Below, piece by piece: positions 1 through 64,000 of a DNA stretch of 64,000 nucleotides (position 1 is its first letter; each line of letters starts with the position of its first letter). The stretch comes from Phytohabitans rumicis (GTDB taxonomy: Bacteria; Actinomycetota; Actinomycetes; Mycobacteriales; Micromonosporaceae): NCBI RefSeq assembly GCF_011764445.1, contig NZ_BLPG01000001.1:3162001-3226000 (forward strand), given 5' to 3'. Under the pieces are notes generated by a model. It did not search any database. It was not told the DNA's origin and was given only the letters and a program-made list of their open reading frames with translations. The position numbers were made by a program, and so were the translations under genes.

Positions 1-807
1 ATCTACGCGTACGACGCGTCCGGCGTTGAGGTCCCGCCGACGGTGCAGACCAGCACCCCGGCGAACGGGTCGACGACGGCGTCGACCACCGACCCGATCA
101 CGGTGAAGTTCAGCGAGCCGATGACCGCGAGCACCATCAACGCCAGCAACATCGAGCTGCGGACCAGTGGCGGCACCCTCGTCAACCGCACCGTCGCGTA
201 CGACGCCGGGACCACCTCGGCGGTCATCACGCCCAGCGCCGCCCTCACCGGTGGCGCCGGGTACACGGTGACCGTCAAGGGCAACCCCGGCGTCAACGAC
301 TCGGCCGGAAACACCATGGCCGCCAACTACACCTTCTCGTTCACGACCGCCACGCCGAGCGGTCCGACGCTGGGCTACAACCAGATCGGGGCGCAGGTCG
401 ACGAGGGGTCGCAGAACCACATGAACGGATCCCGGTTCGTCACGGGCTCCACAGCGATGTCGATCACCTCGATGTCGGTCTACATGACGACGGTGACGAG
501 CAACAACCAGTTCCAGCTCGCCATCTACACCGACAGCAGCGGCTCGCCCAGCACCTTGGTGGCGTCCAGCGCCTCCGGCACCCTGACCGCCAACGCGTGG
601 AACACCCGGCCGGTCACCGCTACGCTCGCCGCCAACACGGCCTACTGGCTCATGTACAACACCAACGGCGACAACAACATGAGCTTCGACACCGGCAGCA
701 CCGGGCAGGGCGCCTGGTCCACGGCCAGCCAGACCTTCGGTACCTGGCCATCGACGTACGGCAACTCCGCCAAAACCACGGCGAAGTTCTCCATCTACGC
801 CTCCTGA
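1..807 (+). CDS. C-terminal part of a secreted protein with bacterial Ig-like domain (5' end outside window)
   Basis: The reading frame is open from base 1 and ends at TGA 805-807, so the start lies upstream. The first ~105 visible residues form a bacterial Ig-like (Big_5/SbsA-type) domain, recognisable from the pattern P.NG....T..ITV.FSEPM, 'GYTVTVKG' and a closing 'TFSFTT'. A short linker leads to a ~145-residue beta-rich C-terminal module rich in Thr, Ser, Asn and Gly, with 'QFQLAIYTDSSG' and 'YWLMYNTNG', which looks like a carbohydrate-binding jelly-roll. No membrane segment or sortase signal is seen. Such tails occur on actinobacterial extracellular glycosidases, but the catalytic part, if any, is not in view. 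A strong hairpin follows the stop. Confidence 0.75.
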   Translation: MYAYDASGVEVPPTVQTSTPANGSTTASTTDPITVKFSEPMTASTINASNIELRTSGGTLVNRTVAYDAGTTSAVITPSAALTGGAGYTVTVKGNPGVNDSAGNTMAANYTFSFTTATPSGPTLGYNQIGAQVDEGSQNHMNGSRFVTGSTAMSITSMSVYMTTVTSNNQFQLAIYTDSSGSPSTLVASSASGTLTANAWNTRPVTATLAANTAYWLMYNTNGDNNMSFDTGSTGQGAWSTASQTFGTWPSTYGNSAKTTAKFSIYAS

Positions 808-817
808 CCCACACGCT

Positions 818-849
818 GAAGAGGGGCCGGCTTCGCCGGCCCCTTCTTC
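818..849 (+). terminator. Intrinsic terminator-like hairpin after the secreted protein gene
   Basis: A GC-rich inverted repeat (GGGGCCGGC, TTC loop, GCCGGCCCC, extended by GAAGA/TTCTTC with one bulged T) starts 10 bases after the stop codon. There is no long T tract, as is usual in high-GC actinobacteria. Confidence 0.7.
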
Positions 850-865
850 GCGTGCCCCCCTCTTT

Positions 866-970
866 GCGTCGATCAAGGGATTCCGCGTCGATCAAGGACA
901 TATGGTCGTGCTTGGATCTCTTTTCCACGACCATATGCCCTTGATCGACGCGGAATCCCTTGATCGACGC
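866..970 (+). repeat. Dispersed palindromic repeat, copy 1 (A/A arms)
   Basis: A long inverted repeat: arms of about 45 bases contain two tandem CGTCGATCAAGG units and the inner CATATGGTCGTG, around a loop containing GGATCT. Both inner arms are of the CATATGG type. It is the first of seven related elements in the window and lies in a gap between convergent genes (808-1192). Confidence 0.9.
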
Positions 971-1053
971 GGCGCGGGCGGCGTCCGGTGGGGGCAATCG
1001 ACGCGGGCCGGCCGGGCAGGGCGGTGGGCCCTTGGGGCCGCCGTGGTCATTCC

Positions 1054-1136
1054 CTCGATCAAGGAATCCGCCGTCGATCAAGGGCGAATGGTCGTGGTTT
1101 GGAGATCAAACCACGACCATTCGCCCTTGATCGACG
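1054..1136 (-). repeat. Dispersed palindromic repeat, copy 2 (CGAATGG arms, reverse orientation)
   Basis: The inner arms at 1072-1100 and 1108-1136 are perfect complements (CGTCGATCAAGGGCGAATGG... / ...CCATTCGCCCTTGATCGACG). The loop reads GGAGATC, the reverse complement of the GATCT loop in most copies, so the element is inverted. An outer CTCGATCAAGG unit is present only on the left. Confidence 0.9.
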
Positions 1137-1192
1137 CAGCGCCGCAGCGCGGGGCCGGGGCGCCGCGCGGCCCCGGGCCGCGCGGGCGGGGG

Positions 1193-2239
1193 TTACAGCG
1201 CGGGGGGTACGGGTTTGCCGTCGTCCCAGACGTTGTTGCGCCACACGTTGCCGGACTTGGAGCCGTCGAACGAGGTGATCGGGCCGTATGTGCCGCACTT
1301 GCCGTTCTTGCCGCGCTGGAAGACGTTGTTGGTGAACACGATGCCCTGCACCTGCGTGCCGTACGGCTTCTTGGTGTCCATCCCGCCGTACGCGCAGTAC
1401 GGCGTGTTCTCCGACGCGACGAAGAGGTTGCGGTCGAACGTGTAGTTCGAGTTGGCCGAGAAGTCACCGAAGATGGCCGCGTTCGCGCTGCACCCACCGC
1501 TGGAGTTGCCCGGGTGGTCGCAGGCCAGCGTGTTGTGGATCAGCCGGATGTTGCTGCCCCCGTTGGACAGGAACGCGTCCAGGTGCCAGTCTTCGCCGTC
1601 CGGCATGTACTGCGCGTGCAGCCACGAGTCCTGGATCAGGCAGTTGCTGCGGCAGTTCACGTTGGTCTGGCCGCCACGGATCTCGGTCCGCAGGACGGTG
1701 ATGTTCTCGAACGCCACCGTGTGCGTCTGGCCGGTGCCGCCGTCGATCTCGCTGTCCTCGATCCGCACCGATCCGCTGCCTTCGGAGATGATCTGGCCGT
1801 TGATGCGGCTCTTCTTGATCACCACGTTCTTGGCCTTGACCGCGATGTCGCATTTGATGGTCTTGGCCTCGATGACCGTGTTGGCCTTGGTGATCGTGCA
1901 CGACCCGGAATACGCCTTGAGGCTCGTGCCCGAGGGCACGCCGGTGTTGCCCGCGTTGGGAAACCCGCTCCGGGACGGTGGCTCTGAATCGGCCGGCGCG
2001 GAGGTGGCGGACGCGCTGGGCTTGGCGCCGAGGCGACCCACGCCGCCCGGCGTCGCGGACGCGGACGGGGACGGCGTGGACGAGCTGCTCGACGTCGCGG
2101 AGGGACCGGCTGTCGGTTCGATCAGGGCGACGTTGTCGGCCGGACGCAGGCGCGCGATGCCCATCAGGATCATCGCCACCGCGAGGCCGATGGCCGGCAC
2201 CGCGATGAGGCCGACGGTCAGCCGGTTGCGGCGAAACAC
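1193..2239 (-). CDS. Membrane-anchored right-handed parallel beta-helix protein
   Basis: 348 residues with a GTG start. Residues ~8-28 form one hydrophobic N-terminal segment (signal anchor), followed by a ~65-residue Ser/Pro/Ala-rich linker and then a region of short repeating strands. In that region 'NVVIKKSRINGQI', 'VRIEDSEIDGG', 'ITVLRTEIRGG' and 'NIRLIHNTLACD' are typical turns of a pectate-lyase-like parallel beta-helix. Several Cys residues late in the helix may form disulfides outside the cell. Such proteins in exopolysaccharide loci bind, cut or epimerise the polymer. No catalytic triad can be assigned by eye, so the activity is open. It is the last gene of the minus-strand operon, 4 bases after the acyl carrier protein gene. 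Confidence 0.75.
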   Translation of the reverse strand: MFRRNRLTVGLIAVPAIGLAVAMILMGIARLRPADNVALIEPTAGPSATSSSSSTPSPSASATPGGVGRLGAKPSASATSAPADSEPPSRSGFPNAGNTGVPSGTSLKAYSGSCTITKANTVIEAKTIKCDIAVKAKNVVIKKSRINGQIISEGSGSVRIEDSEIDGGTGQTHTVAFENITVLRTEIRGGQTNVNCRSNCLIQDSWLHAQYMPDGEDWHLDAFLSNGGSNIRLIHNTLACDHPGNSSGGCSANAAIFGDFSANSNYTFDRNLFVASENTPYCAYGGMDTKKPYGTQVQGIVFTNNVFQRGKNGKCGTYGPITSFDGSKSGNVWRNNVWDDGKPVPPAL

Positions 2240-2243
2240 CGGT

Positions 2244-2507
2244 TCAGTGCAGCTTGCCGTCGACGAACGCGGTTAACGTGCCGAGCGTCTCGAACACCTC
2301 GGCGGTGACGTCCTCGTCGTCGATCGTGATGCCGAACCGCTGCTCCAGCGCGGCCACGAGCTCCAGCACCGCCATCGAGTCCAGCTCGGGCAGGCTGCCC
2401 AGCAACGGGGTGGACGCGTCGATGTCGGCCGCGCGGTCCTCGATGCCGAGGGTCTGGGCAAGGACGGCCTTGACGTCCTCGGTAGTCGCTGTGCCGGTCA
2501 GATCCAT
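2244..2507 (-). CDS. Acyl carrier protein
   Basis: 87 residues with the four-helix ACP layout. The phosphopantetheine attachment Ser is in 'LPELDSMAVLELVAALE' (the DS motif, about residue 44), followed by 'FGITIDDEDVTAEVFETLG'. ATG start at 2507 with a GAGGGG ribosome site 6 bases upstream. It sits directly after the PLP decarboxylase and acyl-CoA ligase genes, a trio known from exosortase-associated exopolysaccharide loci of Gram-negative bacteria. A dedicated role in carrying an acyl or aminoacyl group for glycan decoration is inferred. It is unlikely to be the housekeeping fatty-acid ACP because of its context. Confidence 0.9.
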   Translation of the reverse strand: MDLTGTATTEDVKAVLAQTLGIEDRAADIDASTPLLGSLPELDSMAVLELVAALEQRFGITIDDEDVTAEVFETLGTLTAFVDGKLH

Positions 2508-2520
2508 GCGGACCCCTCTA

Positions 2521-3747
2521 TCAGACGAGCACCTCGGCGGGTGCGGGATGGCTGAGGAACGCGGTCGGGCTTGCCGTCAGGCCGTAGGCGCCGGCCTGAA
2601 ACAGTATGACCAGGTCGCCGACGTCGGCACGGGGCAACGGTACGTCGCTGCCCAACAGGTCGAGCGGCGTGCACAGGCATCCGACCACGGTAGCCGTCTC
2701 GTCCGGCTCGGCGCCGATCCGGTTACCGATCGCGAGCGGATAGTTGCGGCGGATCACCTGACCGAAGTTGCCGGACGCCGCCAACTGGTGGTGCAGTCCA
2801 CCGTCGACCACCAGGTACGTCTTGCCGCGCGACTGCTTGCGGTCGACGACCCGGGTGACGTACACGCCGCACTCGCCGACCAGGAAGCGGCCGAGCTCGA
2901 TCACGACGCGCGCCTCCGGCAGGTGCGGCCGGATCTGCCCGTCCAGCAGCTCGGCCAGGTTCGCGCCGACAGCCGCGACGTCGAGCGGCTGGTCCTTCTC
3001 GTGGTACGGGATGCCGAAGCCGCCACCGAGGTTGAGGTACCGCAGTGGGCCGGTCATGTCCTCCGCGAGCCGCAGTGCCAGCTCGACCGTCTGGCGCTGC
3101 GCGTCGCAGATGCTCTCGGCGCGCAGGTTCTGCGATCCGGCGAAGACGTGGAAGCCGAGCACGTCGAGGTCGGCCACGGCCAGGTCCTTGAGCACCGCGG
3201 GTACGCGTTCCGAGTCGATGCCGAACTGCTGCGGCCCGCCGCCCATGCGCATGCCGGACCCTTTGACCTGGAAGTCCGGGTTGACCCGGATCGCCACGCG
3301 CGGCCGGATGCCCAGCCGTTCGCCGATCGCGATGACGCGGTCGGCCTCGTTCTCCGACTCCATCTCGATCGTGACGCCGGCCGCGACGGCCTGGATGAGC
3401 TCGGCGGTGGTCTTGCCCGGCCCGGCGAAGCTGACCCGGGTCGCCGGCATCGGGGTGTCCAGGGCCACGCGCATCTCCAACGCGGAGGCCACGTCGAAGG
3501 AGTCCACCAAACCGCTCAGGTGCTGCACGACCGCCGGCATCGGGTTGGCCTTGACCGCGTAGCTCAGGTCGATGCCGGACGGCAGCACCGACCGCAGCAA
3601 CTCCACCCGGCGGGTGAGCAGGCCCCGGTCGTACGCGAAGAAGGGCGTGCTGCCGACCCGTTCGGCGAGGCGGTCGACCGGGATGCCGCCGACGCTGAGC
3701 GCGCCGCCCTCGGTGGCGAAGGCGGCGATGGCGGGGTGCACGTTCAC
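2521..3747 (-). CDS. Fold-III PLP-dependent amino acid decarboxylase (exosortase-associated type)
   Basis: 408 residues, belonging to the ornithine/diaminopimelate decarboxylase (alanine-racemase-fold) superfamily. The PLP lysine is in 'SYAVKANP' (K66). Other family marks are 'GFHVFAGSQ', 'NLGGGFGIPY' (phosphate-binding glycines) and 'ELGRFLVGECG' with 'VDGGLHH'. The order ACP-decarboxylase-ligase matches the subfamily catalogued as exosortase A system-associated decarboxylase, although no exosortase is visible here. Its GTG start overlaps the TGA of the upstream ligase gene by 4 bases, so the two are translationally coupled. It probably decarboxylates an amino acid, either free or ACP-bound; the substrate is not deducible. 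Confidence 0.87.
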   Translation of the reverse strand: MNVHPAIAAFATEGGALSVGGIPVDRLAERVGSTPFFAYDRGLLTRRVELLRSVLPSGIDLSYAVKANPMPAVVQHLSGLVDSFDVASALEMRVALDTPMPATRVSFAGPGKTTAELIQAVAAGVTIEMESENEADRVIAIGERLGIRPRVAIRVNPDFQVKGSGMRMGGGPQQFGIDSERVPAVLKDLAVADLDVLGFHVFAGSQNLRAESICDAQRQTVELALRLAEDMTGPLRYLNLGGGFGIPYHEKDQPLDVAAVGANLAELLDGQIRPHLPEARVVIELGRFLVGECGVYVTRVVDRKQSRGKTYLVVDGGLHHQLAASGNFGQVIRRNYPLAIGNRIGAEPDETATVVGCLCTPLDLLGSDVPLPRADVGDLVILFQAGAYGLTASPTAFLSHPAPAEVLV

Positions 3748-5296
3748 GACAGCTCCTGACGCAGCCGGTTGCGGTCGAACTTTCCGTTGGGCGAGCGGGG
3801 CAACTCGGGTCGCACCACGATCTGCTTCGGCAGCATGTAGAGCGGTAGCTGGCGCTTCAGCTCGGCGAGCAGGGCGGCCTCGTCCACCTCGGCGCCCGCC
3901 GGCGGGCTGACCGCGATCAGGATGTGCTGGCCGAGGTCCGCGTCGTCGACCCCCATCGCGACGGCGTCGCGGACCATGCCGGTGGCGTACACGACCTCTT
4001 CGATCTCCGCCGGGCTCACCCGGTAGCCGGAAGTCTTGATCATTTCGTCGCCGCGGCCGACGAAGTAGAGGAAGCCGTCCTCGTCCCGGACGACCAGGTC
4101 GCCGGACCAGACCGCGAACTCCGGCAGCAGCGCGCCCTCCCGGCCGGGCACCGGGCGGAAGCGTTCCGCGGTGCGCTCCGGGTCGTTCCAGTACCCCATC
4201 GCGACCAGCGCGCCGCGGTGCACGAGCTCGCCCTGCTCCCCGGGTCGGTGACCGTGCCGTCCGGGCGTACGACGAGGATCTCGGCGTTGGGGATGGCCTT
4301 GCCGATCGAGTCCGGCCGCCGGTCGACCTCGGCCGGATCCAGGTACGTCGAGCGGAACGCCTCGGTGAGCCCGTACATGAGGTACGGCGCCGCGCCCGGG
4401 AAGATCGCGCGCAGCTTGTCCAAAGTGGACTTGGGCATCCGGCCGCCGGTGTTGGCGAAGTACCGCAGTTGCCGCGTCGCGTCGGCCGGCCACGTCTGGT
4501 CGGCGAGCTGGATCCACAGCGGCGGTACGCAGGTGAGCCCGGTGACCCCGTGCTTGGCGCAGAGCCGGACGACGTCGCGGGGCAGCAGGTAGTTCATCAG
4601 GACCGCGTGGGCGCCCACCGTGAAGGCGGTGGTCAGCTGGCTGAAGCCCGCGTCGAAGCTGAGCGGCAGCGCCGCCAGGATCACGTCGTCCGAGGTGTTG
4701 CGCAGGTAGCCGCTCACGCTGTCGGCGCCAGCGATCAGGTTGCGGTGCGACAGCACCACGCCCTTCGGCTTGCCGGTGCTGCCGGACGTGTAGAGGATCG
4801 CCGCCATGTCGATGTCGATCGCGGCGCCGCCCGCGTACGGCTCACCGCCGGCCAGGTCGTCCCACCGGCTGACCGTGTATCGCGGGTCGGGCGCGGGCTC
4901 GCCGCCGACCAGGACCACGTGCTCGATGGACGGGCAGCCGGCCAACTCGTCCCGCAGGGCCGCGTACCGCTCGGCGGAGGTGACCAGCACCCGCACGTCG
5001 CAGTCGGCGAGGATGTAGCCGACCTGCTTCGGCCGCAGCAGCGGGTTGACCGGCACGAAGACGCCGTCCGCCGCCGAGGTGCCGAACACGGCCGCGACCG
5101 TCTCGATCCGCTTCTCCAGGTAGACCGCCACCCGCTCGCCGCGGCGCAGGCCGAGCCGGTGCAGCCCGCCGGCCACCCGGCCGACCTGCTCCCAGAGCGC
5201 CGCGTACCCCAGCGTCACATCCTTGTACGTGAGCGCGGGCGCGTCGCCGTCCCGCGACGCCGCGGCCGCCACGATGTCGTGTAGTCGGGTGTGCAT
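3744..5296 (-). CDS. Acyl-CoA/aminoacyl ligase (AMP-forming), frameshifted as sequenced
   Basis: An ANL-superfamily adenylate-forming enzyme of ~517 residues once one base is restored. The N-terminal part (5296 to ~4240) carries the P-loop 'ILYTSGSTGKPKGV', 'LPLSFDAGFSQL' and 'MYGLTEAFRSTYL'. The C-terminal part (to 3744) carries 'WSGDLVVRDEDGFLYFVGR', 'IKTSGYRVSPAEIEEV' and the catalytic Lys region 'PRSPNGKFDRNRL'. The frame changes at the C run 4238-4241. Adding one C there restores a continuous 'DPGEQGELVHRG'. It would activate a carboxylate as an adenylate and load it on CoA or the neighbouring ACP (family knowledge plus context). An assembly error is more likely than a dead gene. Confidence 0.85.
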
Positions 5297-5324
5297 GTAC
5301 CTGTTCTCCTGTTGGATCCACGCC

Positions 5325-6182
5325 TCACCAGGCGACGCAGACGAGCTCGCTGTAGAGGTAGTCGATCTGGTCCGGGCCGAGGCTGGCGCTCTTGAACATC
5401 TTCCGGCGCGGGGAGCCGAGCATCCGCGACAGCCGTGGCCGGCGCCCGACCACCCGCAGCTCCGCGAGCGTCGCCAGGACGCCGTGCTTGAAGAGCAGGT
5501 GCCGGACCAGCCGGCCGCTCATGGCGTGCAGCAGTTCGGGGTTGCTCACGTGCAGGATCGAGGCGAACAGCGGCAGGCGCTTGCGCCGGTCCTTGCGGAA
5601 GACGACGTAACACCACTCGCCGCCCCGGACCAGCACGACGTGCCGAGCGGCGGCCGTGCCCGCGTGGTCGCGGTAGCGTTCGAGCTCGTCGCCGGTGAGC
5701 GTGTCTTCGATGACGCTGCGGTCCGCGCTGACCCGCCCCCGGCCGAACCACCCCGGTCGCGGCAGGGCGGGCACGATCGCCGTCGCCGTGTCGAGGAACT
5801 CGAACTTCAGCCGGGTGTTCATCGGTACGACGTTGCCGCTCGGCGACAGGTCGGTGAAGTGGAGGCCCTCCTGCGCGAGCAGGGCCTTGAGCAGGCGGAG
5901 GCTGTGAAAGCGGTGCTCGGGCAGCACGCACCACGCGCCGAGGTTGCAGAAGCGCTCGCGCCGCCCGTCGATGACACGCTCGGAGTAGAAGGCGAGGTAG
6001 ACACCCACCACGGCGTCGCCGTCCACGAGCATGAAGCCGTGGTTGGGCGCGTCGACCTTCCACGGAACGTCGACGGCGCGCTGCCACGCATCGGCGGAGA
6101 CCCGGCTGTTCAGCTGCGCGTGCAGAAAATCGGCTACCGCCGGAACATCCGAACCGGTGATGGGTTTGACGGCGATGGCCAT
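5325..6182 (-). CDS. GNAT-fold acyltransferase
   Basis: 285 residues. ATG at 6182 was chosen because homology-like sequence begins there ('MAIAVKPITGSDVPAVADFL') and it sits 5 bases after the upstream acyltransferase stop. The N-terminal half has the GNAT strand-helix pattern, with 'GDAVVGVYLAFYSERVI' and 'LGAWCVLPEHRFHSLRLLKALL', where the R..S.RLL stretch is in the position of the acetyl-CoA pyrophosphate loop. The C-terminal ~130 residues match no domain I can name. Being in the ACP/ligase operon, it may transfer an acyl or aminoacyl group onto the sugar; this is inference. Confidence 0.65.
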   Translation of the reverse strand: MAIAVKPITGSDVPAVADFLHAQLNSRVSADAWQRAVDVPWKVDAPNHGFMLVDGDAVVGVYLAFYSERVIDGRRERFCNLGAWCVLPEHRFHSLRLLKALLAQEGLHFTDLSPSGNVVPMNTRLKFEFLDTATAIVPALPRPGWFGRGRVSADRSVIEDTLTGDELERYRDHAGTAAARHVVLVRGGEWCYVVFRKDRRKRLPLFASILHVSNPELLHAMSGRLVRHLLFKHGVLATLAELRVVGRRPRLSRMLGSPRRKMFKSASLGPDQIDYLYSELVCVAW

Positions 6183-6187
6183 CGGAG

Positions 6188-6799
6188 CTAGTTCTCCAAC
6201 TCCGTCAGCCGTCCATCGGATTCCTGGTACTCGTCGCCGGTCTTCGGGCAGACGTACCGGCCGTCGCCCTTGCCGACCAGCGGAACGCCGGCGCGGCCCA
6301 CCCAGCCGACCCGGCGCGCGGGGACCCCGACCACGAGCCCGAAGTCGGGCACGTCCTTGGTGACCACGGCACCGGCGGCGACCAGCGCCCAGCGGCCCAC
6401 GGTGACCGGAGCGACACACACCGCACGGGCGCCGATCGCGGCTCCGTCGCCGATCGTCACGCCGATGGCGGTCCAGTCGTCGGCGCCCTTCAGCTCACCG
6501 GATGGCGTGACCGCGCGGGGGTACTCGTCATTTGTCAGAACCGCGGCCGGGCCGACAAACACACCATCGCCGAGTTGAGCGGGTTCGTAGACGAGTGCGT
6601 AGTTCTGCAGCTTGCAGTTGTCGCCAATGTGAACACCCGGACCGACGTAGGCCCCCCGGCCAATATTGCATCCCCGTCCGACCGATGCACCCTCCCTTAC
6701 CTGTGCGAGGTGCCAGACCGAAGTACCGTCGCCAAGGTGGGCCGATGGGTCAACGTCCGCGCTTGCCTGTACGCGTACGTGACCTTTGGACTGCGTCAC
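6188..6799 (-). CDS. WbpD/WlbB-like left-handed beta-helix N-acetyltransferase
   Basis: 203 residues from a GTG at 6799, chosen for the AAGGA site 5 bases upstream. The frame is open further 5' but with no coding character. Hexapeptide repeats fill most of the protein: 'VGRGCNIGRGAYVGPGVHIG', 'LGDGVFVGPAAVLTND', 'IGDGAAIGARAVCV', 'VGRWALVAAGAVVTKDVP'. The C-terminal 'YVCPKTGDEY' tail is typical of UDP-2-acetamido-3-amino-sugar N-acetyltransferases such as WbpD/WlbB. With the divergent oxidoreductase and the DegT aminotransferases it completes a route to an N-acetylated 3-amino sugar nucleotide. Confidence 0.85.
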   Translation of the reverse strand: MTQSKGHVRVQASADVDPSAHLGDGTSVWHLAQVREGASVGRGCNIGRGAYVGPGVHIGDNCKLQNYALVYEPAQLGDGVFVGPAAVLTNDEYPRAVTPSGELKGADDWTAIGVTIGDGAAIGARAVCVAPVTVGRWALVAAGAVVTKDVPDFGLVVGVPARRVGWVGRAGVPLVGKGDGRYVCPKTGDEYQESDGRLTELEN

Positions 6800-6992
6800 A
6801 GGTGTCCTTCCCGCATGCGGATGTGCCCGGTGACAATACCGCGCCACCCGGTGACGGACCGAGGTGTGCCGGATTTCCGTCAGTCCTTCGCAGCAACCAT
6901 TGCGACCAGGTAGTTTGCGTGGGCGCGGCCGCTCATTCGGCCGATTCAAGCTTGCAACAGTGCGTACACAACTCCCAACAGAGCGAGGACTC
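6800..6992. promoter_or_regulatory. Divergent intergenic region between two sugar-nucleotide operons
   Basis: 193 bases separate the start of the leftward ACP/acyltransferase operon from the rightward sugar-nucleotide operon. Both promoters must lie here or in the flanking leader. No convincing -35/-10 pair or operator palindrome was recognised. Confidence 0.4.
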
Positions 6993-8062
6993 GTGAGCTT
7001 TCCCCGTCCGGGCGACGGTTCAGAGCCGATCGGCGTTGCCGTCGTCGGCGCCGGCTACTGGGGCCCCAACTTGGTCCGCAACTTCCAGAACTCCGCCGAC
7101 TTTCGGCTGTGGTGGCTATGTGACCTCGATCCCGCCCGGGCGCGCCGGGTGCTGGGGGCTACTCCACCGTGGAGGTGACCGACCGCCTCGACGAGGTGCT
7201 GGCGGATCCCCGGGTGTCCGCGGTGGCCATCGCGACACCGGCCGGCACCCACCTGGACGTGGCGATGGCGGCGTTGCGGGCAGGCAAGCACGTACTGGTG
7301 GAAAAGCCGCTCGCCGCCACGTACGCGGACGGCCTGAAGCTGGTCGCGGAGGCCGAGGAGCGCGGGCTCACGCTCATGTGTGACCACACGTTCTGCTACA
7401 CGCCCGTGGTCAAGCGCATCCGTGAGGCGCTGCACACCGAGGAGCTCGGCGAGGTCCACTACTTCGACTCCGTGCGCATCAACCTCGGCTTGGTGCAGCG
7501 CGATATCGACGTGATCTGGGACCTGGCCCCGCACGACCTGTCCATCATCGATTTCATCCTGCCGCTCGGTATCCATCCGGTGGCGATCAGCGCGCACGGC
7601 GCCGACCCGATCGGTGCCGGCCGGGCCTGCGTAGGCTTCGTGACGCTACAGCTCAACACCGGGGCAATCGCCCACCTGCACGTGAACTGGATGTCACCCA
7701 TCAAGGTGCGCACCACAATCATCGGCGGCTCGAAACGGACCCTTGTTTGGGATGACCTCAATCCCACCCAACGGCTGTCCATCTTCGACCGCGGTGTCGA
7801 CGTGGCCGTACCCGAAGAACTCAGCGCCGACGAGCGCCGGGATGTCTTTGTTTCCTACCGGACCGGCGACATGGTCGCCCCCGCTCTCATAGAACGAGAG
7901 GCACTGAGCAGCATGATCCAGGAATTCGGGTCCGCGATCCGCACGGGCGCGCCCGCGTTGACCGACGGGCACTCCGGCCTTCGGGTGCTCGCCATGCTCG
8001 AAGCCGCGTCGCAGAGCCTCGCCAACGGCGGTGCGATGATCCCGCTGGCGGTGCAGCGATGA
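6993..8062 (+). CDS. Gfo/Idh/MocA sugar oxidoreductase (WbpB-like), frameshifted as sequenced
   Basis: An NAD-dependent dehydrogenase of ~356 residues after correction. The first ~50 residues, from GTG 6993, hold the Rossmann motif 'VAVVGAGYWGPNLVRNF'. The rest, in another frame, carries 'VAIATPAGTHLDVAMAAL', 'GKHVLVEKPLA' (the family EKP motif) and 'DLAPHDLSIIDFIL'. The switch is at the G run 7154-7158. Adding one G gives 'RVLGGYSTVEVTDRL' with no gap. Its stop overlaps the next ATG (ATGA). In WbpB/E/D-type pathways this enzyme makes the 3-keto sugar nucleotide that an aminotransferase then aminates, which fits the neighbours. Confidence 0.85.
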
Positions 8063-9048
8063 GCGCCGCCGTGCCGATCCGCGGCACCCGCGCGCTCGTG
8101 ACCGGCGGCGCCGGCACGATCGGGTCGCACGTCGTCGACCTGCTCGTGAAGGGCGGCGCGAGCGAGGTCGTCATCCTGGACAACTTCGTCCGCGGTCGCC
8201 GGCAGAACGTCGAATGGGCCCTGTCGAACGGCCCGGTGCGGATCGTCGAGGGCGACATCCGCGACGTCCCGCTCGTACACGACCTGTCCCGCGACAAGGA
8301 CCTGGTGTTCCACCTCGCCGCCATCCGGATCACCCAGTGCGCCGAAGAGCCACGCCTGGCGAACGAGGTCCTGGTGGACGGCACCTTCAACGTGCTGGAA
8401 GCGGCGCAGACCGCCGGCGTACGCAAGGTCGTCGCCTCGTCCTCGGCCTCGGTCTACGGCCTCGCCGAGGAGTTCCCCACGACGGAGCGGCACCACGCGT
8501 ACAACAACGACACGTTCTACGGCGCCGCGAAGGCGTTCAACGAGGGCATGCTGCGCAGCTTCCACAGCATGTACGGCCTCGACTACGTGGCGTTGCGCTA
8601 CTTCAACGTGTACGGCCCGCGGATGGACGTCTTCGGCCTCTACACCGAGGTGCTGATCCGCTGGATGGAGCGCATCGAGGGCGGCACCCCGCCGCTGATC
8701 CTCGGCGACGGCCTGCAGACCATGGACTTCGTGCACGTGGCCGACATCGCCCGCGCCAACATCCTGGCCGCCGAGGCCGACATCACCGACGACGTCTTCA
8801 ACGTCGCCAGCGGCGAGGAGACCAGCCTCCGGGAGCTGGCCCAGGCGCTCAGCGACGTGATGAAGTCCGACCTGGCGCCGGAGTTCGGGCCGGCCCGCAA
8901 GGTCAACGCGGTGACTCGCCGGCTCGCGGACACCAGCGCGGCGGCCGAGCAGCTCGGCTTCCGCACCGAGATCGACCTGCGCGACGGCCTGCGCGACCTC
9001 GTCGAGTGGTGGCGCGCCACCCGCCTCGCGGGAGAGGGCGCCGCATGA
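8059..9048 (+). CDS. NAD-dependent sugar-nucleotide epimerase/dehydratase (extended SDR)
   Basis: 329 residues. The N-terminal dinucleotide-binding motif is 'LVTGGAGTIGSHVVDLL'. The catalytic Ser region is 'VVASSSASVYG' and the Tyr-Lys pair lies in 'FYGAAKAFNEGML'. 'LRYFNVYGPRMD' and 'DFVHVADIARANILA' follow, as in UDP-glucose 4-epimerase-like enzymes. Both ends overlap neighbours by ATGA, so the gene belongs to the four-gene sugar-nucleotide operon. Whether it epimerises or dehydrates the sugar cannot be settled from sequence alone. Confidence 0.9.
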   Translation: MSAAVPIRGTRALVTGGAGTIGSHVVDLLVKGGASEVVILDNFVRGRRQNVEWALSNGPVRIVEGDIRDVPLVHDLSRDKDLVFHLAAIRITQCAEEPRLANEVLVDGTFNVLEAAQTAGVRKVVASSSASVYGLAEEFPTTERHHAYNNDTFYGAAKAFNEGMLRSFHSMYGLDYVALRYFNVYGPRMDVFGLYTEVLIRWMERIEGGTPPLILGDGLQTMDFVHVADIARANILAAEADITDDVFNVASGEETSLRELAQALSDVMKSDLAPEFGPARKVNAVTRRLADTSAAAEQLGFRTEIDLRDGLRDLVEWWRATRLAGEGAA

Positions 9049-10178
9049 AGCGCATCCCTGTCATGCTGCCCATGCTGGGCGAGGAGGAGGCGCAGGCGGC
9101 GACGGAGGCGATCCGGTCCGGCTGGGTCGCGCAGGGCCCGCGGGTCGCCGAGTTCGAGAAGCGGTTCGCGGCGGCGACCGGCTCCGAGCACGGCATCGCG
9201 CTCAGCTCCTGCACCACCGCGCTGCACCTGGCGCTGATCGCGGTCGGGGTCGGCCCCGGCGACGAGGTCATCGTGCCGTCGCTGTCGTTCATCGCGACCG
9301 CCAACGCCGCCCGGTACGTCGGCGCGACGCCCGTGTTCGCGGACGTCGAGCTGGCCACCGGCAACCTGACCGTGCAGACCATCGACGCGGTACGCACCGA
9401 GCGCACCCGCGCCGTCATCGCCGTGCACCAGGGCGGCATGCCGGCCGACGTGCACGCGCTGCGGGCCGCCGCGGACGGCTGGGGCGTCGCGCTCATCGAG
9501 GACGCCGCCTGCGCCGCCGGCAGCACCGCGTACGGCCAGCCGGTGGGCGCCGGCTCGCTGGTGTCGGCCTGGTCGTTCCACCCGCGCAAGGTGATCACCA
9601 CCGGCGAGGGTGGCATGCTCACCACCGACAACGCCGAGTGGGCGACCCGCCTGCGCCGGCTGCGCGAGCACGGCATGAACATGTCCGCCGCCGAGCGCGA
9701 GGCCAGCACGCAGCCGGTGCTGGAGGCGTACCTGGAGACCGGTTACAACTACCGGATGACCGACATCCAGGCGGCGATCGGCCTGGTCCAGCTCGACCGC
9801 CTCGCCGGCCTGGTCGCGCAGCGGCGGGCGTTCGCGGCCCGGTACCACGAGCTGCTCGCCGACCTCGACGGCGCGGTGCCGGTGCGCGACCCCGCGTACG
9901 GCGAGAGCAACTTCCAGTCGTTCTGGGTGCTGCTGACCGACGACTTCGGCGCCAGCCGCAACGACGTGCTCACCGAGCTGGCCGCCAACGGCGTCTCCGC
10001 CCGGCGCGGCATCATGGCGGCCCACCTGGAGCCGGCGTACGCGGACGCCCCGTCGGCGCCGCTGCCCGTCACCGAGCGGATCACCAACGACTCGCTCATC
10101 CTTCCCCTGCACCACGCGTTGACCGAGGCCGACCAGGACCACGTGGTCGCCGTACTCCGAAAGGCCGCTGGACGTTGA
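9045..10178 (+). CDS. DegT/DnrJ/EryC1/StrS aminotransferase (first of a tandem pair)
   Basis: 377 residues of the PLP sugar aminotransferase family. PLP contacts seen are 'GIALSSCTTALHLAL', 'VALIEDAACAAGS' (D153) and the Schiff-base lysine in 'WSFHPRKVITTGEGG' (K182). 'GYNYRMTDIQAAIGLVQLDRL' is the family's C-terminal signature. The ATG overlaps the stop of the epimerase gene. A second, divergent member follows immediately, which suggests that the glycan needs either two different amino sugars or two aminations of one sugar. Confidence 0.93.
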   Translation: MKRIPVMLPMLGEEEAQAATEAIRSGWVAQGPRVAEFEKRFAAATGSEHGIALSSCTTALHLALIAVGVGPGDEVIVPSLSFIATANAARYVGATPVFADVELATGNLTVQTIDAVRTERTRAVIAVHQGGMPADVHALRAAADGWGVALIEDAACAAGSTAYGQPVGAGSLVSAWSFHPRKVITTGEGGMLTTDNAEWATRLRRLREHGMNMSAAEREASTQPVLEAYLETGYNYRMTDIQAAIGLVQLDRLAGLVAQRRAFAARYHELLADLDGAVPVRDPAYGESNFQSFWVLLTDDFGASRNDVLTELAANGVSARRGIMAAHLEPAYADAPSAPLPVTERITNDSLILPLHHALTEADQDHVVAVLRKAAGR

Positions 10179-11281
10179 TCCCCCTGGTCGATCTGCAGGC
10201 CGCGCACGTCGAGGTGGCCGAGGACGTCGCCGTCGGCTTCAAGCGCATCCTGGACAACACCGCATTCGTCGGCGGCGAAGAGGTCGCCGCCTTCGAGCGG
10301 GAGTACGCGGAGTTCTGCGACCTGCCGCACTGCGTGGGCGTCGCGAACGGCACCGACGCGCTTGAGTTGGCGCTGCGGGCCGTGGGCATCGGGCCCGGCG
10401 ACGAGGTCGTGCTCCCGGCCAACACCTTCATCGCCACCGCCGAGGCGGTCGCCCGGACCGGCGCCACCACCGTGGTGGTGGACATCGACCCGGCGACGTA
10501 CCTGATCGACGTGGACGCCGCGCTCGCCGCCGTCACGCCGGCCACCCGTGCCGTCGTACCGGTGCACCTGTATGGGCAGCTCGCTCCGGTGGAGGCCCTG
10601 CGGGCCGCGCTGCCGGCGGAGGTCGCCATCGTCGAGGACGCCGCGCAGTGCCAGGGCGCCACCCGGCACGGACGGCCGGCGGGCTTCGAGGGGATCGCCG
10701 GGACGAGCTTCTACCCCGGCAAGAACCTCGGCGCGTACGGCGACGCCGGCGCGGTCGTCACCGCGTCCGCCGAGCTGGCCACGGCCGTACGCCGGCTGGG
10801 CAGCCACGGCGGCCTCACCAAGTACGTCCACGACGTCATCGGCGTGAACAGCCGGCTGGACGCCCTGCAGGCCGTGGTCCTGCGGGCGAAGCTGGCCCGG
10901 CTGGCCCGGTGGAACGACGCCCGGCGGGCCGCCGCGGCGCGGTACGACGAACTGCTGGCGCAGGTCGACGTCGTCCGCCCGGTCACCCTCGACGGCAACG
11001 TGCACGTCTGGCACTTGTACGTCGTGCGGGTGCCCGGCGACGGCACACCCGCCCGCCGCGACGCGGTGCTGCGCGCCCTGAACGCCGAGGGCGTTGGTGC
11101 CGGGATCCACTACCCGGTGCCGGTGCACCTGACGCCGGCGTTCGCGCAGGTGGCGCGCCGGGCCGGCGACCTGTCCCGGACCGAACTGGTGGCCGACGAG
11201 ATCCTGTCCCTGCCGATCTACCCGCAGATCACCGCCGACCAGCAGGAACAGGTCGTCACGGCGCTGCGCGCCGCGCTCTGA
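10175..11281 (+). CDS. DegT/DnrJ/EryC1/StrS aminotransferase (second, FdtB/WbpE-like)
   Basis: 368 residues starting at a TTG that overlaps the upstream TGA (TTGA). The TTG is chosen because the protein then opens with the family's usual N-terminus 'IPLVDLQAAH'. 'GVANGTDALELALRAVGIG', 'IVEDAAQCQGA' and 'SFYPGKNLGAYGDAGA' (Schiff-base K183) are typical of WbpE/FdtB-type transaminases that aminate C-3 of a keto sugar nucleotide. It is the last gene of the operon and is followed by a three-hairpin intergenic region. It is the best partner for the WbpB-like oxidoreductase and WbpD-like acetyltransferase. Confidence 0.93.
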   Translation: MIPLVDLQAAHVEVAEDVAVGFKRILDNTAFVGGEEVAAFEREYAEFCDLPHCVGVANGTDALELALRAVGIGPGDEVVLPANTFIATAEAVARTGATTVVVDIDPATYLIDVDAALAAVTPATRAVVPVHLYGQLAPVEALRAALPAEVAIVEDAAQCQGATRHGRPAGFEGIAGTSFYPGKNLGAYGDAGAVVTASAELATAVRRLGSHGGLTKYVHDVIGVNSRLDALQAVVLRAKLARLARWNDARRAAAARYDELLAQVDVVRPVTLDGNVHVWHLYVVRVPGDGTPARRDAVLRALNAEGVGAGIHYPVPVHLTPAFAQVARRAGDLSRTELVADEILSLPIYPQITADQQEQVVTALRAAL

Positions 11282-11293
11282 CCACGGCTAAAG

Positions 11294-11368
11294 AGGTTTT
11301 GGGGCCGGGGTGCCTCGCGAAGCCCGTCAGGCTTGATGTCTTCGCGAGTCACCCCGGCCCCAAAACCT
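11294..11368 (+). terminator. Long hairpin (outer left) at the convergent operon junction
   Basis: Inverted repeat AGGTTTTGGGGCCGGGGTG ... CACCCCGGCCCCAAAACCT with further pairing inside (CTCGCGAAG/CTTCGCGAG). It begins 12 bases after the second aminotransferase stop. The unit at 11501-11573 is a near-exact reverse complement of it. Confidence 0.75.
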
Positions 11369-11404
11369 GACCAGGGCGTTCCAGTCGAAACACTCACCAA
11401 CTCT

Positions 11405-11459
11405 GGAGTTACCGCCGACCTTTACTTCCCCGGGGACTCAAAGGTCGGCGCTAACTCCC
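11405..11459. repeat. Middle hairpin of the three-hairpin intergenic element
   Basis: Arms GGAGTTACCGCCGACCTTT and AAAGGTCGGCGCTAACTCC flank a loop containing CCCCGGGG. It is centred between the two outer GTTTTGGGG-type hairpins, giving a nested, nearly symmetric arrangement between convergent genes. Confidence 0.75.
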
Positions 11460-11500
11460 TTGTTAAGGCTGAACCATCGCCGTCTTGCTTGACCAGGTCG

Positions 11501-11573
11501 GTTTTGGGGGCCGGGGTGACCTGCGAAGACATCAAGCCTGACGGGCTTCGCAGGGCACCCCGGCCCCCAAAAC
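11501..11573 (-). terminator. Long hairpin (outer right), inverted copy of the left one
   Basis: GTTTTGGGGGCCGGGGTG ... CACCCCGGCCCCCAAAAC. Its internal sequence GAAGACATCAAGCCTGACGG is the reverse complement of the matching part of 11294-11368. It ends 4 bases before the glycosyltransferase stop codon, so it would terminate the minus-strand operon. Confidence 0.75.
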
Positions 11574-11576
11574 TCC

Positions 11577-12776
11577 CTAGTACCCGTAGACCTCGTCCTC
11601 GATCACGTCGACCACGACCCGCTGCGCGACCTCCCACGGCGTCGTCCGGACACTCCCGGCGACGACCGTGGGCAGCGGCGCATCCGGGCCTACGGCGTCG
11701 CTGAGCGCGTCCGCGATCCCGAACGGGGTGGGCTGGGCCCAGCCGATGTACGGGTTGTCGATGCTGGCCTCGGAGTAGCCGCCCGACTGGCCGACGACCG
11801 GCAGCATGCCGCAGGCGAGCATCTCGTCCGGCACCAGCGACAGGTTGGTGAACGACAGCGCGATGCCGGCGGCGCAACGGTTGTAGAGCTCCGCCAGGGC
11901 GGCCGGCCGCAGCACGCCGTGGTTGGTGGCCGGGAACGGCACCCGCGCGTTCGGGTCGCCGAAGAGGTGGATCTCGTGGTCCGGGTGCCGCCGGTGGAAC
12001 TCCCGCAGCGCCAGCACGCCGAGCTCGAACCCGCGCCGGGCGGTCTCCCGCCGGGCGTAGAACACCACGCCCGTGCGTCGATCCGGGTTGGTCAGCCGGT
12101 AGATGCCGGTGTCGACGCCGAACTCCGCCACCGCCGCCGTGACGCCGTACTTCTCCTGGAGCAGGTGCGCCAGCATCGGCCCGACCGTGATGGCCCGGAA
12201 GCCGAACCGGTACGTGTCCTCGGCCAGCACGTGGTGGGAGCCGAGCGGGTAGAACCACGGCTCGAAGTCCTGGACGAAGTAGAGCCGCCGGGTCGGTACG
12301 GCGGCCGACGCGATCAGGTGCGCCGTCTCCCAGCCCGAGGCGACGTACGCGTCGATCGGCGCCAGCCCGTCCGTGACCGACCGCACCTCGGCCCGCATCT
12401 TGGGCCAGAACCGCCGGATGGTCTGCTCGTGCCGGCCCGGGTCACCGTGGTAGCGGTCGTAAAGGTAGAGCACGCACTTGTGGCCGGCCGCCTCCAGGCC
12501 CTCGACCATCCGGAAGAGCGTGGTGTGGCCGCCGGAGCCGGGCGCCGGCGGGGTGCTGACCCAGCCGATCGTCAACGGCGTGCCCTTGGCCGGGCGCCGG
12601 TCCGGGACCACGAGCTTCAGGCCCCGGGAGTCGGTCAGGTTGTCGAAGTCGAGCGGGTTCTCCAGGTCGGCCGCGCCCATCCGCCGGTACGCCACGCGGG
12701 CGGCGCGCTGCGCGAGGCCGCGCGCGCCGTCCCGCTTCAGAACGCCGAGGACCTCGCGGGAACGGGGTCTGCTCAT
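11577..12776 (-). CDS. Glycosyltransferase, GT4/WsaF-like
   Basis: 399 residues. An N-terminal ~65-residue extension is followed by a GT-B fold: 'IGWVSTPPAPGSGGHTTLF' (nucleotide-sugar glycine loop), 'YFVQDFEPWFYPLGS' (a signature of WsaF-type rhamnosyltransferases), 'VAEFGVDTGIYRL', and in the C-terminal half 'GVVFYARRETARRGFELG' and 'SLVPDEMLACGMLPVV'. It probably adds a deoxyhexose or similar sugar to the lipid-linked repeat unit; the sugar specificity is inferred only from the motif. Its ATG overlaps the flippase stop (ATGA). Confidence 0.82.
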   Translation of the reverse strand: MSRPRSREVLGVLKRDGARGLAQRAARVAYRRMGAADLENPLDFDNLTDSRGLKLVVPDRRPAKGTPLTIGWVSTPPAPGSGGHTTLFRMVEGLEAAGHKCVLYLYDRYHGDPGRHEQTIRRFWPKMRAEVRSVTDGLAPIDAYVASGWETAHLIASAAVPTRRLYFVQDFEPWFYPLGSHHVLAEDTYRFGFRAITVGPMLAHLLQEKYGVTAAVAEFGVDTGIYRLTNPDRRTGVVFYARRETARRGFELGVLALREFHRRHPDHEIHLFGDPNARVPFPATNHGVLRPAALAELYNRCAAGIALSFTNLSLVPDEMLACGMLPVVGQSGGYSEASIDNPYIGWAQPTPFGIADALSDAVGPDAPLPTVVAGSVRTTPWEVAQRVVVDVIEDEVYGY

Positions 12777-14278
12777 CGTGTGGTCACCTCTGCCAACTGT
12801 GGGTCACGAGTCGTGAGTGGTTCGGCGGCCGCCTCGGTCGCGTACTCCTTCATCGCGACCAACTGGGCCAGCCATCGCCGGAACGGCAGGTAGAGCAGGC
12901 CGGCGTAGACGGCGGTCGCGGCCGTGCCGCCGAGCGCGCAGGCAAGCAGCAGGTTGTCGACGGCGCCGGACGCGAAGATGCCGGCGGCCGCGGCGGGCAC
13001 CGCGGCGACGAGCGCCAGCCCGATGCGGCCGACGATCGGGGCGACCCGGACCCGGTACCGGCGCGCCAGCAACAGGTACGCGGGCACGATCACCAGGCCG
13101 GCCACCGCCGCGTTCGCCCAGCCGGCCCCGGACAGCCCGGCCCACTTGATGCCGATCGCCATCGCGGGCACCAGCGTGCCGATCCACACCAGCTGGGCCA
13201 CGAGCTGCCGCTTGGTCGCGCCGACCGCGACCAGGAAGTTGCCCATCAGCTCCACGACGATGCGGATGGCACCGTAGACCGCGAGCCCGGCCAGCGCCCC
13301 CGCGGCGGGCAGCCACTTCTCGCCGTACAGCAGCGGCACCACGGTCGCGGCCAGCGCCGACAGCAGCAGGCCGGCGAGGGCCGACCAGGCCGCGGTCACC
13401 GCCACCGCCGCGCCGAAGCCTTGCGCCTTGCGGTCCGGGTCGGTCAGCCGGGCGAATCCCGGCAGCGCCACCGCGCGTACGGCCGCGCCGAGCGCGTTCA
13501 GCGGCCAGGACGAGATGTTGAACGCCAGCAGGAAGAACCCGAGCGCCACCGAGCCCATCATCGAGCCGACCATGAGGTTCGGCACGCTCACGATCGCCAT
13601 GTAGACGAGGTTGGCGGCGGCCAGCGGGATGCCGAACCGGACCAGCCCGCGGGCGATGTTGCGGTCCCAGCCGAACTTCGGGCGCATCCGGACCATCCAG
13701 AACTGCACGGCGGTGGTCGTCGACTGGGTGATCACCCGGGAGATCGCCAGCGCCATCGCGCCGAGGCCGGCGAGCACCAGGCTGACGGTGATCACCATGT
13801 CGAGCACGAGGGCGATGAGCCCCAGCGCGGTCTGCTCCGGCTGGCGGAAGTCGCGCTGCATGATGGCGTACGGCACGCAGGACATGCCGGCCAGCACCAG
13901 GGTCAGCGAGATGACCTGGACCACGCTGGTGGCGCCCGGGCTGCCCATCGCGTTCGCGAACGGCCCGGCGGCCAGGCACATCACCAATGCGAACACCGCT
14001 CCGCTGGCGGTGGTCAGCGTGGTGGCGGTGGCCGCCCGGCCCTCGATGTCGCCGGTCCTGATGAGGTCGGCGCTCAGTCCCAGGTCGGCCAGGGCGAGCA
14101 GCACGTTCTGCAGGGTCAGTGCGACCGCGAACGCGCCGAAGTCCTCCGGAGCCAGGAGCCGGGCCAGGATGATGCCCAGCCCGAGATTGCCGAACCGCAG
14201 GAGCAGGTTGTTGACCGTGCTCCAGACGAGCGCCTTCTTGATTTTGGAAACGAACTCGTGCGATGCCTCTTGCGGCAT
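12773..14278 (-). CDS. Wzx-type polysaccharide flippase (MOP superfamily)
   Basis: 501 residues with about 12-14 hydrophobic segments. The N-terminus 'IKKALVWSTVNNLLLRFGNL' and 'LARLLAPEDFGAFAVALTLQ' is characteristic of oligosaccharide flippases. ATG 14278 is used because it overlaps the upstream TAA by one base (TAATG); an in-frame start 51 bases upstream lies inside the neighbouring gene and is not needed. It would move undecaprenyl-linked repeat units across the cytoplasmic membrane. It sits in the same operon as a Wzy-type polymerase and a Wzz-like protein, which together define a Wzx/Wzy pathway. Confidence 0.9.
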   Translation of the reverse strand: MPQEASHEFVSKIKKALVWSTVNNLLLRFGNLGLGIILARLLAPEDFGAFAVALTLQNVLLALADLGLSADLIRTGDIEGRAATATTLTTASGAVFALVMCLAAGPFANAMGSPGATSVVQVISLTLVLAGMSCVPYAIMQRDFRQPEQTALGLIALVLDMVITVSLVLAGLGAMALAISRVITQSTTTAVQFWMVRMRPKFGWDRNIARGLVRFGIPLAAANLVYMAIVSVPNLMVGSMMGSVALGFFLLAFNISSWPLNALGAAVRAVALPGFARLTDPDRKAQGFGAAVAVTAAWSALAGLLLSALAATVVPLLYGEKWLPAAGALAGLAVYGAIRIVVELMGNFLVAVGATKRQLVAQLVWIGTLVPAMAIGIKWAGLSGAGWANAAVAGLVIVPAYLLLARRYRVRVAPIVGRIGLALVAAVPAAAAGIFASGAVDNLLLACALGGTAATAVYAGLLYLPFRRWLAQLVAMKEYATEAAAEPLTTRDPQLAEVTTR

Positions 14279-15375
14279 TATCTCGCCTTCACCGTGCTCT
14301 CCACTCCGGACCACCGGCGGCGCCGCCACTCGAGGTGGTGGCGGACCTTCTTACGCAGCGCGGTGACCCGCGGCGGCACGATCGGACCCTTGCCCGCCTC
14401 GACGCGCCGCTCGGTGCGCCGCAGCGCCTGCATCAGCCGGCAGTCCGCCGCCGCCGGGTCCAGCTCGACCGCCAACTCGGCCAGCTCCTTGGCCAGTTGC
14501 GGGCTGGCCGCCTCCGGCCCGTGGTCGTACGTGTCGAGGGCGATTCCCAGCGCCTCCTGCGACAGCGCCCAGCGCGCGGCGCCGCGCAGCCGGTCGACGT
14601 CGGGCAGGTCCTTGCCGTCCTCCTCGAAGAAGATCTCGAAGGCGTGGTGCCGCTGGCCGATGTCGGTGATCGCGCCGCCGTACTGCTCGGTGTGCATGTT
14701 GGCCCCGTGCACCCGGTAGTACGCCTGGTCGACGCCGTTGAGCCGGCCGATCGACCCGTGCGCGGCCGCGCGCAGCCACATCAGGAAGTCGCAGGCGTGC
14801 GGGACCCGGGGGTCGTACCCGACGAGGTCGCGCATCGTGCTCATCCGCATCATGACCTCGGGGGTGGCGACCGGGTTGCCGCCGTTTCCGCAGATCCGCG
14901 CGAGCCACTCCTGGCCGGGCCAGATCGTCCAGGACCGCAGGTTGCCGCGCGCCGGGGGCAGCTCGTCGGCGAAGGTCAGCGCGAAGCCGTGCACCATGCC
15001 CACGTCGGGATGGGCCTGCAGCAGGGCGGCCGATCGGGCCAGCGAACCGGGAGCGAGCAGGTCGTCGGCGGACAGCAGCACGACGAAGTCGCCGTCCACG
15101 GCGTCCAGGCCCTCGTTGAAGGTCTTGATGTGCCCGACGTTGTGGTCGCGGGCGATCGCGCGCACCCGGGGATCCGTCGCGGCGAGCTGCTCGGCCACCG
15201 CGCCGCTGCCGTCCGGGGAGGCGTCGTCGACGATGATGACGTCGAGGTCCACGCCCTCCTGGTCCAGCACGGACCGCACGCAGTCGGCCAGGTAATGACC
15301 GTAGTTGTAGCAGGGAATCGCCACCGCCACCTTCGGCCGGCCGCGGAGCGGTTCCGGCCGTACCCGCATCACCAT
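14278..15375 (-). CDS. GT2 family glycosyltransferase
   Basis: 365 residues. The GT-A N-terminal domain shows 'VAVAIPCYNYGHYLADCV', 'DVIIVDDASPDGSGAVA' and the DxD-region 'DFVVLLSADDLLAPG', followed by 'VPHACDFLMWLRAAAHG'. The C-terminal ~120 residues are helical and basic, ending 'HHLEWRRRRWSG', which may touch the membrane. ATG 15375 has a GAGGA site upstream. It is an inverting transferase that extends the repeat unit; donor and acceptor are unknown. Confidence 0.9.
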   Translation of the reverse strand: MVMRVRPEPLRGRPKVAVAIPCYNYGHYLADCVRSVLDQEGVDLDVIIVDDASPDGSGAVAEQLAATDPRVRAIARDHNVGHIKTFNEGLDAVDGDFVVLLSADDLLAPGSLARSAALLQAHPDVGMVHGFALTFADELPPARGNLRSWTIWPGQEWLARICGNGGNPVATPEVMMRMSTMRDLVGYDPRVPHACDFLMWLRAAAHGSIGRLNGVDQAYYRVHGANMHTEQYGGAITDIGQRHHAFEIFFEEDGKDLPDVDRLRGAARWALSQEALGIALDTYDHGPEAASPQLAKELAELAVELDPAAADCRLMQALRRTERRVEAGKGPIVPPRVTALRKKVRHHLEWRRRRWSGVESTVKAR

Positions 15376-15498
15376 GGTCAGTCCTCGCCCTTCCCAACTG
15401 TGCGCCCATTTCGCGCCGGCGCCCCATGATGAGCCAACCTTGACCAGGTCGCGGTCCGGTACCCGACAGCGGTCCGGTCTCTTGGGCGTACGGCCACG

Positions 15499-16880
15499 TC
15501 AGCCGCCCAACCGGTTGACGGTCGAGGTCCGGACGGTGCGGGCCGGATGGGTGAAGCGCCACACCGCGCCACACAGGCCCGACAGCAGGGCCAGCGTGAA
15601 CGAGAAGGTGGTGAAGCTGAAGGAGTCGAACGTCAGGCCGACCAGCACCGCGACCACCTGTGCCGAGATCAGCGCGGCGCAGAGGTGGCGGTCCTCGACC
15701 CGGTCCGTCCGGCGCAGCGCCACGGTCGCCAGCGAGATGCACGTGATGTGGAACGCGGCCAGCGCGAAGACCCCGACCAGTCCGCCGGTGATCAGCGTCA
15801 TCAGCCACTGGTTGTCCAGGATGATGTAGAGGTCCGGGATCAGCGTGCCCGGGCCGCGCCCCAGCCACGGGCGCTGGGAGAACCAGGCCGCGACGTGGTC
15901 GTAGTCCTGCGTCCGCCCTCGATGCTCGGATCCTCGCCGGCCCAGAGGAACATCGCCTTCAGCGTGCCCAGCAGGCCCGGCCGGAGAATGACCAGGGCGC
16001 TGATCACGGCCCCGCCGACGAAGAGCATGTTGTAGCGCATCCGCCAGTCCCACGCCGCGATGAACATCACCACCAGCGCCGCGGCGAGGGCGACGACGCC
16101 GGTACGCGAAATGGCCATCGGCAGCGCGCCCGCCATCAGCAGGGTGGCGCAGCCGAACGCGTAGCGGGTGGCGCGGTGCTCGGCGAACCGGGCGAAGTGG
16201 AGGCCGAACGGCACCGCCATCGCCATGACCGTGCTGAACTCGATGTAGTGCGTCGCGGTGCCGGCCACCCGGAAGAGGCCGCTGTCGCCACGCAGCTGGA
16301 AGTCCGCCAGATCCGACTTCAGCTCCAGGCCCGGAATCGTCAGGTACTGGGCGATATCGAAGGCGAGGACCGACTGGATGATGCCGACGAGGGCCATGAA
16401 GCCGCCGCTCCACACGAACACCCGCAGCACCCCGCGCAGCCGCTGCCAGTTCGGGATCCCGTCGGCCGCCATGAGGACGACGCCGAGAAACTCGGCGGTG
16501 ATGAGCAGCTGGAAGTTTTGTGCGTTGGCCTCCAGCGTCGGCAAGCCGCGCAGCACGCCGGCCAGATAGGACAGCATGAAGGCCAGCAGGTAGAACAGGC
16601 ACGCCCAACGCAGCGGCTGCGGCCCCACCATGAGCAGCCAGGGGCTGAGCCGGGCCAGGACCCACCAGGCGAACAGGACCAGCCCGACGATGAGGGCGGG
16701 GCGCCCCGCGAACGTCAGGCCCGGCACGATGAGCGTGGCGGGCAGCGCGTAGAGCAGAAACACCATGAGGCTGACGACGGCGGCGGCGTCCAACCGGACG
16801 CGCAGGCGCCTGGTCGTGTACGTGCGGGGTGCGATCAGCGACGGTTCGAGGTCAGTCGGATGCACCGCTGCGGTGGTCAA
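15499..16880 (-). CDS. O-antigen ligase/polymerase (Wzy-like), frameshifted as sequenced
   Basis: A polytopic membrane protein of ~460 residues after correction, with 10-12 hydrophobic segments. The N-terminal part runs from a TTG at 16880 (3 bases after the Wzz-like stop; a GTG at 16865 is an alternative) to ~15915. The Wzy_C-type periplasmic loop follows in another frame: 'GRTQDYDHVAAWFSQRPWLG' and 'GPGTLIPDLYIILDNQWL' are the conserved loop of the family. The frame changes at 15913-15918. One added base converts the observed GGCGG into GGCCGG on the coding strand and restores 'DPSIEGRTQDY'. It polymerises repeat units at the outer face of the membrane. Confidence 0.82.
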
Positions 16881-16882
16881 CG

Positions 16883-17908
16883 TCAGGGCTTCTTATCTGC
16901 GCGCCAGGACATGTGGGACAGCGGAAGAACGATGGTGGCGTCGGCGCCCACGGGCGGGAAGTCGGGCATGTCGTTGCCCTTCGTGCCGTCCCCGTCGCGT
17001 GCCTTGGAGTCGGCGGCGTTGGCGGACTTGTACTCGACCGCCTGGACCGACGACTTCGACGTCTCCGCCGGGATCGGCGGCATGGCCGGCAGGCGCCCGG
17101 TGGGCTGGTCGTCCCCGTTGGACGAGGCAGGGGTGCGGATCCGGATCGGCTCGACGATCGCGGCCTTGGCCGCCCCGTTTCCGTTGTTGCCCACCTTGGG
17201 CGACGTCTGGGCCGCCAGCCGCGCGGTGGTCACCACGTCGGCCGCCGCCGCCTCGGCCACGTCCGTACGGCGCCGCAGGCGCCGGCGCAGCAACGCGTCA
17301 AGGGCGATGGTGCCGGCGATCGTCATCAGCACGCCAACGCCGGCGGCGACGACCAGGACCCGCATCACCTTGGAGCGGACCACCTCGGGCGAAGAGCCGT
17401 CATTCAGCGTCAGCGAGGTGATGGTGTCTTCGGGCAGCACGCCGTACTGCTTCTGCTTGGCGGCGATGTCCGCGGCGATGAGCCTGATGACCTCTTGGAC
17501 GGTGGCCGTCGCCTGTGCGCTCGTGGGCGCGATCGCCTCGATCTCCAGCAGCACGGTGTTGTCGTCCATCGTCACCGTGACGCTGTCCGAGAAGCCGCGG
17601 TCCACGAGCCCCTGGAGCGCCTCCTGGTCGGTCACGGCGAGGGCGGCGGCGTTGGCGAGCGCCTCGTACCCCAGGTCGATCCACGGGTTGGTGGGCCTCG
17701 GCTTGGCAGCCGGGTCGACCGCCTTGCCGGCACTCGGGGCTGGAATGATCTGCACGTGCCCCTTCGCGCTGTAGTCGGGGCCAACCGTCTTGGCGACGAA
17801 CACCACGATCACAGCCGAAAGGAGAAGCATCGGCGCGGCTACGTACCAGCGCCGAAACAGCAGCTTGGTGAGATCCCAGAGATCCACGGTGTCCTCTCGG
17901 CGAGACAT
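16883..17908 (-). CDS. Wzz/chain-length-determinant-like membrane protein
   Basis: 341 residues. TM1 is at ~22-39 and TM2 at ~183-203, flanking a ~140-residue external domain with 'YSAKGHVQIIPAP'. A ~130-residue low-complexity cytoplasmic tail follows, rich in Pro, Ala and charged residues. The layout matches polysaccharide co-polymerases. No Walker A motif is present, so the tyrosine-kinase half is absent here. First gene of the minus-strand operon, so its upstream gap with the divergent GT4 holds the promoter. Role: controls polymer length with the adjacent polymerase. Confidence 0.8.
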   Translation of the reverse strand: MSRREDTVDLWDLTKLLFRRWYVAAPMLLLSAVIVVFVAKTVGPDYSAKGHVQIIPAPSAGKAVDPAAKPRPTNPWIDLGYEALANAAALAVTDQEALQGLVDRGFSDSVTVTMDDNTVLLEIEAIAPTSAQATATVQEVIRLIAADIAAKQKQYGVLPEDTITSLTLNDGSSPEVVRSKVMRVLVVAAGVGVLMTIAGTIALDALLRRRLRRRTDVAEAAAADVVTTARLAAQTSPKVGNNGNGAAKAAIVEPIRIRTPASSNGDDQPTGRLPAMPPIPAETSKSSVQAVEYKSANAADSKARDGDGTKGNDMPDFPPVGADATIVLPLSHMSWRADKKP

Positions 17909-18063
17909 GGAAAGGCCACGGAGTCCGTAGCAGGTTCAAGTTTGCGCTGCGGGTGCAAACCTTGGCAAGCGGGCACCGGATGCCCGCCGCTGAGGCATCA
18001 TTCCTGGTCGCACCGGCGTTTGTAAGATACCCGACACGGTGCCCGGCCACCTGGCCACTTGTC

Positions 18064-18096
18064 TTGACGTACGCGGTCCAGCACGGTTTCTAGGAT
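18064..18096 (+). promoter_or_regulatory. Possible promoter for the rightward GT4-GT2-deacetylase operon
   Basis: TTGACG (18064-18069) is followed by a TTCTAG/TAGGAT stretch (18088-18096). The spacing is 18 or 21 bases depending on which hexamer is used. It lies 33 bases before the GT4 start, within the divergent gap 17909-18128. Confidence 0.4.
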
Positions 18097-18128
18097 GTTG
18101 CCGCAATGACAGGAAGTGATCTACCTCG

Positions 18129-19379
18129 ATGAGCAGCCGACCACAGATAGCCATTCTCGTGGCCAACCTGCCAGCGGAGCGTGACCGCCGGGTCATCCGA
18201 GAGTGCCTGACGCTGGAGGAAAACGGCTTCGATGTGACGGTGATCGCGCCACGCGGTGACAAGACGCTGCGGATCCTGCCCGGCAGCCGCGGCACCCGGC
18301 TCAAGCCCTACCCGGTGTACGTGTACGGCAGCGGCGTGCTGTCGTTCGCGTTCGAGTTCGTGTGGTCGTTCCTCTGCATCGCGGTCCGCCTGCTGGGCGA
18401 ACTGTTCCGTGGCCGCGCGCACGCCGTGCAGGTCTGCAACCCACCGGACATCTACTGGCCGCTCGCCCTCGTATGGCGCGCGCTCGGGCGGCCGTGGGTC
18501 TTCGACCATCACGACCTGTGTCCGGAGATTTACGCGGCGCGCTCCGGCGGCACGGCCAACAAGTTCGTGTTCCGCGCACTGGTCGCGATGGAGTGGCTGA
18601 CCGCGCGGACCGCTACCGCCGTTATCGCGACAAACGAATCGTTCCGGGAGAATGCCCTGGAAAGGGGTGTATCGCCCGAGAAATTGACCGTGGTGCGCAA
18701 CGGCCCGGCGGCCAGCGAGATCGCCCGCAGCACCGCCGAGACCGCGGCCCGGCACGCGGCGGACGAGCCGCACCGCATCGTCTACCTTGGCGTCTTCGGA
18801 CCGCAGGACAACGTCGAGGTCGCCGTGCTGGCGGCCGAGGAGCTGGTCCGGCGCCGCGGGCGCACCGGCTGGCGCCTGGTCCTGGCCGGTGACGGCGAGA
18901 CCATGCCGATCCTCACCAAGCTGACATCCGACCGGGGCCTCGGCGACATCGTCGAGTTCACCGGCTGGCTCGGCGCGACCGAGGTGGACGCCTTGCTCCA
19001 CACCGCCACGGTCGCCATCCAGCCCGACCTGCCGACCCGGATGAACCATCTGTCCACGATGGCCAAGACGGTGGAATACCTGGGCCGTGGCGTACCGGTG
19101 GTCGCCGTCGACCTGGTGGAGACCCGGCGCAGCGCCGAGGAGGCCGCGGTGTACGTGCCGACCGGCTCACCCGTGGAGTTCGCCGACGCGATCGACGCGC
19201 TGCTGGACGATCCCGCCCGGCGCGAGCGCATGCGCACCCTCGGTCTGGCGCGCTTCGCGAGCGTGCTCTCCTGGGACCACCAGTCGCTCGCGTACGCCGC
19301 ACTGTGGCGGCGGCTGCTGGTGAAGCGGCTGCCCCGGACCGCGTCCGTATCGAACATCGGCGACCAGGCAGGATCATGA
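18129..19379 (+). CDS. GT4 family glycosyltransferase
   Basis: 416 residues, GT-B fold. The N-terminal domain shows 'IAILVANLPAERDRRVI', 'AHAVQVCNPPDIYWPLAL' and 'WVFDHHDLCPEIY'. The C-terminal domain shows 'TVVRNGPAASEIA', 'GWRLVLAGDGETMPIL' and 'TMAKTVEYLGRGVPVVAVD', the last with the nucleotide-binding E region. Resembles WbuB/WcaL-type enzymes that extend lipid-linked oligosaccharides. Its stop overlaps the following GT2 ATG (ATGA). Confidence 0.9.
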   Translation: MSSRPQIAILVANLPAERDRRVIRECLTLEENGFDVTVIAPRGDKTLRILPGSRGTRLKPYPVYVYGSGVLSFAFEFVWSFLCIAVRLLGELFRGRAHAVQVCNPPDIYWPLALVWRALGRPWVFDHHDLCPEIYAARSGGTANKFVFRALVAMEWLTARTATAVIATNESFRENALERGVSPEKLTVVRNGPAASEIARSTAETAARHAADEPHRIVYLGVFGPQDNVEVAVLAAEELVRRRGRTGWRLVLAGDGETMPILTKLTSDRGLGDIVEFTGWLGATEVDALLHTATVAIQPDLPTRMNHLSTMAKTVEYLGRGVPVVAVDLVETRRSAEEAAVYVPTGSPVEFADAIDALLDDPARRERMRTLGLARFASVLSWDHQSLAYAALWRRLLVKRLPRTASVSNIGDQAGS

Positions 19380-20244
19380 CCAGCATCGTCATCGCGGCGC
19401 ACAACGAGGCCGCGGTCATCGGCCGTTGCCTCGACGCCTTGCTGTCCGGAGCGGCGGCCGGCGAATTCGACATCACGGTGGTGGCCAACGGCTGCACCGA
19501 CGACACCGCGCGGGTCGCCGCGCGTCCCGGCGTACGCGTGCTCGACCTTGCCGCGGCCGGCAAGCCGGGCGCGCTCAACGCCGGCGACGAGGTGGCGGTG
19601 GGCTTCCCCCGCGTCTACCTCGACGCCGACATCGTGCTGACCGCCGAGGGCGTACGCCGCGTCGCCGGCGCGGTAAGCGATCCCGGTCCCGGCGACCCCC
19701 TGGCCGCCGTGCCCCGGCGGGAGCTCGATCTGACCGGCCGGCCGCTGCTGGTGCGCGGCTACTACGCCATCAACAGCCGCATGCCGGTCTTCCGGAACGG
19801 GCTGTTCGGCCGCGGCGTCATCGCCGTGTCCGCGGCGGGCCGGGCCCGGTTCGAGCGGTTCCCCGAGATGGTCGCCGACGACCTGTTCCTCGACTCCCAG
19901 TTCAGCATCGCGGAGAAGCGGCAGGTCGACGAGGTGACCGCCCGGATCGCCACGCCCCGGCGCACCGCCGACCTGTTACGCCGGCTGACCCGGGTCCGGC
20001 GTGGCAACGCACAGATGCGGGCCGCCGCCGGCACCACCGCGGTGCCGGTCGAGGTGCGGCCCGCCGCACGGCTGTCCTGGCTGCGCGACGTCGTCCTGCC
20101 CGGCCCTGGCTGGCGCCGGCGGCCGCGTGCTACGTCGGCATCACCGTGGCGGCGGCACTGTCCGCCCGGCGCACCAGCGGCGGAAACAACTGGGAACGTG
20201 ACGAATCATCTCGTGAGGACGAGGTACACGCCAAGCATGGGTAG
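19376..20244 (+). CDS. GT2 family glycosyltransferase, frameshifted near the C-terminus
   Basis: The first ~240 residues read as a GT-A enzyme: 'SIVIAAHNEAAVIGRCL', 'DITVVANGCTDDTAR', 'GKPGALNAGDEVAVGFPRVY' and 'YLDADIVLTAEG'. In the frame as sequenced the protein would run on into the deacetylase through an unnatural Arg-rich linker. One extra C at 20104-20106 instead gives 'WLAPAAACYVGITVAAALSA', a convincing C-terminal membrane segment, and a stop at 20244. I therefore annotate a separate GT2 of ~290 residues that overlaps the deacetylase start by 8 bases. Confidence 0.72.
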
Positions 20245-20872
20245 AGACCGGGTCATCAACGTCTGCTTCCACGGCATCGGCACGCCGCCGCGCGAACTGG
20301 AGCCCGGGGAGGCGCCGTACTGGGTGGAACGCGACCAGTTCCACGCCATCTTGGACGAGATCAAGACATGGCCGTCGGTGCGGATCAGCTTCGACGACGG
20401 CAACGCCTCCGACGCCGAGATCGGCCTGCCCGCCCTGCGCGAACGCGGCCTGCGCGCGGACTTCTTCGTCCTGGCCGGCCGCCTGGGTACGCCCGGCAGC
20501 CTCGACGAGAGCGCCGTCCGCGAGCTGCACCGGGCCGGCATGACGGTCGGCACGCACGGCATGGCGCACCGCTCGTGGCGCGGCATGGATCCGCAGACGC
20601 TGCTCGACGAGCTGGTCGTCGCCCGTACCCGGTTGGCCGGCGTGGTCGGCGACCCGGTCGACACCGCGGCCTGCCCGCTCGGCCGGTACGACCGCCGGCT
20701 GCTCGGCGAGCTGCGCCGGCTCCGCTACACCCGCGTGTTCACCAGCGATCGCCGGGTGGCGCGCGGCAGCGCCTGGCTACAGCCGCGCTTCAGCGTGCGC
20801 TGCCACGACACGCCCGAGTCGATCCGGGCCGAGTTCCTCGCCCGACCGGCCCTCCCCGCCGCGCCCGCCTGA
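20237..20872 (+). CDS. Polysaccharide deacetylase (NodB/CE4 family)
   Basis: 211 residues from ATG 20237. 'VRISFDDGNASDAE' is the first NodB motif (SFDDG) and 'TVGTHGMAHRSWRGM' supplies the metal-binding histidines (H-x3-H here). 'CPLGRYDRRLLGELRRLRY' follows in the position of motif 3. It is cytoplasmic by sequence (no signal peptide), which fits removal of an N-acetyl group from a lipid-linked intermediate. The ATG may be preceded by an in-frame GTG near 20198. It is read in the same frame as the 5' part of the upstream GT2 gene. Confidence 0.85.
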   Translation: MGRDRVINVCFHGIGTPPRELEPGEAPYWVERDQFHAILDEIKTWPSVRISFDDGNASDAEIGLPALRERGLRADFFVLAGRLGTPGSLDESAVRELHRAGMTVGTHGMAHRSWRGMDPQTLLDELVVARTRLAGVVGDPVDTAACPLGRYDRRLLGELRRLRYTRVFTSDRRVARGSAWLQPRFSVRCHDTPESIRAEFLARPALPAAPA

Positions 20873-20924
20873 CCGCGGTAGGCGTAATCAAACGCCTCCG
20901 CTAGCCCCGCCCCCGCTTTGCCGC

Positions 20925-21028
20925 GCCGATCAAGGCTTTCCCCGTCGATCAAGGGCATATGGTCGTGGTTTGATCTCTTTTCCGCGACCGTTTGCCCTTG
21001 ATCGACGCACATGTCCTTGATCGACGCG
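20925..21028 (+). repeat. Dispersed palindromic repeat, copy 3 (A/B arms)
   Basis: Outer units GCCGATCAAGG and CCTTGATCGACGCGG; inner arms CGTCGATCAAGGGCATATGG and CCGTTTGCCCTTGATCGACG around a GATCT loop. The left arm is of the CATATGG type and the right of the CCGTTTG type, so the tip of the stem is mismatched. Confidence 0.9.
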
Positions 21029-21213
21029 GCCAGACGGGCCCGGTCCGGCGCGGCGTTACGATTCTCAGGCAGATTTACCCCGGTCCGCACCACCTGCGGA
21101 CCGCATGCTCCCGCGGGCACCGCGCAGGTCGGCGGCTCGCAGAGCGAGCCGAAATCCCCGACCTACGCTGCCAGGTCCGCGAGACAAGCCCGCCGGAGTC
21201 CAACAACCGGCGA

Positions 21214-21338
21214 GCGCCGATCAAGGCTTTCCCCGTCGATCAAGGGTTTCCCCGTCGATCAAGGGCATATGGTCGTGCTTGGATCTCCAATCCACGACCG
21301 TTTGACCTTGATCGACGCGAAAGTCCTTGATCGACGCG
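21214..21338 (+). repeat. Dispersed palindromic repeat, copy 4 (A/B arms, extra left unit)
   Basis: Three tandem GATCAAGG units lie on the left instead of two, followed by CATATGGTCGTG, a GGATCT loop, CCACGACCGTTTG and two CCTTGATCGACG units. The stepwise unit number suggests growth by slippage or recombination of the GTCGATCAAGG module. Confidence 0.9.
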
Positions 21339-21417
21339 GCAAAGCGGGCGGCCGGGTGCGCGGGCCAAGCGGGCGGCCGGGCGCGCGGGCGGCGCGCGGC
21401 CGGGCGGGCAGGAGCGG

Positions 21418-22350
21418 TCAGCCGGCTCGGGCTACCACGTGGGGGCCTGGCGTCTCGCGTAGGCGGGCTGGGCTGAGCAGCGCGCGGGCCGCCATCCGGC
21501 TCGGGCGCTTGCCGATCAGGGCGCGGCTGGCCTCACGCAGGAACAGCGCGGCCCAGAAGGCGGCGGTGGACAGCCGACCGTGCCTGCGGCTGTAGAGCCG
21601 CACGCGGTTGAGGGTCAGCAGGGTCCACAGGCCCGGCGACACCCGGGACTCGCCGCCCAGGTGCACGGCGTCGGCGGTGGGCGTGTAGCGGGTGAGGAGG
21701 CCGTTGTCGCGGGCGCGCAAGGCGTAGTCGGTCTCCTCCGAGTAGAGGAAGAACGACTCGTCCCAGCCGCCGTTGCGCCGCCAGCACTCCGCGCTGATCA
21801 GCATCGTCGAGCCTTCCGCCCAGTCGGTCACGGCCTCGCTCCGGTAGCGACGCTCGTCCGTCACCACCTCGCCGAGGGCGTCGTACCGGCCGGCCCGGCC
21901 CGCGCCGAGAAACGCGTCGCCCAGGATCCGCAGCACGCTCGGCTCGCGGCGCATGGTCTGGATCAGCGCGCCGTCGCCGTCGCGCAGCCGGGGTACGGCG
22001 ATGCCGGTGCCCGGGGAGCGCAGCACGGGCATGAGCCGCTCCACGCAGCCCGGCCCGAGCCGCACGTCCGGATTGAGCACCAGGACGGCGGTATGCGGAC
22101 CGGCGACGGCCATCGCGGCGTTGATTCCCGCCGCGTACCCGGCGTTGCGCCCCATCTCCACCACGGTGGCGTCCGGAGCGTGCTCCTTGAGCGCGGCGAT
22201 GGTGCCGTCCGCCGAGGCGTTGTCCGCCACGATGAGGCGCCACCGGAAGCCCATGAGGCCGGGTGCGAGCGATGCCATCAAATCAGCGATCAAGTTTTCG
22301 CTGTTGTAGGTGACGACGATCACCGCGACCATTTCGAGAGTGCTGATCAC
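21418..22350 (-). CDS. GT2 family glycosyltransferase (rhamnosyltransferase-like)
   Basis: 310 residues from a GTG at 22350; ATG 22332 is a plausible alternative. Motifs are 'VAVIVVTYNSENLIADLM', 'LIVADNASADGTIAAL', 'GRNAGYAAGINAAM' and 'AVLVLNPDVRLGPG' (the DxD-equivalent NPD), then 'WAEGSTMLISAECW' and 'FFLYSEETDYALRAR'. This is the WbbL/RfbF-like subgroup that commonly transfers rhamnose. It lies alone on the minus strand beside the polysaccharide operons and is probably part of the same glycan pathway. Confidence 0.88.
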   Translation of the reverse strand: MISTLEMVAVIVVTYNSENLIADLMASLAPGLMGFRWRLIVADNASADGTIAALKEHAPDATVVEMGRNAGYAAGINAAMAVAGPHTAVLVLNPDVRLGPGCVERLMPVLRSPGTGIAVPRLRDGDGALIQTMRREPSVLRILGDAFLGAGRAGRYDALGEVVTDERRYRSEAVTDWAEGSTMLISAECWRRNGGWDESFFLYSEETDYALRARDNGLLTRYTPTADAVHLGGESRVSPGLWTLLTLNRVRLYSRRHGRLSTAAFWAALFLREASRALIGKRPSRMAARALLSPARLRETPGPHVVARAG

Positions 22351-22411
22351 GCCGAACCATCTTTCCGGCAGTAACGGCCCGGAGGGAAGGGAGGTTTGTG
22401 TCGGCTAATCA

Positions 22412-23224
22412 TCACCGGTCGGGTGAGGATGGCCACCGATCGGCCACCGGTACGTCCGCGAACGCGGCCACGGTACGGTCGGCGTACGCGCTGGCGTCGC
22501 CGTACTCGATCGGGCCGTCCCAGGCCGACGGCAGCGGCACCGGCACCTCCGGCGCCACCCGCCGGACCACCTCGTCGAGTACGAGTTCGGAGTGGCCGAC
22601 CCACAGGTGCTTCGCCCCGGGTACGCCGACCACCTCGGCCTGCGGCACGGCGGCGAACCGGCCGCGCGCCTCGTCCGGCCGCAGGTAGTCGTCGAACTCG
22701 GGCACCAGCGCGGTGACCGGCTTGCCGGATTCCGCCCACACCGCGAGGTCCTCCGCCGTGGTGAAGCGCAGCGGCGGGGACAGCAGGATCGCCCCGGTGA
22801 CCGCCGGATCGCAGCCGTACTTGAGCACCAGGTCGGTCCCGAACGACCAACCCAGCAGCCACACCCGCGGCAGCGAGGCGAACTCGGCGTACTCGATGGC
22901 GGCGGCCACGTCGTACCGCTCCCCCACCGCCTTGTCGAAGGCGCCCTCGCTCGTGCCGCGGACGCTGCTCGTGCCCCGGGTGTTGAAGCGCAGCACCGCC
23001 AGCCCGGCGAGCGCCGGCAGGCGCCAGGCGGCCTTCCGGAACAGGTGGCTGTCCATCATGCCGCCGTGGGTGGGCAGCGGGTGCAGGCAGACGAGCGTGG
23101 CCACCGGGTCCCGGTCGGCCGGCAGGGCGAGCTCACCGACCAGGCGCAGCCCGTCTGCGGTGTGCAGCTCGATGTCTTCCCGGCGGCCCGGCAGGATGGC
23201 GTTGGCGCGGATCTGGGTGCTCAC
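22412..23224 (-). CDS. Alpha/beta-hydrolase
   Basis: 270 residues, GTG start. The nucleophile elbow is 'LLGWSFGTDLV' (G-W-S-F-G), and a probable catalytic His lies in 'GVPGAKHLWVGH'. The oxyanion-side motif is 'LVCLHPLPTHGGMM'. 'VLRFNTRGTSSVRG' resembles the cytoplasmic dienelactone-hydrolase-like esterases of actinobacteria. The substrate is unknown. It is separated by ~110 bases from the next upstream gene, so operon membership is uncertain. Confidence 0.85.
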   Translation of the reverse strand: MSTQIRANAILPGRREDIELHTADGLRLVGELALPADRDPVATLVCLHPLPTHGGMMDSHLFRKAAWRLPALAGLAVLRFNTRGTSSVRGTSEGAFDKAVGERYDVAAAIEYAEFASLPRVWLLGWSFGTDLVLKYGCDPAVTGAILLSPPLRFTTAEDLAVWAESGKPVTALVPEFDDYLRPDEARGRFAAVPQAEVVGVPGAKHLWVGHSELVLDEVVRRVAPEVPVPLPSAWDGPIEYGDASAYADRTVAAFADVPVADRWPSSPDR

Positions 23225-23337
23225 GCCAACAATCTTTCACCGGCGCCGTTCCCTCGCATGCGGCTGGGCCGGCGCTCGCTCCGCTCGCGCGTGGCCCGGG
23301 GCCCAGAAGGCGCCGCCTTCCCTCGTCGCTTCGCTCC

Positions 23338-23622
23338 TCAGTCCAGACGACGCCGGCCCCGGGCCCAGCAGCCCGCGTGCCAGTGGCGCCGGTCGCTCTC
23401 GTCGCCGCGGCCGTCCACCGGCCAGGCCACCACGTGCGGCGTCCCGGGCCGGATCTCCTGGTTGCAACCCGGACACCGGTACGTCTTAGCGGACGCACCG
23501 CCCGGAATGGTCCGCACCGCCCAGTCGCCGTCGCTCCACGCCTGGACCCGCTGTACGCCCTGCCGGGCGCGCTCGACGTCGAGCGGTGACACATCGTCGC
23601 GGCGTTGGTTTCGGCGGGGCAC
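23338..23622 (-). CDS. Small conserved actinobacterial Cys/His-rich protein
   Basis: 94 residues, GTG start. A probable zinc site is formed by 'YRCPGCNQEIRPGTPHVVAWP' and 'RRHWHAGCW' (CxxC ... H ... HxxC). The N-terminus is Arg-rich. I recognise this as a conserved actinobacterial small protein, often loosely labelled ATP/GTP-binding, but no nucleotide-binding motif is visible. Function unknown. It lies 9 bases downstream of the GT39 gene on the same strand, so they may be co-transcribed. Confidence 0.75.
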   Translation of the reverse strand: MPRRNQRRDDVSPLDVERARQGVQRVQAWSDGDWAVRTIPGGASAKTYRCPGCNQEIRPGTPHVVAWPVDGRGDESDRRHWHAGCWARGRRRLD

Positions 23623-23631
23623 GGGCCCAGC

Positions 23632-25185
23632 TTATGAGCGCGTGAGCAGCACCAGCTTCACACCCTTGAAGGTGCCCTCCGGCGTCACCTTGTACGGCTG
23701 TAGCAGCGTCTTCCGCTCGGCCGCCAGCCCGCCCAGCGGGTCCGGCGAGTACGTCGTGCTGATCAGCCAGATCCGCTCGGCGTCGACGGCCGTACAGGGG
23801 GCGGTGTTGGGGTTGCCGCACTCCCGCGCCGAGTACGACCCGCGGGCCACCGACGTCACCGTCAGGAACACGTCGCGCGGCTTGGGGTCGTCGCGCAGCT
23901 CGTAGTCGACCGCCTCCCGGGCGAGGTCGGAGAGCTGGCCGAACACGTCGTTGTACGCGATGCCGTCGCCGGGCTTCTGGTGCGCGCGGATCACGTCGAT
24001 GGCGCCGGCGTAGTCGGGCTGGCCGGTCACCGGGCTGGCCCGTACCGCGCGCTGGTCGGGCACCACGGCGACCGCGAACACCGGCAGCAGCAGCACCGCG
24101 CCCAGCAGCCAGGTCCAGGACGCCTCGCGCCGCAACACCACGCCGCCCACGCCGCAGAGCGCCGCCGCGGCGAGCAGCGACCAGGCGGGCAGCGTGTAGA
24201 GCACGTACCGGGCGAGGAACATGTGCAGGACGGGGTACGTCACGTACACGAAGACGATGGGGAGCACCGCCCAGACGACCAGCGCCAGGATGGCCTCGCC
24301 CCGCTGGCGCCACAAAAGCAGTGCGCCGAGAACGCCCACGCCCACGATCAGCCCGGCCGCCTCCCACGACAAGAAGAGCTCGCGTGGAAACGTCCGTACG
24401 GCGTTGAGGTCCGCCTTGATCCAGTCGATCGACGCGGACTGCCGGGAGGCGAACGACAGCAGCGGGATGATGCCGAGCCCGGCGACGCCGACCGTGCCGG
24501 CCCAGCGGTACCGGCGCGCGTCGTCGCCGTCCGTGGTGCGGGCCACGAGCACGAGGTGGGCCGCCAGCACGACGAGCGACGCGAAGTGCAGCAGCCCGGC
24601 GCCGACCAGGCTGCCGCCGTACAGCGTCCAGCGCAGCCACACCGGCTTGTCCATGGCGCGCACCAGGAGCAGCGTGGAAAGGACCACCATCATGGTCACC
24701 AGCGCGTAGGAGCGGGCCTCCTGGGCGTACCGGCTGATTGCTGGAATGGCGGCGAAGAGCAACCCCGCGACCACGCCGACCGGCGTGTTGACCAGGCGGC
24801 GCCCCAGCAGCGCCAGGCATCCCGCGGCCAGTGCCATCGCCAGCAGCGAGGGCATGCGCAGGGCCAGCGGCGAGTCGCCGGCCACCGCGATCCACGCCTT
24901 GCTCAGCAGGATGTAGACGGTGTGCACGAGGTCGGTGTTGGACAGCAGGTGGGCGAGGTCCCGGAAGGACAGCGTGGCGGCGTGCCAGGTGGCGTACTCG
25001 TTGTTCCACATCTGCCGGTCGCTCGCGCCGGTCCAGCCGATCGCGAAGGCGGCCAGGAACGGGATGACCGCGAGGACGGCCGTGTACGGCGACCCGGTCC
25101 GGGCCGGCTCCGGGCGGGGCGGCGACGCGACGGACGGCGAACCGTCGCCGGGCGCGCCGACCGCGTGCTCCGGAGCTAGCACCAT
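23632..25185 (-). CDS. GT39/PMT-like membrane glycosyltransferase
   Basis: 517 residues from ATG 25185 (GAAGGGA site 8 bases upstream; a TTG at 25209 is less likely). About 10-12 membrane spans. The first external loop has 'WTGASDRQMWNNEYATWHA' with acidic residues in the usual catalytic position, and 'AAIPAISRYAQEARSYALV' is the conserved loop of GT39/ArnT-like enzymes. The C-terminal ~120 residues are extracytoplasmic. Uses a polyprenyl-phosphate sugar as donor (family knowledge). It follows the GH26 gene by 16 bases, so it belongs to the cellulose-synthase-like operon. Confidence 0.82.
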   Translation of the reverse strand: MVLAPEHAVGAPGDGSPSVASPPRPEPARTGSPYTAVLAVIPFLAAFAIGWTGASDRQMWNNEYATWHAATLSFRDLAHLLSNTDLVHTVYILLSKAWIAVAGDSPLALRMPSLLAMALAAGCLALLGRRLVNTPVGVVAGLLFAAIPAISRYAQEARSYALVTMMVVLSTLLLVRAMDKPVWLRWTLYGGSLVGAGLLHFASLVVLAAHLVLVARTTDGDDARRYRWAGTVGVAGLGIIPLLSFASRQSASIDWIKADLNAVRTFPRELFLSWEAAGLIVGVGVLGALLLWRQRGEAILALVVWAVLPIVFVYVTYPVLHMFLARYVLYTLPAWSLLAAAALCGVGGVVLRREASWTWLLGAVLLLPVFAVAVVPDQRAVRASPVTGQPDYAGAIDVIRAHQKPGDGIAYNDVFGQLSDLAREAVDYELRDDPKPRDVFLTVTSVARGSYSARECGNPNTAPCTAVDAERIWLISTTYSPDPLGGLAAERKTLLQPYKVTPEGTFKGVKLVLLTRS

Positions 25186-25201
25186 GACCGAGGTCCCTTC
25201 G

Positions 25202-26221
25202 TTACGCAACGCGGAACCCGAAGGCCGCGCTCTTCGCCTCGTCGCGGAAGCTGCGCATCGAGGCAGCGTCGCGGTCGATGTTCCATTTTCCGGAGCCGTC
25301 GTTGTTGAACCAGACCAGGCCCAGCACGTCGGGCCGGTCGGCGATGCCCTCGAACAGGTCGGCGATCTGCGCGGGGCGGGAGGAGCCGGGCTCGGCGGCC
25401 GTCTCCACGATGAGGAACGGCCTTTTCGTGAACGCCCGGATCTGCTTCATCGTGGGCTCGAAGAGGGTATCGAAGGTTTTCTTGCCCTTGTGCGTGTAGT
25501 AGCCGTCCATCCCGACCCAGTCGACGTACTGGTCACCCGGATAGTAGGGCTTCAGCTTCACGTTCGGCATCGGGTTGATGACGTTTGGCGTCCAGGCCCA
25601 GATGACGTTCTTCACGGCGGCGCGGGCGAAGAGGCCGTGGATGTGCCGCCACGCGGCGACGAAGTCCGCGGGCGAGTTGTTCTGCCGGCCCCACGAGTAC
25701 CAGTCGCCGTTCATCTCGTGCGCGAAGGTGAGCACGACCGGCAGGTTCAGCGTCCGGATGGATTCCGCGAAGGTGAGGATGTAGTGGTCCTGCTTGCCGG
25801 CCGCGATGTCGACGAGCGTCGGCTTGAACGGCTCCCACCGGATCACCGGCAGCGCGCCGTACTCGTACGCCTTGCGGGCCTCGGAGATGGCGAACGCGTC
25901 GTCGAAGCTCTCGTAGATGGCGATCAGGTTCGGCTTCTTGCCGACCCGCGTGGCGAAGCCCTCGATCTTCGACATGTCCGTCGGGGCGCCGTCGATGGCC
26001 ACGCCGAGAAACTTCTTGTCCGGCTTGAGCAGGTGCTTGACGTCGTACGGCGTAACGGGCGACGGGCTCGGCGAGCCGGACGTCCCGGGCCCGGGGTCGG
26101 CGCTCTGGCTCGTGGCGACCGACGCGAGCAGCTTGGAGATGTTGACCCGGCTGAGCGCGGCGTATTCGACGACCGCGATCGAAAGGATCACCAGGGCCAC
26201 GATGATGTGCCGGCTTTTCAC
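25202..26221 (-). CDS. Secreted/anchored GH26 family glycoside hydrolase (beta-mannanase-like)
   Basis: 339 residues. GTG 26221 overlaps the stop of the synthase gene (GTGA). Residues ~6-25 form a signal anchor, followed by a Ser/Pro linker to ~60. The catalytic acid/base is E169 in 'LTFAHEMNGDWYSWG' (the GH26 HEMNG motif) and the nucleophile is E273 in 'RPFLIVETAAEPG'. Other family marks are 'WAWTPN' and 'YVDWVGMDGYY'. GH26 enzymes cut beta-1,4-mannan or mixed beta-glucan. Tight coupling to a beta-glycan synthase suggests that it trims or releases the nascent polymer, as CslZ-type glucanases do in Streptomyces. Confidence 0.87.
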   Translation of the reverse strand: MKSRHIIVALVILSIAVVEYAALSRVNISKLLASVATSQSADPGPGTSGSPSPSPVTPYDVKHLLKPDKKFLGVAIDGAPTDMSKIEGFATRVGKKPNLIAIYESFDDAFAISEARKAYEYGALPVIRWEPFKPTLVDIAAGKQDHYILTFAESIRTLNLPVVLTFAHEMNGDWYSWGRQNNSPADFVAAWRHIHGLFARAAVKNVIWAWTPNVINPMPNVKLKPYYPGDQYVDWVGMDGYYTHKGKKTFDTLFEPTMKQIRAFTKRPFLIVETAAEPGSSRPAQIADLFEGIADRPDVLGLVWFNNDGSGKWNIDRDAASMRSFRDEAKSAAFGFRVA

Positions 26222-27876
26222 ATCACGACCTCGACGTCCTTGCGCGGGTCGACCAGCAGCGCCTGGGCGACGATCGCGAGGAAGAACGCGCCGCCGAGCA
26301 ACGCCGGGGCGAAGACCAGCGCGTCGCCGGTCACCATCCGGTAGCCGGCGACCGCCACCCACAGCAGGCCGGCGCCGGCCGTCCAGTACCTCAGACCGGT
26401 CCAGAGCCGCTTGGTCTTGCTCTTCTGGCCCTTGCCGCCGGTCGGCTGCCAGCCCATCTGCCGGCCCCGCAGGATGTCCAGGATGGCAAAGGCGTGGGCC
26501 CAGCCGTACAGCATCCGGACGGTCCAGGACTCCAGGCCGTACCGGACCCGGTGCCACAGCGGGAAGAGCACGAAGTTGTAGATCACACTGGGCAGGATGA
26601 GCAGGTAGTTCGACAGCGCCATCGCGTGCGGGAAGAACAGCAGCATGACGAGCGGGATGATCGGGCCGGCGAACGTGAAGACGGCCGTGTGCACGTAGTA
26701 GCAGAAGCCCGAGACGTAGCTGAGCCGGGCACGCCACTTCAGCTTGGTCTGCCAGAACTTCTTCGACCCGAGCAGGCTCATCGACCCGGCGCACCAGCGG
26801 TACTGCTGGGTGAAGAACGAGTCGACGTCGCCCGGGCAGAGCCCGGCCGCGAGCGGCAGCGGGATGTACCGCAGGTGCCAGTTCTTCATCCGCAGGTCGA
26901 AGCCCGTGTGTACGTCTTCGGAGTGCTCGATCAGCGTCGAGCCGCCGATGTCGTCCAGGGCGGCGCGGCGGTACACGGCGCAGCTGCCGACGCAGATGGC
27001 CGCGCCGTGGTGCTGGCGGGACACCTGCACCGACCGGTAGAAGAGCTCCTGCACCGCGCCGGCGCCGCGCTCGACCCAGCCCTGTCCCTTGTGGACCCGG
27101 AAGAACTGCGGCGATTGCACGATGCCGAGGGTCGGGTCGGCCTCGAAGTACGGCAGCATCTCGTCGAGCATGTCGTGGCGGGGCGAGAAGTCGGCGTCGA
27201 GGACGAGGATGTAGTCGCCGAGGGTGCGCTCGAACGCGTACCGCATGTTGCCGGCCTTCTTGTACCACCCCCGGTTCGGCCGGCGCTGGTAGACGAAGCT
27301 GAAGGCGAGGGCCATCCGCTCCATGTCCTCGGTCGGCGAGTCGTCCAGCACGTACACCGTGACGTTGCCGCGGTAGTACGTGGCCATCTGGCGCACGTAC
27401 TCCCAGGTGTTGGCCAACACGTGCGGCGGCTCGCCGCACACCGGCAGGAAGATGTCGACCGCCGGGTACCGCTCCGGCTTCCAGCCGTAGACGAGCTGCT
27501 TGTGCTCCTTCATGTCGAAGCCGGGTGTGAAGAGGTTGACGCACACCGAGATGACGTAGTACGCGAGCGTGAAGAGCAGCAGCGGCGTCAGCACCAGCAG
27601 CCAGGGCGCCAGCCGGAGGAAGAGCACCTGGCTGATGACCAGCGAGCCGAAGCTGACGAAGGAGAAGAGCATGAGGCCGGCCAGCCGGCGCTTGCGGTAG
27701 AGGTACTTCTCGTCGTCCGTGGGCGGCAGCGGCACCGGCGCGTACGCGGGGCGCATGATGACTTCCGCGCGCCGGCCGCCTCGGCGCTGCGCGGGCACCT
27801 TGACGGCTCCGGGCAATCTGAACTCGGCGGTGGCGTCGATTGGCAGCGCGGCGTCGGTGCGCGCGGGCGAACCCAC
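26218..27876 (-). CDS. Cellulose-synthase-like processive GT2
   Basis: 552 residues from GTG 27876, preferred because of the AGGGGGA site 8 bases upstream; an ATG at 27936 adds 20 residues without a ribosome site. Two N-terminal spans ('LMLFSFVSFGSLVIS', 'LLVLTPLLLFTLAYYVI') precede the GT-A domain: 'VDIFLPVCGEPPHVL', 'VTVYVLDDSPTEDMERM', 'YILVLDADFSPRHDML', 'EHSEDVHTGFDLRM' and the processivity motif 'QQYRWCAGSM' (QxxRW). Four to five C-terminal spans follow. It makes and exports a beta-linked glycan. The next gene is a GH26 enzyme and the divergent gene a GlxA-type oxidase, so the nearest analogy is CslA. Confidence 0.9.
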   Translation of the reverse strand: MGSPARTDAALPIDATAEFRLPGAVKVPAQRRGGRRAEVIMRPAYAPVPLPPTDDEKYLYRKRRLAGLMLFSFVSFGSLVISQVLFLRLAPWLLVLTPLLLFTLAYYVISVCVNLFTPGFDMKEHKQLVYGWKPERYPAVDIFLPVCGEPPHVLANTWEYVRQMATYYRGNVTVYVLDDSPTEDMERMALAFSFVYQRRPNRGWYKKAGNMRYAFERTLGDYILVLDADFSPRHDMLDEMLPYFEADPTLGIVQSPQFFRVHKGQGWVERGAGAVQELFYRSVQVSRQHHGAAICVGSCAVYRRAALDDIGGSTLIEHSEDVHTGFDLRMKNWHLRYIPLPLAAGLCPGDVDSFFTQQYRWCAGSMSLLGSKKFWQTKLKWRARLSYVSGFCYYVHTAVFTFAGPIIPLVMLLFFPHAMALSNYLLILPSVIYNFVLFPLWHRVRYGLESWTVRMLYGWAHAFAILDILRGRQMGWQPTGGKGQKSKTKRLWTGLRYWTAGAGLLWVAVAGYRMVTGDALVFAPALLGGAFFLAIVAQALLVDPRKDVEVVM

Positions 27877-28249
27877 GGTGGAATTTCCCCCTAGTGCGGA
27901 CGAACAAGGGAACAGCTGATGTGAACAGAAGCACATCGGAGGTAGGGGTTGACGATCACCTCCGGATGGGTCTCGATCGACCGGCTATGCCCGATTTCTG
28001 GTCTTTATCGATGGCCCCGCAGGCGGTAGACAAGGTCAAAAACCTATAAAATCCGACGCCAGCTCGCAATAGCCCGATTGGACAGGCGCGACGTGCCCGC
28101 ACAATCGCCGCGCGACCGTGACCGGACGGCCATATGCCCACCTCGCGAAGTGCCGGTACGCTGCCGGACGGCCGGAATTGAGGCAGGTCGAGGACGAGGA
28201 GCGCAGGGTGGCCGACGTCGGGTTCGCACGTGCCCAGCAGAAGGTACCG
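27877..28249. promoter_or_regulatory. Divergent control region between the synthase operon and the GlxA-like operon
   Basis: 373 bases without a gene, less GC-rich than its surroundings around 27945-28060. A TATAAA sits at 28045-28050 on the plus strand and could serve as a -10 element, but no matching -35 at normal spacing was found. Both glycan operons must be driven from here. Confidence 0.45.
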
Positions 28250-30322
28250 ATGTGGAGCCCGGAGCTCCGCCGCGGACTGAGCCGGGTGCTCGCGCTCACC
28301 GTGTTGCTCACCGCCGCCCTGGTGGTCGCCGCGCCGGCCCAGGCCGCCGACAACCTCGTGCAGAACCCCAGCGGGGAGGCCCTCACCAGCGGCTTCCCGA
28401 ACTGCTTCGAGAAGGCCGGGTTCGGCACAAACACGTTCACCATCGGCACCACCACGGACGCGCACACCGGCAGCGTCGCGACGAAGGTCAGCATCACCGC
28501 GATCACGTCCGGTGACCGCAAGGTCACGATGGCGCGGACCGCGGCCTGTGCCCCCACGGTCACCGCGGGTCGCCAGTACGACCTGTCCGTCTGGTACAAG
28601 TCCACGACCGTCGCGGCGGCCATGACGGTGTTCCGTCACGACGCCACCGCCGGCTGGCAGTACTGGACCGACCTCGCGACGCTCGCCGCGACCAGCACGT
28701 ACGCGCAGAAGACGGTGCGCACGCCGCCGCTGCCGACCGGCACCGACCAGATCGTCTGGGGCCTCAGCCTGTACGGCACCGGCACGCTCATCACCGACGA
28801 CTACTCGATGGTCGACGCGACCGCGCTGCCGCCCACACCGACCTGCACCGCCGGCGTCGCGTGCACCAAGGGCCAGTGGCAGGTCATGCCGTACCAGTCG
28901 CAGGTGCGCGGCATCCACGCCGTCGTGCTGCAGAACGGCAAGATCCTGCTGGTCGCCGGCTCCGGCAACGACACCGCCGCGTTCCGGGCCGGCACGTTCA
29001 AGACCGCCGTGTACGACCCGGCGACCGGCACCTTCACCAACGTCACCACCCCGGAAGACCTCTTCTGCGCCGGCCACGTCCAACTGGCCGACGGCAAGGT
29101 GCTGGTGATGGGTGGCAACAAGCAGTACCCGACCGCCGACGGCACCTCCGGGTTCAAGGGCCTGAAGAGCTCGTACCTCTTCGACCCGGCGACCAACGCG
29201 TACACGAAGATCAACGCCATGACCGCGGGCCACTGGTACCCGTCGGCGACGGTGCTCGGCAACGGCGACGTGATCTCGCTCGGTGGCCTCGGCGAAGACT
29301 CGAAGGGCACCGCGTTCACCGAGTACTACAAGGCTTCCGAGAAGCGCTGGCTGGCCTGGAACGAGGTCAAGCAGACCTGGAAGTGGTGGGGCCTGTACCC
29401 CACTATGGTGCTGATGCAGGACGGCCGCCTGTTCTACACCGGTAGCCACACCTTCGGGGCTGGCCTGGCCGGCAGCGGCGCGTCCATCTACGACTACAAC
29501 GCCAAGACCATCACCGACGTGCCCGGCCTGCAGAACAAGGACTACCGCGACCAGTCGATGAGCGTCATGCTGCCGCCGGCCCAGGACCAGCGGGTCATGA
29601 CGATCGGCGGCGGCAACGGACACACCAATGTGGACGCCAACCGGCTCACCGACATCATCGACCTCAAGGCGGCCAGCCCCACGTACAAGCCCGGACCGCT
29701 GATCCCGCAGGGGACGCTGACCGGCGGCGTGGCGCAGAGCGGCGACCAGGGCAAGATGTACGTCTCCGCGGTGCTGCTGCCGGACGGCACGGTCTTCGAG
29801 ACCGGTGGCGCCCTGCACAACCGCGCCGACCCGGTGTACGAGGCGTCAATCTTCGACCCGATCTCCAACACGTTCCGCCCGCGGATGGCCACCGACCCGG
29901 TCCCGCGCTCGTACCACTCCTCGGCGTTCCTGCTGCCCGACGGCCGCGTCATGGCGATCGGTGAGAACCCCGGCAACGGCACGTTCGACATGCGTATCTC
30001 GGTGTACTCGCCGCCGTACCTCTTCCAGGGCACCCGCCCGGTGATCCAGTCCGTCGCCGCGACGAACTGGGCGTACGGCAGCACCCAGAAGATCACCGTG
30101 AGCGCGCCGGTGGTGCGGGCGTCGCTGATCCGCCCGGCCGCGGTGACCCACTCCTCCGACCCGAACCAGCGCTTCGTCGAGCTGCCGATGACGGTCAGCG
30201 GCAACACGATCGGGCTCAACGTGACCAGCAACCCGAACATCGCGCCGCCCGGCTGGTACATGCTCTTCGTGCACGGCGCCAACGGCGTGCCGTCGGTCGC
30301 CAAGTGGGTCAAGCTCGGATGA
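28250..30322 (+). CDS. GlxA-type mono-copper radical oxidase with N-terminal carbohydrate-binding-like domain
   Basis: 690 residues. ATG 28250 has an AAGG site 6 bases upstream and opens a Sec signal peptide ending 'APAQAAD' (~35). Residues ~36-185 form a beta-sandwich, CBM-like domain. The kelch-propeller oxidase domain holds C273 ('LFCAGHVQLADG') and Y383 ('WWGLYPTMVLMQDG'), the expected Cys-Tyr redox crosslink. The copper ligands Y555/H556 are in 'RSYHSSAFLLPDGRV' and H634 in 'VTHSSDPNQRFVEL'. The C-terminal Ig-like domain ends 'GWYMLFVHGANGVPSVAKWV'. All galactose-oxidase/GlxA metal residues are therefore present. By analogy with Streptomyces GlxA it oxidises an extracellular glycan made by the divergent synthase. 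Confidence 0.9.
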   Translation: MWSPELRRGLSRVLALTVLLTAALVVAAPAQAADNLVQNPSGEALTSGFPNCFEKAGFGTNTFTIGTTTDAHTGSVATKVSITAITSGDRKVTMARTAACAPTVTAGRQYDLSVWYKSTTVAAAMTVFRHDATAGWQYWTDLATLAATSTYAQKTVRTPPLPTGTDQIVWGLSLYGTGTLITDDYSMVDATALPPTPTCTAGVACTKGQWQVMPYQSQVRGIHAVVLQNGKILLVAGSGNDTAAFRAGTFKTAVYDPATGTFTNVTTPEDLFCAGHVQLADGKVLVMGGNKQYPTADGTSGFKGLKSSYLFDPATNAYTKINAMTAGHWYPSATVLGNGDVISLGGLGEDSKGTAFTEYYKASEKRWLAWNEVKQTWKWWGLYPTMVLMQDGRLFYTGSHTFGAGLAGSGASIYDYNAKTITDVPGLQNKDYRDQSMSVMLPPAQDQRVMTIGGGNGHTNVDANRLTDIIDLKAASPTYKPGPLIPQGTLTGGVAQSGDQGKMYVSAVLLPDGTVFETGGALHNRADPVYEASIFDPISNTFRPRMATDPVPRSYHSSAFLLPDGRVMAIGENPGNGTFDMRISVYSPPYLFQGTRPVIQSVAATNWAYGSTQKITVSAPVVRASLIRPAAVTHSSDPNQRFVELPMTVSGNTIGLNVTSNPNIAPPGWYMLFVHGANGVPSVAKWVKLG

Positions 30323-30870
30323 GCCAGGGGTTCCGGGCCCTCGCTGACTGGCTGAGGGCCCGCAGCCGCCGCGAGCGCTACGGCGCCGCGGTGCTGCTCC
30401 TCGTGGTCCTGCTGTCGGTGGGCGCCTGGGCGATGACGGGCGGCACCGGCGGCGCGCCCATCTGGTCCGACGGCGCCTCCTTGCGCGACACCGGGGACGG
30501 CGGCGGCGCCGCGCCCGACGGGGATGCCGGAAGCGGCTCCGACGCCGGCTCGGGCGGCAAGGGGAACCAGGCCGGCTCGGCGGTGTCCGCCCCGCCGCGG
30601 GTGCTCGACTTCGCCGGGCAGCCGGGTGCCACCCCGGAAAGCCCGTTGCCCTCTCCGACGGCTCCACTGGAGATCGAAGAGGGCAACGAGGGCTGCGACT
30701 ACTCGTACGGCGACCGCACGGTGTGCGTCCCCTGGGAGTTCCCGGAGGGCGTCACCGACAAGTGCGCCTGGCTCAAGGAGCGGGGCTACAAGCCGTTGCA
30801 GGTCAACGGCCGCGACCGCCACGGCCTGGACCGCAACGGCGACGGTATCGGCTGCGGCGACGGCGACTAG
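30319..30870 (+). CDS. Single-pass membrane protein with C-terminal excalibur-like calcium motif
   Basis: 183 residues. ATG overlaps the oxidase stop (ATGA). Residues ~22-40 are a membrane anchor, followed by an ~80-residue Gly/Ser/Ala/Pro linker with acidic residues. A ~55-residue extracellular module follows, with 'GCDYSYGDRTVCVPW', 'CAWLKERGYKPL' and the ending 'GLDRNGDGIGCGDGD', which resembles the excalibur D-x-D-x-D-G-x-x-C loop. It is probably a wall-associated partner of the oxidase; calcium binding is predicted, not shown. Confidence 0.75.
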   Translation: MSQGFRALADWLRARSRRERYGAAVLLLVVLLSVGAWAMTGGTGGAPIWSDGASLRDTGDGGGAAPDGDAGSGSDAGSGGKGNQAGSAVSAPPRVLDFAGQPGATPESPLPSPTAPLEIEEGNEGCDYSYGDRTVCVPWEFPEGVTDKCAWLKERGYKPLQVNGRDRHGLDRNGDGIGCGDGD

Positions 30871-30995
30871 CCGGTCAGCTTCGTCGACCACGTCTCCGGG
30901 CGGCCCGGCTTCGCGTCCGGCGCCAACCGCACCCGGCCGTACCCTTCGTCGAACGTCAGCACGTGCACCGGGAACCCGCCGAAGTCGTAGATCAC
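30867..30995 (-). pseudogene. Coding-like 3' remnant or very short gene
   Basis: Forty-two codons from a GTG at 30995 to TAG 30867-30869 have almost exclusively G or C at third positions and read 'VIYDFGGFPVHVLTFDEGYG' followed by a hydrophilic tail. The frame stays open upstream but loses the codon bias, and there is no ribosome site. It is most likely the end of a gene truncated by rearrangement. Its stop overlaps the stop of the excalibur gene on the other strand. Confidence 0.35.
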
Positions 30996-31029
30996 CAGAC
31001 GCCGGGCCGGGATCGCCGTGTTGACACGA

Positions 31030-32820
31030 CTACCGGGCCGTGTGGTCCCGGAACCCCCGACCCACCTTGCGCCCGAGGTAGCCGGCCGTCACGAGGTGCT
31101 CCAGCAACGGCGCCGGGGCGAACCCGGGCTCGCGCAGCTCCAGGTACAGCTCGCGCTGGATGGCCAGCGAGACGTCCAGCCCGACGACGTCGAGCAGCTC
31201 GAACGGCCCCATCGGGTAGCCGCAGCCCAGCTTCATCGCGTAGTCGATGTCGTCGGCCGTCGAGTACGACGCCTCCAGCATCCGCACGGCGTCGTTGAGG
31301 TACGGGAACAGCAGCGCGTTCACCACGAACCCGGCCCGGTCGGCGCACACCACGCCGGTCTTGCCCAGCCCGCCCACCACCGCCCGCGCGGTGGCCAGCG
31401 CCTCCGGCGAGGTGCGGATGGTGCGTACGACCTCCACCAGCGGCATCACCGGCGCCGGATTGAAGAAGTGCAGCCCCACCACGTCGGCCGGCCGGTGGGT
31501 GGCCATCGCGCACTGGATCACCGGCAGCGACGACGTGGTGGTCGCCAGCACCACGCCCGGCTTGCAGATCTCGTCCAGCGACGCGAAGAGCGCCTGCTTG
31601 ACGCTCAGCTCCTCGATGACGGCCTCCACCACGAGGTCCACATCGGCCAGGTGCTCCAGGGTCGCCGACCAGCTCACCCGGCTCAGCGCCGCGTCCCGGT
31701 CGGCCTCGGTCAGCTTGCCCCGCACGACACCCTTGTTGAGCGACTTCTTGACCGACTCGCACACCCGCGCGGACTTTTCCGCGCCGCGGGTCACCGACAC
31801 CACCTCGTACCCGGCCTTGGCGAACACCTCGATGATGCCGGTGGCCATCGTCCCGGAACCGACCACACCGACCTTCGCGATCACGCGCGCGCCGTCGGTG
31901 GCCGCCGGATCCGCGGCGGTCGGCGTTTGTTCATCGGGTACGACTACCGGCGAACCCGCTTTCTCATAGGCGTAGAAGCCCCGTCCCGACTTCCGGCCCA
32001 GCAGTCCCGCGGTGACCATCTGCTTGATGAGCGGCGCCGGGGCGTGCCGGCGGTCCCGCCCACCCCGGCGGTACATCGTGTCCAGGATCTCGTACGCCGT
32101 GTCCAGCCCGATCAGGTCCATCAACGCGAGCGGGCCCATCGGCAGCCCGCAGCCGAGCTTCATGGCCGCGTCGATGTCCTCCCGGGTCGCGTAGCGCGAC
32201 TCGTACATCGTGACGGCGTGGTTCAGGTAGCCGAAGAGCAGCGCGTTGGCGATGAACCCGGCCCGGTCGTTGATCGTCACGTCGACCTTGCCCAGCCGCT
32301 CGCACAGGGCCTCGACGTCGGTGACCACGTCGGGCTCCGTCACCACCGTGCGGATGACCTCGACCAGCTTCATGATCGGCGCCGGGTTGAAGAAGTGGAT
32401 GCCGATCACCTGGTTGGGCCGGTGCGTGGCGACCGAGATCTCGGTGACGCTGAGCGAGGACGTGTTGGTCGCCAGGATCGCGGTCGGCTTGCAGACCTGG
32501 TCCAGCTCCGCGAAGATCCGCTGCTTGAGGTCGAGGTGCTCGGGCACCGCCTCGATGACGAGATCCACGTCGGCGAGCGCCGCCAGCCCGACGGCGAACG
32601 TGACCCGTCCCAGCAGCGCGTCCCGGTCTTCGGCGGCGAGCTTGCCCTTGGCGACGGCCCGGTCCGTCGACCCGACGAGGGTGGCCCGTCCGCGTTCGAG
32701 CGCGGCGTCACTCACCTCCACCGCGAGCACGTCCAGGCCGTTCCGGGCGAAGACCTCGACGATCCCGGCGCCCATCGTGCCCAGCCCGACCACGCCAACG
32801 CAGTTGATCTCGCGCGCCAC
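31030..32820 (-). CDS. Fused tandem 3-hydroxyacyl-CoA (3-hydroxybutyryl-CoA) dehydrogenase
   Basis: 596 residues from GTG 32820 (AGGGAG site upstream); the open frame beyond that lacks coding character. Two complete dehydrogenases are joined head to tail. Copy 1 has the NAD motif 'GVVGLGTMGAGIVEVFA' and catalytic 'IGIHFFNPAPIM'. Copy 2 starts ~residue 310 with 'GVVGSGTMATGIIEVFA' and 'VGLHFFNPAPVM'. Each ends with the family's 'LGRK.GRGF' tail. Classical enzymes have a single unit of ~285 residues. Role: NAD(P)-dependent interconversion of 3-hydroxyacyl- and 3-oxoacyl-CoA, in fatty acid or ethylmalonyl-CoA pathway metabolism. Confidence 0.9.
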   Translation of the reverse strand: MAREINCVGVVGLGTMGAGIVEVFARNGLDVLAVEVSDAALERGRATLVGSTDRAVAKGKLAAEDRDALLGRVTFAVGLAALADVDLVIEAVPEHLDLKQRIFAELDQVCKPTAILATNTSSLSVTEISVATHRPNQVIGIHFFNPAPIMKLVEVIRTVVTEPDVVTDVEALCERLGKVDVTINDRAGFIANALLFGYLNHAVTMYESRYATREDIDAAMKLGCGLPMGPLALMDLIGLDTAYEILDTMYRRGGRDRRHAPAPLIKQMVTAGLLGRKSGRGFYAYEKAGSPVVVPDEQTPTAADPAATDGARVIAKVGVVGSGTMATGIIEVFAKAGYEVVSVTRGAEKSARVCESVKKSLNKGVVRGKLTEADRDAALSRVSWSATLEHLADVDLVVEAVIEELSVKQALFASLDEICKPGVVLATTTSSLPVIQCAMATHRPADVVGLHFFNPAPVMPLVEVVRTIRTSPEALATARAVVGGLGKTGVVCADRAGFVVNALLFPYLNDAVRMLEASYSTADDIDYAMKLGCGYPMGPFELLDVVGLDVSLAIQRELYLELREPGFAPAPLLEHLVTAGYLGRKVGRGFRDHTAR

Positions 32821-32948
32821 GACCCACTCCCTAACGCCGCCTAAGGCTCCGTTTTTCGGAGTCTCCCACGCCCTACTGACGCGTAACAAAGAGGTGGCCC
32901 ATCTCACGGCCGCGCCCCCACCGGGTGCCAGCAGGTGATCATGGGCTA

Positions 32949-33044
32949 TCACCGGGGTGATGTGGTCCAGCGCACGCCGACCTGGCGCAGGTCGGCCGCC
33001 AGCTTCGGGCCGATGTTGACGAGGCTCCGCAGATCGCTCTCCAT
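32949..33044 (-). pseudogene. Remnant of a TfoX C-terminal-domain gene
   Basis: Thirty-one codons from ATG 33044 contain 'LRSLVNIGPKLAADLRQVGV', which matches the start of the TfoX C-terminal (helix-hairpin-helix-like) domain, then stop abruptly. A second coding-like stretch just upstream in another frame reads 'AALRRLARALDDAIVLFGLE'. The rest of the gap 32821-33235 holds no gene. Confidence 0.4.
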
Positions 33045-33223
33045 GGGCGTACCACTCCAGTCCGAACAGGACGATCGCGTCGTCGAGCGCCCGGGCCAGC
33101 CGCCGCAGCGCCGCCAGCGGCACGCCGTCGCCGCCGGCCGCCCACTCGCGGACGATCCGCAGGATGGCCAGTGGGCACCGGATTTGTTATGTCCCACATA
33201 TCCTACTGATGGGTAACCCGGTT

Positions 33224-33236
33224 TACACTCCGGACA
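33224..33236 (+). promoter_or_regulatory. Probable leaderless start of the aldehyde dehydrogenase gene
   Basis: TACACT (33224-33229) lies 6 bases before ATG 33236 and there is no ribosome binding site. A -10 box this close implies transcription starting at or next to the A of the ATG. A clear -35 was not identified. Confidence 0.45.
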
Positions 33237-34744
33237 TGACGGCTGTGCACACCCCCGGAGCGCCGCGGATCGAAGACGGCGAGCTGGTCTCCACCAACCC
33301 GGCGACCGGCGCCGAGGCCGGACGCTTCCCCGTGGCCAGCGCCGAAGACATCGGACGCGCCGTGGAGCGCGGGCGCGAGGCGGGCCTGTGGTGGGCCGGG
33401 CTCGGCTTCGCCGGCCGCAAGGAGCGGCTGCTGCGGTGGCGCGCCCTGCTGGCACAGCAGATCACCGAGCTGGCCGAGCTCTCCAACCGCGAGGGCGGCA
33501 AGCCGGTCGCCGAGGCGATCGTCGAGGCCACGTCCGGGATCGAGCACGTCGACTGGGCCGCGCGCAACGCGCGGCGGGTGCTGGGCCCCCGAGGGGTACG
33601 CAGCCGGCTCGTCCTCGCCGAGTTCTCCGCCCACCTGGAGTACCAGCCGTACGGCGTGGTGGGCGTGATCGGGCCGTGGAACTACCCGGTGCTCACCCCG
33701 CTCGGCTCCATCGCGTACGCCCTGGCCGCCGGCAACGCCGTCATCTTCAAGCCCAGCGAGTACACGCCGGCCGTCGGGCAGTGGCTCGCCGACTCGTTCG
33801 CCCGGGCGGTGCCGGAGCATCCGGTCTTCCAGGTCGTACACGGGCTGGGCGACGTCGGCGCGGCGCTGTGCCGGTCGGGCGTGGGCAAGCTCGCGTTCAC
33901 CGGGTCGACCGCCACCGCCAAGAAGGTGATGGCCGCCTGCGCCGAGACCCTGACCCCGGTGCTGCTGGAGGCCGGCGGCAAGGACGCGATGATCGTCGAC
34001 GCCGACGCCGACCTGGACGCGGCGGCCGACGCCGCGGTCTGGGGCGGCATGACGAACGCCGGCCAGACCTGCATCGGCATCGAGCGGGTGTACGCCGTGG
34101 CACCCGTTTACGACACCCTCCTCGCCAAGGTGGTCGAACGCGCCGGCAGACTGACCGTCGGCGCGGGCGACGGCGCCGACATCGGCCCGATCACCATGCC
34201 CTCGCAGATCGACGTCATCCGCCGGCACATCGACGACGCGATCGCGCGCGGCGGGCGGGCCGTCCTCGGCGGGCCGGAGGCCGTGCAACCGCCCTACGTA
34301 CGCCCGACCATCCTGGTCGACGTGCCGGAGGACGCCGCGGCGGTACGCGAGGAGACCTTCGGCCCCACGCTCACGATCCGCCGCGTGCAGGACGCCGACG
34401 AGGCGGTCAGCCTGGCCAACGCCGTCCCGTACGGCCTGGGCAGCTCGGTCTTCGGCCGGCGCCGGGCCATCGCCATCGCCCGGCGGCTCCGCACCGGCAT
34501 GAGCGCCATCAACTCGACGCTCACCTTCGTCGGCATGTCCACGCTGCCGTTCGGCGGGGTCGGCGACTCCGGCTTCGGGCGCATCCACGGCGACGACGGA
34601 CTGCGCGAGTTCGGCCGGGCCAAGGCGATCACGAAACGGCGCGGTCCGTCCCTGCTCCCGGCCATGACGTTCGACCGTACGCCGGAGCAGGTCGCGAGGA
34701 TCGTCAAGCTGGTAAAGCTCCTCTACGGCCGTCGTACCCCCTGA
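33236..34744 (+). CDS. NAD(P)-dependent aldehyde dehydrogenase
   Basis: 502 residues. ATG 33236 was chosen over an upstream in-frame start at 33164 because coding character begins there. The family motifs are 'YGVVGVIGPWNYPVLTP', 'NAVIFKPSEYTPAVG', 'LAFTGSTATAKKVM', the general base Glu in 'LLEAGGKDAMIV' and the catalytic Cys in 'NAGQTCIGIERVYA'. The C-terminal 'FGGVGDSGFGR' is also conserved. It oxidises an aldehyde to the acid; the substrate (for example succinic semialdehyde) is not determined. Monocistronic and followed by repeat copy 5. Confidence 0.9.
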   Translation: MTAVHTPGAPRIEDGELVSTNPATGAEAGRFPVASAEDIGRAVERGREAGLWWAGLGFAGRKERLLRWRALLAQQITELAELSNREGGKPVAEAIVEATSGIEHVDWAARNARRVLGPRGVRSRLVLAEFSAHLEYQPYGVVGVIGPWNYPVLTPLGSIAYALAAGNAVIFKPSEYTPAVGQWLADSFARAVPEHPVFQVVHGLGDVGAALCRSGVGKLAFTGSTATAKKVMAACAETLTPVLLEAGGKDAMIVDADADLDAAADAAVWGGMTNAGQTCIGIERVYAVAPVYDTLLAKVVERAGRLTVGAGDGADIGPITMPSQIDVIRRHIDDAIARGGRAVLGGPEAVQPPYVRPTILVDVPEDAAAVREETFGPTLTIRRVQDADEAVSLANAVPYGLGSSVFGRRRAIAIARRLRTGMSAINSTLTFVGMSTLPFGGVGDSGFGRIHGDDGLREFGRAKAITKRRGPSLLPAMTFDRTPEQVARIVKLVKLLYGRRTP

Positions 34745-34790
34745 CCTGCCCCACCCCTCCCCACCCCGCCCCGGCCCGCCCCTTCTTCCC

Positions 34791-34873
34791 GTCGATCAAG
34801 GGCAAACGGTCGTGGTTTGATCTCCAATCCACGGCCGTTTGCCCTTGATCGACGCGGAATTCCTTGATCGACG
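34791..34873 (+). repeat. Dispersed palindromic repeat, copy 5 (B/B arms)
   Basis: GTCGATCAAGGGCAAACGG pairs with CCGTTTGCCCTTGATCGAC around a TTTGATCTCC loop, with one outer CCTTGATCGACG unit on the right. Both arms are of the CAAACGG type, so the stem is again symmetric. Confidence 0.9.
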
Positions 34874-34919
34874 AACGCCCCGGCCGGAACCTCGTCGCGG
34901 CCATCGCCGTCGAACGGGC

Positions 34920-35342
34920 ATGAAGCGGCGCGTAGCTCTGGTGTGTGTGGTCGTTGCCGGCATGGCCGGCTGTGGTGAGTCGGGGGCGGAGACGGCCGCG
35001 TCGTGGCAGGAGCCCGGCAGCTACTCCTATGTGCTCGCCTCGCAGTGTGGCGAGCGGCTGCTGCTCGGGCGGTTCCGCATCACGGTCGAGCAGGGCAAGG
35101 TCACCAAGGCGGAAGGGCTGGACGGCTCTGCGCGCCGGGCACTGGAGGGCAAAAGCGATAGCCCGCCGACGCTTCGGCAACTCCTCGACGAATGGGAAAG
35201 CGCACGCCGGGACGGCGCCGAGGTGGCCGACCTCAGCACCGACCCGGGCGACGGCCATCCCACGAAGATAATGATCGACCCCGTGAAGAACGCGATGGAC
35301 GACGAGGCGTGCTATACGATCACCGAATTCGCGGTCGTCTAG
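34920..35342 (+). CDS. Secreted lipoprotein, DUF6174-like
   Basis: 140 residues from ATG 34920. The lipoprotein signal 'RRVALVCVVVAGMAGC' ends in a lipobox (AGMAGC, Cys at ~18). The mature part reads 'SYSYVLASQCGERLLLGRF' and 'ITVEQGKVTKAEGL', the pattern of DUF6174 domains, and ends 'KNAMDDEACYTITEFAV'. The two conserved Cys probably form a disulfide. Function unknown. Its stop codon overlaps the stop of the convergent inhibitor gene (CTAG). Confidence 0.78.
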   Translation: MKRRVALVCVVVAGMAGCGESGAETAASWQEPGSYSYVLASQCGERLLLGRFRITVEQGKVTKAEGLDGSARRALEGKSDSPPTLRQLLDEWESARRDGAEVADLSTDPGDGHPTKIMIDPVKNAMDDEACYTITEFAVV

Positions 35343-35863
35343 CACGTGGGTTGAATGTGATCCGCCATGTTGCGGTACGGAATGACGTCGGCCTTCGTGC
35401 GTACGCTCGCACTGAGGCTGAACAGGACCCGATCACTCGTGTGGCTCGGCACGGCCCCGTGATTCAAGAACGCGACGCTGCCCGCCTTGTTGAAGTGCAC
35501 CGATTCGGTGCGATCGTGCCAACCGGACCAGGCCAGGTCCTGCCAGGCGCAGGTTGACGTGCGCACGCGCGGGTAGTTGAAGTTGATGCCGTCGTAGTAG
35601 CAGAATGACCCGGATGGGCAGTCAGCGGCGGCGAAAATACCGGCCGACCGCACAAAGGTCATCACCAGCATGCCATCGCCATAGCTGATCTCAGTCGCGT
35701 TGATCTGCTTGCCGCCGGGGTACTTGAGCAGGTGGGAGTCTATTTGCTTTTGCACGGCGCCATCGGCTGCCGGAGCCGCCGGAACGGCGACGGAGAATAC
35801 GATCACAAGGGCGGCGAAGATTGCGGTTCCCATGGCTGAAAACCGGCCAAAAGGTGGTTTCAT
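35339..35863 (-). CDS. Secreted peptidase inhibitor family I36-like protein
   Basis: 174 residues from ATG 35863 (GGAG site 8 bases upstream). Residues 1-35 are a signal peptide ending 'VAVPAAPAAD'. After a ~50-residue pro-region the domain 'CPSGSFCYYDGINFNYPRV' with 'TESVHFNKAGSVAFLNHG' matches the beta/gamma-crystallin-like I36 (SMPI) fold, with paired Cys. Members inhibit metalloproteases or simply act as stable secreted proteins. Third-position GC is lower than in neighbours, consistent with a recently acquired accessory gene. Confidence 0.78.
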   Translation of the reverse strand: MKPPFGRFSAMGTAIFAALVIVFSVAVPAAPAADGAVQKQIDSHLLKYPGGKQINATEISYGDGMLVMTFVRSAGIFAAADCPSGSFCYYDGINFNYPRVRTSTCAWQDLAWSGWHDRTESVHFNKAGSVAFLNHGAVPSHTSDRVLFSLSASVRTKADVIPYRNMADHIQPTC

Positions 35864-36058
35864 GGTGTTTCTCCAGCGTATCCCCAGACTGATTCGGGAG
35901 GCGGCCGCAGTTTTGACTGTACGGCCATCGAAGATCATAAACCACGTAGGGTCAGCTAAGCGTCTCTCTACGTAATCAAGATCTGGGCTGGTTACACCAA
36001 CGTCCAATTCAAGATATTCAAGTACGCGGCAGTGGGCGCCGACTCCGGAGGAGAAGCA

Positions 36059-36958
36059 GTGGAAGATCGCAGTCGGTACGTCGCCGCGGCGGCCGGCGTG
36101 GCCGTCCTCGCGACCATCCTGGGGATCGTCGCGGTGGCCCGGTCTCCCCACGGCCGGCCCCGGGACACCGCTGCGGGCGCCCTGCCCGGATGCGTGCCCG
36201 ATGCCACCCGTCCCGCCCGCGCTCCCCTGACCGACCTCGCCCATGCCGTCGCGGCGCTGACCGGGGACGCACCGACGGGCAAATACACGTACGTCCGGGC
36301 GCGCACCTGGTCCGTCGACACCACGGCCGAGGAGCGACCCGAGATCGCCAACCGGGATGAACGGCTGTGGTGGACGGCCGATCGCTCCGGCCGCCGCCAG
36401 ATCACGGTCCTGCCGTCCCTACCCCTGGCGGACCTGGCCACCGCCGCGCCGGATCCGCCGACCGCCGGCCGCGTGCTGGTCGACCTGTACCGGCCCGGCG
36501 AGCTGGCCCTGGTGGTGGACCGCCCATCCGCCGATCCCGCCGTGCTGGCGGCTCAGCTCGCCGCGCACGAGCCACCGAGCAACGGTCACCACGCCACCGT
36601 CCGCGCCGTCGCCGACATGTACCGCTATCACGCGCCCGACCCGGCGCAACGAGCCGCCGCGCTGCTCGTCCTGGCGGACACCGACGGGCTCACGGCCTGT
36701 GGCACGGTGACCGACCGGTTCGGCCGTACCGGCCTCGCCATCAGCGCGGACAGCGACGGCGGCACGACCCGGCACGTCCTCGCGATCGACTCGCAGCAGG
36801 GCTCGGTGCTCGGCTATGAGCGGGTGGCCGTCGTACAGCCGCCCCAGTCGTCGATGCGGACGCCCGGCGTCACCGCACAGGTCCTCTTCCTGACCAACGA
36901 ACGGACGGACACTCAATCACCCGTGCCGCAGTCGCCCAATGGCTCCTCGCCCACGTAG
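36059..36958 (+). CDS. Membrane-anchored hypothetical protein, CU044_5270-like
   Basis: 299 residues. GTG 36059 was chosen for the strong GGAGGAG site 5 bases upstream, over an in-frame GTG at 36032. Residues ~6-26 are a membrane anchor. The external part has 'YTYVRARTWSVDTT', 'RDERLWWTADRSGRRQITVL' and a late 'AVLAAQLAAHEP', a pattern seen in CU044_5270-type proteins that normally sit downstream of an ECF sigma factor. No sigma gene is adjacent here. Its 3' end overlaps the convergent gene by 46 bases. Confidence 0.65.
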   Translation: MEDRSRYVAAAAGVAVLATILGIVAVARSPHGRPRDTAAGALPGCVPDATRPARAPLTDLAHAVAALTGDAPTGKYTYVRARTWSVDTTAEERPEIANRDERLWWTADRSGRRQITVLPSLPLADLATAAPDPPTAGRVLVDLYRPGELALVVDRPSADPAVLAAQLAAHEPPSNGHHATVRAVADMYRYHAPDPAQRAAALLVLADTDGLTACGTVTDRFGRTGLAISADSDGGTTRHVLAIDSQQGSVLGYERVAVVQPPQSSMRTPGVTAQVLFLTNERTDTQSPVPQSPNGSSPT

Positions 36959-37626
36959 ACGAGCTGCCCCACGTCGGTCTTCGTACGGCTCCTCCGCACG
37001 GAGTAGTCCGCGTCGCTCTCCCCGGCCAGCGCGCCGTTGTCGTACAGGAGCTGCCAGTGGGCCGAGTCCTGGAAGAAGAGCATGGCCAGGTCATGCATGA
37101 TCAACCGCTGCCCGCGCAGCGCCCCGTCCTCGTGGTCAGCCAGGTCGAAGTCCTCAGGAATCGCGAACGTCACCGCCGTACACGCCGGTATCCGACGCGA
37201 GGTGCTGAGGCTCACCGTCCCGTCGGGCATTCCGTCTCCGCCCATCGCGGCGTCGTGAGAGGCCAGCAGCTCCAGACTCAGAATGTCTTTCGGCGCCCGG
37301 TCCTCGACGACAAACGTGGTGCCCGCACCGACGGTTCGCTCGCTTTCGGTGGGCTGATCGACGATCCGCATAGTCACCATCGAGGCGTACTTCTTACGAT
37401 CCCGATCGAGATTGTCTCTGTTGACGCGCTCCCCTTCGTCAGCGGCGCGCTGGGCAATGACGTTGGCGCTTTCCTCGACGCGCACCGCGTCTTTTTCCGC
37501 CGCCGAGCCGAGGAAGGCCGGCACGGCGACGACGATGGCAACGATCACGCCGGCCAGCGTGGCCACCTGGAGCAGGTTCCAGTCGCGGGCCTCCTGGCTT
37601 CGGTGCCGGCCCCTGTTACGCCTCAC
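36913..37626 (-). CDS. Single-pass membrane protein of unknown function
   Basis: 237 residues from GTG 37626. Residues ~20-41 form a membrane segment ('VATLAGVIVAIVVAVPAFLG'), followed by a charged, probably coiled-coil stretch ('SANVIAQRAADEGERVNRD') and a ~150-residue beta-rich domain with two Cys. No domain recognised. There is no ribosome site; TAACAT about 9 bases before the GTG suggests a leaderless transcript. Codon use is less biased than in the metabolic genes. It overlaps the convergent gene's 3' end by 46 bases. Confidence 0.6.
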   Translation of the reverse strand: MRRNRGRHRSQEARDWNLLQVATLAGVIVAIVVAVPAFLGSAAEKDAVRVEESANVIAQRAADEGERVNRDNLDRDRKKYASMVTMRIVDQPTESERTVGAGTTFVVEDRAPKDILSLELLASHDAAMGGDGMPDGTVSLSTSRRIPACTAVTFAIPEDFDLADHEDGALRGQRLIMHDLAMLFFQDSAHWQLLYDNGALAGESDADYSVRRSRTKTDVGQLVYVGEEPLGDCGTGD

Positions 37627-38046
37627 AAGGTCAAAATGTTAGCCCCGATCTTGGCAGCGAGCCCCATCGATGAACTGGCAGAACCAAGGTTACCCATTAG
37701 TACCGAATCCACGAATCCGCTGATCAACCGGCACGCCCGCACCGCAGGCGATTTCGAGATCACCATCGGTGAAACGTCACTGATATCCGATCGTGTCTTT
37801 GAAACGGTATACCCGAAATCAATTCGCCTTGTCGCGACGCGAAAGGTTTCACCGTGAGACATTCCATTCCGATGCGTTTGCCGTGTCAATAAGAAAGCGC
37901 TCTCAGAATGGAATGAACCATTCTTGTGACCATCCGACCGTCCGTAGTGGACAGATCACCGTACGCGATGACCTGCGGGGCAGCGCGGCTCCACCAAAGC
38001 GAGTATGTTGCCGTGGTCCATTTCCAATATCGAGAGGTTCATCGCT
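37627..38046. other. 420-base lower-GC gap without a confident gene
   Basis: GC content visibly drops (many A/T triplets around 37680-37930). A small hairpin AGAATGG/CCATTCT lies at 37905-37924. Short open frames exist on both strands, but none has consistent codon bias or a ribosome site. Confidence 0.55.
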
Positions 38047-38265
38047 GTGTCCACTACCGTGGCAGCTCCTGAGAAGAGCGTCGGCACCGCATACCTGCTC
38101 TGGTTCTTCCTCGGCGCGGTCGGCGCCCACCAGTTCTACCTGGGCAAGACCGGCCGGGCGATCAGCTACATCTTCACGCTCGGCTGGCTGGGCATCGGCC
38201 TGCTGATCGACCTGTTCACGCTCCCCAAGCAGGTCCGCGCGGTCAACGGCACCCCGGCCGCCTGA
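38047..38265 (+). CDS. TM2 domain-containing membrane protein
   Basis: 72 residues from GTG 38047; an ATG at 38005 is a weaker alternative. Two membrane spans form the TM2 domain: 'AYLLWFFLGAVGAHQFYLGK' followed by 'ISYIFTLGWLGIGLLIDLF', with the conserved G-x-H-x-FYLG turn. These small proteins are widespread and poorly understood. A perfect 21-bp terminator hairpin follows 10 bases after the stop. Confidence 0.87.
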   Translation: MSTTVAAPEKSVGTAYLLWFFLGAVGAHQFYLGKTGRAISYIFTLGWLGIGLLIDLFTLPKQVRAVNGTPAA

Positions 38266-38275
38266 GCCCCCCGTT

Positions 38276-38329
38276 GTGATCAGGGCGTCCCTCAAGTCGC
38301 TATAACAGCTTGAGGGACGCCCTGATCAC
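38276..38329. terminator. Bidirectional terminator, perfect 21-bp stem
   Basis: GTGATCAGGGCGTCCCTCAAG (38276-38296) pairs exactly with 38309-38329 around a 12-base loop. It lies between the convergent TM2 gene and nucS and can serve both. Confidence 0.88.
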
Positions 38330-38337
38330 GGAGGTGT

Positions 38338-38997
38338 TCAGAAGAGGGTGAGTTCGTCGCGTTCTATGCCGCGGAGTTTGTCGTAGTTGACGACCACGCA
38401 GCGGATGCCGCGGTCCTCGGCGAGCACCCGGGCCTGCGGCTTGATCTCCTGGGCGGCGTACACGCCGGCCACCGGGGCCAGCAGCGGATCCCGGTTGAGC
38501 AGCTCCAGATACCGGGTCAGCTGCTCCACGCCGTCGATCTCGCCGCGCCGCTTGACCTCCACCGCCACGGCGGCGCCGCCCGCGTCGCGGCAGAGTAGGT
38601 CGACCGGACCGATCGCGGTCATGTACTCCCGGCGTACCAGCGTGAAGCCGTCACCCAGCGTGGTCGGGTTGGCCGCCAGCAGCTCCTGCAGGTGCGCCTC
38701 GACGCCGTCCTTCTGCAACCCTGGGTCCACGCCCAGCTCGTACGAGGTGTCCTGGAAGATCTCCTCAAGGGTGATCCGCAGCTCCTCGCCGGCCTTGTTG
38801 ACGACCCGCCACACGCCCGGCGCCTCTTCCATCCGGCAGGGCGGGCTCATCCAGTTCAACGGCTTGTACGCCCGGTCGTCGGCGTGGATCGAGACCGACC
38901 CGTCCGCCTTCACCATGAGTAGTCGGGTCGCGGGCGGCAGGTGTGCCGAGAGCCGTCCGACGTAGTCCACCGAGCACCGCGCTATCACCAACCGCAC
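38338..38997 (-). CDS. nucS: Endonuclease NucS (EndoMS), mismatch repair
   Basis: 219 residues, GTG start, normal length for actinobacterial NucS. The N-terminal DNA-binding domain begins '[20 protein letters not shown]'. The nuclease core is '[19 protein letters not shown]' with '[20 protein letters not shown]' (the D...ExK metal site). The C-terminal 'RDELTLF' is the clamp-binding peptide. It cuts both strands at G-T, G-G and T-T mismatches and replaces MutS/MutL in actinobacteria (established knowledge). Confidence 0.95.
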
Positions 38998-39030
38998 CCG
39001 GAGAGCCTAGCCAACTGGCGCGGCGGTGGG

Positions 39031-39651
39031 ATGCTGGGACACGTGTTGGAGGTGCTCACCGGGACCGGTCTGGCCGCATCGGCCGGGCTGAACGCGTACA
39101 TCCCGCTGCTCACGATGGGGCTGCTGGCGCGTTACACCGATCTGATCGACCTGCCGAGCGGCTGGAGCTGGCTGGGCAACGGCTGGGTCCTGACGATCCT
39201 GGCGATGCTGCTGGCGGTGGAGTTCTTCGCCGACAAGATCCCCATGGTGGACAGCGTCAACGACGTGGTGCAGACCGCCGTACGGCCGACCGCGGGCGGG
39301 CTGGCCTTCGGCGCGGGCTCCAGCTCGGAGACCGTGCTGGTCACCGACCCGGGCGACAAGAACCAGTGGGTACCGATCGTCGTGGGCGTGTTCATCGCGC
39401 TCGGCGTGCACGGATTGAAGTCGGCGGCCCGGCCGGTCATCAACGCGTCGACCGCCGGGGTCGGCGCACCGGTGGCGAGCACCGCCGAAGACCTCACCAG
39501 CGTGGTGATGTCGGTAATCGCGATCATCCTGCCGTTCCTGGTGCTGTTCTTCATCGTCGCGATAGTGTTCGCGTTCATCTGGCTGGTGCGCCGCCGGCGG
39601 CACCGAAAGCGCGAGCGCCAAGCGGCGCGCGCGGCCGGTTTCCGCGTATAG
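39031..39651 (+). CDS. DUF4126 membrane protein
   Basis: 206 residues from ATG 39031, 33 bases beyond the divergent nucS start. Hydrophobic segments include 'GTGLAASAGLNAYIPLLTMG', 'WVLTILAMLLAVEFFADKIP', 'WVPIVVGVFIALGVHGL' and a C-terminal 'ILPFLVLFFIVAIVFAFIWL', followed by an Arg/Lys-rich tail. The 'GLNAYIPLL' and 'DKIPMVDSVND' motifs are typical of DUF4126. Function unknown. Confidence 0.82.
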   Translation: MLGHVLEVLTGTGLAASAGLNAYIPLLTMGLLARYTDLIDLPSGWSWLGNGWVLTILAMLLAVEFFADKIPMVDSVNDVVQTAVRPTAGGLAFGAGSSSETVLVTDPGDKNQWVPIVVGVFIALGVHGLKSAARPVINASTAGVGAPVASTAEDLTSVVMSVIAIILPFLVLFFIVAIVFAFIWLVRRRRHRKRERQAARAAGFRV

Positions 39652-39735
39652 GAGATCCATAGGCCGCGTCCGCCTGTGCGGCGCGACGCACGATGGCGCC
39701 GCGGACGCGGCTGTGGCAAGCAAGGGGAGAGCAGC

Positions 39736-42105
39736 GTGCGCCGAGGCCCCGTGATCGTGCTGATCGCGGTGACGTCCGGTCTGCTCTCCGTGCTTCTCGC
39801 CGTCGCGGTCAACGTCGCCACCGGCGGCACGCTGCCCGGCCCGTTGCGGGGCGTGTCGTGGCTGGCGTGGCCGGCGGTGGGCCTGCTCGGCGCGGTCGCG
39901 GTCGGGCTGGCGATCTGGCAGCAGCACCTCGCCGAGCGCGAGCTACCGCCCCGGGCGCCGGAGCCGGCGGCCCCGGTGCGCGTCCTGCCGCCCCCGCGCG
40001 AACTGCCCGCCGCGGTCACCGCCTTCGCGGGCAAGGCCGACCTCGCCGCGGTCCACCGGCTGCTCGCCGATGGCTGCCGGGTGCTGGCCGTGGCCGGCCC
40101 GCCGGGTGCCGGCAAGTCCACGCTCGCCCTGCACGTCGCCCACGAGCGCCGGCACCTCTTCCCGGACGGGGAGCTCTTCGCGGCGCTGCGCGGCGCCGAC
40201 CCGGACCCGGTCGCGCCGGAGGCGGTGCTCGCCCAGTTCCTCGACCGGCTCGGCGCGCCCGAGGACGAGCGGCGCGGCGGGCTGGACGATCTCGCGGCGC
40301 GCTTCCGCTCGGCGGTGGCCGACCGGAAGATGCTCATCGTCCTCGACAATGCCCACAACGCTGCTCAGGTGCGTCCGCTGCTGCCCGGCGGCGCGGGCTG
40401 CCTGGTCCTCATCACCAGCCGCCGGCTCCTCGTCAACCTGCCGCACGCCGTCGCGCACCCGATCGGGGGCCTGGAGAGCGAGGAGGCACGGGAGCTGTTC
40501 GCCAGGGCCGCGAACGATCCGCGGGTCGACGCCGATCCCCAGGGCGTGGCGCGGATCGTCGAGCTGTGCGGCGGGCTGCCGCTGGCCGTACGCATCGCGG
40601 CGGCCCGGCTGAAGGCCCGTCCCGCCTGGACCCCGAGCGACCTGGCCGGCCGGCTGGAGAACGAGCGTCGCCGCCTGCAGGAGCTGACGCATGAGGACCT
40701 GGCGGTGCGGTCCAGCTTCGAGGCATCGTACGGAGAGTTGTCCGATGTGGACCGCACGGTGTTTCGCCGGGCGGGCTCGCACCCGGGCCGCGTATTCGGG
40801 CCCAGCGCGGCCGCCGCGCTCGCCCTGCTCGACGAGTCAGCGACGTACGCGGCGCTGGAGCGGCTGGTCGACACCCACCTTGTCGAGTCCCCCGCGCCAG
40901 ACCGGTACCGGCTCCACGACCTGCTCCGGATCTTCGCGCGGGACCTGCTGTCCACCGAGGATCCGCCGTACGACCACAGCGCCTATCTCGACTGGCTCAC
41001 CGCGCACGCCGGCACGGAGGACCGCGAGAACGTCGTTGCCGCCGTGCGCCACGCGGTGGAGCGGCGCGCGTTCGAGGGTGCGTGGAAGCTTGTCGCGACG
41101 GTCCATCCGCTGCTGACCCACGCCTCGGATCACATCTATCGCCTCGCGCTCTGGCAGGAGGCGGCCATCGCGGCCGACGCCCTGGGCGACGAGGCACGCA
41201 AGGCGCGGGCGCTGCGCTGGGTGTCCAACGGGTTCCGCTCCGGCGGCGAGGTCACCAAAGCGCTCGCACCCGCGGCGGAGGCGGTGGCCATCACGGAGCG
41301 GCTCGGCGACCGTGCGGAGCAGGCATACGCCGTCGTGGCGTACGGCGAGGCGCTGCGCGACCTGAGCCGCTTCGACGAGGCCAGGGAAGCGCTGGAGCGA
41401 GGGCTCGCGCTCTTCATGGACCTAGGCGACGTCGGCAGCGAGGTCGGCGCCCGCAGCGCGCTCGGCTCGCTCTTCAACACCCTCTGGCAGCCGGAGTCCA
41501 CTGTGGCGGTACTGGAGCCGGCGCTCGTCCTCCTCCCCGACGTGGCGGAGCACCGCCGTTCGTGGGTGCTGCTGGGGCTCGGCATCGCGTACAAGTTCAC
41601 CGGCCGCAGAGATGAGGCGGGCGAGCTCATCGCGCGCGTCCTCGACCTGTGCCGGCGCACCGACGACGAGTACGCCCGGGGATACGCGCTGCAGGAGCGC
41701 GGTTGGCTCGCCTCGGAGGAGCGGCGGTTCGACGACGCCATCCAGGACATGCGCGCCTCGCTGGAGGTGTTCACCCGGATCCGGAACAGCGCCGGCGTCG
41801 GCGGGGCGTACGAGGCGCTCGGCGCGGTCGCGGCCAACGCCGGCCGGCACGAGGAGTCGATCAGCGCGTGCGACGCGGCGATCGCCCAGTTCGAGCGGCT
41901 GCACGACCGGGTGCGCACCGGCCGGGCGCGGCTCAACAAGGCGCGTGCGCTCGCCGACGCCGGCCGCACCATGCAGGCCCGCGCCGAGTGGGCTGCGGCG
42001 GAGGCGCTGATCGGTGACGCTCCCCTGCCCGAGGTGGCGCGCCTGCGCGAGCACCTCCGCCGCCTCATAGACGAACTAGGACCACCGGAAGAGCCGGGCC
42101 GCTAG
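39736..42105 (+). CDS. Membrane-anchored STAND/NB-ARC ATPase with TPR repeats
   Basis: 789 residues from GTG 39736 (AGGGGAG site upstream). Two N-terminal membrane spans (~6-30, ~40-62) precede an NB-ARC module: Walker A 'VAGPPGAGKSTLAL' (~121-129), Walker B 'KMLIVLDNAHNA' (~198-207), 'LVLITSRR' (sensor) and 'CGGLPLAVRIAAARL'. A winged-helix region ('YRLHDLLRIFARDLL') follows. The last ~330 residues are TPR-like helical pairs. It resembles the AfsR/SARP-type ATPase core but lacks a DNA-binding domain, and the membrane anchor is unusual. Its 3' end overlaps the ABC permease gene by 30 bases on the opposite strand. Confidence 0.87.
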   Translation: MRRGPVIVLIAVTSGLLSVLLAVAVNVATGGTLPGPLRGVSWLAWPAVGLLGAVAVGLAIWQQHLAERELPPRAPEPAAPVRVLPPPRELPAAVTAFAGKADLAAVHRLLADGCRVLAVAGPPGAGKSTLALHVAHERRHLFPDGELFAALRGADPDPVAPEAVLAQFLDRLGAPEDERRGGLDDLAARFRSAVADRKMLIVLDNAHNAAQVRPLLPGGAGCLVLITSRRLLVNLPHAVAHPIGGLESEEARELFARAANDPRVDADPQGVARIVELCGGLPLAVRIAAARLKARPAWTPSDLAGRLENERRRLQELTHEDLAVRSSFEASYGELSDVDRTVFRRAGSHPGRVFGPSAAAALALLDESATYAALERLVDTHLVESPAPDRYRLHDLLRIFARDLLSTEDPPYDHSAYLDWLTAHAGTEDRENVVAAVRHAVERRAFEGAWKLVATVHPLLTHASDHIYRLALWQEAAIAADALGDEARKARALRWVSNGFRSGGEVTKALAPAAEAVAITERLGDRAEQAYAVVAYGEALRDLSRFDEAREALERGLALFMDLGDVGSEVGARSALGSLFNTLWQPESTVAVLEPALVLLPDVAEHRRSWVLLGLGIAYKFTGRRDEAGELIARVLDLCRRTDDEYARGYALQERGWLASEERRFDDAIQDMRASLEVFTRIRNSAGVGGAYEALGAVAANAGRHEESISACDAAIAQFERLHDRVRTGRARLNKARALADAGRTMQARAEWAAAEALIGDAPLPEVARLREHLRRLIDELGPPEEPGR

Positions 42106-42816
42106 CGCGCCGAGGCCGAGCAGATACGCGGCCAGCACGCCGAGGTGCAGCACCGACGGGAAGCCGCCCGTCCACGCCTCCTGCATGGCCTGTGACGCCG
42201 CGCCCAGCGGGGTGAAGTCGCTGACCCGCCGCACAGCGTCGGGCATGACCGGACCGGGGGTCCACATGCCGGCGAAGAAGAGCATCGGGAAGTACACCAG
42301 CATGCCGATCCCGGACGCCGTCCTGGCCCGCGGCGCGACGGCCGCGATGAGCAGCCCCACGGCGAACATCGCGCCGGTGCCCAGCAGAAACGCGAGCAGG
42401 AAGCCGAGCGGCTGCCGCGGCAGGTCGACGCCGAACCCGGCGGTCGCGACGGCCACCGCCAGCACCGCCGCGACGAGCGTGGCGGCGCCGTTGACGGCGA
42501 GTTGGGCGCCCAGCAGCCGTACCGGCCCCACCGGGGTGGTGGCCAGCCGGCGCAGCACGCCGCGCTCCCGGTACGTCGCCAGGTACGCCGGCAGCGTGCT
42601 CACGCCGGTCGTGGCGATGGCCATGGCCAGCACGATCGGCGCGTAGACGTCGATCGGGCGCAGCCCGCCGAGCTCGTCGGCCGGGTCGCGGAAGCCCGGA
42701 ATGGCCAGCCCCAGCGCGAGGAGCAGCAGGGCGGGGAACGCGACGCCCATGACGAGGCTCATCGCGTCCCGGGCGAAGAGCTTGGACTCCACAATGGTCA
42801 GCCGAGCGACCGTCAC
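42076..42816 (-). CDS. ABC-2 type transporter permease
   Basis: 246 residues, GTG start, six membrane spans. 'RERGVLRRLATTPVGPVRLL' is the conserved cytoplasmic loop of drug/antibiotic ABC-2 exporters, and 'MLVYFPMLFFAGMWTPGPVM' the family's membrane motif. The start overlaps the stop of the ATPase gene (GTGA), so both form one exporter. It is the last gene of the five-gene GntR operon. Confidence 0.9.
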   Translation of the reverse strand: MTVARLTIVESKLFARDAMSLVMGVAFPALLLLALGLAIPGFRDPADELGGLRPIDVYAPIVLAMAIATTGVSTLPAYLATYRERGVLRRLATTPVGPVRLLGAQLAVNGAATLVAAVLAVAVATAGFGVDLPRQPLGFLLAFLLGTGAMFAVGLLIAAVAPRARTASGIGMLVYFPMLFFAGMWTPGPVMPDAVRRVSDFTPLGAASQAMQEAWTGGFPSVLHLGVLAAYLLGLGALAARLFRWS

Positions 42817-43547
42817 AGCCTTGCTCCCGTCAGGGCCAGGTAGGCGTCCTCCAGCGTGGCGCGGTCCAGACCGTGCTCGTCCTGGACCCGCTTGATGAGG
42901 GCGGCGGGCGTGTCGACGGCGACGGTGCGGCCGGCGTCGATCACCGCCACCCGGTCGCAGAGGCGCTCGGCCTCCTCCATGAAGTGCGTGACCAGGACGA
43001 CGGTGACGCCCCGGTTGCGTACGCTCTCGATGAGCGCCCAGGTGTCCCGCCGCGCGGCCGGGTCGAGCCCGGTGGTCAGCTCGTCCAGCACCGCGATCCG
43101 CGGCTCGCCGACCAGCGCGAGCGCGATGGACAGCCGCTGCTTCTGCCCGCCGGACAGCGTGCCGAACTTGGCCTTGCGCTGCGCCGACAGCCCCATCGCG
43201 TCGAGCAGCTCACGCCAGTCCGCGGGCTCGGCGTAGAACGTGCTGTAGAGCTCCAGCGCCTCCCACACCCGGATCTTTTCCGGCAGCTGGGACTCCTGGA
43301 GCTGCACGCCCACCAGCTCCCGCAGCTCGGCGCCGTCGTGGTCCGGATCCCTTTCGAGTACGCGGATCGCGCCCCCGTCGCGGCGCCGCATGCCGCTGAC
43401 GCACTCCACAGTGGTCGTCTTGCCCGCGCCGTTGGGCCCGAGGATCCCGAAGATCTCCTCGCTGTCCACTGTGAACGACACGTCCGCGACGGCGGTCGTC
43501 TCGCCGTACGCCTTGCGCAGGTTGCTTACCTCGATGACCGGACTCAT
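42813..43547 (-). CDS. ABC transporter ATP-binding protein (DrrA-like)
   Basis: 244 residues from ATG 43547 (GGAAGGTG site). Walker A 'ILGPNGAGKTTTVECVSG', signature 'FGTLSGGQKQRLSIAL', Walker B 'RIAVLDELTTGLDPAAR' and H-loop 'VVLVTHFMEEAERL' are all intact. The Glu in 'LDEL' is catalytic. Pairs with the permease downstream. ATGA overlap with the upstream membrane protein. Confidence 0.93.
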   Translation of the reverse strand: MSPVIEVSNLRKAYGETTAVADVSFTVDSEEIFGILGPNGAGKTTTVECVSGMRRRDGGAIRVLERDPDHDGAELRELVGVQLQESQLPEKIRVWEALELYSTFYAEPADWRELLDAMGLSAQRKAKFGTLSGGQKQRLSIALALVGEPRIAVLDELTTGLDPAARRDTWALIESVRNRGVTVVLVTHFMEEAERLCDRVAVIDAGRTVAVDTPAALIKRVQDEHGLDRATLEDAYLALTGARL

Positions 43548-44269
43548 CCCGACACCTTCCTCATGGGCGCGTTGCGAATGAGGGCGAAGTTGACGGCCCA
43601 CGCCGCCGCGATGCTCGCCGCGGCGATCAGCACGCCGACCACCAGATGTGGGGTCTGCCAACCGAATCCGCGGTTGATGCCGTATCCGGCCCACAGCGAG
43701 TTGAACCCGACCTCCGACACGATCGCCGGCAGCGACGACACCGGGATGAGCGCGATGCCCCACCAGGTGCCGAGCCGGTAGAAGGCGGAGCCGATGAGCC
43801 AGCCGGAGCACAGGTACGCCATGCCGACGAAGAACTCCGCCACCAGGGTCGCGAGGCCGTCGCCGAAGGACTGCACCGGGTACGGGTCGGTCTGGATCGA
43901 CAGCAGACCCTCGGCCGAGTAGATGGGGTGCTCGACGGCGTACCCGACGGCCATGATGACGGCGTAGAAGGCCGCGACGGCGACCAGGTACGCCGTGGCG
44001 CCGAGCGCGAAGTGCCGCCGGGTGACCCCGTTGCCGACGTAGACGGGCAGGAAGACGCCGGTGAGCATGACGCCGAGCGCGGACAGGAAGTACTTGGGCG
44101 CCGATCCACCGGACGTCGCCCAGATGCTGACGTCCGCCGTTCCGACCGTCACGACGATGGTCACGATCGTGGCGTAGACCGACACCATGATGGCCCAGTA
44201 GCCGGCGATCATCGGCAGCGCGGTGCGCAGCTGGGCGCGGGCGACGGTCCAGGCGGGATGCGTACTCAT
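43544..44269 (-). CDS. ABC-type membrane protein, partner of the YtrB-like ATPase
   Basis: 241 residues, about six hydrophobic segments ('MIAGYWAIMVSVYATIVTIV', 'LSALGVMLTGVFLPVYVGNG', 'YLVAVAAFYAVIMAVGYAV' and others). No named domain recognised. It is placed between two ATPase genes with 4-base overlaps on both sides, immediately downstream of the YtrB-like ATPase, which matches the usual GntR(YtrA)-ATPase-permease order. Confidence 0.75.
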   Translation of the reverse strand: MSTHPAWTVARAQLRTALPMIAGYWAIMVSVYATIVTIVVTVGTADVSIWATSGGSAPKYFLSALGVMLTGVFLPVYVGNGVTRRHFALGATAYLVAVAAFYAVIMAVGYAVEHPIYSAEGLLSIQTDPYPVQSFGDGLATLVAEFFVGMAYLCSGWLIGSAFYRLGTWWGIALIPVSSLPAIVSEVGFNSLWAGYGINRGFGWQTPHLVVGVLIAAASIAAAWAVNFALIRNAPMRKVSG

Positions 44270-45162
44270 CGGGATGCCTCCGCGGCGGCGGTGAGGTGGA
44301 CGAAGAGGTCCTGGAGGCTCACGGGCCCCAGATCGAGCCCGGCGGCCCGCGCCTTGCCGCGCTGGTCGTCGTCGAGCTGCCCGTAGATGGTGGTTGACTT
44401 GGTACGCCCCAGCCGCTGCTCGCCGAGCACGGTGTGCCCGGCCACGCTGAGCTGGCTGAGGAACGTGTCCACCTGGTCGACCAGCCCGGTCACCGCGACA
44501 CCGCGCGAGCGCAGGGTCTCGGTCTCCTCGTGCGCGATCAGCCGGCCGTGATCGAGGATCACGACCTCCTCGAAGAGCGAGCCGACCTCCTCGATCAGGT
44601 GCGTCGACACGATCACGGTGCGCGGATGGGCGATGTAGTCGTTGAGCAGCTCCTCGTAGAAGGCGTACCGCGACGGCGCGTCCATGCCCAGGTATGCCTC
44701 GTCGAAGATGGTCAGCGGCGCGCGGGCGGCAAGGCCCAGCGTGACGCTGAGCGCGGACTTCGCGCCCCGCGACAGCGCCCCCACACGCTTCTTCAGGGGT
44801 AGGTCGAAGCGGTCGATCAGCTCGCGGGCGTAGTCCTCGTCCCAGTTCGGCCGGAGCGTCCGCGCGAGCCGGAGCACCTTGCGCACGCAGTCGCTGTCCT
44901 GCGCGTCGACCCGGTCCCGCACGAAGCAGATCTGCCGGGTGATTGCCGCGTTCTCGAACGGCTCGGCACCCTCGACCCGCACCGCGCCGCTGGTCGCCCG
45001 GCGGAACGCGGAGACGATCGACAGCACGCTGGTCTTGCCCGAGCCGTTGCGCCCGAGCAGCCCGTAGATCTTGCCGCCGGGCAGCCGGAGGGACAGGTCG
45101 TCGACCGCGACCGTGTCGCCGTACCGGAGGGTGAGGTGGTCGACCTCGACGGACAGGCTCAT
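44266..45162 (-). CDS. ABC transporter ATP-binding protein, YtrB-like with degenerate signature
   Basis: 298 residues. Walker A 'LLGRNGSGKTSVLSIVS' is intact. The signature is 'GALSRGAKSALSVTLGLA' (LSRGA instead of LSGGQ) and Walker B 'LTIFDEAYLGMDAPSRY'; the H-loop is 'TVIVSTHLIEEVGSLF'. The altered signature is typical of YtrB-type ATPases beside GntR regulators. A ~80-residue C-terminal extension follows. ATG 45162 overlaps the regulator's stop. Probably envelope-stress-responsive with its own permease. Confidence 0.9.
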   Translation of the reverse strand: MSLSVEVDHLTLRYGDTVAVDDLSLRLPGGKIYGLLGRNGSGKTSVLSIVSAFRRATSGAVRVEGAEPFENAAITRQICFVRDRVDAQDSDCVRKVLRLARTLRPNWDEDYARELIDRFDLPLKKRVGALSRGAKSALSVTLGLAARAPLTIFDEAYLGMDAPSRYAFYEELLNDYIAHPRTVIVSTHLIEEVGSLFEEVVILDHGRLIAHEETETLRSRGVAVTGLVDQVDTFLSQLSVAGHTVLGEQRLGRTKSTTIYGQLDDDQRGKARAAGLDLGPVSLQDLFVHLTAAAEASR

Positions 45163-45512
45163 CGTGCTCCCTCGATGCGGCGGATGACTTCGTCCAGCGA
45201 GATGCCGATGACCCGCGCCTCGGCGATCATGGCGTCGACCACCTGCTCGAAGAAGCGCTCGCGGCGCTCGGCCCGCAGCTTCTCCCGCGCGTTCGGGCTG
45301 ACGAACATGCCGATCCCGCGCCGCTTGTAGAGGACGCCCTCCTCGATCAGCTGGTGGAAGCCCTTGGCGGCGGTGGCGGGGTTGATCCGGTAGAAGCTCG
45401 CGTACTGGTTGGTGGACATGACCTGCTCGTCCTCCCCAAGTGCCCCGCTCAGGATGTCCTCTTTGATCTTGTCGGCTATCTGCTGATAGATCGGACTCCG
45501 GTCGTCGAACAC
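45159..45512 (-). CDS. GntR family (YtrA subfamily) transcriptional regulator
   Basis: 117 residues, GTG start with a GAGG site 7-8 bases upstream. The winged helix-turn-helix is 'SPIYQQIADKIKEDILSGAL', 'MSTNQYASFYRINPATAAKG' and 'LIEEGVLYKRRGIGMFV'. The short ~40-residue C-terminal helix marks the YtrA subfamily, which controls adjacent ABC transporter genes. It heads a five-gene operon with ATGA/GTGA overlaps throughout, and a perfect palindrome sits 22 bases upstream of its start, so autoregulation is likely. Confidence 0.92.
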   Translation of the reverse strand: MFDDRSPIYQQIADKIKEDILSGALGEDEQVMSTNQYASFYRINPATAAKGFHQLIEEGVLYKRRGIGMFVSPNAREKLRAERRERFFEQVVDAMIAEARVIGISLDEVIRRIEGAR

Positions 45513-45534
45513 GGGAGCACCTCAAAGGTTCTTA

Positions 45535-45558
45535 GGTTCATTACTTGACTAATGAACC
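45535..45558. promoter_or_regulatory. Palindromic operator for the GntR/YtrA operon
   Basis: GGTTCATTA and TAATGAACC (perfect 9-base arms, 6-base spacer) lie 22 bases upstream of the regulator start, in an otherwise AT-richer stretch that probably contains the promoter. Position and symmetry fit an autoregulatory site. Confidence 0.8.
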
Positions 45559-45657
45559 GTAGCACCGACGAACCGGAGGGTCAACGGCGCGGCAGACGCG
45601 CCCGAGCTTGAGGAATATGGATAGAATTGCCCCGTTTGTCCGTACAGGGGGGTGCCA

Positions 45658-45918
45658 GTGGCGAGCGTCGCCGAGGTGAAAGCGGCCATCGATGCCGCGA
45701 TGATGCACGTGCAGGAGGGCCAGGAGGCCGTCCGAGCCGCGAACGAGAAGCTCGGCGAGGCACAGCTGAGCCTGGCCGCCGCCGTCGAGGGCAGCGGGCA
45801 CGAGTCGGTCACCTCCGCGCAGGCCGCGCTCGCACAGGCCGCCACCGAACTGGAGGACTGCCTGACCGCCACCCTGGGGGCGATGGACCAGGCACAGCAG
45901 TACGCCGCAGCGCTATGA
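45658..45918 (+). CDS. Small helical protein, DUF6244-like, first gene of the FtsK cassette
   Basis: 86 residues from GTG 45658 (an in-frame GTG at 45652 is equally possible; AGGGGGG precedes both). All alpha-helical, Ala/Glu/Gln-rich: 'SVAEVKAAIDAAMMHVQEG', 'AVRAANEKLGEAQLSLAAAV'. It lacks a W-x-G motif, so it is not a typical WXG100 protein, although size, helicity and position before an FtsK-type ATPase are reminiscent. A TAGAAT (-10 type) lies at 45622-45627. Coupled to the next gene by ATGA. Confidence 0.72.
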   Translation: MASVAEVKAAIDAAMMHVQEGQEAVRAANEKLGEAQLSLAAAVEGSGHESVTSAQAALAQAATELEDCLTATLGAMDQAQQYAAAL

Positions 45919-46868
45919 GCTCGTTGTTGCATGCGCTCGCCTACCGGATACAGGAGGTGGGCGAGGAGCTGCCGATCGGTCAGGTGGCCACCGCCGCCGA
46001 CCGCCTGCGCAGCGCCAACGGCCTGCTCGCCTGGGTGATGCAGGCCAGCGCGACACACGCGCCGGCGCCCACCCTCACCGCCGCCGGTGAGCACCTCGAC
46101 CACGCCGCCGGTGCCATGCTCGCCGCACGCGAGGCGCTCACCGGTTACCTGCTGTCGATCGGGCTGCCGCGGGACGCCGTACCCCCGCCGGACCGGGACT
46201 GGCACGCGGCGCTGGCACCGGCCGCGCCACGGCGACCGCCCGCGGCGCCCGGCCCGCCCACGCTGACCCACTTCTGGGCCGACCGCGTCGAAGTATTGAC
46301 TGATGACTCAGGCAGGCACCCGGACAAGGGCGCGGAGTCCACAGCGGACCTCCTGCACCGCTGCGCCCGCGCGGTCATCGACGAGGACCGCACCCGGCTG
46401 CGCCGGGAGCTGGTCGCGGTGGACCCGGCCGTCGGGTTGGGACTGTCCGCGGTGGCCGCCGCGCCGCTGCGCTTCCTCGCCGCCGAGCTGGTCGGTCACC
46501 CTCCGTCCACACCAGACCTTCCGGGGGTACGTCGGGCCGCCCTGCGCCGCGTACGGACGCTGCTGCCGGCGGTGGAGGAGGTCGTCGTCGACGAGTTGTT
46601 GGCGCGCACGTGCCACGCCCCGCCGCCGAGGCGCGAGCCCGACGAGCGGACCCACCCGGTCGACGCCGCGGTGGTCGCCGGCGTGCTCGTCGGCGCCCTG
46701 CTCGCCGCGAACGGGCGGGACGCGGACGAACTGGCCCGGGTGACCGAGGAGCTGCGCAAGGCCGAAGAGCAGGCGCACAACGAGGACCAAATCGGATTCC
46801 TGGTCGATCGCCGCCGAGCTCAGCCCCGGCTCCTACCGGGATCCGAAGGTGGGCAGCAGCGTGCCTAG
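45915..46868 (+). CDS. Hypothetical protein of the FtsK cassette
   Basis: 317 residues. The N-terminal ~85 residues form a helical region ('LAYRIQEVGEELPIGQVATA', 'GAMLAAREALTGYLLSIGLP') similar in style to the preceding small protein. A Pro-rich linker (~90-125) and a second helical domain with 'EVVVDELLARTC' follow, then 'VDAAVVAGVLVGALLAANG', which is weakly hydrophobic. No known domain recognised. The start overlaps the small helical gene, and its end overlaps the FtsK-like gene by 8 bases, so the four genes form one transcription unit. Confidence 0.7.
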   Translation: MSSLLHALAYRIQEVGEELPIGQVATAADRLRSANGLLAWVMQASATHAPAPTLTAAGEHLDHAAGAMLAAREALTGYLLSIGLPRDAVPPPDRDWHAALAPAAPRRPPAAPGPPTLTHFWADRVEVLTDDSGRHPDKGAESTADLLHRCARAVIDEDRTRLRRELVAVDPAVGLGLSAVAAAPLRFLAAELVGHPPSTPDLPGVRRAALRRVRTLLPAVEEVVVDELLARTCHAPPPRREPDERTHPVDAAVVAGVLVGALLAANGRDADELARVTEELRKAEEQAHNEDQIGFLVDRRRAQPRLLPGSEGGQQRA

Positions 46869-49478
46869 CTCGCGGCCGGGGCTCGTGGCCGACGTACGCC
46901 AGGATCTGTCGGCGGCGCGCGGCCTGACGCGCGCGGCACTGGGCGCGGCGGAGACGGCGCGGGTCGAGGCGCACGGCCGGCGCGACAAGACGAACGCCGA
47001 GCACGGCGAGCGCCTAGCCGGGCTGGTCGGCGCGCGCGAGTCGGCCCGGCAGGACATCCGGGCCCGCTTCGAGTCCCGGGCCGGCGCGCTGGCCGAGGAA
47101 TTGGCCGCGGTAGCGGCGGAGTGCGCGCCCGGGGCGGCCGGAACGTCGTGGCGCGCCTGGCGGCCGACCGAGCCCGAGCGCGGGCGCCGCCCTGGCCTCT
47201 TCCGCATCGGCACGCTCGGCCACGAGCCGGCCGGCGCGGGCACCGTCCTGCCCGCGCTCGTGCCGCTGCTCGATCACGCGCATCTCTCGTTCACCGGCGA
47301 TCCATCCACAGTGGATGGCATGATCGCCGGCCTGCTCTTGCGGGTGCTCGGCAGCACGCGGCCCGGCGAGGTGCGCCTGACCGTGTACGACCCGGAGCAG
47401 CTCGGTGGCAGCCTCGCCGGCTTCGCGCCGCTGGGGAACGCGGACCTGCTCACGTTCGTCGGGCCGGGCGGCCTGACCGGGATGCTCGACGACCTGGTCG
47501 AGCAGATCCGCCGGATCAACGAGAGCGTGCTGGCCGGCGAGTACGCGTCGCTGGCCGAGTTGACCGCCGCGACCGCGGCCCGGCGCCCCGAGCCGTGGCG
47601 GCTGGTGGTGCTGCTCGGCGACGCGGCCACCGCGGCCGACCTGACCGCGGCGCAGCGGGCCCAACTCGACCGCATCGTCCGGACCGGCGTGGCCTGCGGC
47701 GTGCACGTCCTCGCCCGCGGCCTGCCGATCGAGGCGCACCCGACCGTCGAGCACGTCGCGGTGGTGGGCAGCACCGCCGTCTGCGGCACGGCGGGCGACC
47801 TGGCCGTACGCCTCGACGTGCCGCCCGCTGCCGACCGGATCGCCGCGGTCTGCCGCGAGCTGGCCGAGGTGCTGCTGGCCGGACCGCCGCCGGCGCAGTT
47901 CGCCGACCTGGCCCCGGAGAAGCTCTGGGCCGAGTGCTCGGCGGCCGGCTTGGTCGCCCCGCTCGGCGACGGCCCGCACGGCGACCTGGTCGAGGTGCTG
48001 CTCGGCGACGACCCGCCGCACGCGCTGATCGGCGGGCCGTCGGGGTCCGGCAAGACCAACCTCATCTACGCCTGGCTGGGCGCCCTCACGGCCCGCTACT
48101 CGCCGGACGAGCTGGCCCTGTACCTGCTCGACTTCAAGGAGGGCGTGTCGTTCGCCCGCTTCGCGCCGGGCCGGCGGGACCCGAGCTGGCTGCCCCAGGT
48201 ACGCCTGGTCGGCGTCAACGTGAACGGCGACCGGGAGTTCGGCCTGGCCCTGCTGCGGCACCTCGCCGACGAGCTGCGCCGCCGGGCGTCCGCGGCGAAG
48301 CGGCACGAGGCAACCAAGCTGGCCGAGCTGCGCGCCGAGGACCCGAGCGGGCACTGGCCGCGCATCGTCGCGGTGATCGACGAGTTCCAGGTGCTGCTGG
48401 CCGGGCGCGACGCGGTGGCCAACGAGGCGGTCGGCCTGTTGGAGGACCTGGCCCGGCGGGGGCGTTCGCAGGGCATCCACCTCGTGCTCGCCTCCCAGGA
48501 CGTGTCCGGGATCGAGGCGCTGTGGGGGCGCTCCGCGCTGGTCGCCCAGTTCACCCTCCGCATCGCGCTGCCCAAGGCGCGCCGGATCCTCGCCGAGACG
48601 AACCTCGCCGCCGACGTCATCCCGCGCTTCCACGCGGTGGTGAACGCCGACTCCGGCGTACCCGACGCCAACCGGATCGTCCGCCTACCGGACGCCAGCG
48701 ACCGCTCAGCGTGGCGGACGTTGCAGGAGAAGCTGTGGCACGCTCGGCCCGAAGGGCTCGAACCGCCGCGGCTCTTCGACGGCGACGCGGTGCCGCCGTA
48801 CCCGGCGGATCTGGGGGCTTGGCGGGTTTGGCGGCCGACGGCGCCGTGCTCGGCGAGACGATCGACGTACGCGCCCGCCCGGCGGTGCTGCGCCTGCCCC
48901 GCGCGCCGGGGCGCAACCTGGCCGTCCTCGGCACCCGCACGGACGAGGCTTGCGCGGTGCTCGGCGCGGCCGGGCGGTCACTGTCCACGTTGGACTCGTC
49001 GGCGCGGTTCAGCTTGGTGTGCCTGGACGACGACGCCTCCCCCGCGGCCACCGTGCTGCACGCCGCCCTGCCGGACGCCCGCTGGTACGACGCCGACACG
49101 GCACCCGAGCTGCTGGCCGAGCTGGCCGAGGCGCCGGCCGGCCCTCCGCACTACGTCATCGGGTACGCCTGGGACGCCGCGGCCGGGCGGCTGCCGGCCC
49201 TGCGCCACGTGCTGGCCCGCGGGCCGGAGCGGCACATCCATGTGCTCGGCTGGTGGCGCGGGGTCTCCCGGCTCCGCGACGACCTCGGTGGGGCCGGCGC
49301 CCGCTTCGACGCGATCGGCGCCTGGGTGGCCCTGGACGTACACGGCAACGAGCTGGCACCGCTCTCGCCCCAGCCGGGCGGGCCGGCCTGGTATCCACGG
49401 CCGCACCGGGCACTCTTCTTCGACCGTGCCGCGCACCGCGTACCCGAGGTCATCATCCCGTACGAGGTGACCACATGA
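46861..49478 (+). CDS. FtsK/SpoIIIE-type ATPase, frameshifted as sequenced
   Basis: ~873 residues after correction, from GTG 46861 (GTG 46849 is an alternative). A coiled coil (~10-90) is followed by an ATPase-like degenerate domain (~110-330, 'DPSTVDGMIAGLLLRVLG') and then one active FtsK/SpoIIIE domain: Walker A 'IGGPSGSGKTNLIYAW' (~390), 'LYLLDFKEGVSFARFAPG', Walker B 'RIVAVIDEFQVLLAG' (~501) and 'RSQGIHLVLASQDVSG'. The frame changes at the G run 48813-48817. One extra G gives 'GGLAGLAADGAVLGETIDV' and a normal C-terminal domain. There are no membrane spans, so anchoring may come from the next gene. Resembles EccC in part, but with no ESX partners. Confidence 0.87.
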
Positions 49479-50158
49479 GCGTGGCGGAGTACCGGCGGTT
49501 GGTAGGGCAGCTCGCCGGGGCGGTGAGCCTCCGGGACGCGGAGCTGGCCGCCGCCGAGCGGTCCTATCAGGACGGCGCGGCGGCCGCGACCACCGAGCTG
49601 GCCCGGGCGAACGCCGAGGCCGGCGAGGCCGATCGGCGAGCCGGTGCGGCGGCCACCGCCGTGGTGGACGTGGACCGCGAGGCGGCCCGGCTGTGGGACG
49701 AGCTGCGCGGCGCGGGTGGCTGGCTGACCCGCCTCCGGCGCCTTGGCGAACTACCCGCACCCACCCCGGACGACCTGCTCCCGGACGCCAACCCGGTCGA
49801 GCTGCTCGACGCCGCCGCCAAGCGGATCGACCAGACCCGCCGCGGGGCTCCCCGCCCACCGGTGCCCCGCTGGGTGTTGCCGCTACTGCCCCCGCTGGGC
49901 GCGGCGGCCGCCGCGATGACCGGCCTGGTGGCGGGCGGCCTCGTGACGCTGGCCCACTTCGACACCGGCCTGGAGTGGCCGCTACGGCTGCTGGGCTGGC
50001 TGGCCTTCCTGCTCGCCCCCTTCACCGGCGTCCCTCCCGCCGCCATCCTGATAGACCGCGCCTGGGGCAGCCGCCTGGACGCCGGCGCGCTGGCGCTGGT
50101 GGTGGTAGGCGGCCTAAGCGCCGGCTGCGCCCTCTCCCTAGCCTTCGCCCACAGCTGA
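49475..50158 (+). CDS. Coiled-coil membrane protein, last gene of the FtsK cassette
   Basis: 227 residues, ATGA overlap with the FtsK-like gene. Residues ~1-75 are a long coiled coil ('ELAAAERSYQDGAAAATTEL'). Two to three membrane spans follow at ~135-160 ('WVLPLLPPLGAAAAAMTGLV'), ~170-195 and ~202-224. It is a good candidate for the membrane anchor or channel of the ATPase. No domain recognised. Confidence 0.72.
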   Translation: MSVAEYRRLVGQLAGAVSLRDAELAAAERSYQDGAAAATTELARANAEAGEADRRAGAAATAVVDVDREAARLWDELRGAGGWLTRLRRLGELPAPTPDDLLPDANPVELLDAAAKRIDQTRRGAPRPPVPRWVLPLLPPLGAAAAAMTGLVAGGLVTLAHFDTGLEWPLRLLGWLAFLLAPFTGVPPAAILIDRAWGSRLDAGALALVVVGGLSAGCALSLAFAHS

Positions 50159-50165
50159 GTGCAAG

Positions 50166-50218
50166 GAAGGGCACCCTGTTAACGCTTTCTGCATAGGAAG
50201 GGTCCCTTCCTAACAGCG
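50166..50218. repeat. GGAAGGG-type intergenic repeat/hairpin
   Basis: Two half-similar units (GGAAGGGCACCCTGTTAACGC and GGAAGGGTCCCTTCCTAACAGCG) form nested stems: TAGGAAGGG/CCCTTCCTA at 50194-50212, enclosed by CTGTTA/TAACAG at 50176-50215. From memory, closely similar sequences are scattered through Micromonosporaceae genomes. It can also act as terminator for the FtsK cassette. Confidence 0.65.
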
Positions 50219-50273
50219 CAGGCCCTTGACGGCGCCCCATGGCGTCGGTAACACTGCCGCAATCGGGGAGAAA

Positions 50274-50287
50274 TGTTAACGCTAACA
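50274..50287. promoter_or_regulatory. LacI-family operator-like palindrome upstream of the GH43 gene
   Basis: TGTTAACGCTAACA, a near-perfect inverted repeat with a central CG, 18 bases before the GH43 start. This is the standard form of LacI-type sugar-responsive operators in actinobacteria. No LacI gene is in the window, so the regulator is encoded elsewhere. Confidence 0.7.
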
Positions 50288-50305
50288 CAGAGCTTGGTGG
50301 GTTCC

Positions 50306-53300
50306 ATGCGCATGCGCTCCCTCTTTGCACTCGCCGCAGCCGCCGTCCTACTTGTGCCCGCCGCCCCCGTCCGGGCGGCCGAGGCGGCGGAAATCACGGA
50401 CGGTCTCGTGCTCTGGTACAAACTCGACGGTTCCGCGGCCGACTCCTCGGGTCACGGCCGCGACGGCGTCGTCAACGGCACCCCGACCTGGACGGCCGGG
50501 GAGGGCCTGGGCTTCAACGGATCCGACACGTACGTCAAGGCCCCGGACAGCGTGCTGAGCGGGCTCACCTCGGTCAGCGTCTCGTTCGACGTGCTGATCG
50601 ACCCGACGCAGAGCACCCCGTACTTCATCTATGGGTTCGGCAACTCCAGCGGCAGCAGCGGCAACGGCTACCTTTTCACCACCGGCAACGGCTTCCGGAC
50701 GTCGATCGCCACCGGCAACTGGTCGACCGAGCAGACCACCTCGGCGCCGTACAGCCTCTTCCGCGGGGCGTGGAAGCATGTGACGTACACGCAGGCCGGC
50801 AACACCGGGATCCTGTACGAGGACGGCGTGGAAGTGGGCCGCAACACCGGGGTCACCACCACCCGGGTGCGATCGGTGGCGGCGTGACCACGGCCAATTA
50901 CATCGGACGGTCGGTCTACTCCGGCGACCGGCTCTTCAAGGGCCGGATCCGCGACTTCCGGATGTACGACCGGGCGCTCACCGGTGGCGAGGTCGGGCAG
51001 CTGGCCGTGCCGGCGACCACGCAGGGCGTCGCGCAGGACACGGCCGCCCTCAGCCTGGGCGACACCAGCGCGGTGACCGCCAACCTGAGCCTGCCCACCA
51101 CCGGGGCGTACGGCTCGGCCATCAGCTGGGCCACCAGCGACAGCTCCGTGGTGACCGCGGCCGGCGTGGTCACCCGCCCCGGGTTCGGCCAGCCCGACGC
51201 CCATGTCACCCTGACCGCGACGCTGAAGAGAGGGGCGGTGACGGACACGAAGACGTTCGACGTCACGGTCCTCGCCGAGTACGACGACCAGCGGGTCGCC
51301 GACGCGGCGGCCGCCGCGCTGGCCGTGCGAAACATCGACGACGTACGCGGAAACCTGACCCTGCCCGCGACCGGCCAGAACGGCACGACGGTGGCCTGGG
51401 CGTCGGCGAACCCGGCGGTCGTGTCCGCCACCGGCGAGGTCAACCGGCCGGCGCACGGTGCCGGCGGCACGACGGTGGAGCTGACCGCCACGGTCACCAA
51501 GAACGCCGCGAGCGCCACCCGCACGTTCACCGCCACCGTGCCGGAGCTGCCCGCGCAGGAGGGCCTGACCGGGTACATGTTCAGCTACTTCACCGGCGAG
51601 GGCACGGCCAACGGCGAGCAGGTCTACTTCGGACTGAGCAAGGGCAACGACCCGCTGCACTGGCGCGAGCTGAACGGCGGCAACCCCGTCCTCACGTCCA
51701 CATTGGGCGAGAAGGGGCTGCGCGACCCGTTCATCATCCGTTCGCCGGAGGGCGACAAGTTCTACCAGATCGCGACCGACCTGCGCATCTACGGCAACGG
51801 CAACTGGGACGCCGCGCAGCGTACGGGCAGCAAGTCCATCATGGTCTGGGAGTCGACCGACCTGGTGCACTGGACCGACCAGCGCCTGGTGCAGGTCTCG
51901 CCGGACACCGCTGGCAACACCTGGGCGCCGGAGGCGTACTACGACAAGGGGCTCGGCGCGTACGTGGTCTTCTGGGCGTCCAAGCTGTACGCCGAGGACG
52001 ACCCGAGCCACACCGGCAACACCTACAACAAGATGTTGTACGCGACGACGCGTGACTTCCACACGTTCAGCGAGCCGAAGGTGTGGGTCGACCCGGGCTA
52101 CTCCGTCATCGACTCCACCATGGTCGAGCACAACGGCACGTACTACCGCTTCACCAAGGACGAGCGGAACAACACCTCCTCGACGCCGTGCAGCAAGTTC
52201 ATCACCGAGGAGAAGGCGACGTCCATCCTGGACCTGAGCTACGACTTCGTCGCCGACTGCATCGGCAAGGGTTCCATCAACCAGGGCGAGGGCCCGACCA
52301 TCTTCAAGTCGAACACCGAGGAGAAGTGGTACCTGTTCATCGACGAGTTCGGTGGGCGCGGCTACGTCCCGTTCGAGTCGACCGACCTGGAGTCCGGCGT
52401 GTGGACGATGTCCACGAACTACGCGCTGCCGTCCCGGCCCCGGCACGGCACGGTGCTCCCGGTGACGCAGGCCGAGTACGACCGGCTGCTCGCCGCGTAC
52501 GCCGTACCGGTGACCGGGGTGAGCGTGACGCCGGCCGAGCTGACCCTGGCCCGTGAGGTCAACCGGCAGCTCAGCGCGACCGTGACGCCGTCCAACGCGA
52601 CCGTCCCGGACGTGACGTGGTCCAGCAGTGACGAGTCGGTGGCCACGGTCAGCGAGGTGGGCATGGTGCACACGCTCGCGCCGGGCACCGCCACCATCAC
52701 CGCCCGCACGGCCGACGGCGGGAAGACGGCCAGCACGGTCGTCACCGTCACCGACCAGTACCCGACGGATCTGCTGCTGCGCTACGAGTTCGACGAGACG
52801 AGCGGGACGACCGCGCGCGACTCGTCGGGGCGCGGCAACGACGGCATCTATGAGCGCTCGCCCGGCTTCGGCACCGGCGTCACGGGCGGCTCGGTCAAGC
52901 TGTCCGGCGGCGCCAGCGGGTCGAGCACCGCGCCGTACGTCACCATCCCCAATGGAGTGTTGGCCGGGGCGGACAGCGTGACCGTGTCGGCGTACGTCAA
53001 GTGGACCGCCTCGACCACCATCAACCAGTGGATCTACGGCCTCGGCCCGGACAGCACCAAGTACCTGTTCACCGGGCCGCGCAACGGCGGTGGCGTGCTG
53101 TACTCGGCCCTCACCACCGGTAGCTGGTGGTCCGAGCACAACCTGCCGACCGGCGCGGCACTGCCCGGCGGCAGCTGGCAGCACATCGCGGTCACCGTGG
53201 ACTCCTCCAGCCAGACCGCGGTCATGTACCTCAACGGGGCGCAGGTGGCCCGGGCCACGAACGTCACCGTCAAGCCGTCCGACCTGTACGACGCCACGAA

Positions 53301-55230
53301 GAGCTACACCGGCTACATCGGACGATCGCTGTACTCGGCGGACCCGTACTTCGCCGGCGAGGTGGACGACTTCCGGATCTACAACCGGGCGCTGCCGCAC
53401 AGCGAGATCCTGGCGCTGGCCGGCAACACCACCGGCATCGCGGTCGCCGCGGTGCCGGAACTGAAGGTGGACGCGATCGTCGACGACGCGAACAGCAAGG
53501 TGGTGCTGCCGGTCAAGGAGGGCACCGACGTTCGCAAGCTGGCGCCCGGCTTCGTGCTGGCGCAGGGCGCGACGATCAGCCCGGCGTCCGGTACGACGCG
53601 TGACCTCACCACGCCCGTCACGTACGTGGTGACCGGCGCGGACGGGGCAAAGAGGACCTGGACCGTGGAGGCCAAGGTGATGAAGAGCCCGGTGCTGCCG
53701 GGGCTGTACGCCGACCCGAACATCGTGGTCTTCGGCAACCGCTTCTACATCTACCCGACGACGGATGGCTTCGCCGGCTGGAGCGGCACCCAGTTCAAGG
53801 CGTTTTCGTCGACCGACCTGGTGCACTGGGAGGACCACGGGGTCATCCTCGACCTCGGGCCGGACGTCTCCTGGGCGGACGACAGCGCGTGGGCGCCGTC
53901 CATCGTGGAGAAGAACGGGAAGTACTACTTCTACTTCAGCGGTGGCATGTCGACCGGCGACACCCGCAAGCACCTCGGCGTCGCGGTCGCGGACTCCCCC
54001 ACCGGGCCGTTCCACGACGCGCTCGGCAAGCCGCTGGTGCCCGCGGGGACGTACTCCGGTCAGATGATCGACTCTGCGGTCTTCACCGACGACGACGGCA
54101 GGTCCTACCTGTACTGGGGCAACGGCAACTCCTACCAGGTGCCGCTGAACGACGACATGGTCTCGTTCGACCCGGCCCAGGTGCGCACGTACAAGCCGAC
54201 CAACTACAACGAGGGCACCTTCGTCTTCAAGCGCAACGGCCTGTACTACTTCACCTGGTCGGAGAACGACACCCGCAGCGAGGACTACCAGGTGGCGTAC
54301 GCGACCGGCACGTCCCCGCTCGGGCCGTGGAGCGAGCGCAAGGGCGTGTTCCTCGCCAAGGACCTGTCGCTGGGCATCAAGGGCACCGGGCACCACTCGG
54401 TGGTCAACGTGCCGGGCACGGACGACTGGTACATCGCGTACCACCGGTTCGCGATCCCGGGCGGCGACGGCACGCACCGCGAAACCACCATCGACAAGCT
54501 GGAGTTCGAGGCGGACGGCACCATCAAGAAGGTGGTGCCCACATTGGAGAGCGTCGAGCCGGTCGTCAACCACGCCCCGGTGGCGGGCAGCGTGGCCGGT
54601 CCCTTGACGCCGGTGGCGATCGGCGCGGACGCGACGGTGAGCGTGCCGTTCACCGACGTGAACCCGACCGACCTGCACAGCTGCGCGGTGGACTGGAAGG
54701 ACGGCACGGTGTCCGCGGGCACGATCGCGGGCGGGCAGTGCACGGCCACCCACCGGTACGCCGGCCAGGGCGTCTTCGAGCCCGTGGTCACCGTCGCGGA
54801 CCTGCGCGGCGGCTCAGCGACGGCGACCCTGTCGTACCTGGTGACGTACAACGCGGCGGGGTCCTATGTGGCCGGCAGCGGCACGATCGACTCGCTCGGC
54901 GGGCGGGGCGTATTCGGGGTGACCGCCGGTACGGCCCAGCGCAACGGCGCGATCGCGCTGCGCTTCCGGACCGGTGACGTGGACTTCTCGGCCACCACGT
55001 ACCAGCGGCTGGCGCTGGGCAACCGGGAGGCGACGTACACCGGCGTGGGCACGCTGGCCGGCCGGGGCGAGTACGCGTACACGGTCTCGCTCGAAGACGG
55101 GCGGACCACGGACCGCTTCTGGATCCGGATCACCAACAAGCGCACCGGCGCCGTGGTGTACGACAGCCGCTACCGCTGCGGCACGGAACTCATCGCCACC
55201 GGCGCCATCCTTATCAAGACAGGCCGTTAG
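50306..55230 (+). CDS. Giant secreted protein with two GH43 domains, frameshifted near the 5' end
   Basis: ~1640 residues after correction. The signal peptide (to ~25) is followed by LamG-like domain 1 (~30-230, broken at the C run 50862-50864; one extra C gives 'TTTPGAIGGGVTTANYIGR') and two Ig-like domains. GH43 domain 1 (~417-730) has 'GLRDPFIIR', 'VIDSTMVEHNG' and 'INQGEGPTIF'. A Big_2 domain (~732-817), LamG 2 (~820-1040) and a short beta domain come next. GH43 domain 2 (~1131-1418) has 'LYADPNIVV', 'MIDSAVFTDDDG' and 'NYNEGTFVFKR'. PKD-like and C-terminal beta domains end the protein. Each GH43 shows the Asp, Asp, Glu set. Probable target: arabinan, xylan or arabinoxylan. Confidence 0.88.
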
Positions 55231-57205
55231 CCTCACGGACAACGGTTACGAGCTCGTCCATGATGCCGGTGAGCGCGAAGTCTTTCGGAGTGAAGACCCG
55301 CGCTACACCGGCGTCGCGGAGCTTGGCGGCGTCGGCGGGCGGGATGATCCCGCCGACGACCACCGGCAGGTCCGCACGGCCGGCCGCGCGCAGTCCATCC
55401 AGGACAGCGGGTACGGCGTTGAGGTGCGACCCGGACAGGACGGAGAGGCCGACGAGGTCGACGTCCTCTTCCACGGCGGCCGCCACGATCTGCCCCGGTG
55501 TGAGCCGGATGCCCTGGTAGACCACCTCGAACCCGGCGTCCCGGGCGCGCACCGCGATCTGCTCGGCGCCGTTGGAGTGGCCGTCGAGGCCGGGCTTGCC
55601 GACCAGCAGGCGCAGCCGGCCGGTGCCGAGGTCGCGGGCGGTCCGGCTGACCCGCTCGCGCACGCTGGACAGCGACGCGTCTTCGCGCAGCGCACCCGCG
55701 GCGGACAGCCCGGTCGGCGCCCGGTACTCGCCGAACACCTCGCGCAGCGCGCCCGCCCACTCGCCCGTGGTCACCCCGGCGCGGACGCAGTCGAGGGTCA
55801 CGGGCATCAGGTTTTCGGAGCCCGCGGCTTGCTCTTTCAAAAGAGTGAGCGCGTTGTCCACGGCGGACCGGTCGCGGCCGGCCCGCCACGCCCGTACGGC
55901 GTCCGCGGCGGACCGCTCCACGGCCGGGTCGACTTGCTCGATGGCCTCGGCGCCGGACGCGGTCAGCGGCGACGGCTCGGTCTCGGTGAACCGGTTGACG
56001 CCCACCACGACGTCCGTGCCCTCTTCCAGCCGGCGGCGGCGCTCGGCCAGCGAGGCGACGAGCGCGCTCTTGAGGTAGCCGGTCTCCACGGCGGCCACCA
56101 CGCCGCCCAGGTCCAGGATCTTGTCCAGCTCGACCCGGGCACCGTCCACGATGGAGTCCACCAGGCCCTCGACCACCCGCGACCCGTCGAACAGGTCCGG
56201 ATACTCCAGCAGGTCCGACTCGAACGCCAGCACCTGCTGCATGCGCAGTGACCACTGCTGGTCCCACGGGCGGGGCAGTCCGAGCGCCTCGTTCCACGCG
56301 GGGAGCTGGACCGCGCGGGCCCGCGCGCCACGGGAGAGCGTCACGCCGAGCATCTCCAGCACGATCCGCTGGATGTTGTTCTCCGGCTGCGCCTCGGTCA
56401 GCCCCAGGGAGTTCACCTGTACGCCGTACCGGAAGCGGCGCTGCTTCGCATCGGTCACCCCGTACCGGTCACGGGTCAGGTCGTCCCACAGCCGCGCGAA
56501 CGCCCGCATCTTCGCCATCTCCTCGACGAAGCGCACGCCCGCGTTGACGAAGAACGAGACCCGCTGCACGACGTCGCCCATCCGCTCCGGCGGGACCTGA
56601 CCGCTGTCGCGCACCGCGTCCAGCACGGCGACCGCGGTGGCGAGCGCGAAGCCGACCTCCTGCACGGGCGTCGCGCCGGCCTCCTGGAGGTGGTACGAGC
56701 AGATGTTGACCGGGTTCCACTTCGGAGCGTTGGCGACGGTCCAGGCGATCGTGTCGGTGGTCAGCCGCAGCGACGGCGCGGGCGGGAAGATGTACGTCCC
56801 GCGGGACAGGTACTCCTTGACGATGTCGTTCTGCGTCGTGCCGGCCAAGGCGTGAGTAGGGGCCCCCTGCTCATCCGCGGCGACGACGTACAGGGCGAGC
56901 AGCCACATGGCCGTCGCGTTGATCGTCATGGACGTGTTGGCCTCGGCCAGCGGGATGCCGTCGAAGAGCGCCCGCGCGTCGCCGAGGTGCGCCACCGGCA
57001 CGCCGACCCGGCCCACCTCGCCGGCGGCCAGCTCGTGATCTGGGTCATAGCCGGTCTGGGTCGGCAGGTCGAAGGCGACCGAGAGACCGGTCTGCCCTTT
57101 TGTCAGGTTGCGGCGGAAAAGCGCGTTGGTCGCGGCCGCCGACGAGTGCCCAGCGTAAGTGCGCATGACCCACGGGCGATCCCGCTCGGGTAGGCGACTC
57201 TCCAT
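55214..57205 (-). CDS. meaA: MeaA-type B12-dependent ethylmalonyl-CoA mutase
   Basis: 663 residues in one chain, unlike the two-subunit methylmalonyl-CoA mutase. The N-terminal catalytic barrel begins 'WVMRTYAGHSSAAATNALFR' and 'GLSVAFDLPTQTGYDPDH', typical of MeaA. 'EANTSMTINATAMWLLALYV' and 'NICSYHLQEAGATPVQEV' line the substrate site. The C-terminal cobalamin domain has the DxHxxG motif in 'GLDGHSNGAEQIAVRARDAG' and 'GGIIPPADAAKL'. Role: ethylmalonyl-CoA to methylsuccinyl-CoA in the ethylmalonyl-CoA pathway, or precursor supply. Its 3' end overlaps the GH43 gene by 17 bases. A cobalamin adenosyltransferase lies 4 kb away. Confidence 0.92.
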   Translation of the reverse strand: MESRLPERDRPWVMRTYAGHSSAAATNALFRRNLTKGQTGLSVAFDLPTQTGYDPDHELAAGEVGRVGVPVAHLGDARALFDGIPLAEANTSMTINATAMWLLALYVVAADEQGAPTHALAGTTQNDIVKEYLSRGTYIFPPAPSLRLTTDTIAWTVANAPKWNPVNICSYHLQEAGATPVQEVGFALATAVAVLDAVRDSGQVPPERMGDVVQRVSFFVNAGVRFVEEMAKMRAFARLWDDLTRDRYGVTDAKQRRFRYGVQVNSLGLTEAQPENNIQRIVLEMLGVTLSRGARARAVQLPAWNEALGLPRPWDQQWSLRMQQVLAFESDLLEYPDLFDGSRVVEGLVDSIVDGARVELDKILDLGGVVAAVETGYLKSALVASLAERRRRLEEGTDVVVGVNRFTETEPSPLTASGAEAIEQVDPAVERSAADAVRAWRAGRDRSAVDNALTLLKEQAAGSENLMPVTLDCVRAGVTTGEWAGALREVFGEYRAPTGLSAAGALREDASLSSVRERVSRTARDLGTGRLRLLVGKPGLDGHSNGAEQIAVRARDAGFEVVYQGIRLTPGQIVAAAVEEDVDLVGLSVLSGSHLNAVPAVLDGLRAAGRADLPVVVGGIIPPADAAKLRDAGVARVFTPKDFALTGIMDELVTVVREANGLS

Positions 57206-57270
57206 GCCAGCAGTCTAAGTTACCGTTAAGTCACATGAGCCGGTGAAAAACCCCACTAGGGTGAGGGCCC

Positions 57271-58113
57271 ATGGATTCCGCGATCTCCGTGCGTGGGTTG
57301 CGCAAGTCGTACGGCGACACCACCGCCGTGGCCGGGCTGGATCTCGAGGTACGCCACGGCGAGGTCTTCGCGCTGCTCGGGCCGAACGGGGCGGGCAAGA
57401 CCACGACGGTGGAGATCCTGGAGGGCTTCCGCAAGCGGGACGCGGGCGAGGTGCGCGTGCTCGGCCACGATCCGACCGAGGCGAGCCCCGGCTGGCGGGC
57501 CCGGGTCGGGATCGTGTTGCAGGGCACGGGTGAGTTCGAGGAGCTGACCGTCGCCGAGGTGGTGCGGCACTTCGCCGGGTTCTACCCGAACGCGGCCGAC
57601 CCCGACGACGTGATCGACCGGGTCGGGCTCACCGACAAGGCCAAGTCGCGTACGCACACCCTCTCCGGCGGCCAGAAGCGCCGGCTCGACGTCGCGCTCG
57701 GCATCGTCGGCCGGCCCGAACTGCTCTTCCTCGACGAGCCGACCACCGGCTTCGACCCGGCGGCCCGGCGCGAGTTCTGGCAGCTCATCCGCGACCTGGC
57801 CGGGGCCGGCACGACGATCCTGCTGACCACGCACTACCTGGACGAGGCCGAGGCGCTCGCCCAGCGCGTCGGGGTGATCGCCGCCGGGCAACTCATCGAG
57901 GTGGACGAGCCGAGCCGGCTGGGCGACAGATCGAACGCACCCGCGACGGTGTCCTGGCGTACCCCTGATGGATGGCAGTCGGAGCAGAGCGCGTCGCCGA
58001 CGGCGCTGGTGGCCGAGCTGGCCGCGCGCTTCGGCGGCGAAGTGCCGGGGCTGACGGTGACGCGGCCGACGCTGGAGGACGTTTACCTGAAGATGATCGG
58101 AGAAAAGGCGTGA
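57271..58113 (+). CDS. ABC transporter ATP-binding protein
   Basis: 280 residues. Walker A 'LLGPNGAGKTTTVEILEG', signature 'THTLSGGQKRRLDVAL', Walker B 'LLFLDEPTTGFDPAAR' and H-loop 'ILLTTHYLDEAEAL' are intact. The C-terminal ~60 residues resemble the DUF4162-type extension of exporter ATPases ('RPTLEDVYLKMIGE'). A TAGGGT at 57257-57262 is 8 bases before the ATG with no ribosome site, suggesting a leaderless message. Coupled to the permease by GTGA. Confidence 0.93.
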   Translation: MDSAISVRGLRKSYGDTTAVAGLDLEVRHGEVFALLGPNGAGKTTTVEILEGFRKRDAGEVRVLGHDPTEASPGWRARVGIVLQGTGEFEELTVAEVVRHFAGFYPNAADPDDVIDRVGLTDKAKSRTHTLSGGQKRRLDVALGIVGRPELLFLDEPTTGFDPAARREFWQLIRDLAGAGTTILLTTHYLDEAEALAQRVGVIAAGQLIEVDEPSRLGDRSNAPATVSWRTPDGWQSEQSASPTALVAELAARFGGEVPGLTVTRPTLEDVYLKMIGEKA

Positions 58114-58892
58114 TCGGGCTCGCGCGGCGGCAGGGCGTCCTGGAGATCAAGCAGTTCCTGCGCAGCCGGGAGTCGGTCGTCTTCACGATGGCGTTCCCGG
58201 TCATCATGATCTTGATTTTCGCGTCCATCTTCGACGGTGAGATCGCGCCGGGCATCAAATTCACCCAGTACTTCGTCACCGGGATGATCGCGACCGGCCT
58301 GCTGACGGTCGGCTTCCAGTCCCTCGCGATCCAGATCCCGATCGAGCGGGACCGGGGCGTGCTGAAGCGGCTGCGGGGTACGCCGATGCCGAAGTGGGTC
58401 TACTTCGCCGGCAAGGTTGTCATGGTCGCCGCGATCGGGGTGGTCGAGACGGCGATCCTGCTGGGGGTGTCCGCGGCGTTCTTCGACCTGTCGCTGCCGT
58501 CGTCGGCGTCGAAGTGGCTGACCTTCGCGTGGGTGTCCGTGCTGGGGCTGAGCGCGTGCACGCTGTGCGGGATCGCGTTCTCGTCGGTGCCGCGCAGCGC
58601 CCGGGGCGCCACCGCGGTGGTCACCCCGGTGGCGCTCGTCCTGCAGTTCATTTCGGGCGTGTTCTTCGTCTTCACCGACCTGCCCACGTGGATGCAGCAG
58701 ATCGCGGCGATCTTCCCGCTGAAGTGGATGTGTCAAGGGCTGCGGTCGGTGTTCCTGCCGCCGTCGTTCGCCGCCGCGGAGCCGGGGGGCTCGTGGGAGC
58801 TGGGCAAGGTGGCCCTGATCCTGGGGGCGTGGTGCATCGTGGGGCTGGTGTTGTGCGTGCGCACGTTCCGCTGGACCTCGGCGCGCTCCTAA
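58110..58892 (+). CDS. ABC-2 type transporter permease
   Basis: 260 residues from GTG 58110 overlapping the ATPase stop. Six membrane spans; 'IERDRGVLKRLRGTPMPKWV' is the conserved ABC-2 cytoplasmic loop and 'ALVLQFISGVFFVFTDLP' the family motif. Together with the preceding ATPase it forms a small exporter of unknown substrate. Its stop overlaps that of the convergent dehydrogenase. Confidence 0.92.
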   Translation: MIGLARRQGVLEIKQFLRSRESVVFTMAFPVIMILIFASIFDGEIAPGIKFTQYFVTGMIATGLLTVGFQSLAIQIPIERDRGVLKRLRGTPMPKWVYFAGKVVMVAAIGVVETAILLGVSAAFFDLSLPSSASKWLTFAWVSVLGLSACTLCGIAFSSVPRSARGATAVVTPVALVLQFISGVFFVFTDLPTWMQQIAAIFPLKWMCQGLRSVFLPPSFAAAEPGGSWELGKVALILGAWCIVGLVLCVRTFRWTSARS

Positions 58893-59737
58893 TACTCGTA
58901 GAACCCGCGGCCCGTCTTGCGGCCCAGGTCGCCGGCGGTGACCATGCGCTGCAGCAGCTCCGGCGGGAAGAACTTCTCGTCGGCGGTGTCGGTGTAGATG
59001 TTCTTGGTGGCGTGCAGGAGCACGTCGACGCCGGTCAGGTCGGTGGTGGCCAGCGGACCCATCGCGTGCCCGAAGCCGAGCTTGCAGGCGGTGTCGAGGT
59101 CTTCCGGGCTGACAACGCCGGACTCGACCAGCTTGACCGCCTCCACCACGAGCGCCGCGATCAGGCGGGTGGTGACGAAGCCGGCGATGTCGCGGTTGAC
59201 GACCACGCAGGTCTTGCCGATCTCCTCCGCGAACGCCTTCGCGGTGGCCAGCGTTTGGTCCGACGTTTTGTAGCCGCGGACCAGTTCGCAGAGCTTCATC
59301 ATCGGTACGGGCGAGAAGAAGTGCGTGCCCACCACCGACTCGGGGCGCTGGGTCGCCGTGGCGATCTGGGTGACCGGTATCGCACTGGTGTTCGTCGCCA
59401 GCACCGCGTCCGGCCGGCAGACCTTGTCGAGCTGCCGGAACACGTCCTGCTTCACGTCCAGGCGCTCGAAGACCGCCTCGACAACGATGTCCGCGTCCGC
59501 CGCCGCCTCCAGGTCGGTGGTGGTGGTGATCCGGGCCAGCGCCGCCTCGACGTCGTCGGCGCCGATCGCCCCCTTGCTGGCGAACTTCGACAGCGACGCG
59601 CGGATGCCGGCTACGCCGCGCCCCGTCGCCGCGTCGTCCAGGTCCCGCAGGGTCACCTGCCAGCCCGCCTGGGCGGCCACCTGGGCGATGCCCGATCCCA
59701 TCAAGCCGGCTCCGATGACCGCCAGTCGACCCGCCAT
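58889..59737 (-). CDS. 3-hydroxybutyryl-CoA dehydrogenase (single unit)
   Basis: 282 residues, ATG at 59737 with a GAGGAGTGAG site upstream. NAD motif 'LAVIGAGLMGSGIAQVAAQA', 'DIVVEAVFERLDVKQDVF', catalytic His in 'VVGTHFFSPVPMM' and 'NRDIAGFVTTRLIAALV' are all intact, and it ends 'DLGRKTGRGFYEY' as in the family. It acts in butyryl/crotonyl-CoA metabolism. Together with MeaA it suggests an ethylmalonyl-CoA-pathway neighbourhood, although crotonyl-CoA carboxylase/reductase is not in view. Confidence 0.93.
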   Translation of the reverse strand: MAGRLAVIGAGLMGSGIAQVAAQAGWQVTLRDLDDAATGRGVAGIRASLSKFASKGAIGADDVEAALARITTTTDLEAAADADIVVEAVFERLDVKQDVFRQLDKVCRPDAVLATNTSAIPVTQIATATQRPESVVGTHFFSPVPMMKLCELVRGYKTSDQTLATAKAFAEEIGKTCVVVNRDIAGFVTTRLIAALVVEAVKLVESGVVSPEDLDTACKLGFGHAMGPLATTDLTGVDVLLHATKNIYTDTADEKFFPPELLQRMVTAGDLGRKTGRGFYEY

Positions 59738-59815
59738 GTGCTCACTCCTCATCTGGTTGCCTGGTTGGATGCTAAACGACCATTCAGGGTGACCTTGAAG
59801 TGTCACACTGACGCC

Positions 59816-60136
59816 ATGGGGCTCGGCGACGCCTGGTACCTGGCGGGGCCGCTGATCGCATTCGCGGTCGTGGGCGTGCTGGCCGCGGTGCTGCGCTGGG
59901 CGTTCGGGCGGGACGAGGTGGTGACCCCAGCCCCGGTGACCGACGACTTCGGCCTGCTCCGGGTGGCCGCGCTCGTCGACCGCCTGGACGTGGCCCTGCG
60001 GGTACGCCAGGCGTTGCGCCGGGCCGGCATCCGCTCCACGCTGTCCACCGGCCTGGACGGGCTCATCAAGATCCTCGTCTTCCCCGACGACGCGGCGCGC
60101 GCCCGCCGGGTCCTGGAGCGCGACGGGTCGCCCTAA
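59816..60136 (+). CDS. Membrane-anchored DUF2007-like protein
   Basis: 106 residues. Residues ~8-28 form one membrane span ('[20 protein letters not shown]'). The C-terminal '[20 protein letters not shown]' and '[19 protein letters not shown]'-like segment (observed with R in place of the first K), plus the ending 'ARRVLERDG', match DUF2007 (putative signal-transducing) proteins. No ribosome site is obvious. Its stop overlaps the murA stop on the other strand by 4 bases. Confidence 0.75.
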
Positions 60137-61422
60137 AACGTGTACGTCGGCTCTTCGGGGGCCGCCGCGCGCTCGACCTTGACGCCCAGGCGGCGCAGAT
60201 CCGGCACGAAGCCCGGGTAGCCGCGGTCGATGTGGTGCACGTGCGAGATCTCGGTAAGCCCGTCGGCGCACAGCGCGGCCATGACGAGCCCCGCGCCGGC
60301 CCGGATGTCCGTCGCCGCCACCGGCGCGCAGGACAGCCGCTCGCGGCCGTTGACCACCGCGTGGTGGCCGTCGGTCCGGATGTCGGCGCCGAGCCGGACC
60401 ATCTCGTTCACGAACATGAACCGGCCGTCGAAGATGTTTTCCGTCACGAGCGAGACGCCCTCGCTCACCGAGGCGAGCCCGATCGCCATCGGCAGCAGGT
60501 CCGTCGGAAAGCCCGGGAACGGCAGGGTCACCACGTCCACCGCGCTCGGCCGGCGGTCCATCTGCACCCGGAAGCCGTCCGGCCGGGTCTCCACCAGGCC
60601 GCCCGCGGTCACCACCTTGTCCAGCGCGATCTCCAGGTGGGCCGGGTCGGCGCCGGTGACCGTCACGTCCCCCTGGGTCATCGCCGCGCCGAACGCCCAC
60701 GTACCGGCCACGATGCGGTCGCCCACGGTGGCGTGGTGCACCGGATGCAGCTCGGTCACGCCCTCGACGCGCAGGGTCGACGTACCGGCACCCGCGATCC
60801 GGGCGCCCATCTGCGTCAGCATCGTGCAGATGTCGACGATCTCCGGCTCCCGGGCCGCGTTGTCGATCACGGTCTGCCCGCGCGCGAGCACGGCCGCCAT
60901 CAGCAGGTTCTCCGTCGCGCCGACGCTGGGGAAGTCCAGCCAGATGGACGCGCCGCGCAGCCCGTACGGCGCCGAGGCGATCACGAACCCGTGCTCGCCG
61001 GAGACGTCCGCGCCCATCCGGGCCAGCCCGTCGACGTGCATGTCCAGCCCGCGGGACCCGATCGCGTCGCCGCCCGGGTGCGCCACCCGTGCCGACCCCC
61101 GCCGGGCCAGCAACGGGCCGAGCACGCAGATCGAGGCGCGCAGCCGCCGTACGAGGTCGTAGTCGGCCTCGGTGCCGGTGTGCTCGGGCACGTCGATGTG
61201 GACCTCGTCGCCGACGTACTCCACCGCGCAGCCGAGCCGCCGCAACACCTCACCCATGATCGCGATGTCCGTGATCCGGGGGATGTTGCTCACCACCGTA
61301 CGACCGGGGGCCAGCAGGGCGGCCGCCATCAACTTGAGCGCCGAGTTCTTGGCGCCCACGACCTGGACCTCGCCCGCCAGCCGCGCCCCACCCACAACCT
61401 GGATCACGTCCACGTCGGCCAT
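60133..61422 (-). CDS. murA: UDP-N-acetylglucosamine 1-carboxyvinyltransferase (MurA) with Asp at the Cys115 position
   Basis: 429 residues from ATG 61422, standard length. Substrate-binding K25-N26 are in '[17 protein letters not shown]'. The active-site loop reads '[17 protein letters not shown]', where the usual PGGCAIG cysteine is replaced by aspartate (D119). This Cys-to-Asp form is known from mycobacterial MurA and makes the enzyme insensitive to fosfomycin (established knowledge). '[19 protein letters not shown]' and '[18 protein letters not shown]' complete the family pattern. First committed step of peptidoglycan synthesis. Divergent from the cobalamin adenosyltransferase gene with a 28-base gap. 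Confidence 0.95.
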
Positions 61423-61450
61423 CGTAGAAGCCGGACGTACGCTAAGGCTC
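61423..61450. promoter_or_regulatory. 28-base divergent gap between murA and the cobalamin adenosyltransferase
   Basis: Only 28 bases separate the two ATGs. TACGCT (61438-61443) lies 7 bases before ATG 61451 and no ribosome site is present, consistent with a leaderless transcript. The murA promoter must overlap it or lie inside the neighbouring gene. Confidence 0.5.
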
Positions 61451-62014
61451 ATGGCCGTCCACCTCACCCGCATCTACACGAAGGCCGGCGACACCGGCAC
61501 CACCCGGCTCGTCAACAACGAACAGGTGGCGAAGTCCGACCCGCGGATCGCCGCGTACGCCGATGTGGACGAGTGCAACGCCGCCATCGGGGTGGCGCTC
61601 GCGCTCGGCCAGCTCACCGACGAGGTGCGCGAAGTACTGACGCTGGTGCAGAACGACCTCTTCGACGTGGGCGCGGATCTGGCGAACCCATCGTCGGACG
61701 CTCCGGCGCTACGGGTCACCGAGGCGTACGTCGCCCGCCTTGAGGGCTGGTGCGACGACTTCAATGCCCGCCTGTCCACACTCGACTCCTTCGTACTGCC
61801 GGGCGGCACGCCAGGCGCCGCACTGCTGCACGTCGCGCGTACCGTCGCCCGTCGCGCCGAGCGGACGGCATGGACACTGGTGGATGCCGATCCCACACGA
61901 ACCGGCACCCTCCCGGCAAAGTATCTCAACCGGCTGTCGGATCTGCTGTTCATCTTGGCGAGAACGGCGAATCCCGACGGCGACGTGTTATGGGTGCCGG
62001 GCGCCAACCGGTGA
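61451..62014 (+). CDS. PduO-type ATP:cob(I)alamin adenosyltransferase
   Basis: 187 residues. ATP-binding N-terminus '[20 protein letters not shown]', then '[20 protein letters not shown]' and '[16 protein letters not shown]'. The conserved late motifs are '[20 protein letters not shown]', '[10 protein letters not shown]' and '[14 protein letters not shown]'. It makes adenosylcobalamin, the cofactor of MeaA. The gene order atpC-DUF2550-(this gene, opposite strand)-murA corresponds to Rv1311-Rv1312-Rv1314c-Rv1315 in Mycobacterium tuberculosis (from memory). Confidence 0.95.
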
Positions 62015-63171
62015 TCCTGAAGTGGGCCTTCGCCTTACTCCTCCTGCTTTCCTCCTGCTCGTCGCCCGCCCCTTCCATCGCTTGGCAGGAGGTCACCCTC
62101 CCGTCCGCCGAGGCCGCCGTCCGTGACCTGGCCTTCTGCGACAATCACTGGTACGCCGTGGGCGGGCTCCCGACCGGCCCCGCCGCCTGGACGAGCAACG
62201 ACGGGCAAACCTGGACCGGGGTACGGCTGACGCCCGTCAGCTTCTACGGCAAGCAGAGCACGATCTTCACCGTCGCCTGCCGGGGCACCGACGTCATCGC
62301 GGTGGGCGCCGCGTCGGGCGGCGCGCACGGCAACCCGCGTACGAGCACCTGGCGCAGCCGGCCCGACGGCTCCTGGCTGGAGTACGAGCCGGAGTTCGAG
62401 CAGTTCGGCGGGCAGGAGTCGGTGGGCGTCGGCGCGGCGGCGGCTGGTCCCGCGGCTGGTCTCACCGGGTGGGCGATCGCCGGCAACTGGCTGGGACCCG
62501 ACGGCTCCCCCGGCCCGGCGCTGTGGCGCTCGACGGACGGCATCTCCTTCACCCGCGTGCTTGTGGCACCGGCCTCGTCGGCGCGCGGCACGGATGTGGC
62601 GTTCGCCGCGGGGCGCTGGATCGTCGTCGGTGAGGCGTACGGCGCCACCCTGTCCGGTGCATCCTGGACCTCGGTCGACGGGACGCGCTGGACCAGCGTG
62701 CCGGTCGAGTCGCCGCTGGCGCTGGTCACGCCCGACGGCGACGGCGCGCTGGCGGTCGGCGCCGGCGGCGCATGGTGGTACGACGGCGCCGGCTGGCAGC
62801 GCCGGGGCGGGCTGGCCGCCGACGCCCGCTTCCTGAGCCTGACGGCCGGCGACGGCCTGGCCGTGACCACCGGCGGCTCGACGGAGTGCCGCCTGTGGTC
62901 GACCCGCGACGGCGGCACGACCTGGCGCGAGCTGACAATGCCAGCCCCGCTCCCGATGACCGCCGAAACGGCCGCATCGGTGGCCGTGGGCGCTGGCCAC
63001 GTCGTACTCGCCACCGACGACGGCCACCGCTCCCACCTCTGGCTAACAACCGCCGCCCCCTCTAGCCCCCTCCTCCGCGCCCGCTCGCGCCCCGCCCGCG
63101 CCCCGCTGGCCCCGTCGATCAAGGGCATATGGTCGTGGTTGGATCTCTTTTCCACGACCGTTTGCCCTTGA
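62011..63171 (+). CDS. Beta-propeller-like lipoprotein whose 3' end reads into a repeat element
   Basis: 386 residues from GTG 62011, which overlaps the adenosyltransferase stop (GTGA). The short lipoprotein signal 'WAFALLLLLSSC' has its lipid Cys at 16. The body repeats blades of the form W.S.DG..W: 'AAWTSNDGQTWTG', 'ALWRSTDGISFTRV', 'ASWTSVDGTRWTSV', 'RLWSTRDGGTTWREL', as in BNR/sialidase-like propellers. No catalytic residues identified. From ~63066 the sequence becomes Arg/Pro/Ala-rich, and the last ~20 codons and the stop (63169-63171) lie inside repeat copy 6. The native stop may have been lost. Confidence 0.75.
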   Translation: MILKWAFALLLLLSSCSSPAPSIAWQEVTLPSAEAAVRDLAFCDNHWYAVGGLPTGPAAWTSNDGQTWTGVRLTPVSFYGKQSTIFTVACRGTDVIAVGAASGGAHGNPRTSTWRSRPDGSWLEYEPEFEQFGGQESVGVGAAAAGPAAGLTGWAIAGNWLGPDGSPGPALWRSTDGISFTRVLVAPASSARGTDVAFAAGRWIVVGEAYGATLSGASWTSVDGTRWTSVPVESPLALVTPDGDGALAVGAGGAWWYDGAGWQRRGGLAADARFLSLTAGDGLAVTTGGSTECRLWSTRDGGTTWRELTMPAPLPMTAETAASVAVGAGHVVLATDDGHRSHLWLTTAAPSSPLLRARSRPARAPLAPSIKGIWSWLDLFSTTVCP

Positions 63172-63196
63172 TCGGCGCGAAAATCCTTGATCGACG
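63113..63196 (+). repeat. Dispersed palindromic repeat, copy 6 (A/B arms), overlapping a coding 3' end
   Basis: CGTCGATCAAGGGCATATGG, a GGATCT loop, then CCGTTTGCCCTTGATCGGCG and one outer CCTTGATCGACG unit. The left arm is CATATGG type and the right CCGTTTG type. The overlapping lipoprotein frame stops at 63169-63171 within it. Confidence 0.9.
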
Positions 63197-63387
63197 GGGA
63201 TCGGCCGAGGCTGGCGTGCGGCGCGCTGGGGCTGAGGCGGCCCACCGTCGCCGCGCACGGCGAGGCGACTTAGCGCGTGATCGTGGCGACCTATTGCCCC
63301 TGGAGGGGTAGTTCCTCGCCACAGTTGCCCACGCGCCGTCTTCTGGGGCCGAACCTTGACGAACGTCGAGGCCACCCCACTCAACGG

Positions 63388-63472
63388 CGTCGATCAAGGA
63401 TTTCTCCGTCGATCAAGGGCAAACGGTCGTGGATCGGAGATCAAAGCACGACCATATGCCCTTGATCGACGG
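63388..63472 (-). repeat. Dispersed palindromic repeat, copy 7 (A/B arms, reverse orientation)
   Basis: Read on the plus strand the arms are CAAACGG (left) and CCATATG (right) with a GGAGATC loop. Reversed, it is the same A-left/B-right form as copies 3, 4 and 6. The stretch 63197-63387 between copies 6 and 7 shows no gene. Confidence 0.9.
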
Positions 63473-63503
63473 GGCGAGCCGCGCAGAGGACGCGCGGGAG
63501 GCA

Positions 63504-63941
63504 TCAGTGGGTGGCTAGAAACGGGGAAACCGCCCCCGGAGGGGCGGCTTCTAGCCAGGACATGAAACCCGTCACGGTGGACTTGGCCATGGCGATCTCC
63601 ACCGGGGCGTGGTGGCTGAGACAGCGAAGGATCACCCAGTCGGTCGGCATCGTCAGGCGTTCCTGGCCCTCCGGCGGCCGCCGCCGCTCGACCACGAGCC
63701 CATGCCGGGAGAGCACCCGCTTCGGCCGGATCGCGAAGCTGAACATCCGGTACCAGCGCAGCTCGTCACCGACGAACCGGCCGAAGCCCGGTGACCAGCC
63801 GCGCCCGTCGAGCATGGTGGAGACGCGCAGGTTGAGCTTGATGGTGCCGGCACCGGCCACGAGGGCGCGCCGCACGAAGAGCACCGCCACGAAGGCGAGC
63901 AGGATGAGTACGCCGACCCCGATCCACTCCAAGACCAGCAT
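63504..63941 (-). CDS. DUF2550 family membrane protein
   Basis: 145 residues, ATG at 63941. Residues ~5-27 are one membrane span ('WIGVGVLILLAFVAVLFVRR'). The rest is cytoplasmic: 'LRVSTMLDGRGWSPGFGRFV', 'ELRWYRMFSFAIRPKRVLSR' and 'MPTDWVILRCLSHHAPVEIA', typical of DUF2550 proteins found just downstream of atpC in actinobacteria. Function unknown. A hairpin GGCTAGAA/TTCTAGCC (63513-63556) with an inner CCGCCCC/GGGGCGG stem overlaps the last codons and could terminate the ATP synthase operon. Confidence 0.9.
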   Translation of the reverse strand: MLVLEWIGVGVLILLAFVAVLFVRRALVAGAGTIKLNLRVSTMLDGRGWSPGFGRFVGDELRWYRMFSFAIRPKRVLSRHGLVVERRRPPEGQERLTMPTDWVILRCLSHHAPVEIAMAKSTVTGFMSWLEAAPPGAVSPFLATH

Positions 63942-63953
63942 CGGCGTCGCTGG

Positions 63954-64000
63954 TCAGCGCGTAGCTGGGGCGGCTGGGGTGGCGCTCTCGGCGAGCACCG
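63954..64000 (-). CDS. atpC: 3' end of an upstream gene, probably ATP synthase epsilon subunit
   Basis: Only 14 codons and the TGA (63954-63956) are in the window, reading 'VLAESATPAAPATR', an Ala/Pro-rich tail. The call rests on synteny: DUF2550 follows atpC directly in actinobacteria, on the same strand, with cobalamin adenosyltransferase and murA beyond. The sequence alone would not identify it. Confidence 0.45.
   Translation of the reverse strand, partial: VLAESATPAAPATR

Follow-up and report, generated by a model that had tools for sequence, protein, structure and literature searches.

A conserved four-gene cassette of the Micromonosporaceae with an EssC-like ATPase and putative hairpin partners

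ATPases that resemble EssC but lack membrane spans, and in which the central domain alone is active, are known from Type III-A CoCoNuT and TerY-P loci, where they are accompanied by WXG100-type partners, one of which is devoid of the WxG motif (PMC11090510, in the part drawn on here). The same part of that study, citing Anantharaman 2012, states that operons with such ATPases also occur stand-alone, and it predicts defensive protein secretion. We have analysed a cassette of four genes in a 64,000-nucleotide stretch of DNA from Phytohabitans rumicis, referred to throughout as the window. The host genome has a size of 10.7 Mb. Judged from the sequences, we lean towards placing the cassette with the span-free EssC/WXG100 kind, as a stand-alone variant present across the Micromonosporaceae. 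Its most likely function would be to move proteins, or to remodel them, at the membrane. An earlier note on the window had spoken of an undescribed system. This is too strong, since the kind itself has been described, as far as the cited part of PMC11090510 goes; in the open full-text literature, to which our search was confined (subscription papers lay outside its scope), we found no description of the four-gene cassette. A list of T7SS genes of Micromonospora lupini includes an eccC gene (40438) outside the three clusters of that study (PMC4182475, in the part used here), and this gene may or may not be a copy of the ATPase gene of the cassette.

Layout, conservation and chromosomal location

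The genes, here called A, B, C and D, are adjacent on the plus strand, overlap successively and span positions 45658–50158 in the gene-start reading adopted here. Gene A (45658–45918, with an alternative GTG start at 45652) codes for a helical protein of 86–88 amino acids, which is weakly WXG100-like and contains neither WxG nor YxxxD/E. Gene B (45915–46868), whose start overlaps the end of A, codes for 317 amino acids comprising an A-like hairpin, a linker modelled with low confidence and an all-helical C-terminal domain. Gene C, the ATPase gene, extends from 46849 to 49478 and lies in two frames in this assembly; with its upstream start at 46849 it overlaps the end of B at 46868, and with the alternative start at 46885 there is no overlap. 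The start of gene D (49475–50158) falls in the last codons of C. Its product of 227 amino acids has three hydrophobic stretches, which begin at residues 141, 175 and 201, and an N-terminal half that by its look is helical and rich in alanine and glutamate. The earlier note had described four genes joined by overlaps and a B protein of 317 residues, and both statements are correct, the former with the 46849 start of C. The cassette is flanked by what we take to be a divergent GntR/ABC operon and a LamG-type gene. Scans for promoters and terminators gave nothing above shuffled sequences, and an Rfam scan gave no match at gathering level.

We searched 150 genomes of the Micromonosporaceae, a soil-dwelling actinobacterial family, with profiles of the four proteins. 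Matches were obtained for A in 127 genomes, for B in 121, for C in 132 (E 1e-60 or better) and for D in 105, where D is divergent and hence may have been missed in some. Adjacency was counted by order, strand and spacing (a few kb), allowing genes in between, and all adjacency counts are lower bounds from which the five weakest listed C rows (G413, G442, G402, G305, and G438) were excluded. Counted this way, at least 114 of the 150 genomes have A, B and C next to one another in that order, and at least 89 have all four genes so arranged. A adjoins B in at least 116, and C adjoins B in at least 119, of the 121 genomes that carry B; D adjoins C in at least 104 of the 150. Co-occurrence in other genomes, on which the earlier note had made its proposal hinge, is therefore evident from the adjacency of A, B and C. 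Against three near relatives the dN/dS values of the cassette genes are 0.03–0.41, and against the locus L031 they are 0.25–0.90, the highest value being that of D. The slowest-changing gene is A (0.03–0.06 and 0.25, respectively), and the mean column identity is 63% for A, 49% for C, 39% for B and 34% for D. Both the adjacency and the dN/dS values show that the cassette is conserved beyond chance across the Micromonosporaceae.

Among the matches listed, several C matches of the family span only part of the profile, so that the family may include further broken or divergent copies. Also among the matches listed are 22 loci with a C–D pair and no adjoining B, in agreement with Actinoplanes-type pairs; B thus need not be encoded there. 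The nearest named relatives of C come from Phytohabitans and other Micromonosporaceae. A search of 296 genomes sampled from the phylum found A in four, two of which are the only two Micromonosporaceae of that sample. The remaining two matches are weak (E 4e-4 and 7e-4), lie inside ORFs of 633 and 538 amino acids and were taken as chance.

When 20 representative loci from 20 genomes were compared, six were found at the same site as the window (site I), ten at a second site (site II) and four elsewhere, that is, 16 of the 20 lie in one of two common chromosomal regions. We take site I to be a nucS/DUF4126-mutase region, with nucS or the mutase in the flank, and site II the flank of an NYN-type gene; the neighbour names nucS, DUF4126, NYN, Clp, mutase, folE and LamG are our assumptions from the look of the sequences. 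The host genome holds both kinds of site, the window representing site I and the locus L042 site II. In the ATPase tree described below the site-I rows L001, L003, L012, and L031 group together with support 83–85 (the window C is not among the rows), and the site-II rows L042, L201, and L215 with support 100. This grouping by site fits an old duplication followed by vertical descent. A third set (L043) has the order C-D-A and lies beside a gene that is presumably folE; its A protein matches HsbA at E 0.03 and its D protein has no Pfam match. A mobile or defence island was set aside as the main reading because 16 of the 20 representative loci share two chromosomal regions.

The location bears as well on the more general proposal that the cassette has a role in defence, a possibility which we take seriously and yet consider rather unlikely. 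It draws on the prediction of defensive protein secretion in the cited part of PMC11090510 and on the company that relatives of C keep elsewhere. On a Caballeronia plasmid a relative (C profile E 7e-77) belongs to an operon of the order VWA, WXG100, FtsK-like, CARF, VWA, PP2C and kinase, which we take for the Type III-A CoCoNuT operon in its extended form, as far as the part of that study used here describes it. On a plasmid of Rhodococcus pseudokoreensis (L270, E 8e-123) the order is Hsp70, TPR, GrpE, FtsK, a 203-amino acid protein with one hydrophobic stretch and an 86-amino acid protein which is A-like (E 5e-6). The third plasmid row matches at E 7e-71. A relative near TerD is likewise carried by a Rhodococcus plasmid. 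L254 adjoins JAB and ThiF genes identified by Pfam, and L252 and L253 are similar in look. The cassette itself is differently placed, as its loci lie for the most part in the two shared chromosomal regions, and in its flanks no VWA, kinase, phosphatase, CARF, McrBC or nuclease gene was recognised by eye. PADLOC matched the FtsK domains (mad8 and SspH) and otherwise gave weak matches, and the near-invariance of A among near relatives also argues against defence. The neighbouring genes were called with a home-made codon-bias finder, which was trained partly on the cassette genes and may miss genes, especially in genomes of low G+C content. In L270 the C relative, the protein with the hydrophobic stretch and the A-like protein stay in a row, an arrangement that we count for a motor at the membrane.

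The putative hairpin proteins A and B and protein D

Pfam searches with 22 members of the A family returned WXG100 for 17 of them (best E 8.5e-4), Trypco1 for 15, DUF6244 for 14 and an ABC-transporter domain for 12. The A protein of the window scores 12.5 bits against WXG100, below the Pfam gathering score of 27.3, and here DUF1090 and Exonuc_VII_S outscore WXG100. The best five solved structures for A are the uncharacterised 4lws (E 0.046), ESAT-6 twice (the same protein, E 0.07), apolipophorin (0.22) and "low molecular weight protein antigen 7" (0.32), which we assume to be an Esx protein. Three of these five carry names of the ESAT-6 family, all at weak E values of 0.07–0.3; matches of the ESAT-6 type were absent for B and D. 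These similarities weakly suggest that A is a relative of the WXG100 proteins. The earlier note had stressed the lack of a WXG motif, and indeed no A member has WxG (0/22); as WXG100 is nevertheless the commonest Pfam match, kinship with this family is conceivable, with Trypco1 and DUF6244 close behind.

Neither WxG nor the export motif YxxxD/E occurs in any of the 22 A proteins or in the first 110 residues of the 23 B proteins. Each of the two alignments has one invariant tyrosine. The pattern HxxxD/ExxhxxxH has been linked to T7SS (PMC3935865, in the part used here). Of the 22 A proteins, 10 contain it in a loose form and one in a stricter form; of the 23 B proteins, the numbers are eight and five.

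The N-terminus of B aligns with A (hhalign E 8.3e-6, probability 83.5). B is composed of the hairpin at about residues 1–85, the low-confidence linker at 99–113 and the helical domain at about 117–300. An AlphaFold2 model of B is all-helical with a mean pLDDT of 84.2 and a confident C-terminal part, and a sequence search of solved structures for its fold returned nothing convincing. At locus L211 of genome G331, B and C are joined in one clean ORF of 1243 amino acids, in which residues 3–285 correspond to B and 345–1242 to C. A second apparent fusion, in G412, is doubtful because the last ~50 positions of B lie in another frame. The clean fusion suggests that B may act on C and does not have to be exported as a separate protein.

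We also considered A as a partner of polymorphic toxins and rejected it; extra A-like genes, found in eight genomes among the matches listed, lie in mixed surroundings. When eight proteins from these loci were compared with Pfam at a threshold of E 0.05, one gave a match, to WXG100 (E 0.023), and the other seven gave none.

Protein D carries predicted hydrophobic stretches that C mostly lacks, so that the earlier note was right in assigning such stretches to the last gene. A simple hydropathy scan gives the three stretches in the D protein of the window and one to four in five of its relatives.

The properties of A and B are also the ground for another proposal. The missing export motif, the fusion of B to C and the near-invariance of A speak for A as a working part of the machine rather than an exported effector. 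The cassette would then encode a vertically inherited, T7SS-related housekeeping segregase, present as two old paralogues and acting without export, in which A stays inside the cell, held on the motor by B, and a ring anchored by D pulls or unfolds membrane or cytosolic proteins. We put this forward tentatively and regard it as unlikely.

The ATPase C and its frame break

Gene C is read in a single frame until about 48.81 kb and then in a second frame through 49478, with the break at 48810–48836. The part before the break (46849–48812) comprises the N-terminal part, a weakly ATPase-like first domain and an EccC/EssC-type domain with Walker motifs, and the part after it (48837–49478) codes in the other frame for a third, degenerate domain. 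This break was overlooked in the earlier note, which had taken the ATPase as one open frame of 873 residues. Against L001, L033 and L002 the C gene of the window matches in two pieces, with 84.7–88.8% and then 79.4–84.0% identity, and 12 of 12 aligned relatives are unbroken in a single frame; the tail of the 873-residue ORF is thus without meaning. Programmed frameshifting was rejected because the 12 relatives read C in one frame. The adjoining LamG-type gene is likewise split compared with L002, and in the same genome C3 and a second copy of B are split too. We infer that these breaks are assembly indels, though decay is conceivable.

With so many breaks at hand it could be argued that the copy in the window is a decaying pseudogene or an assembly error and tells little about a working machine. 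This we doubt strongly, since both parts of C are under purifying selection against the three near relatives (dN/dS 0.14–0.15 before the break and 0.16–0.21 behind it; for L031, which is more distant, the two values are 0.45 and 0.43) and since the aligned relatives are intact, though some other matches in the family are partial. Moreover, a defect of this one copy would have no bearing on a family-wide system.

A single FtsK domain, in which the Walker motifs are intact, was identified in C (Pfam FtsK_SpoIIIE, E 7.3e-16), in agreement with the earlier note. Walker A (GPSGSGKT, 48034–48057) and Walker B (VIDEFQ, 48373–48390) were read from the sequence and are conserved across the C family. 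Among the NCBIfam models EccCa (best E 1.3e-30), EssC and EccCb each match 23 of 23 C members, EccCa being the best model for the member shown. Solved structures matched by C are 4nh0 (E 5e-25), YukB (8e-19), EccC5 (4e-16) and FtsK (4e-7); 4nh0 was deposited as "Cell division FtsK/SpoIIIE" and is, we presume, an EccC. The central domain aligns with D1 of EccC/EssC (hhalign E 1.5e-31) and the outer domains align weakly with ATPases (first, E 2e-4; third, E 1.3e-3), while residues 1–118 gave no alignment to EccC/EssC.

In a simple hydropathy scan 10 of 13 C frames have no hydrophobic stretch and three have one, so that the claim of an ATPase devoid of spans is correct for the majority of the frames and has to be qualified for the rest. 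Likewise no stretch was predicted in nine span-free relatives (L250–L255 and L270–L272) and one in a C3 row (L266). By comparison, 10 of 11 EccC/EssC rows have at least one stretch; the exception, L263, belongs to a motor in two pieces, of which it is the second, and the first (317 amino acids) has two stretches.

We constructed unrooted ATPase trees of 29 and 32 rows and 196 columns, which contain no FtsK row and exclude the C-family rows L200, L202, and L211 and the poorly aligned L257. The 11 EccC/EssC rows are split from the C, C3 and span-free rows with support 100 and a branch of 0.95–0.96. On the other side of this split three groups were obtained, one of C (support 98), one of the nine span-free relatives (100) and one of the two C3 rows (91). 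The CoCoNuT-like row from Caballeronia sits among the span-free relatives (support 100), separate from the C group. All 13 C rows have DEFQ as their Walker B sequence, as do seven of the nine span-free relatives (all but L251 and L272) and, out of 11 EccC/EssC rows, L259 alone. By these sequence comparisons C is a separate lineage outside EccC/EssC and near the span-free EssC-like ATPases; the tree is unrooted and so does not establish C and the span-free ATPases as one clade. The earlier note had left room for the ATPase to fall inside the EccC or chromosomal FtsK clades. It falls outside EccC/EssC, and as to FtsK, which is absent from the tree, the FtsK model matches 9 of 23 members as compared to 23 of 23 for EccCa.

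The shared FtsK_SpoIIIE fold could also point to a DNA pump, such as one that serves septation or sporulation in these mycelial bacteria, and the model of the DNA importer CedB matches all 23 C members. This function is quite improbable, however, as CedB matches weakly (best E 8.8e-6) and EccCa far better, no FtsK-gamma domain was matched in the two C frames scanned and WXG100-like partners suit a protein cargo better. Still less can be said for an ordinary ESX/T7SSa locus with lost or scattered parts, to which an EccC-like motor beside a hairpin protein and EccC-type loci elsewhere in the same genome might point, and which is very improbable given the position of C outside the EccC/EssC group, the 10 of 13 C frames without a hydrophobic stretch and the recurrence of the same gene set across the Micromonosporaceae.

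Proposed mechanism and comparison with known systems

Our preferred reading of the cassette, a stand-alone motor for proteins at the membrane, starts from the gene set and its order, their conservation, the nearest kin of the ATPase, the similarity of the hairpins of A and B and the one clean fusion of B to C. C would form a ring around one active ATPase domain of the EccC/EssC type that is placed between two degenerate ones. B would sit on C and offer its A-like hairpin and the helical domain. A may pair with the hairpin of B, as Esx proteins pair in T7SS, and thereby open or feed the motor. D would supply the membrane part which EccC and EssC carry in their own chain and to which the motor would dock; if so, the motor would work at the membrane. 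ATP hydrolysis would then drive the moving or remodelling of cargo, presumably of proteins which carry or bind such hairpins.

If this is true, T7SS-like motors act across a bacterial family in the lack of the usual membrane partners and of the known export motif, and the roles of the lone motor and of the hairpins, which are obscured in the larger ESX systems, become accessible. The cassette would also offer a stand-alone setting on the chromosome in which to test the ATPases that are predicted to serve the CoCoNuT and TerY-P defence operons.

With the chromosomal FtsK/SpoIIIE proteins C has the FtsK_SpoIIIE fold in common, and it differs from them by its EccC-type domain and its hairpin partners. 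With ESX/T7SSa and T7SSb-j the cassette shares a motor of the EccC-D1 type beside small helical proteins (PMC11217815, in the part used here). Compared with the components named there, it lacks an anchored motor, and no EccB/D/E, mycosin, EsaB-type or kinase gene was recognised; for EccB/D/E and mycosin, inspection of the neighbouring gene calls by eye agrees with the earlier note, which had seen a likeness to T7SS in the gene order and a lack of ESX partners. In addition, its hairpins differ from those of ESX/T7SS in having neither WxG nor YxxxD/E, and C is split off in the tree.

The locus L270 of Rhodococcus pseudokoreensis resembles the cassette in having a nearly full-length homologue of C, a protein with a hydrophobic stretch and an A-like protein in a row. 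It differs in being plasmid-borne, with chaperone genes upstream, the order C-D-A and no B-type gene; its 203-amino acid protein is not matched by the D profile and is an analogue of D by layout only.

From the CoCoNuT and TerY-P loci the cassette is set apart by its common chromosomal regions, where none of the VWA, CARF and other genes named above was recognised by eye, and from the span-free EssC-like operons in general by four features: C forms its own group, D is a separate hydrophobic protein, B has a helical domain and both hairpins are devoid of WxG. Nevertheless, it is to these operons that the cassette is most similar, with an ATPase mostly lacking spans, a clear central active domain and putative, weakly WXG100-like hairpin partners, compared with those described in the cited part of PMC11090510, and with C on the same side of the EccC/EssC split as the Caballeronia ATPase.

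Variants of the ATPase and of protein B

In genome G204, the ATPase C3 of the third gene set beside folE (L266, 5947–8766) has lost its Walker A motif as well as the second acidic residue of Walker B, and judging from these losses in the sequence it is likely a dead ATPase. The C3 gene of the genome of P. rumicis itself (L043) has an intact Walker B motif and is broken across frames.

B and C form a clean single open reading frame of 1243 aa in L211 (7585–11313). The single reading frame of 1295 aa in L273 (335–4219, genome G412) is doubtful as a B–C fusion, since the end of B lies in a different frame. Additional A-like genes, single or in tandem, were found among the matches listed in other Micromonosporaceae genomes (L180–L199).

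Genes next to the cassettes

The gene adjoining the cassette in the window (50306–55230), which we presume to be of the LamG/glycosidase type, is, like C, split between frames when compared with the closely related locus L002, and this split hints at indels in the window assembly. Near-identical transposase-like reading frames are present in L044 (12349–13623) and, as a shorter copy, upstream of the second cassette of the P. rumicis genome (L042, 12699–13478).

Operons with relatives of C

The operons in L254, L252, and L253 pair a span-free EssC-like ATPase with JAB and ThiF genes (Pfam-assigned in L254 only), which are preceded by a gene for a protein of 154–157 aa. Small helical proteins are also encoded there, one of which, in L252, weakly matches WXG100.

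On the Rhodococcus pseudokoreensis plasmid (L270), the A-like gene is followed by genes for a 272-aa and then a 134-aa protein (10698–11969), neither of which gave a match in a Pfam search. The 272-aa protein contains HG and SC sites, which we take to be a caspase-like pattern.
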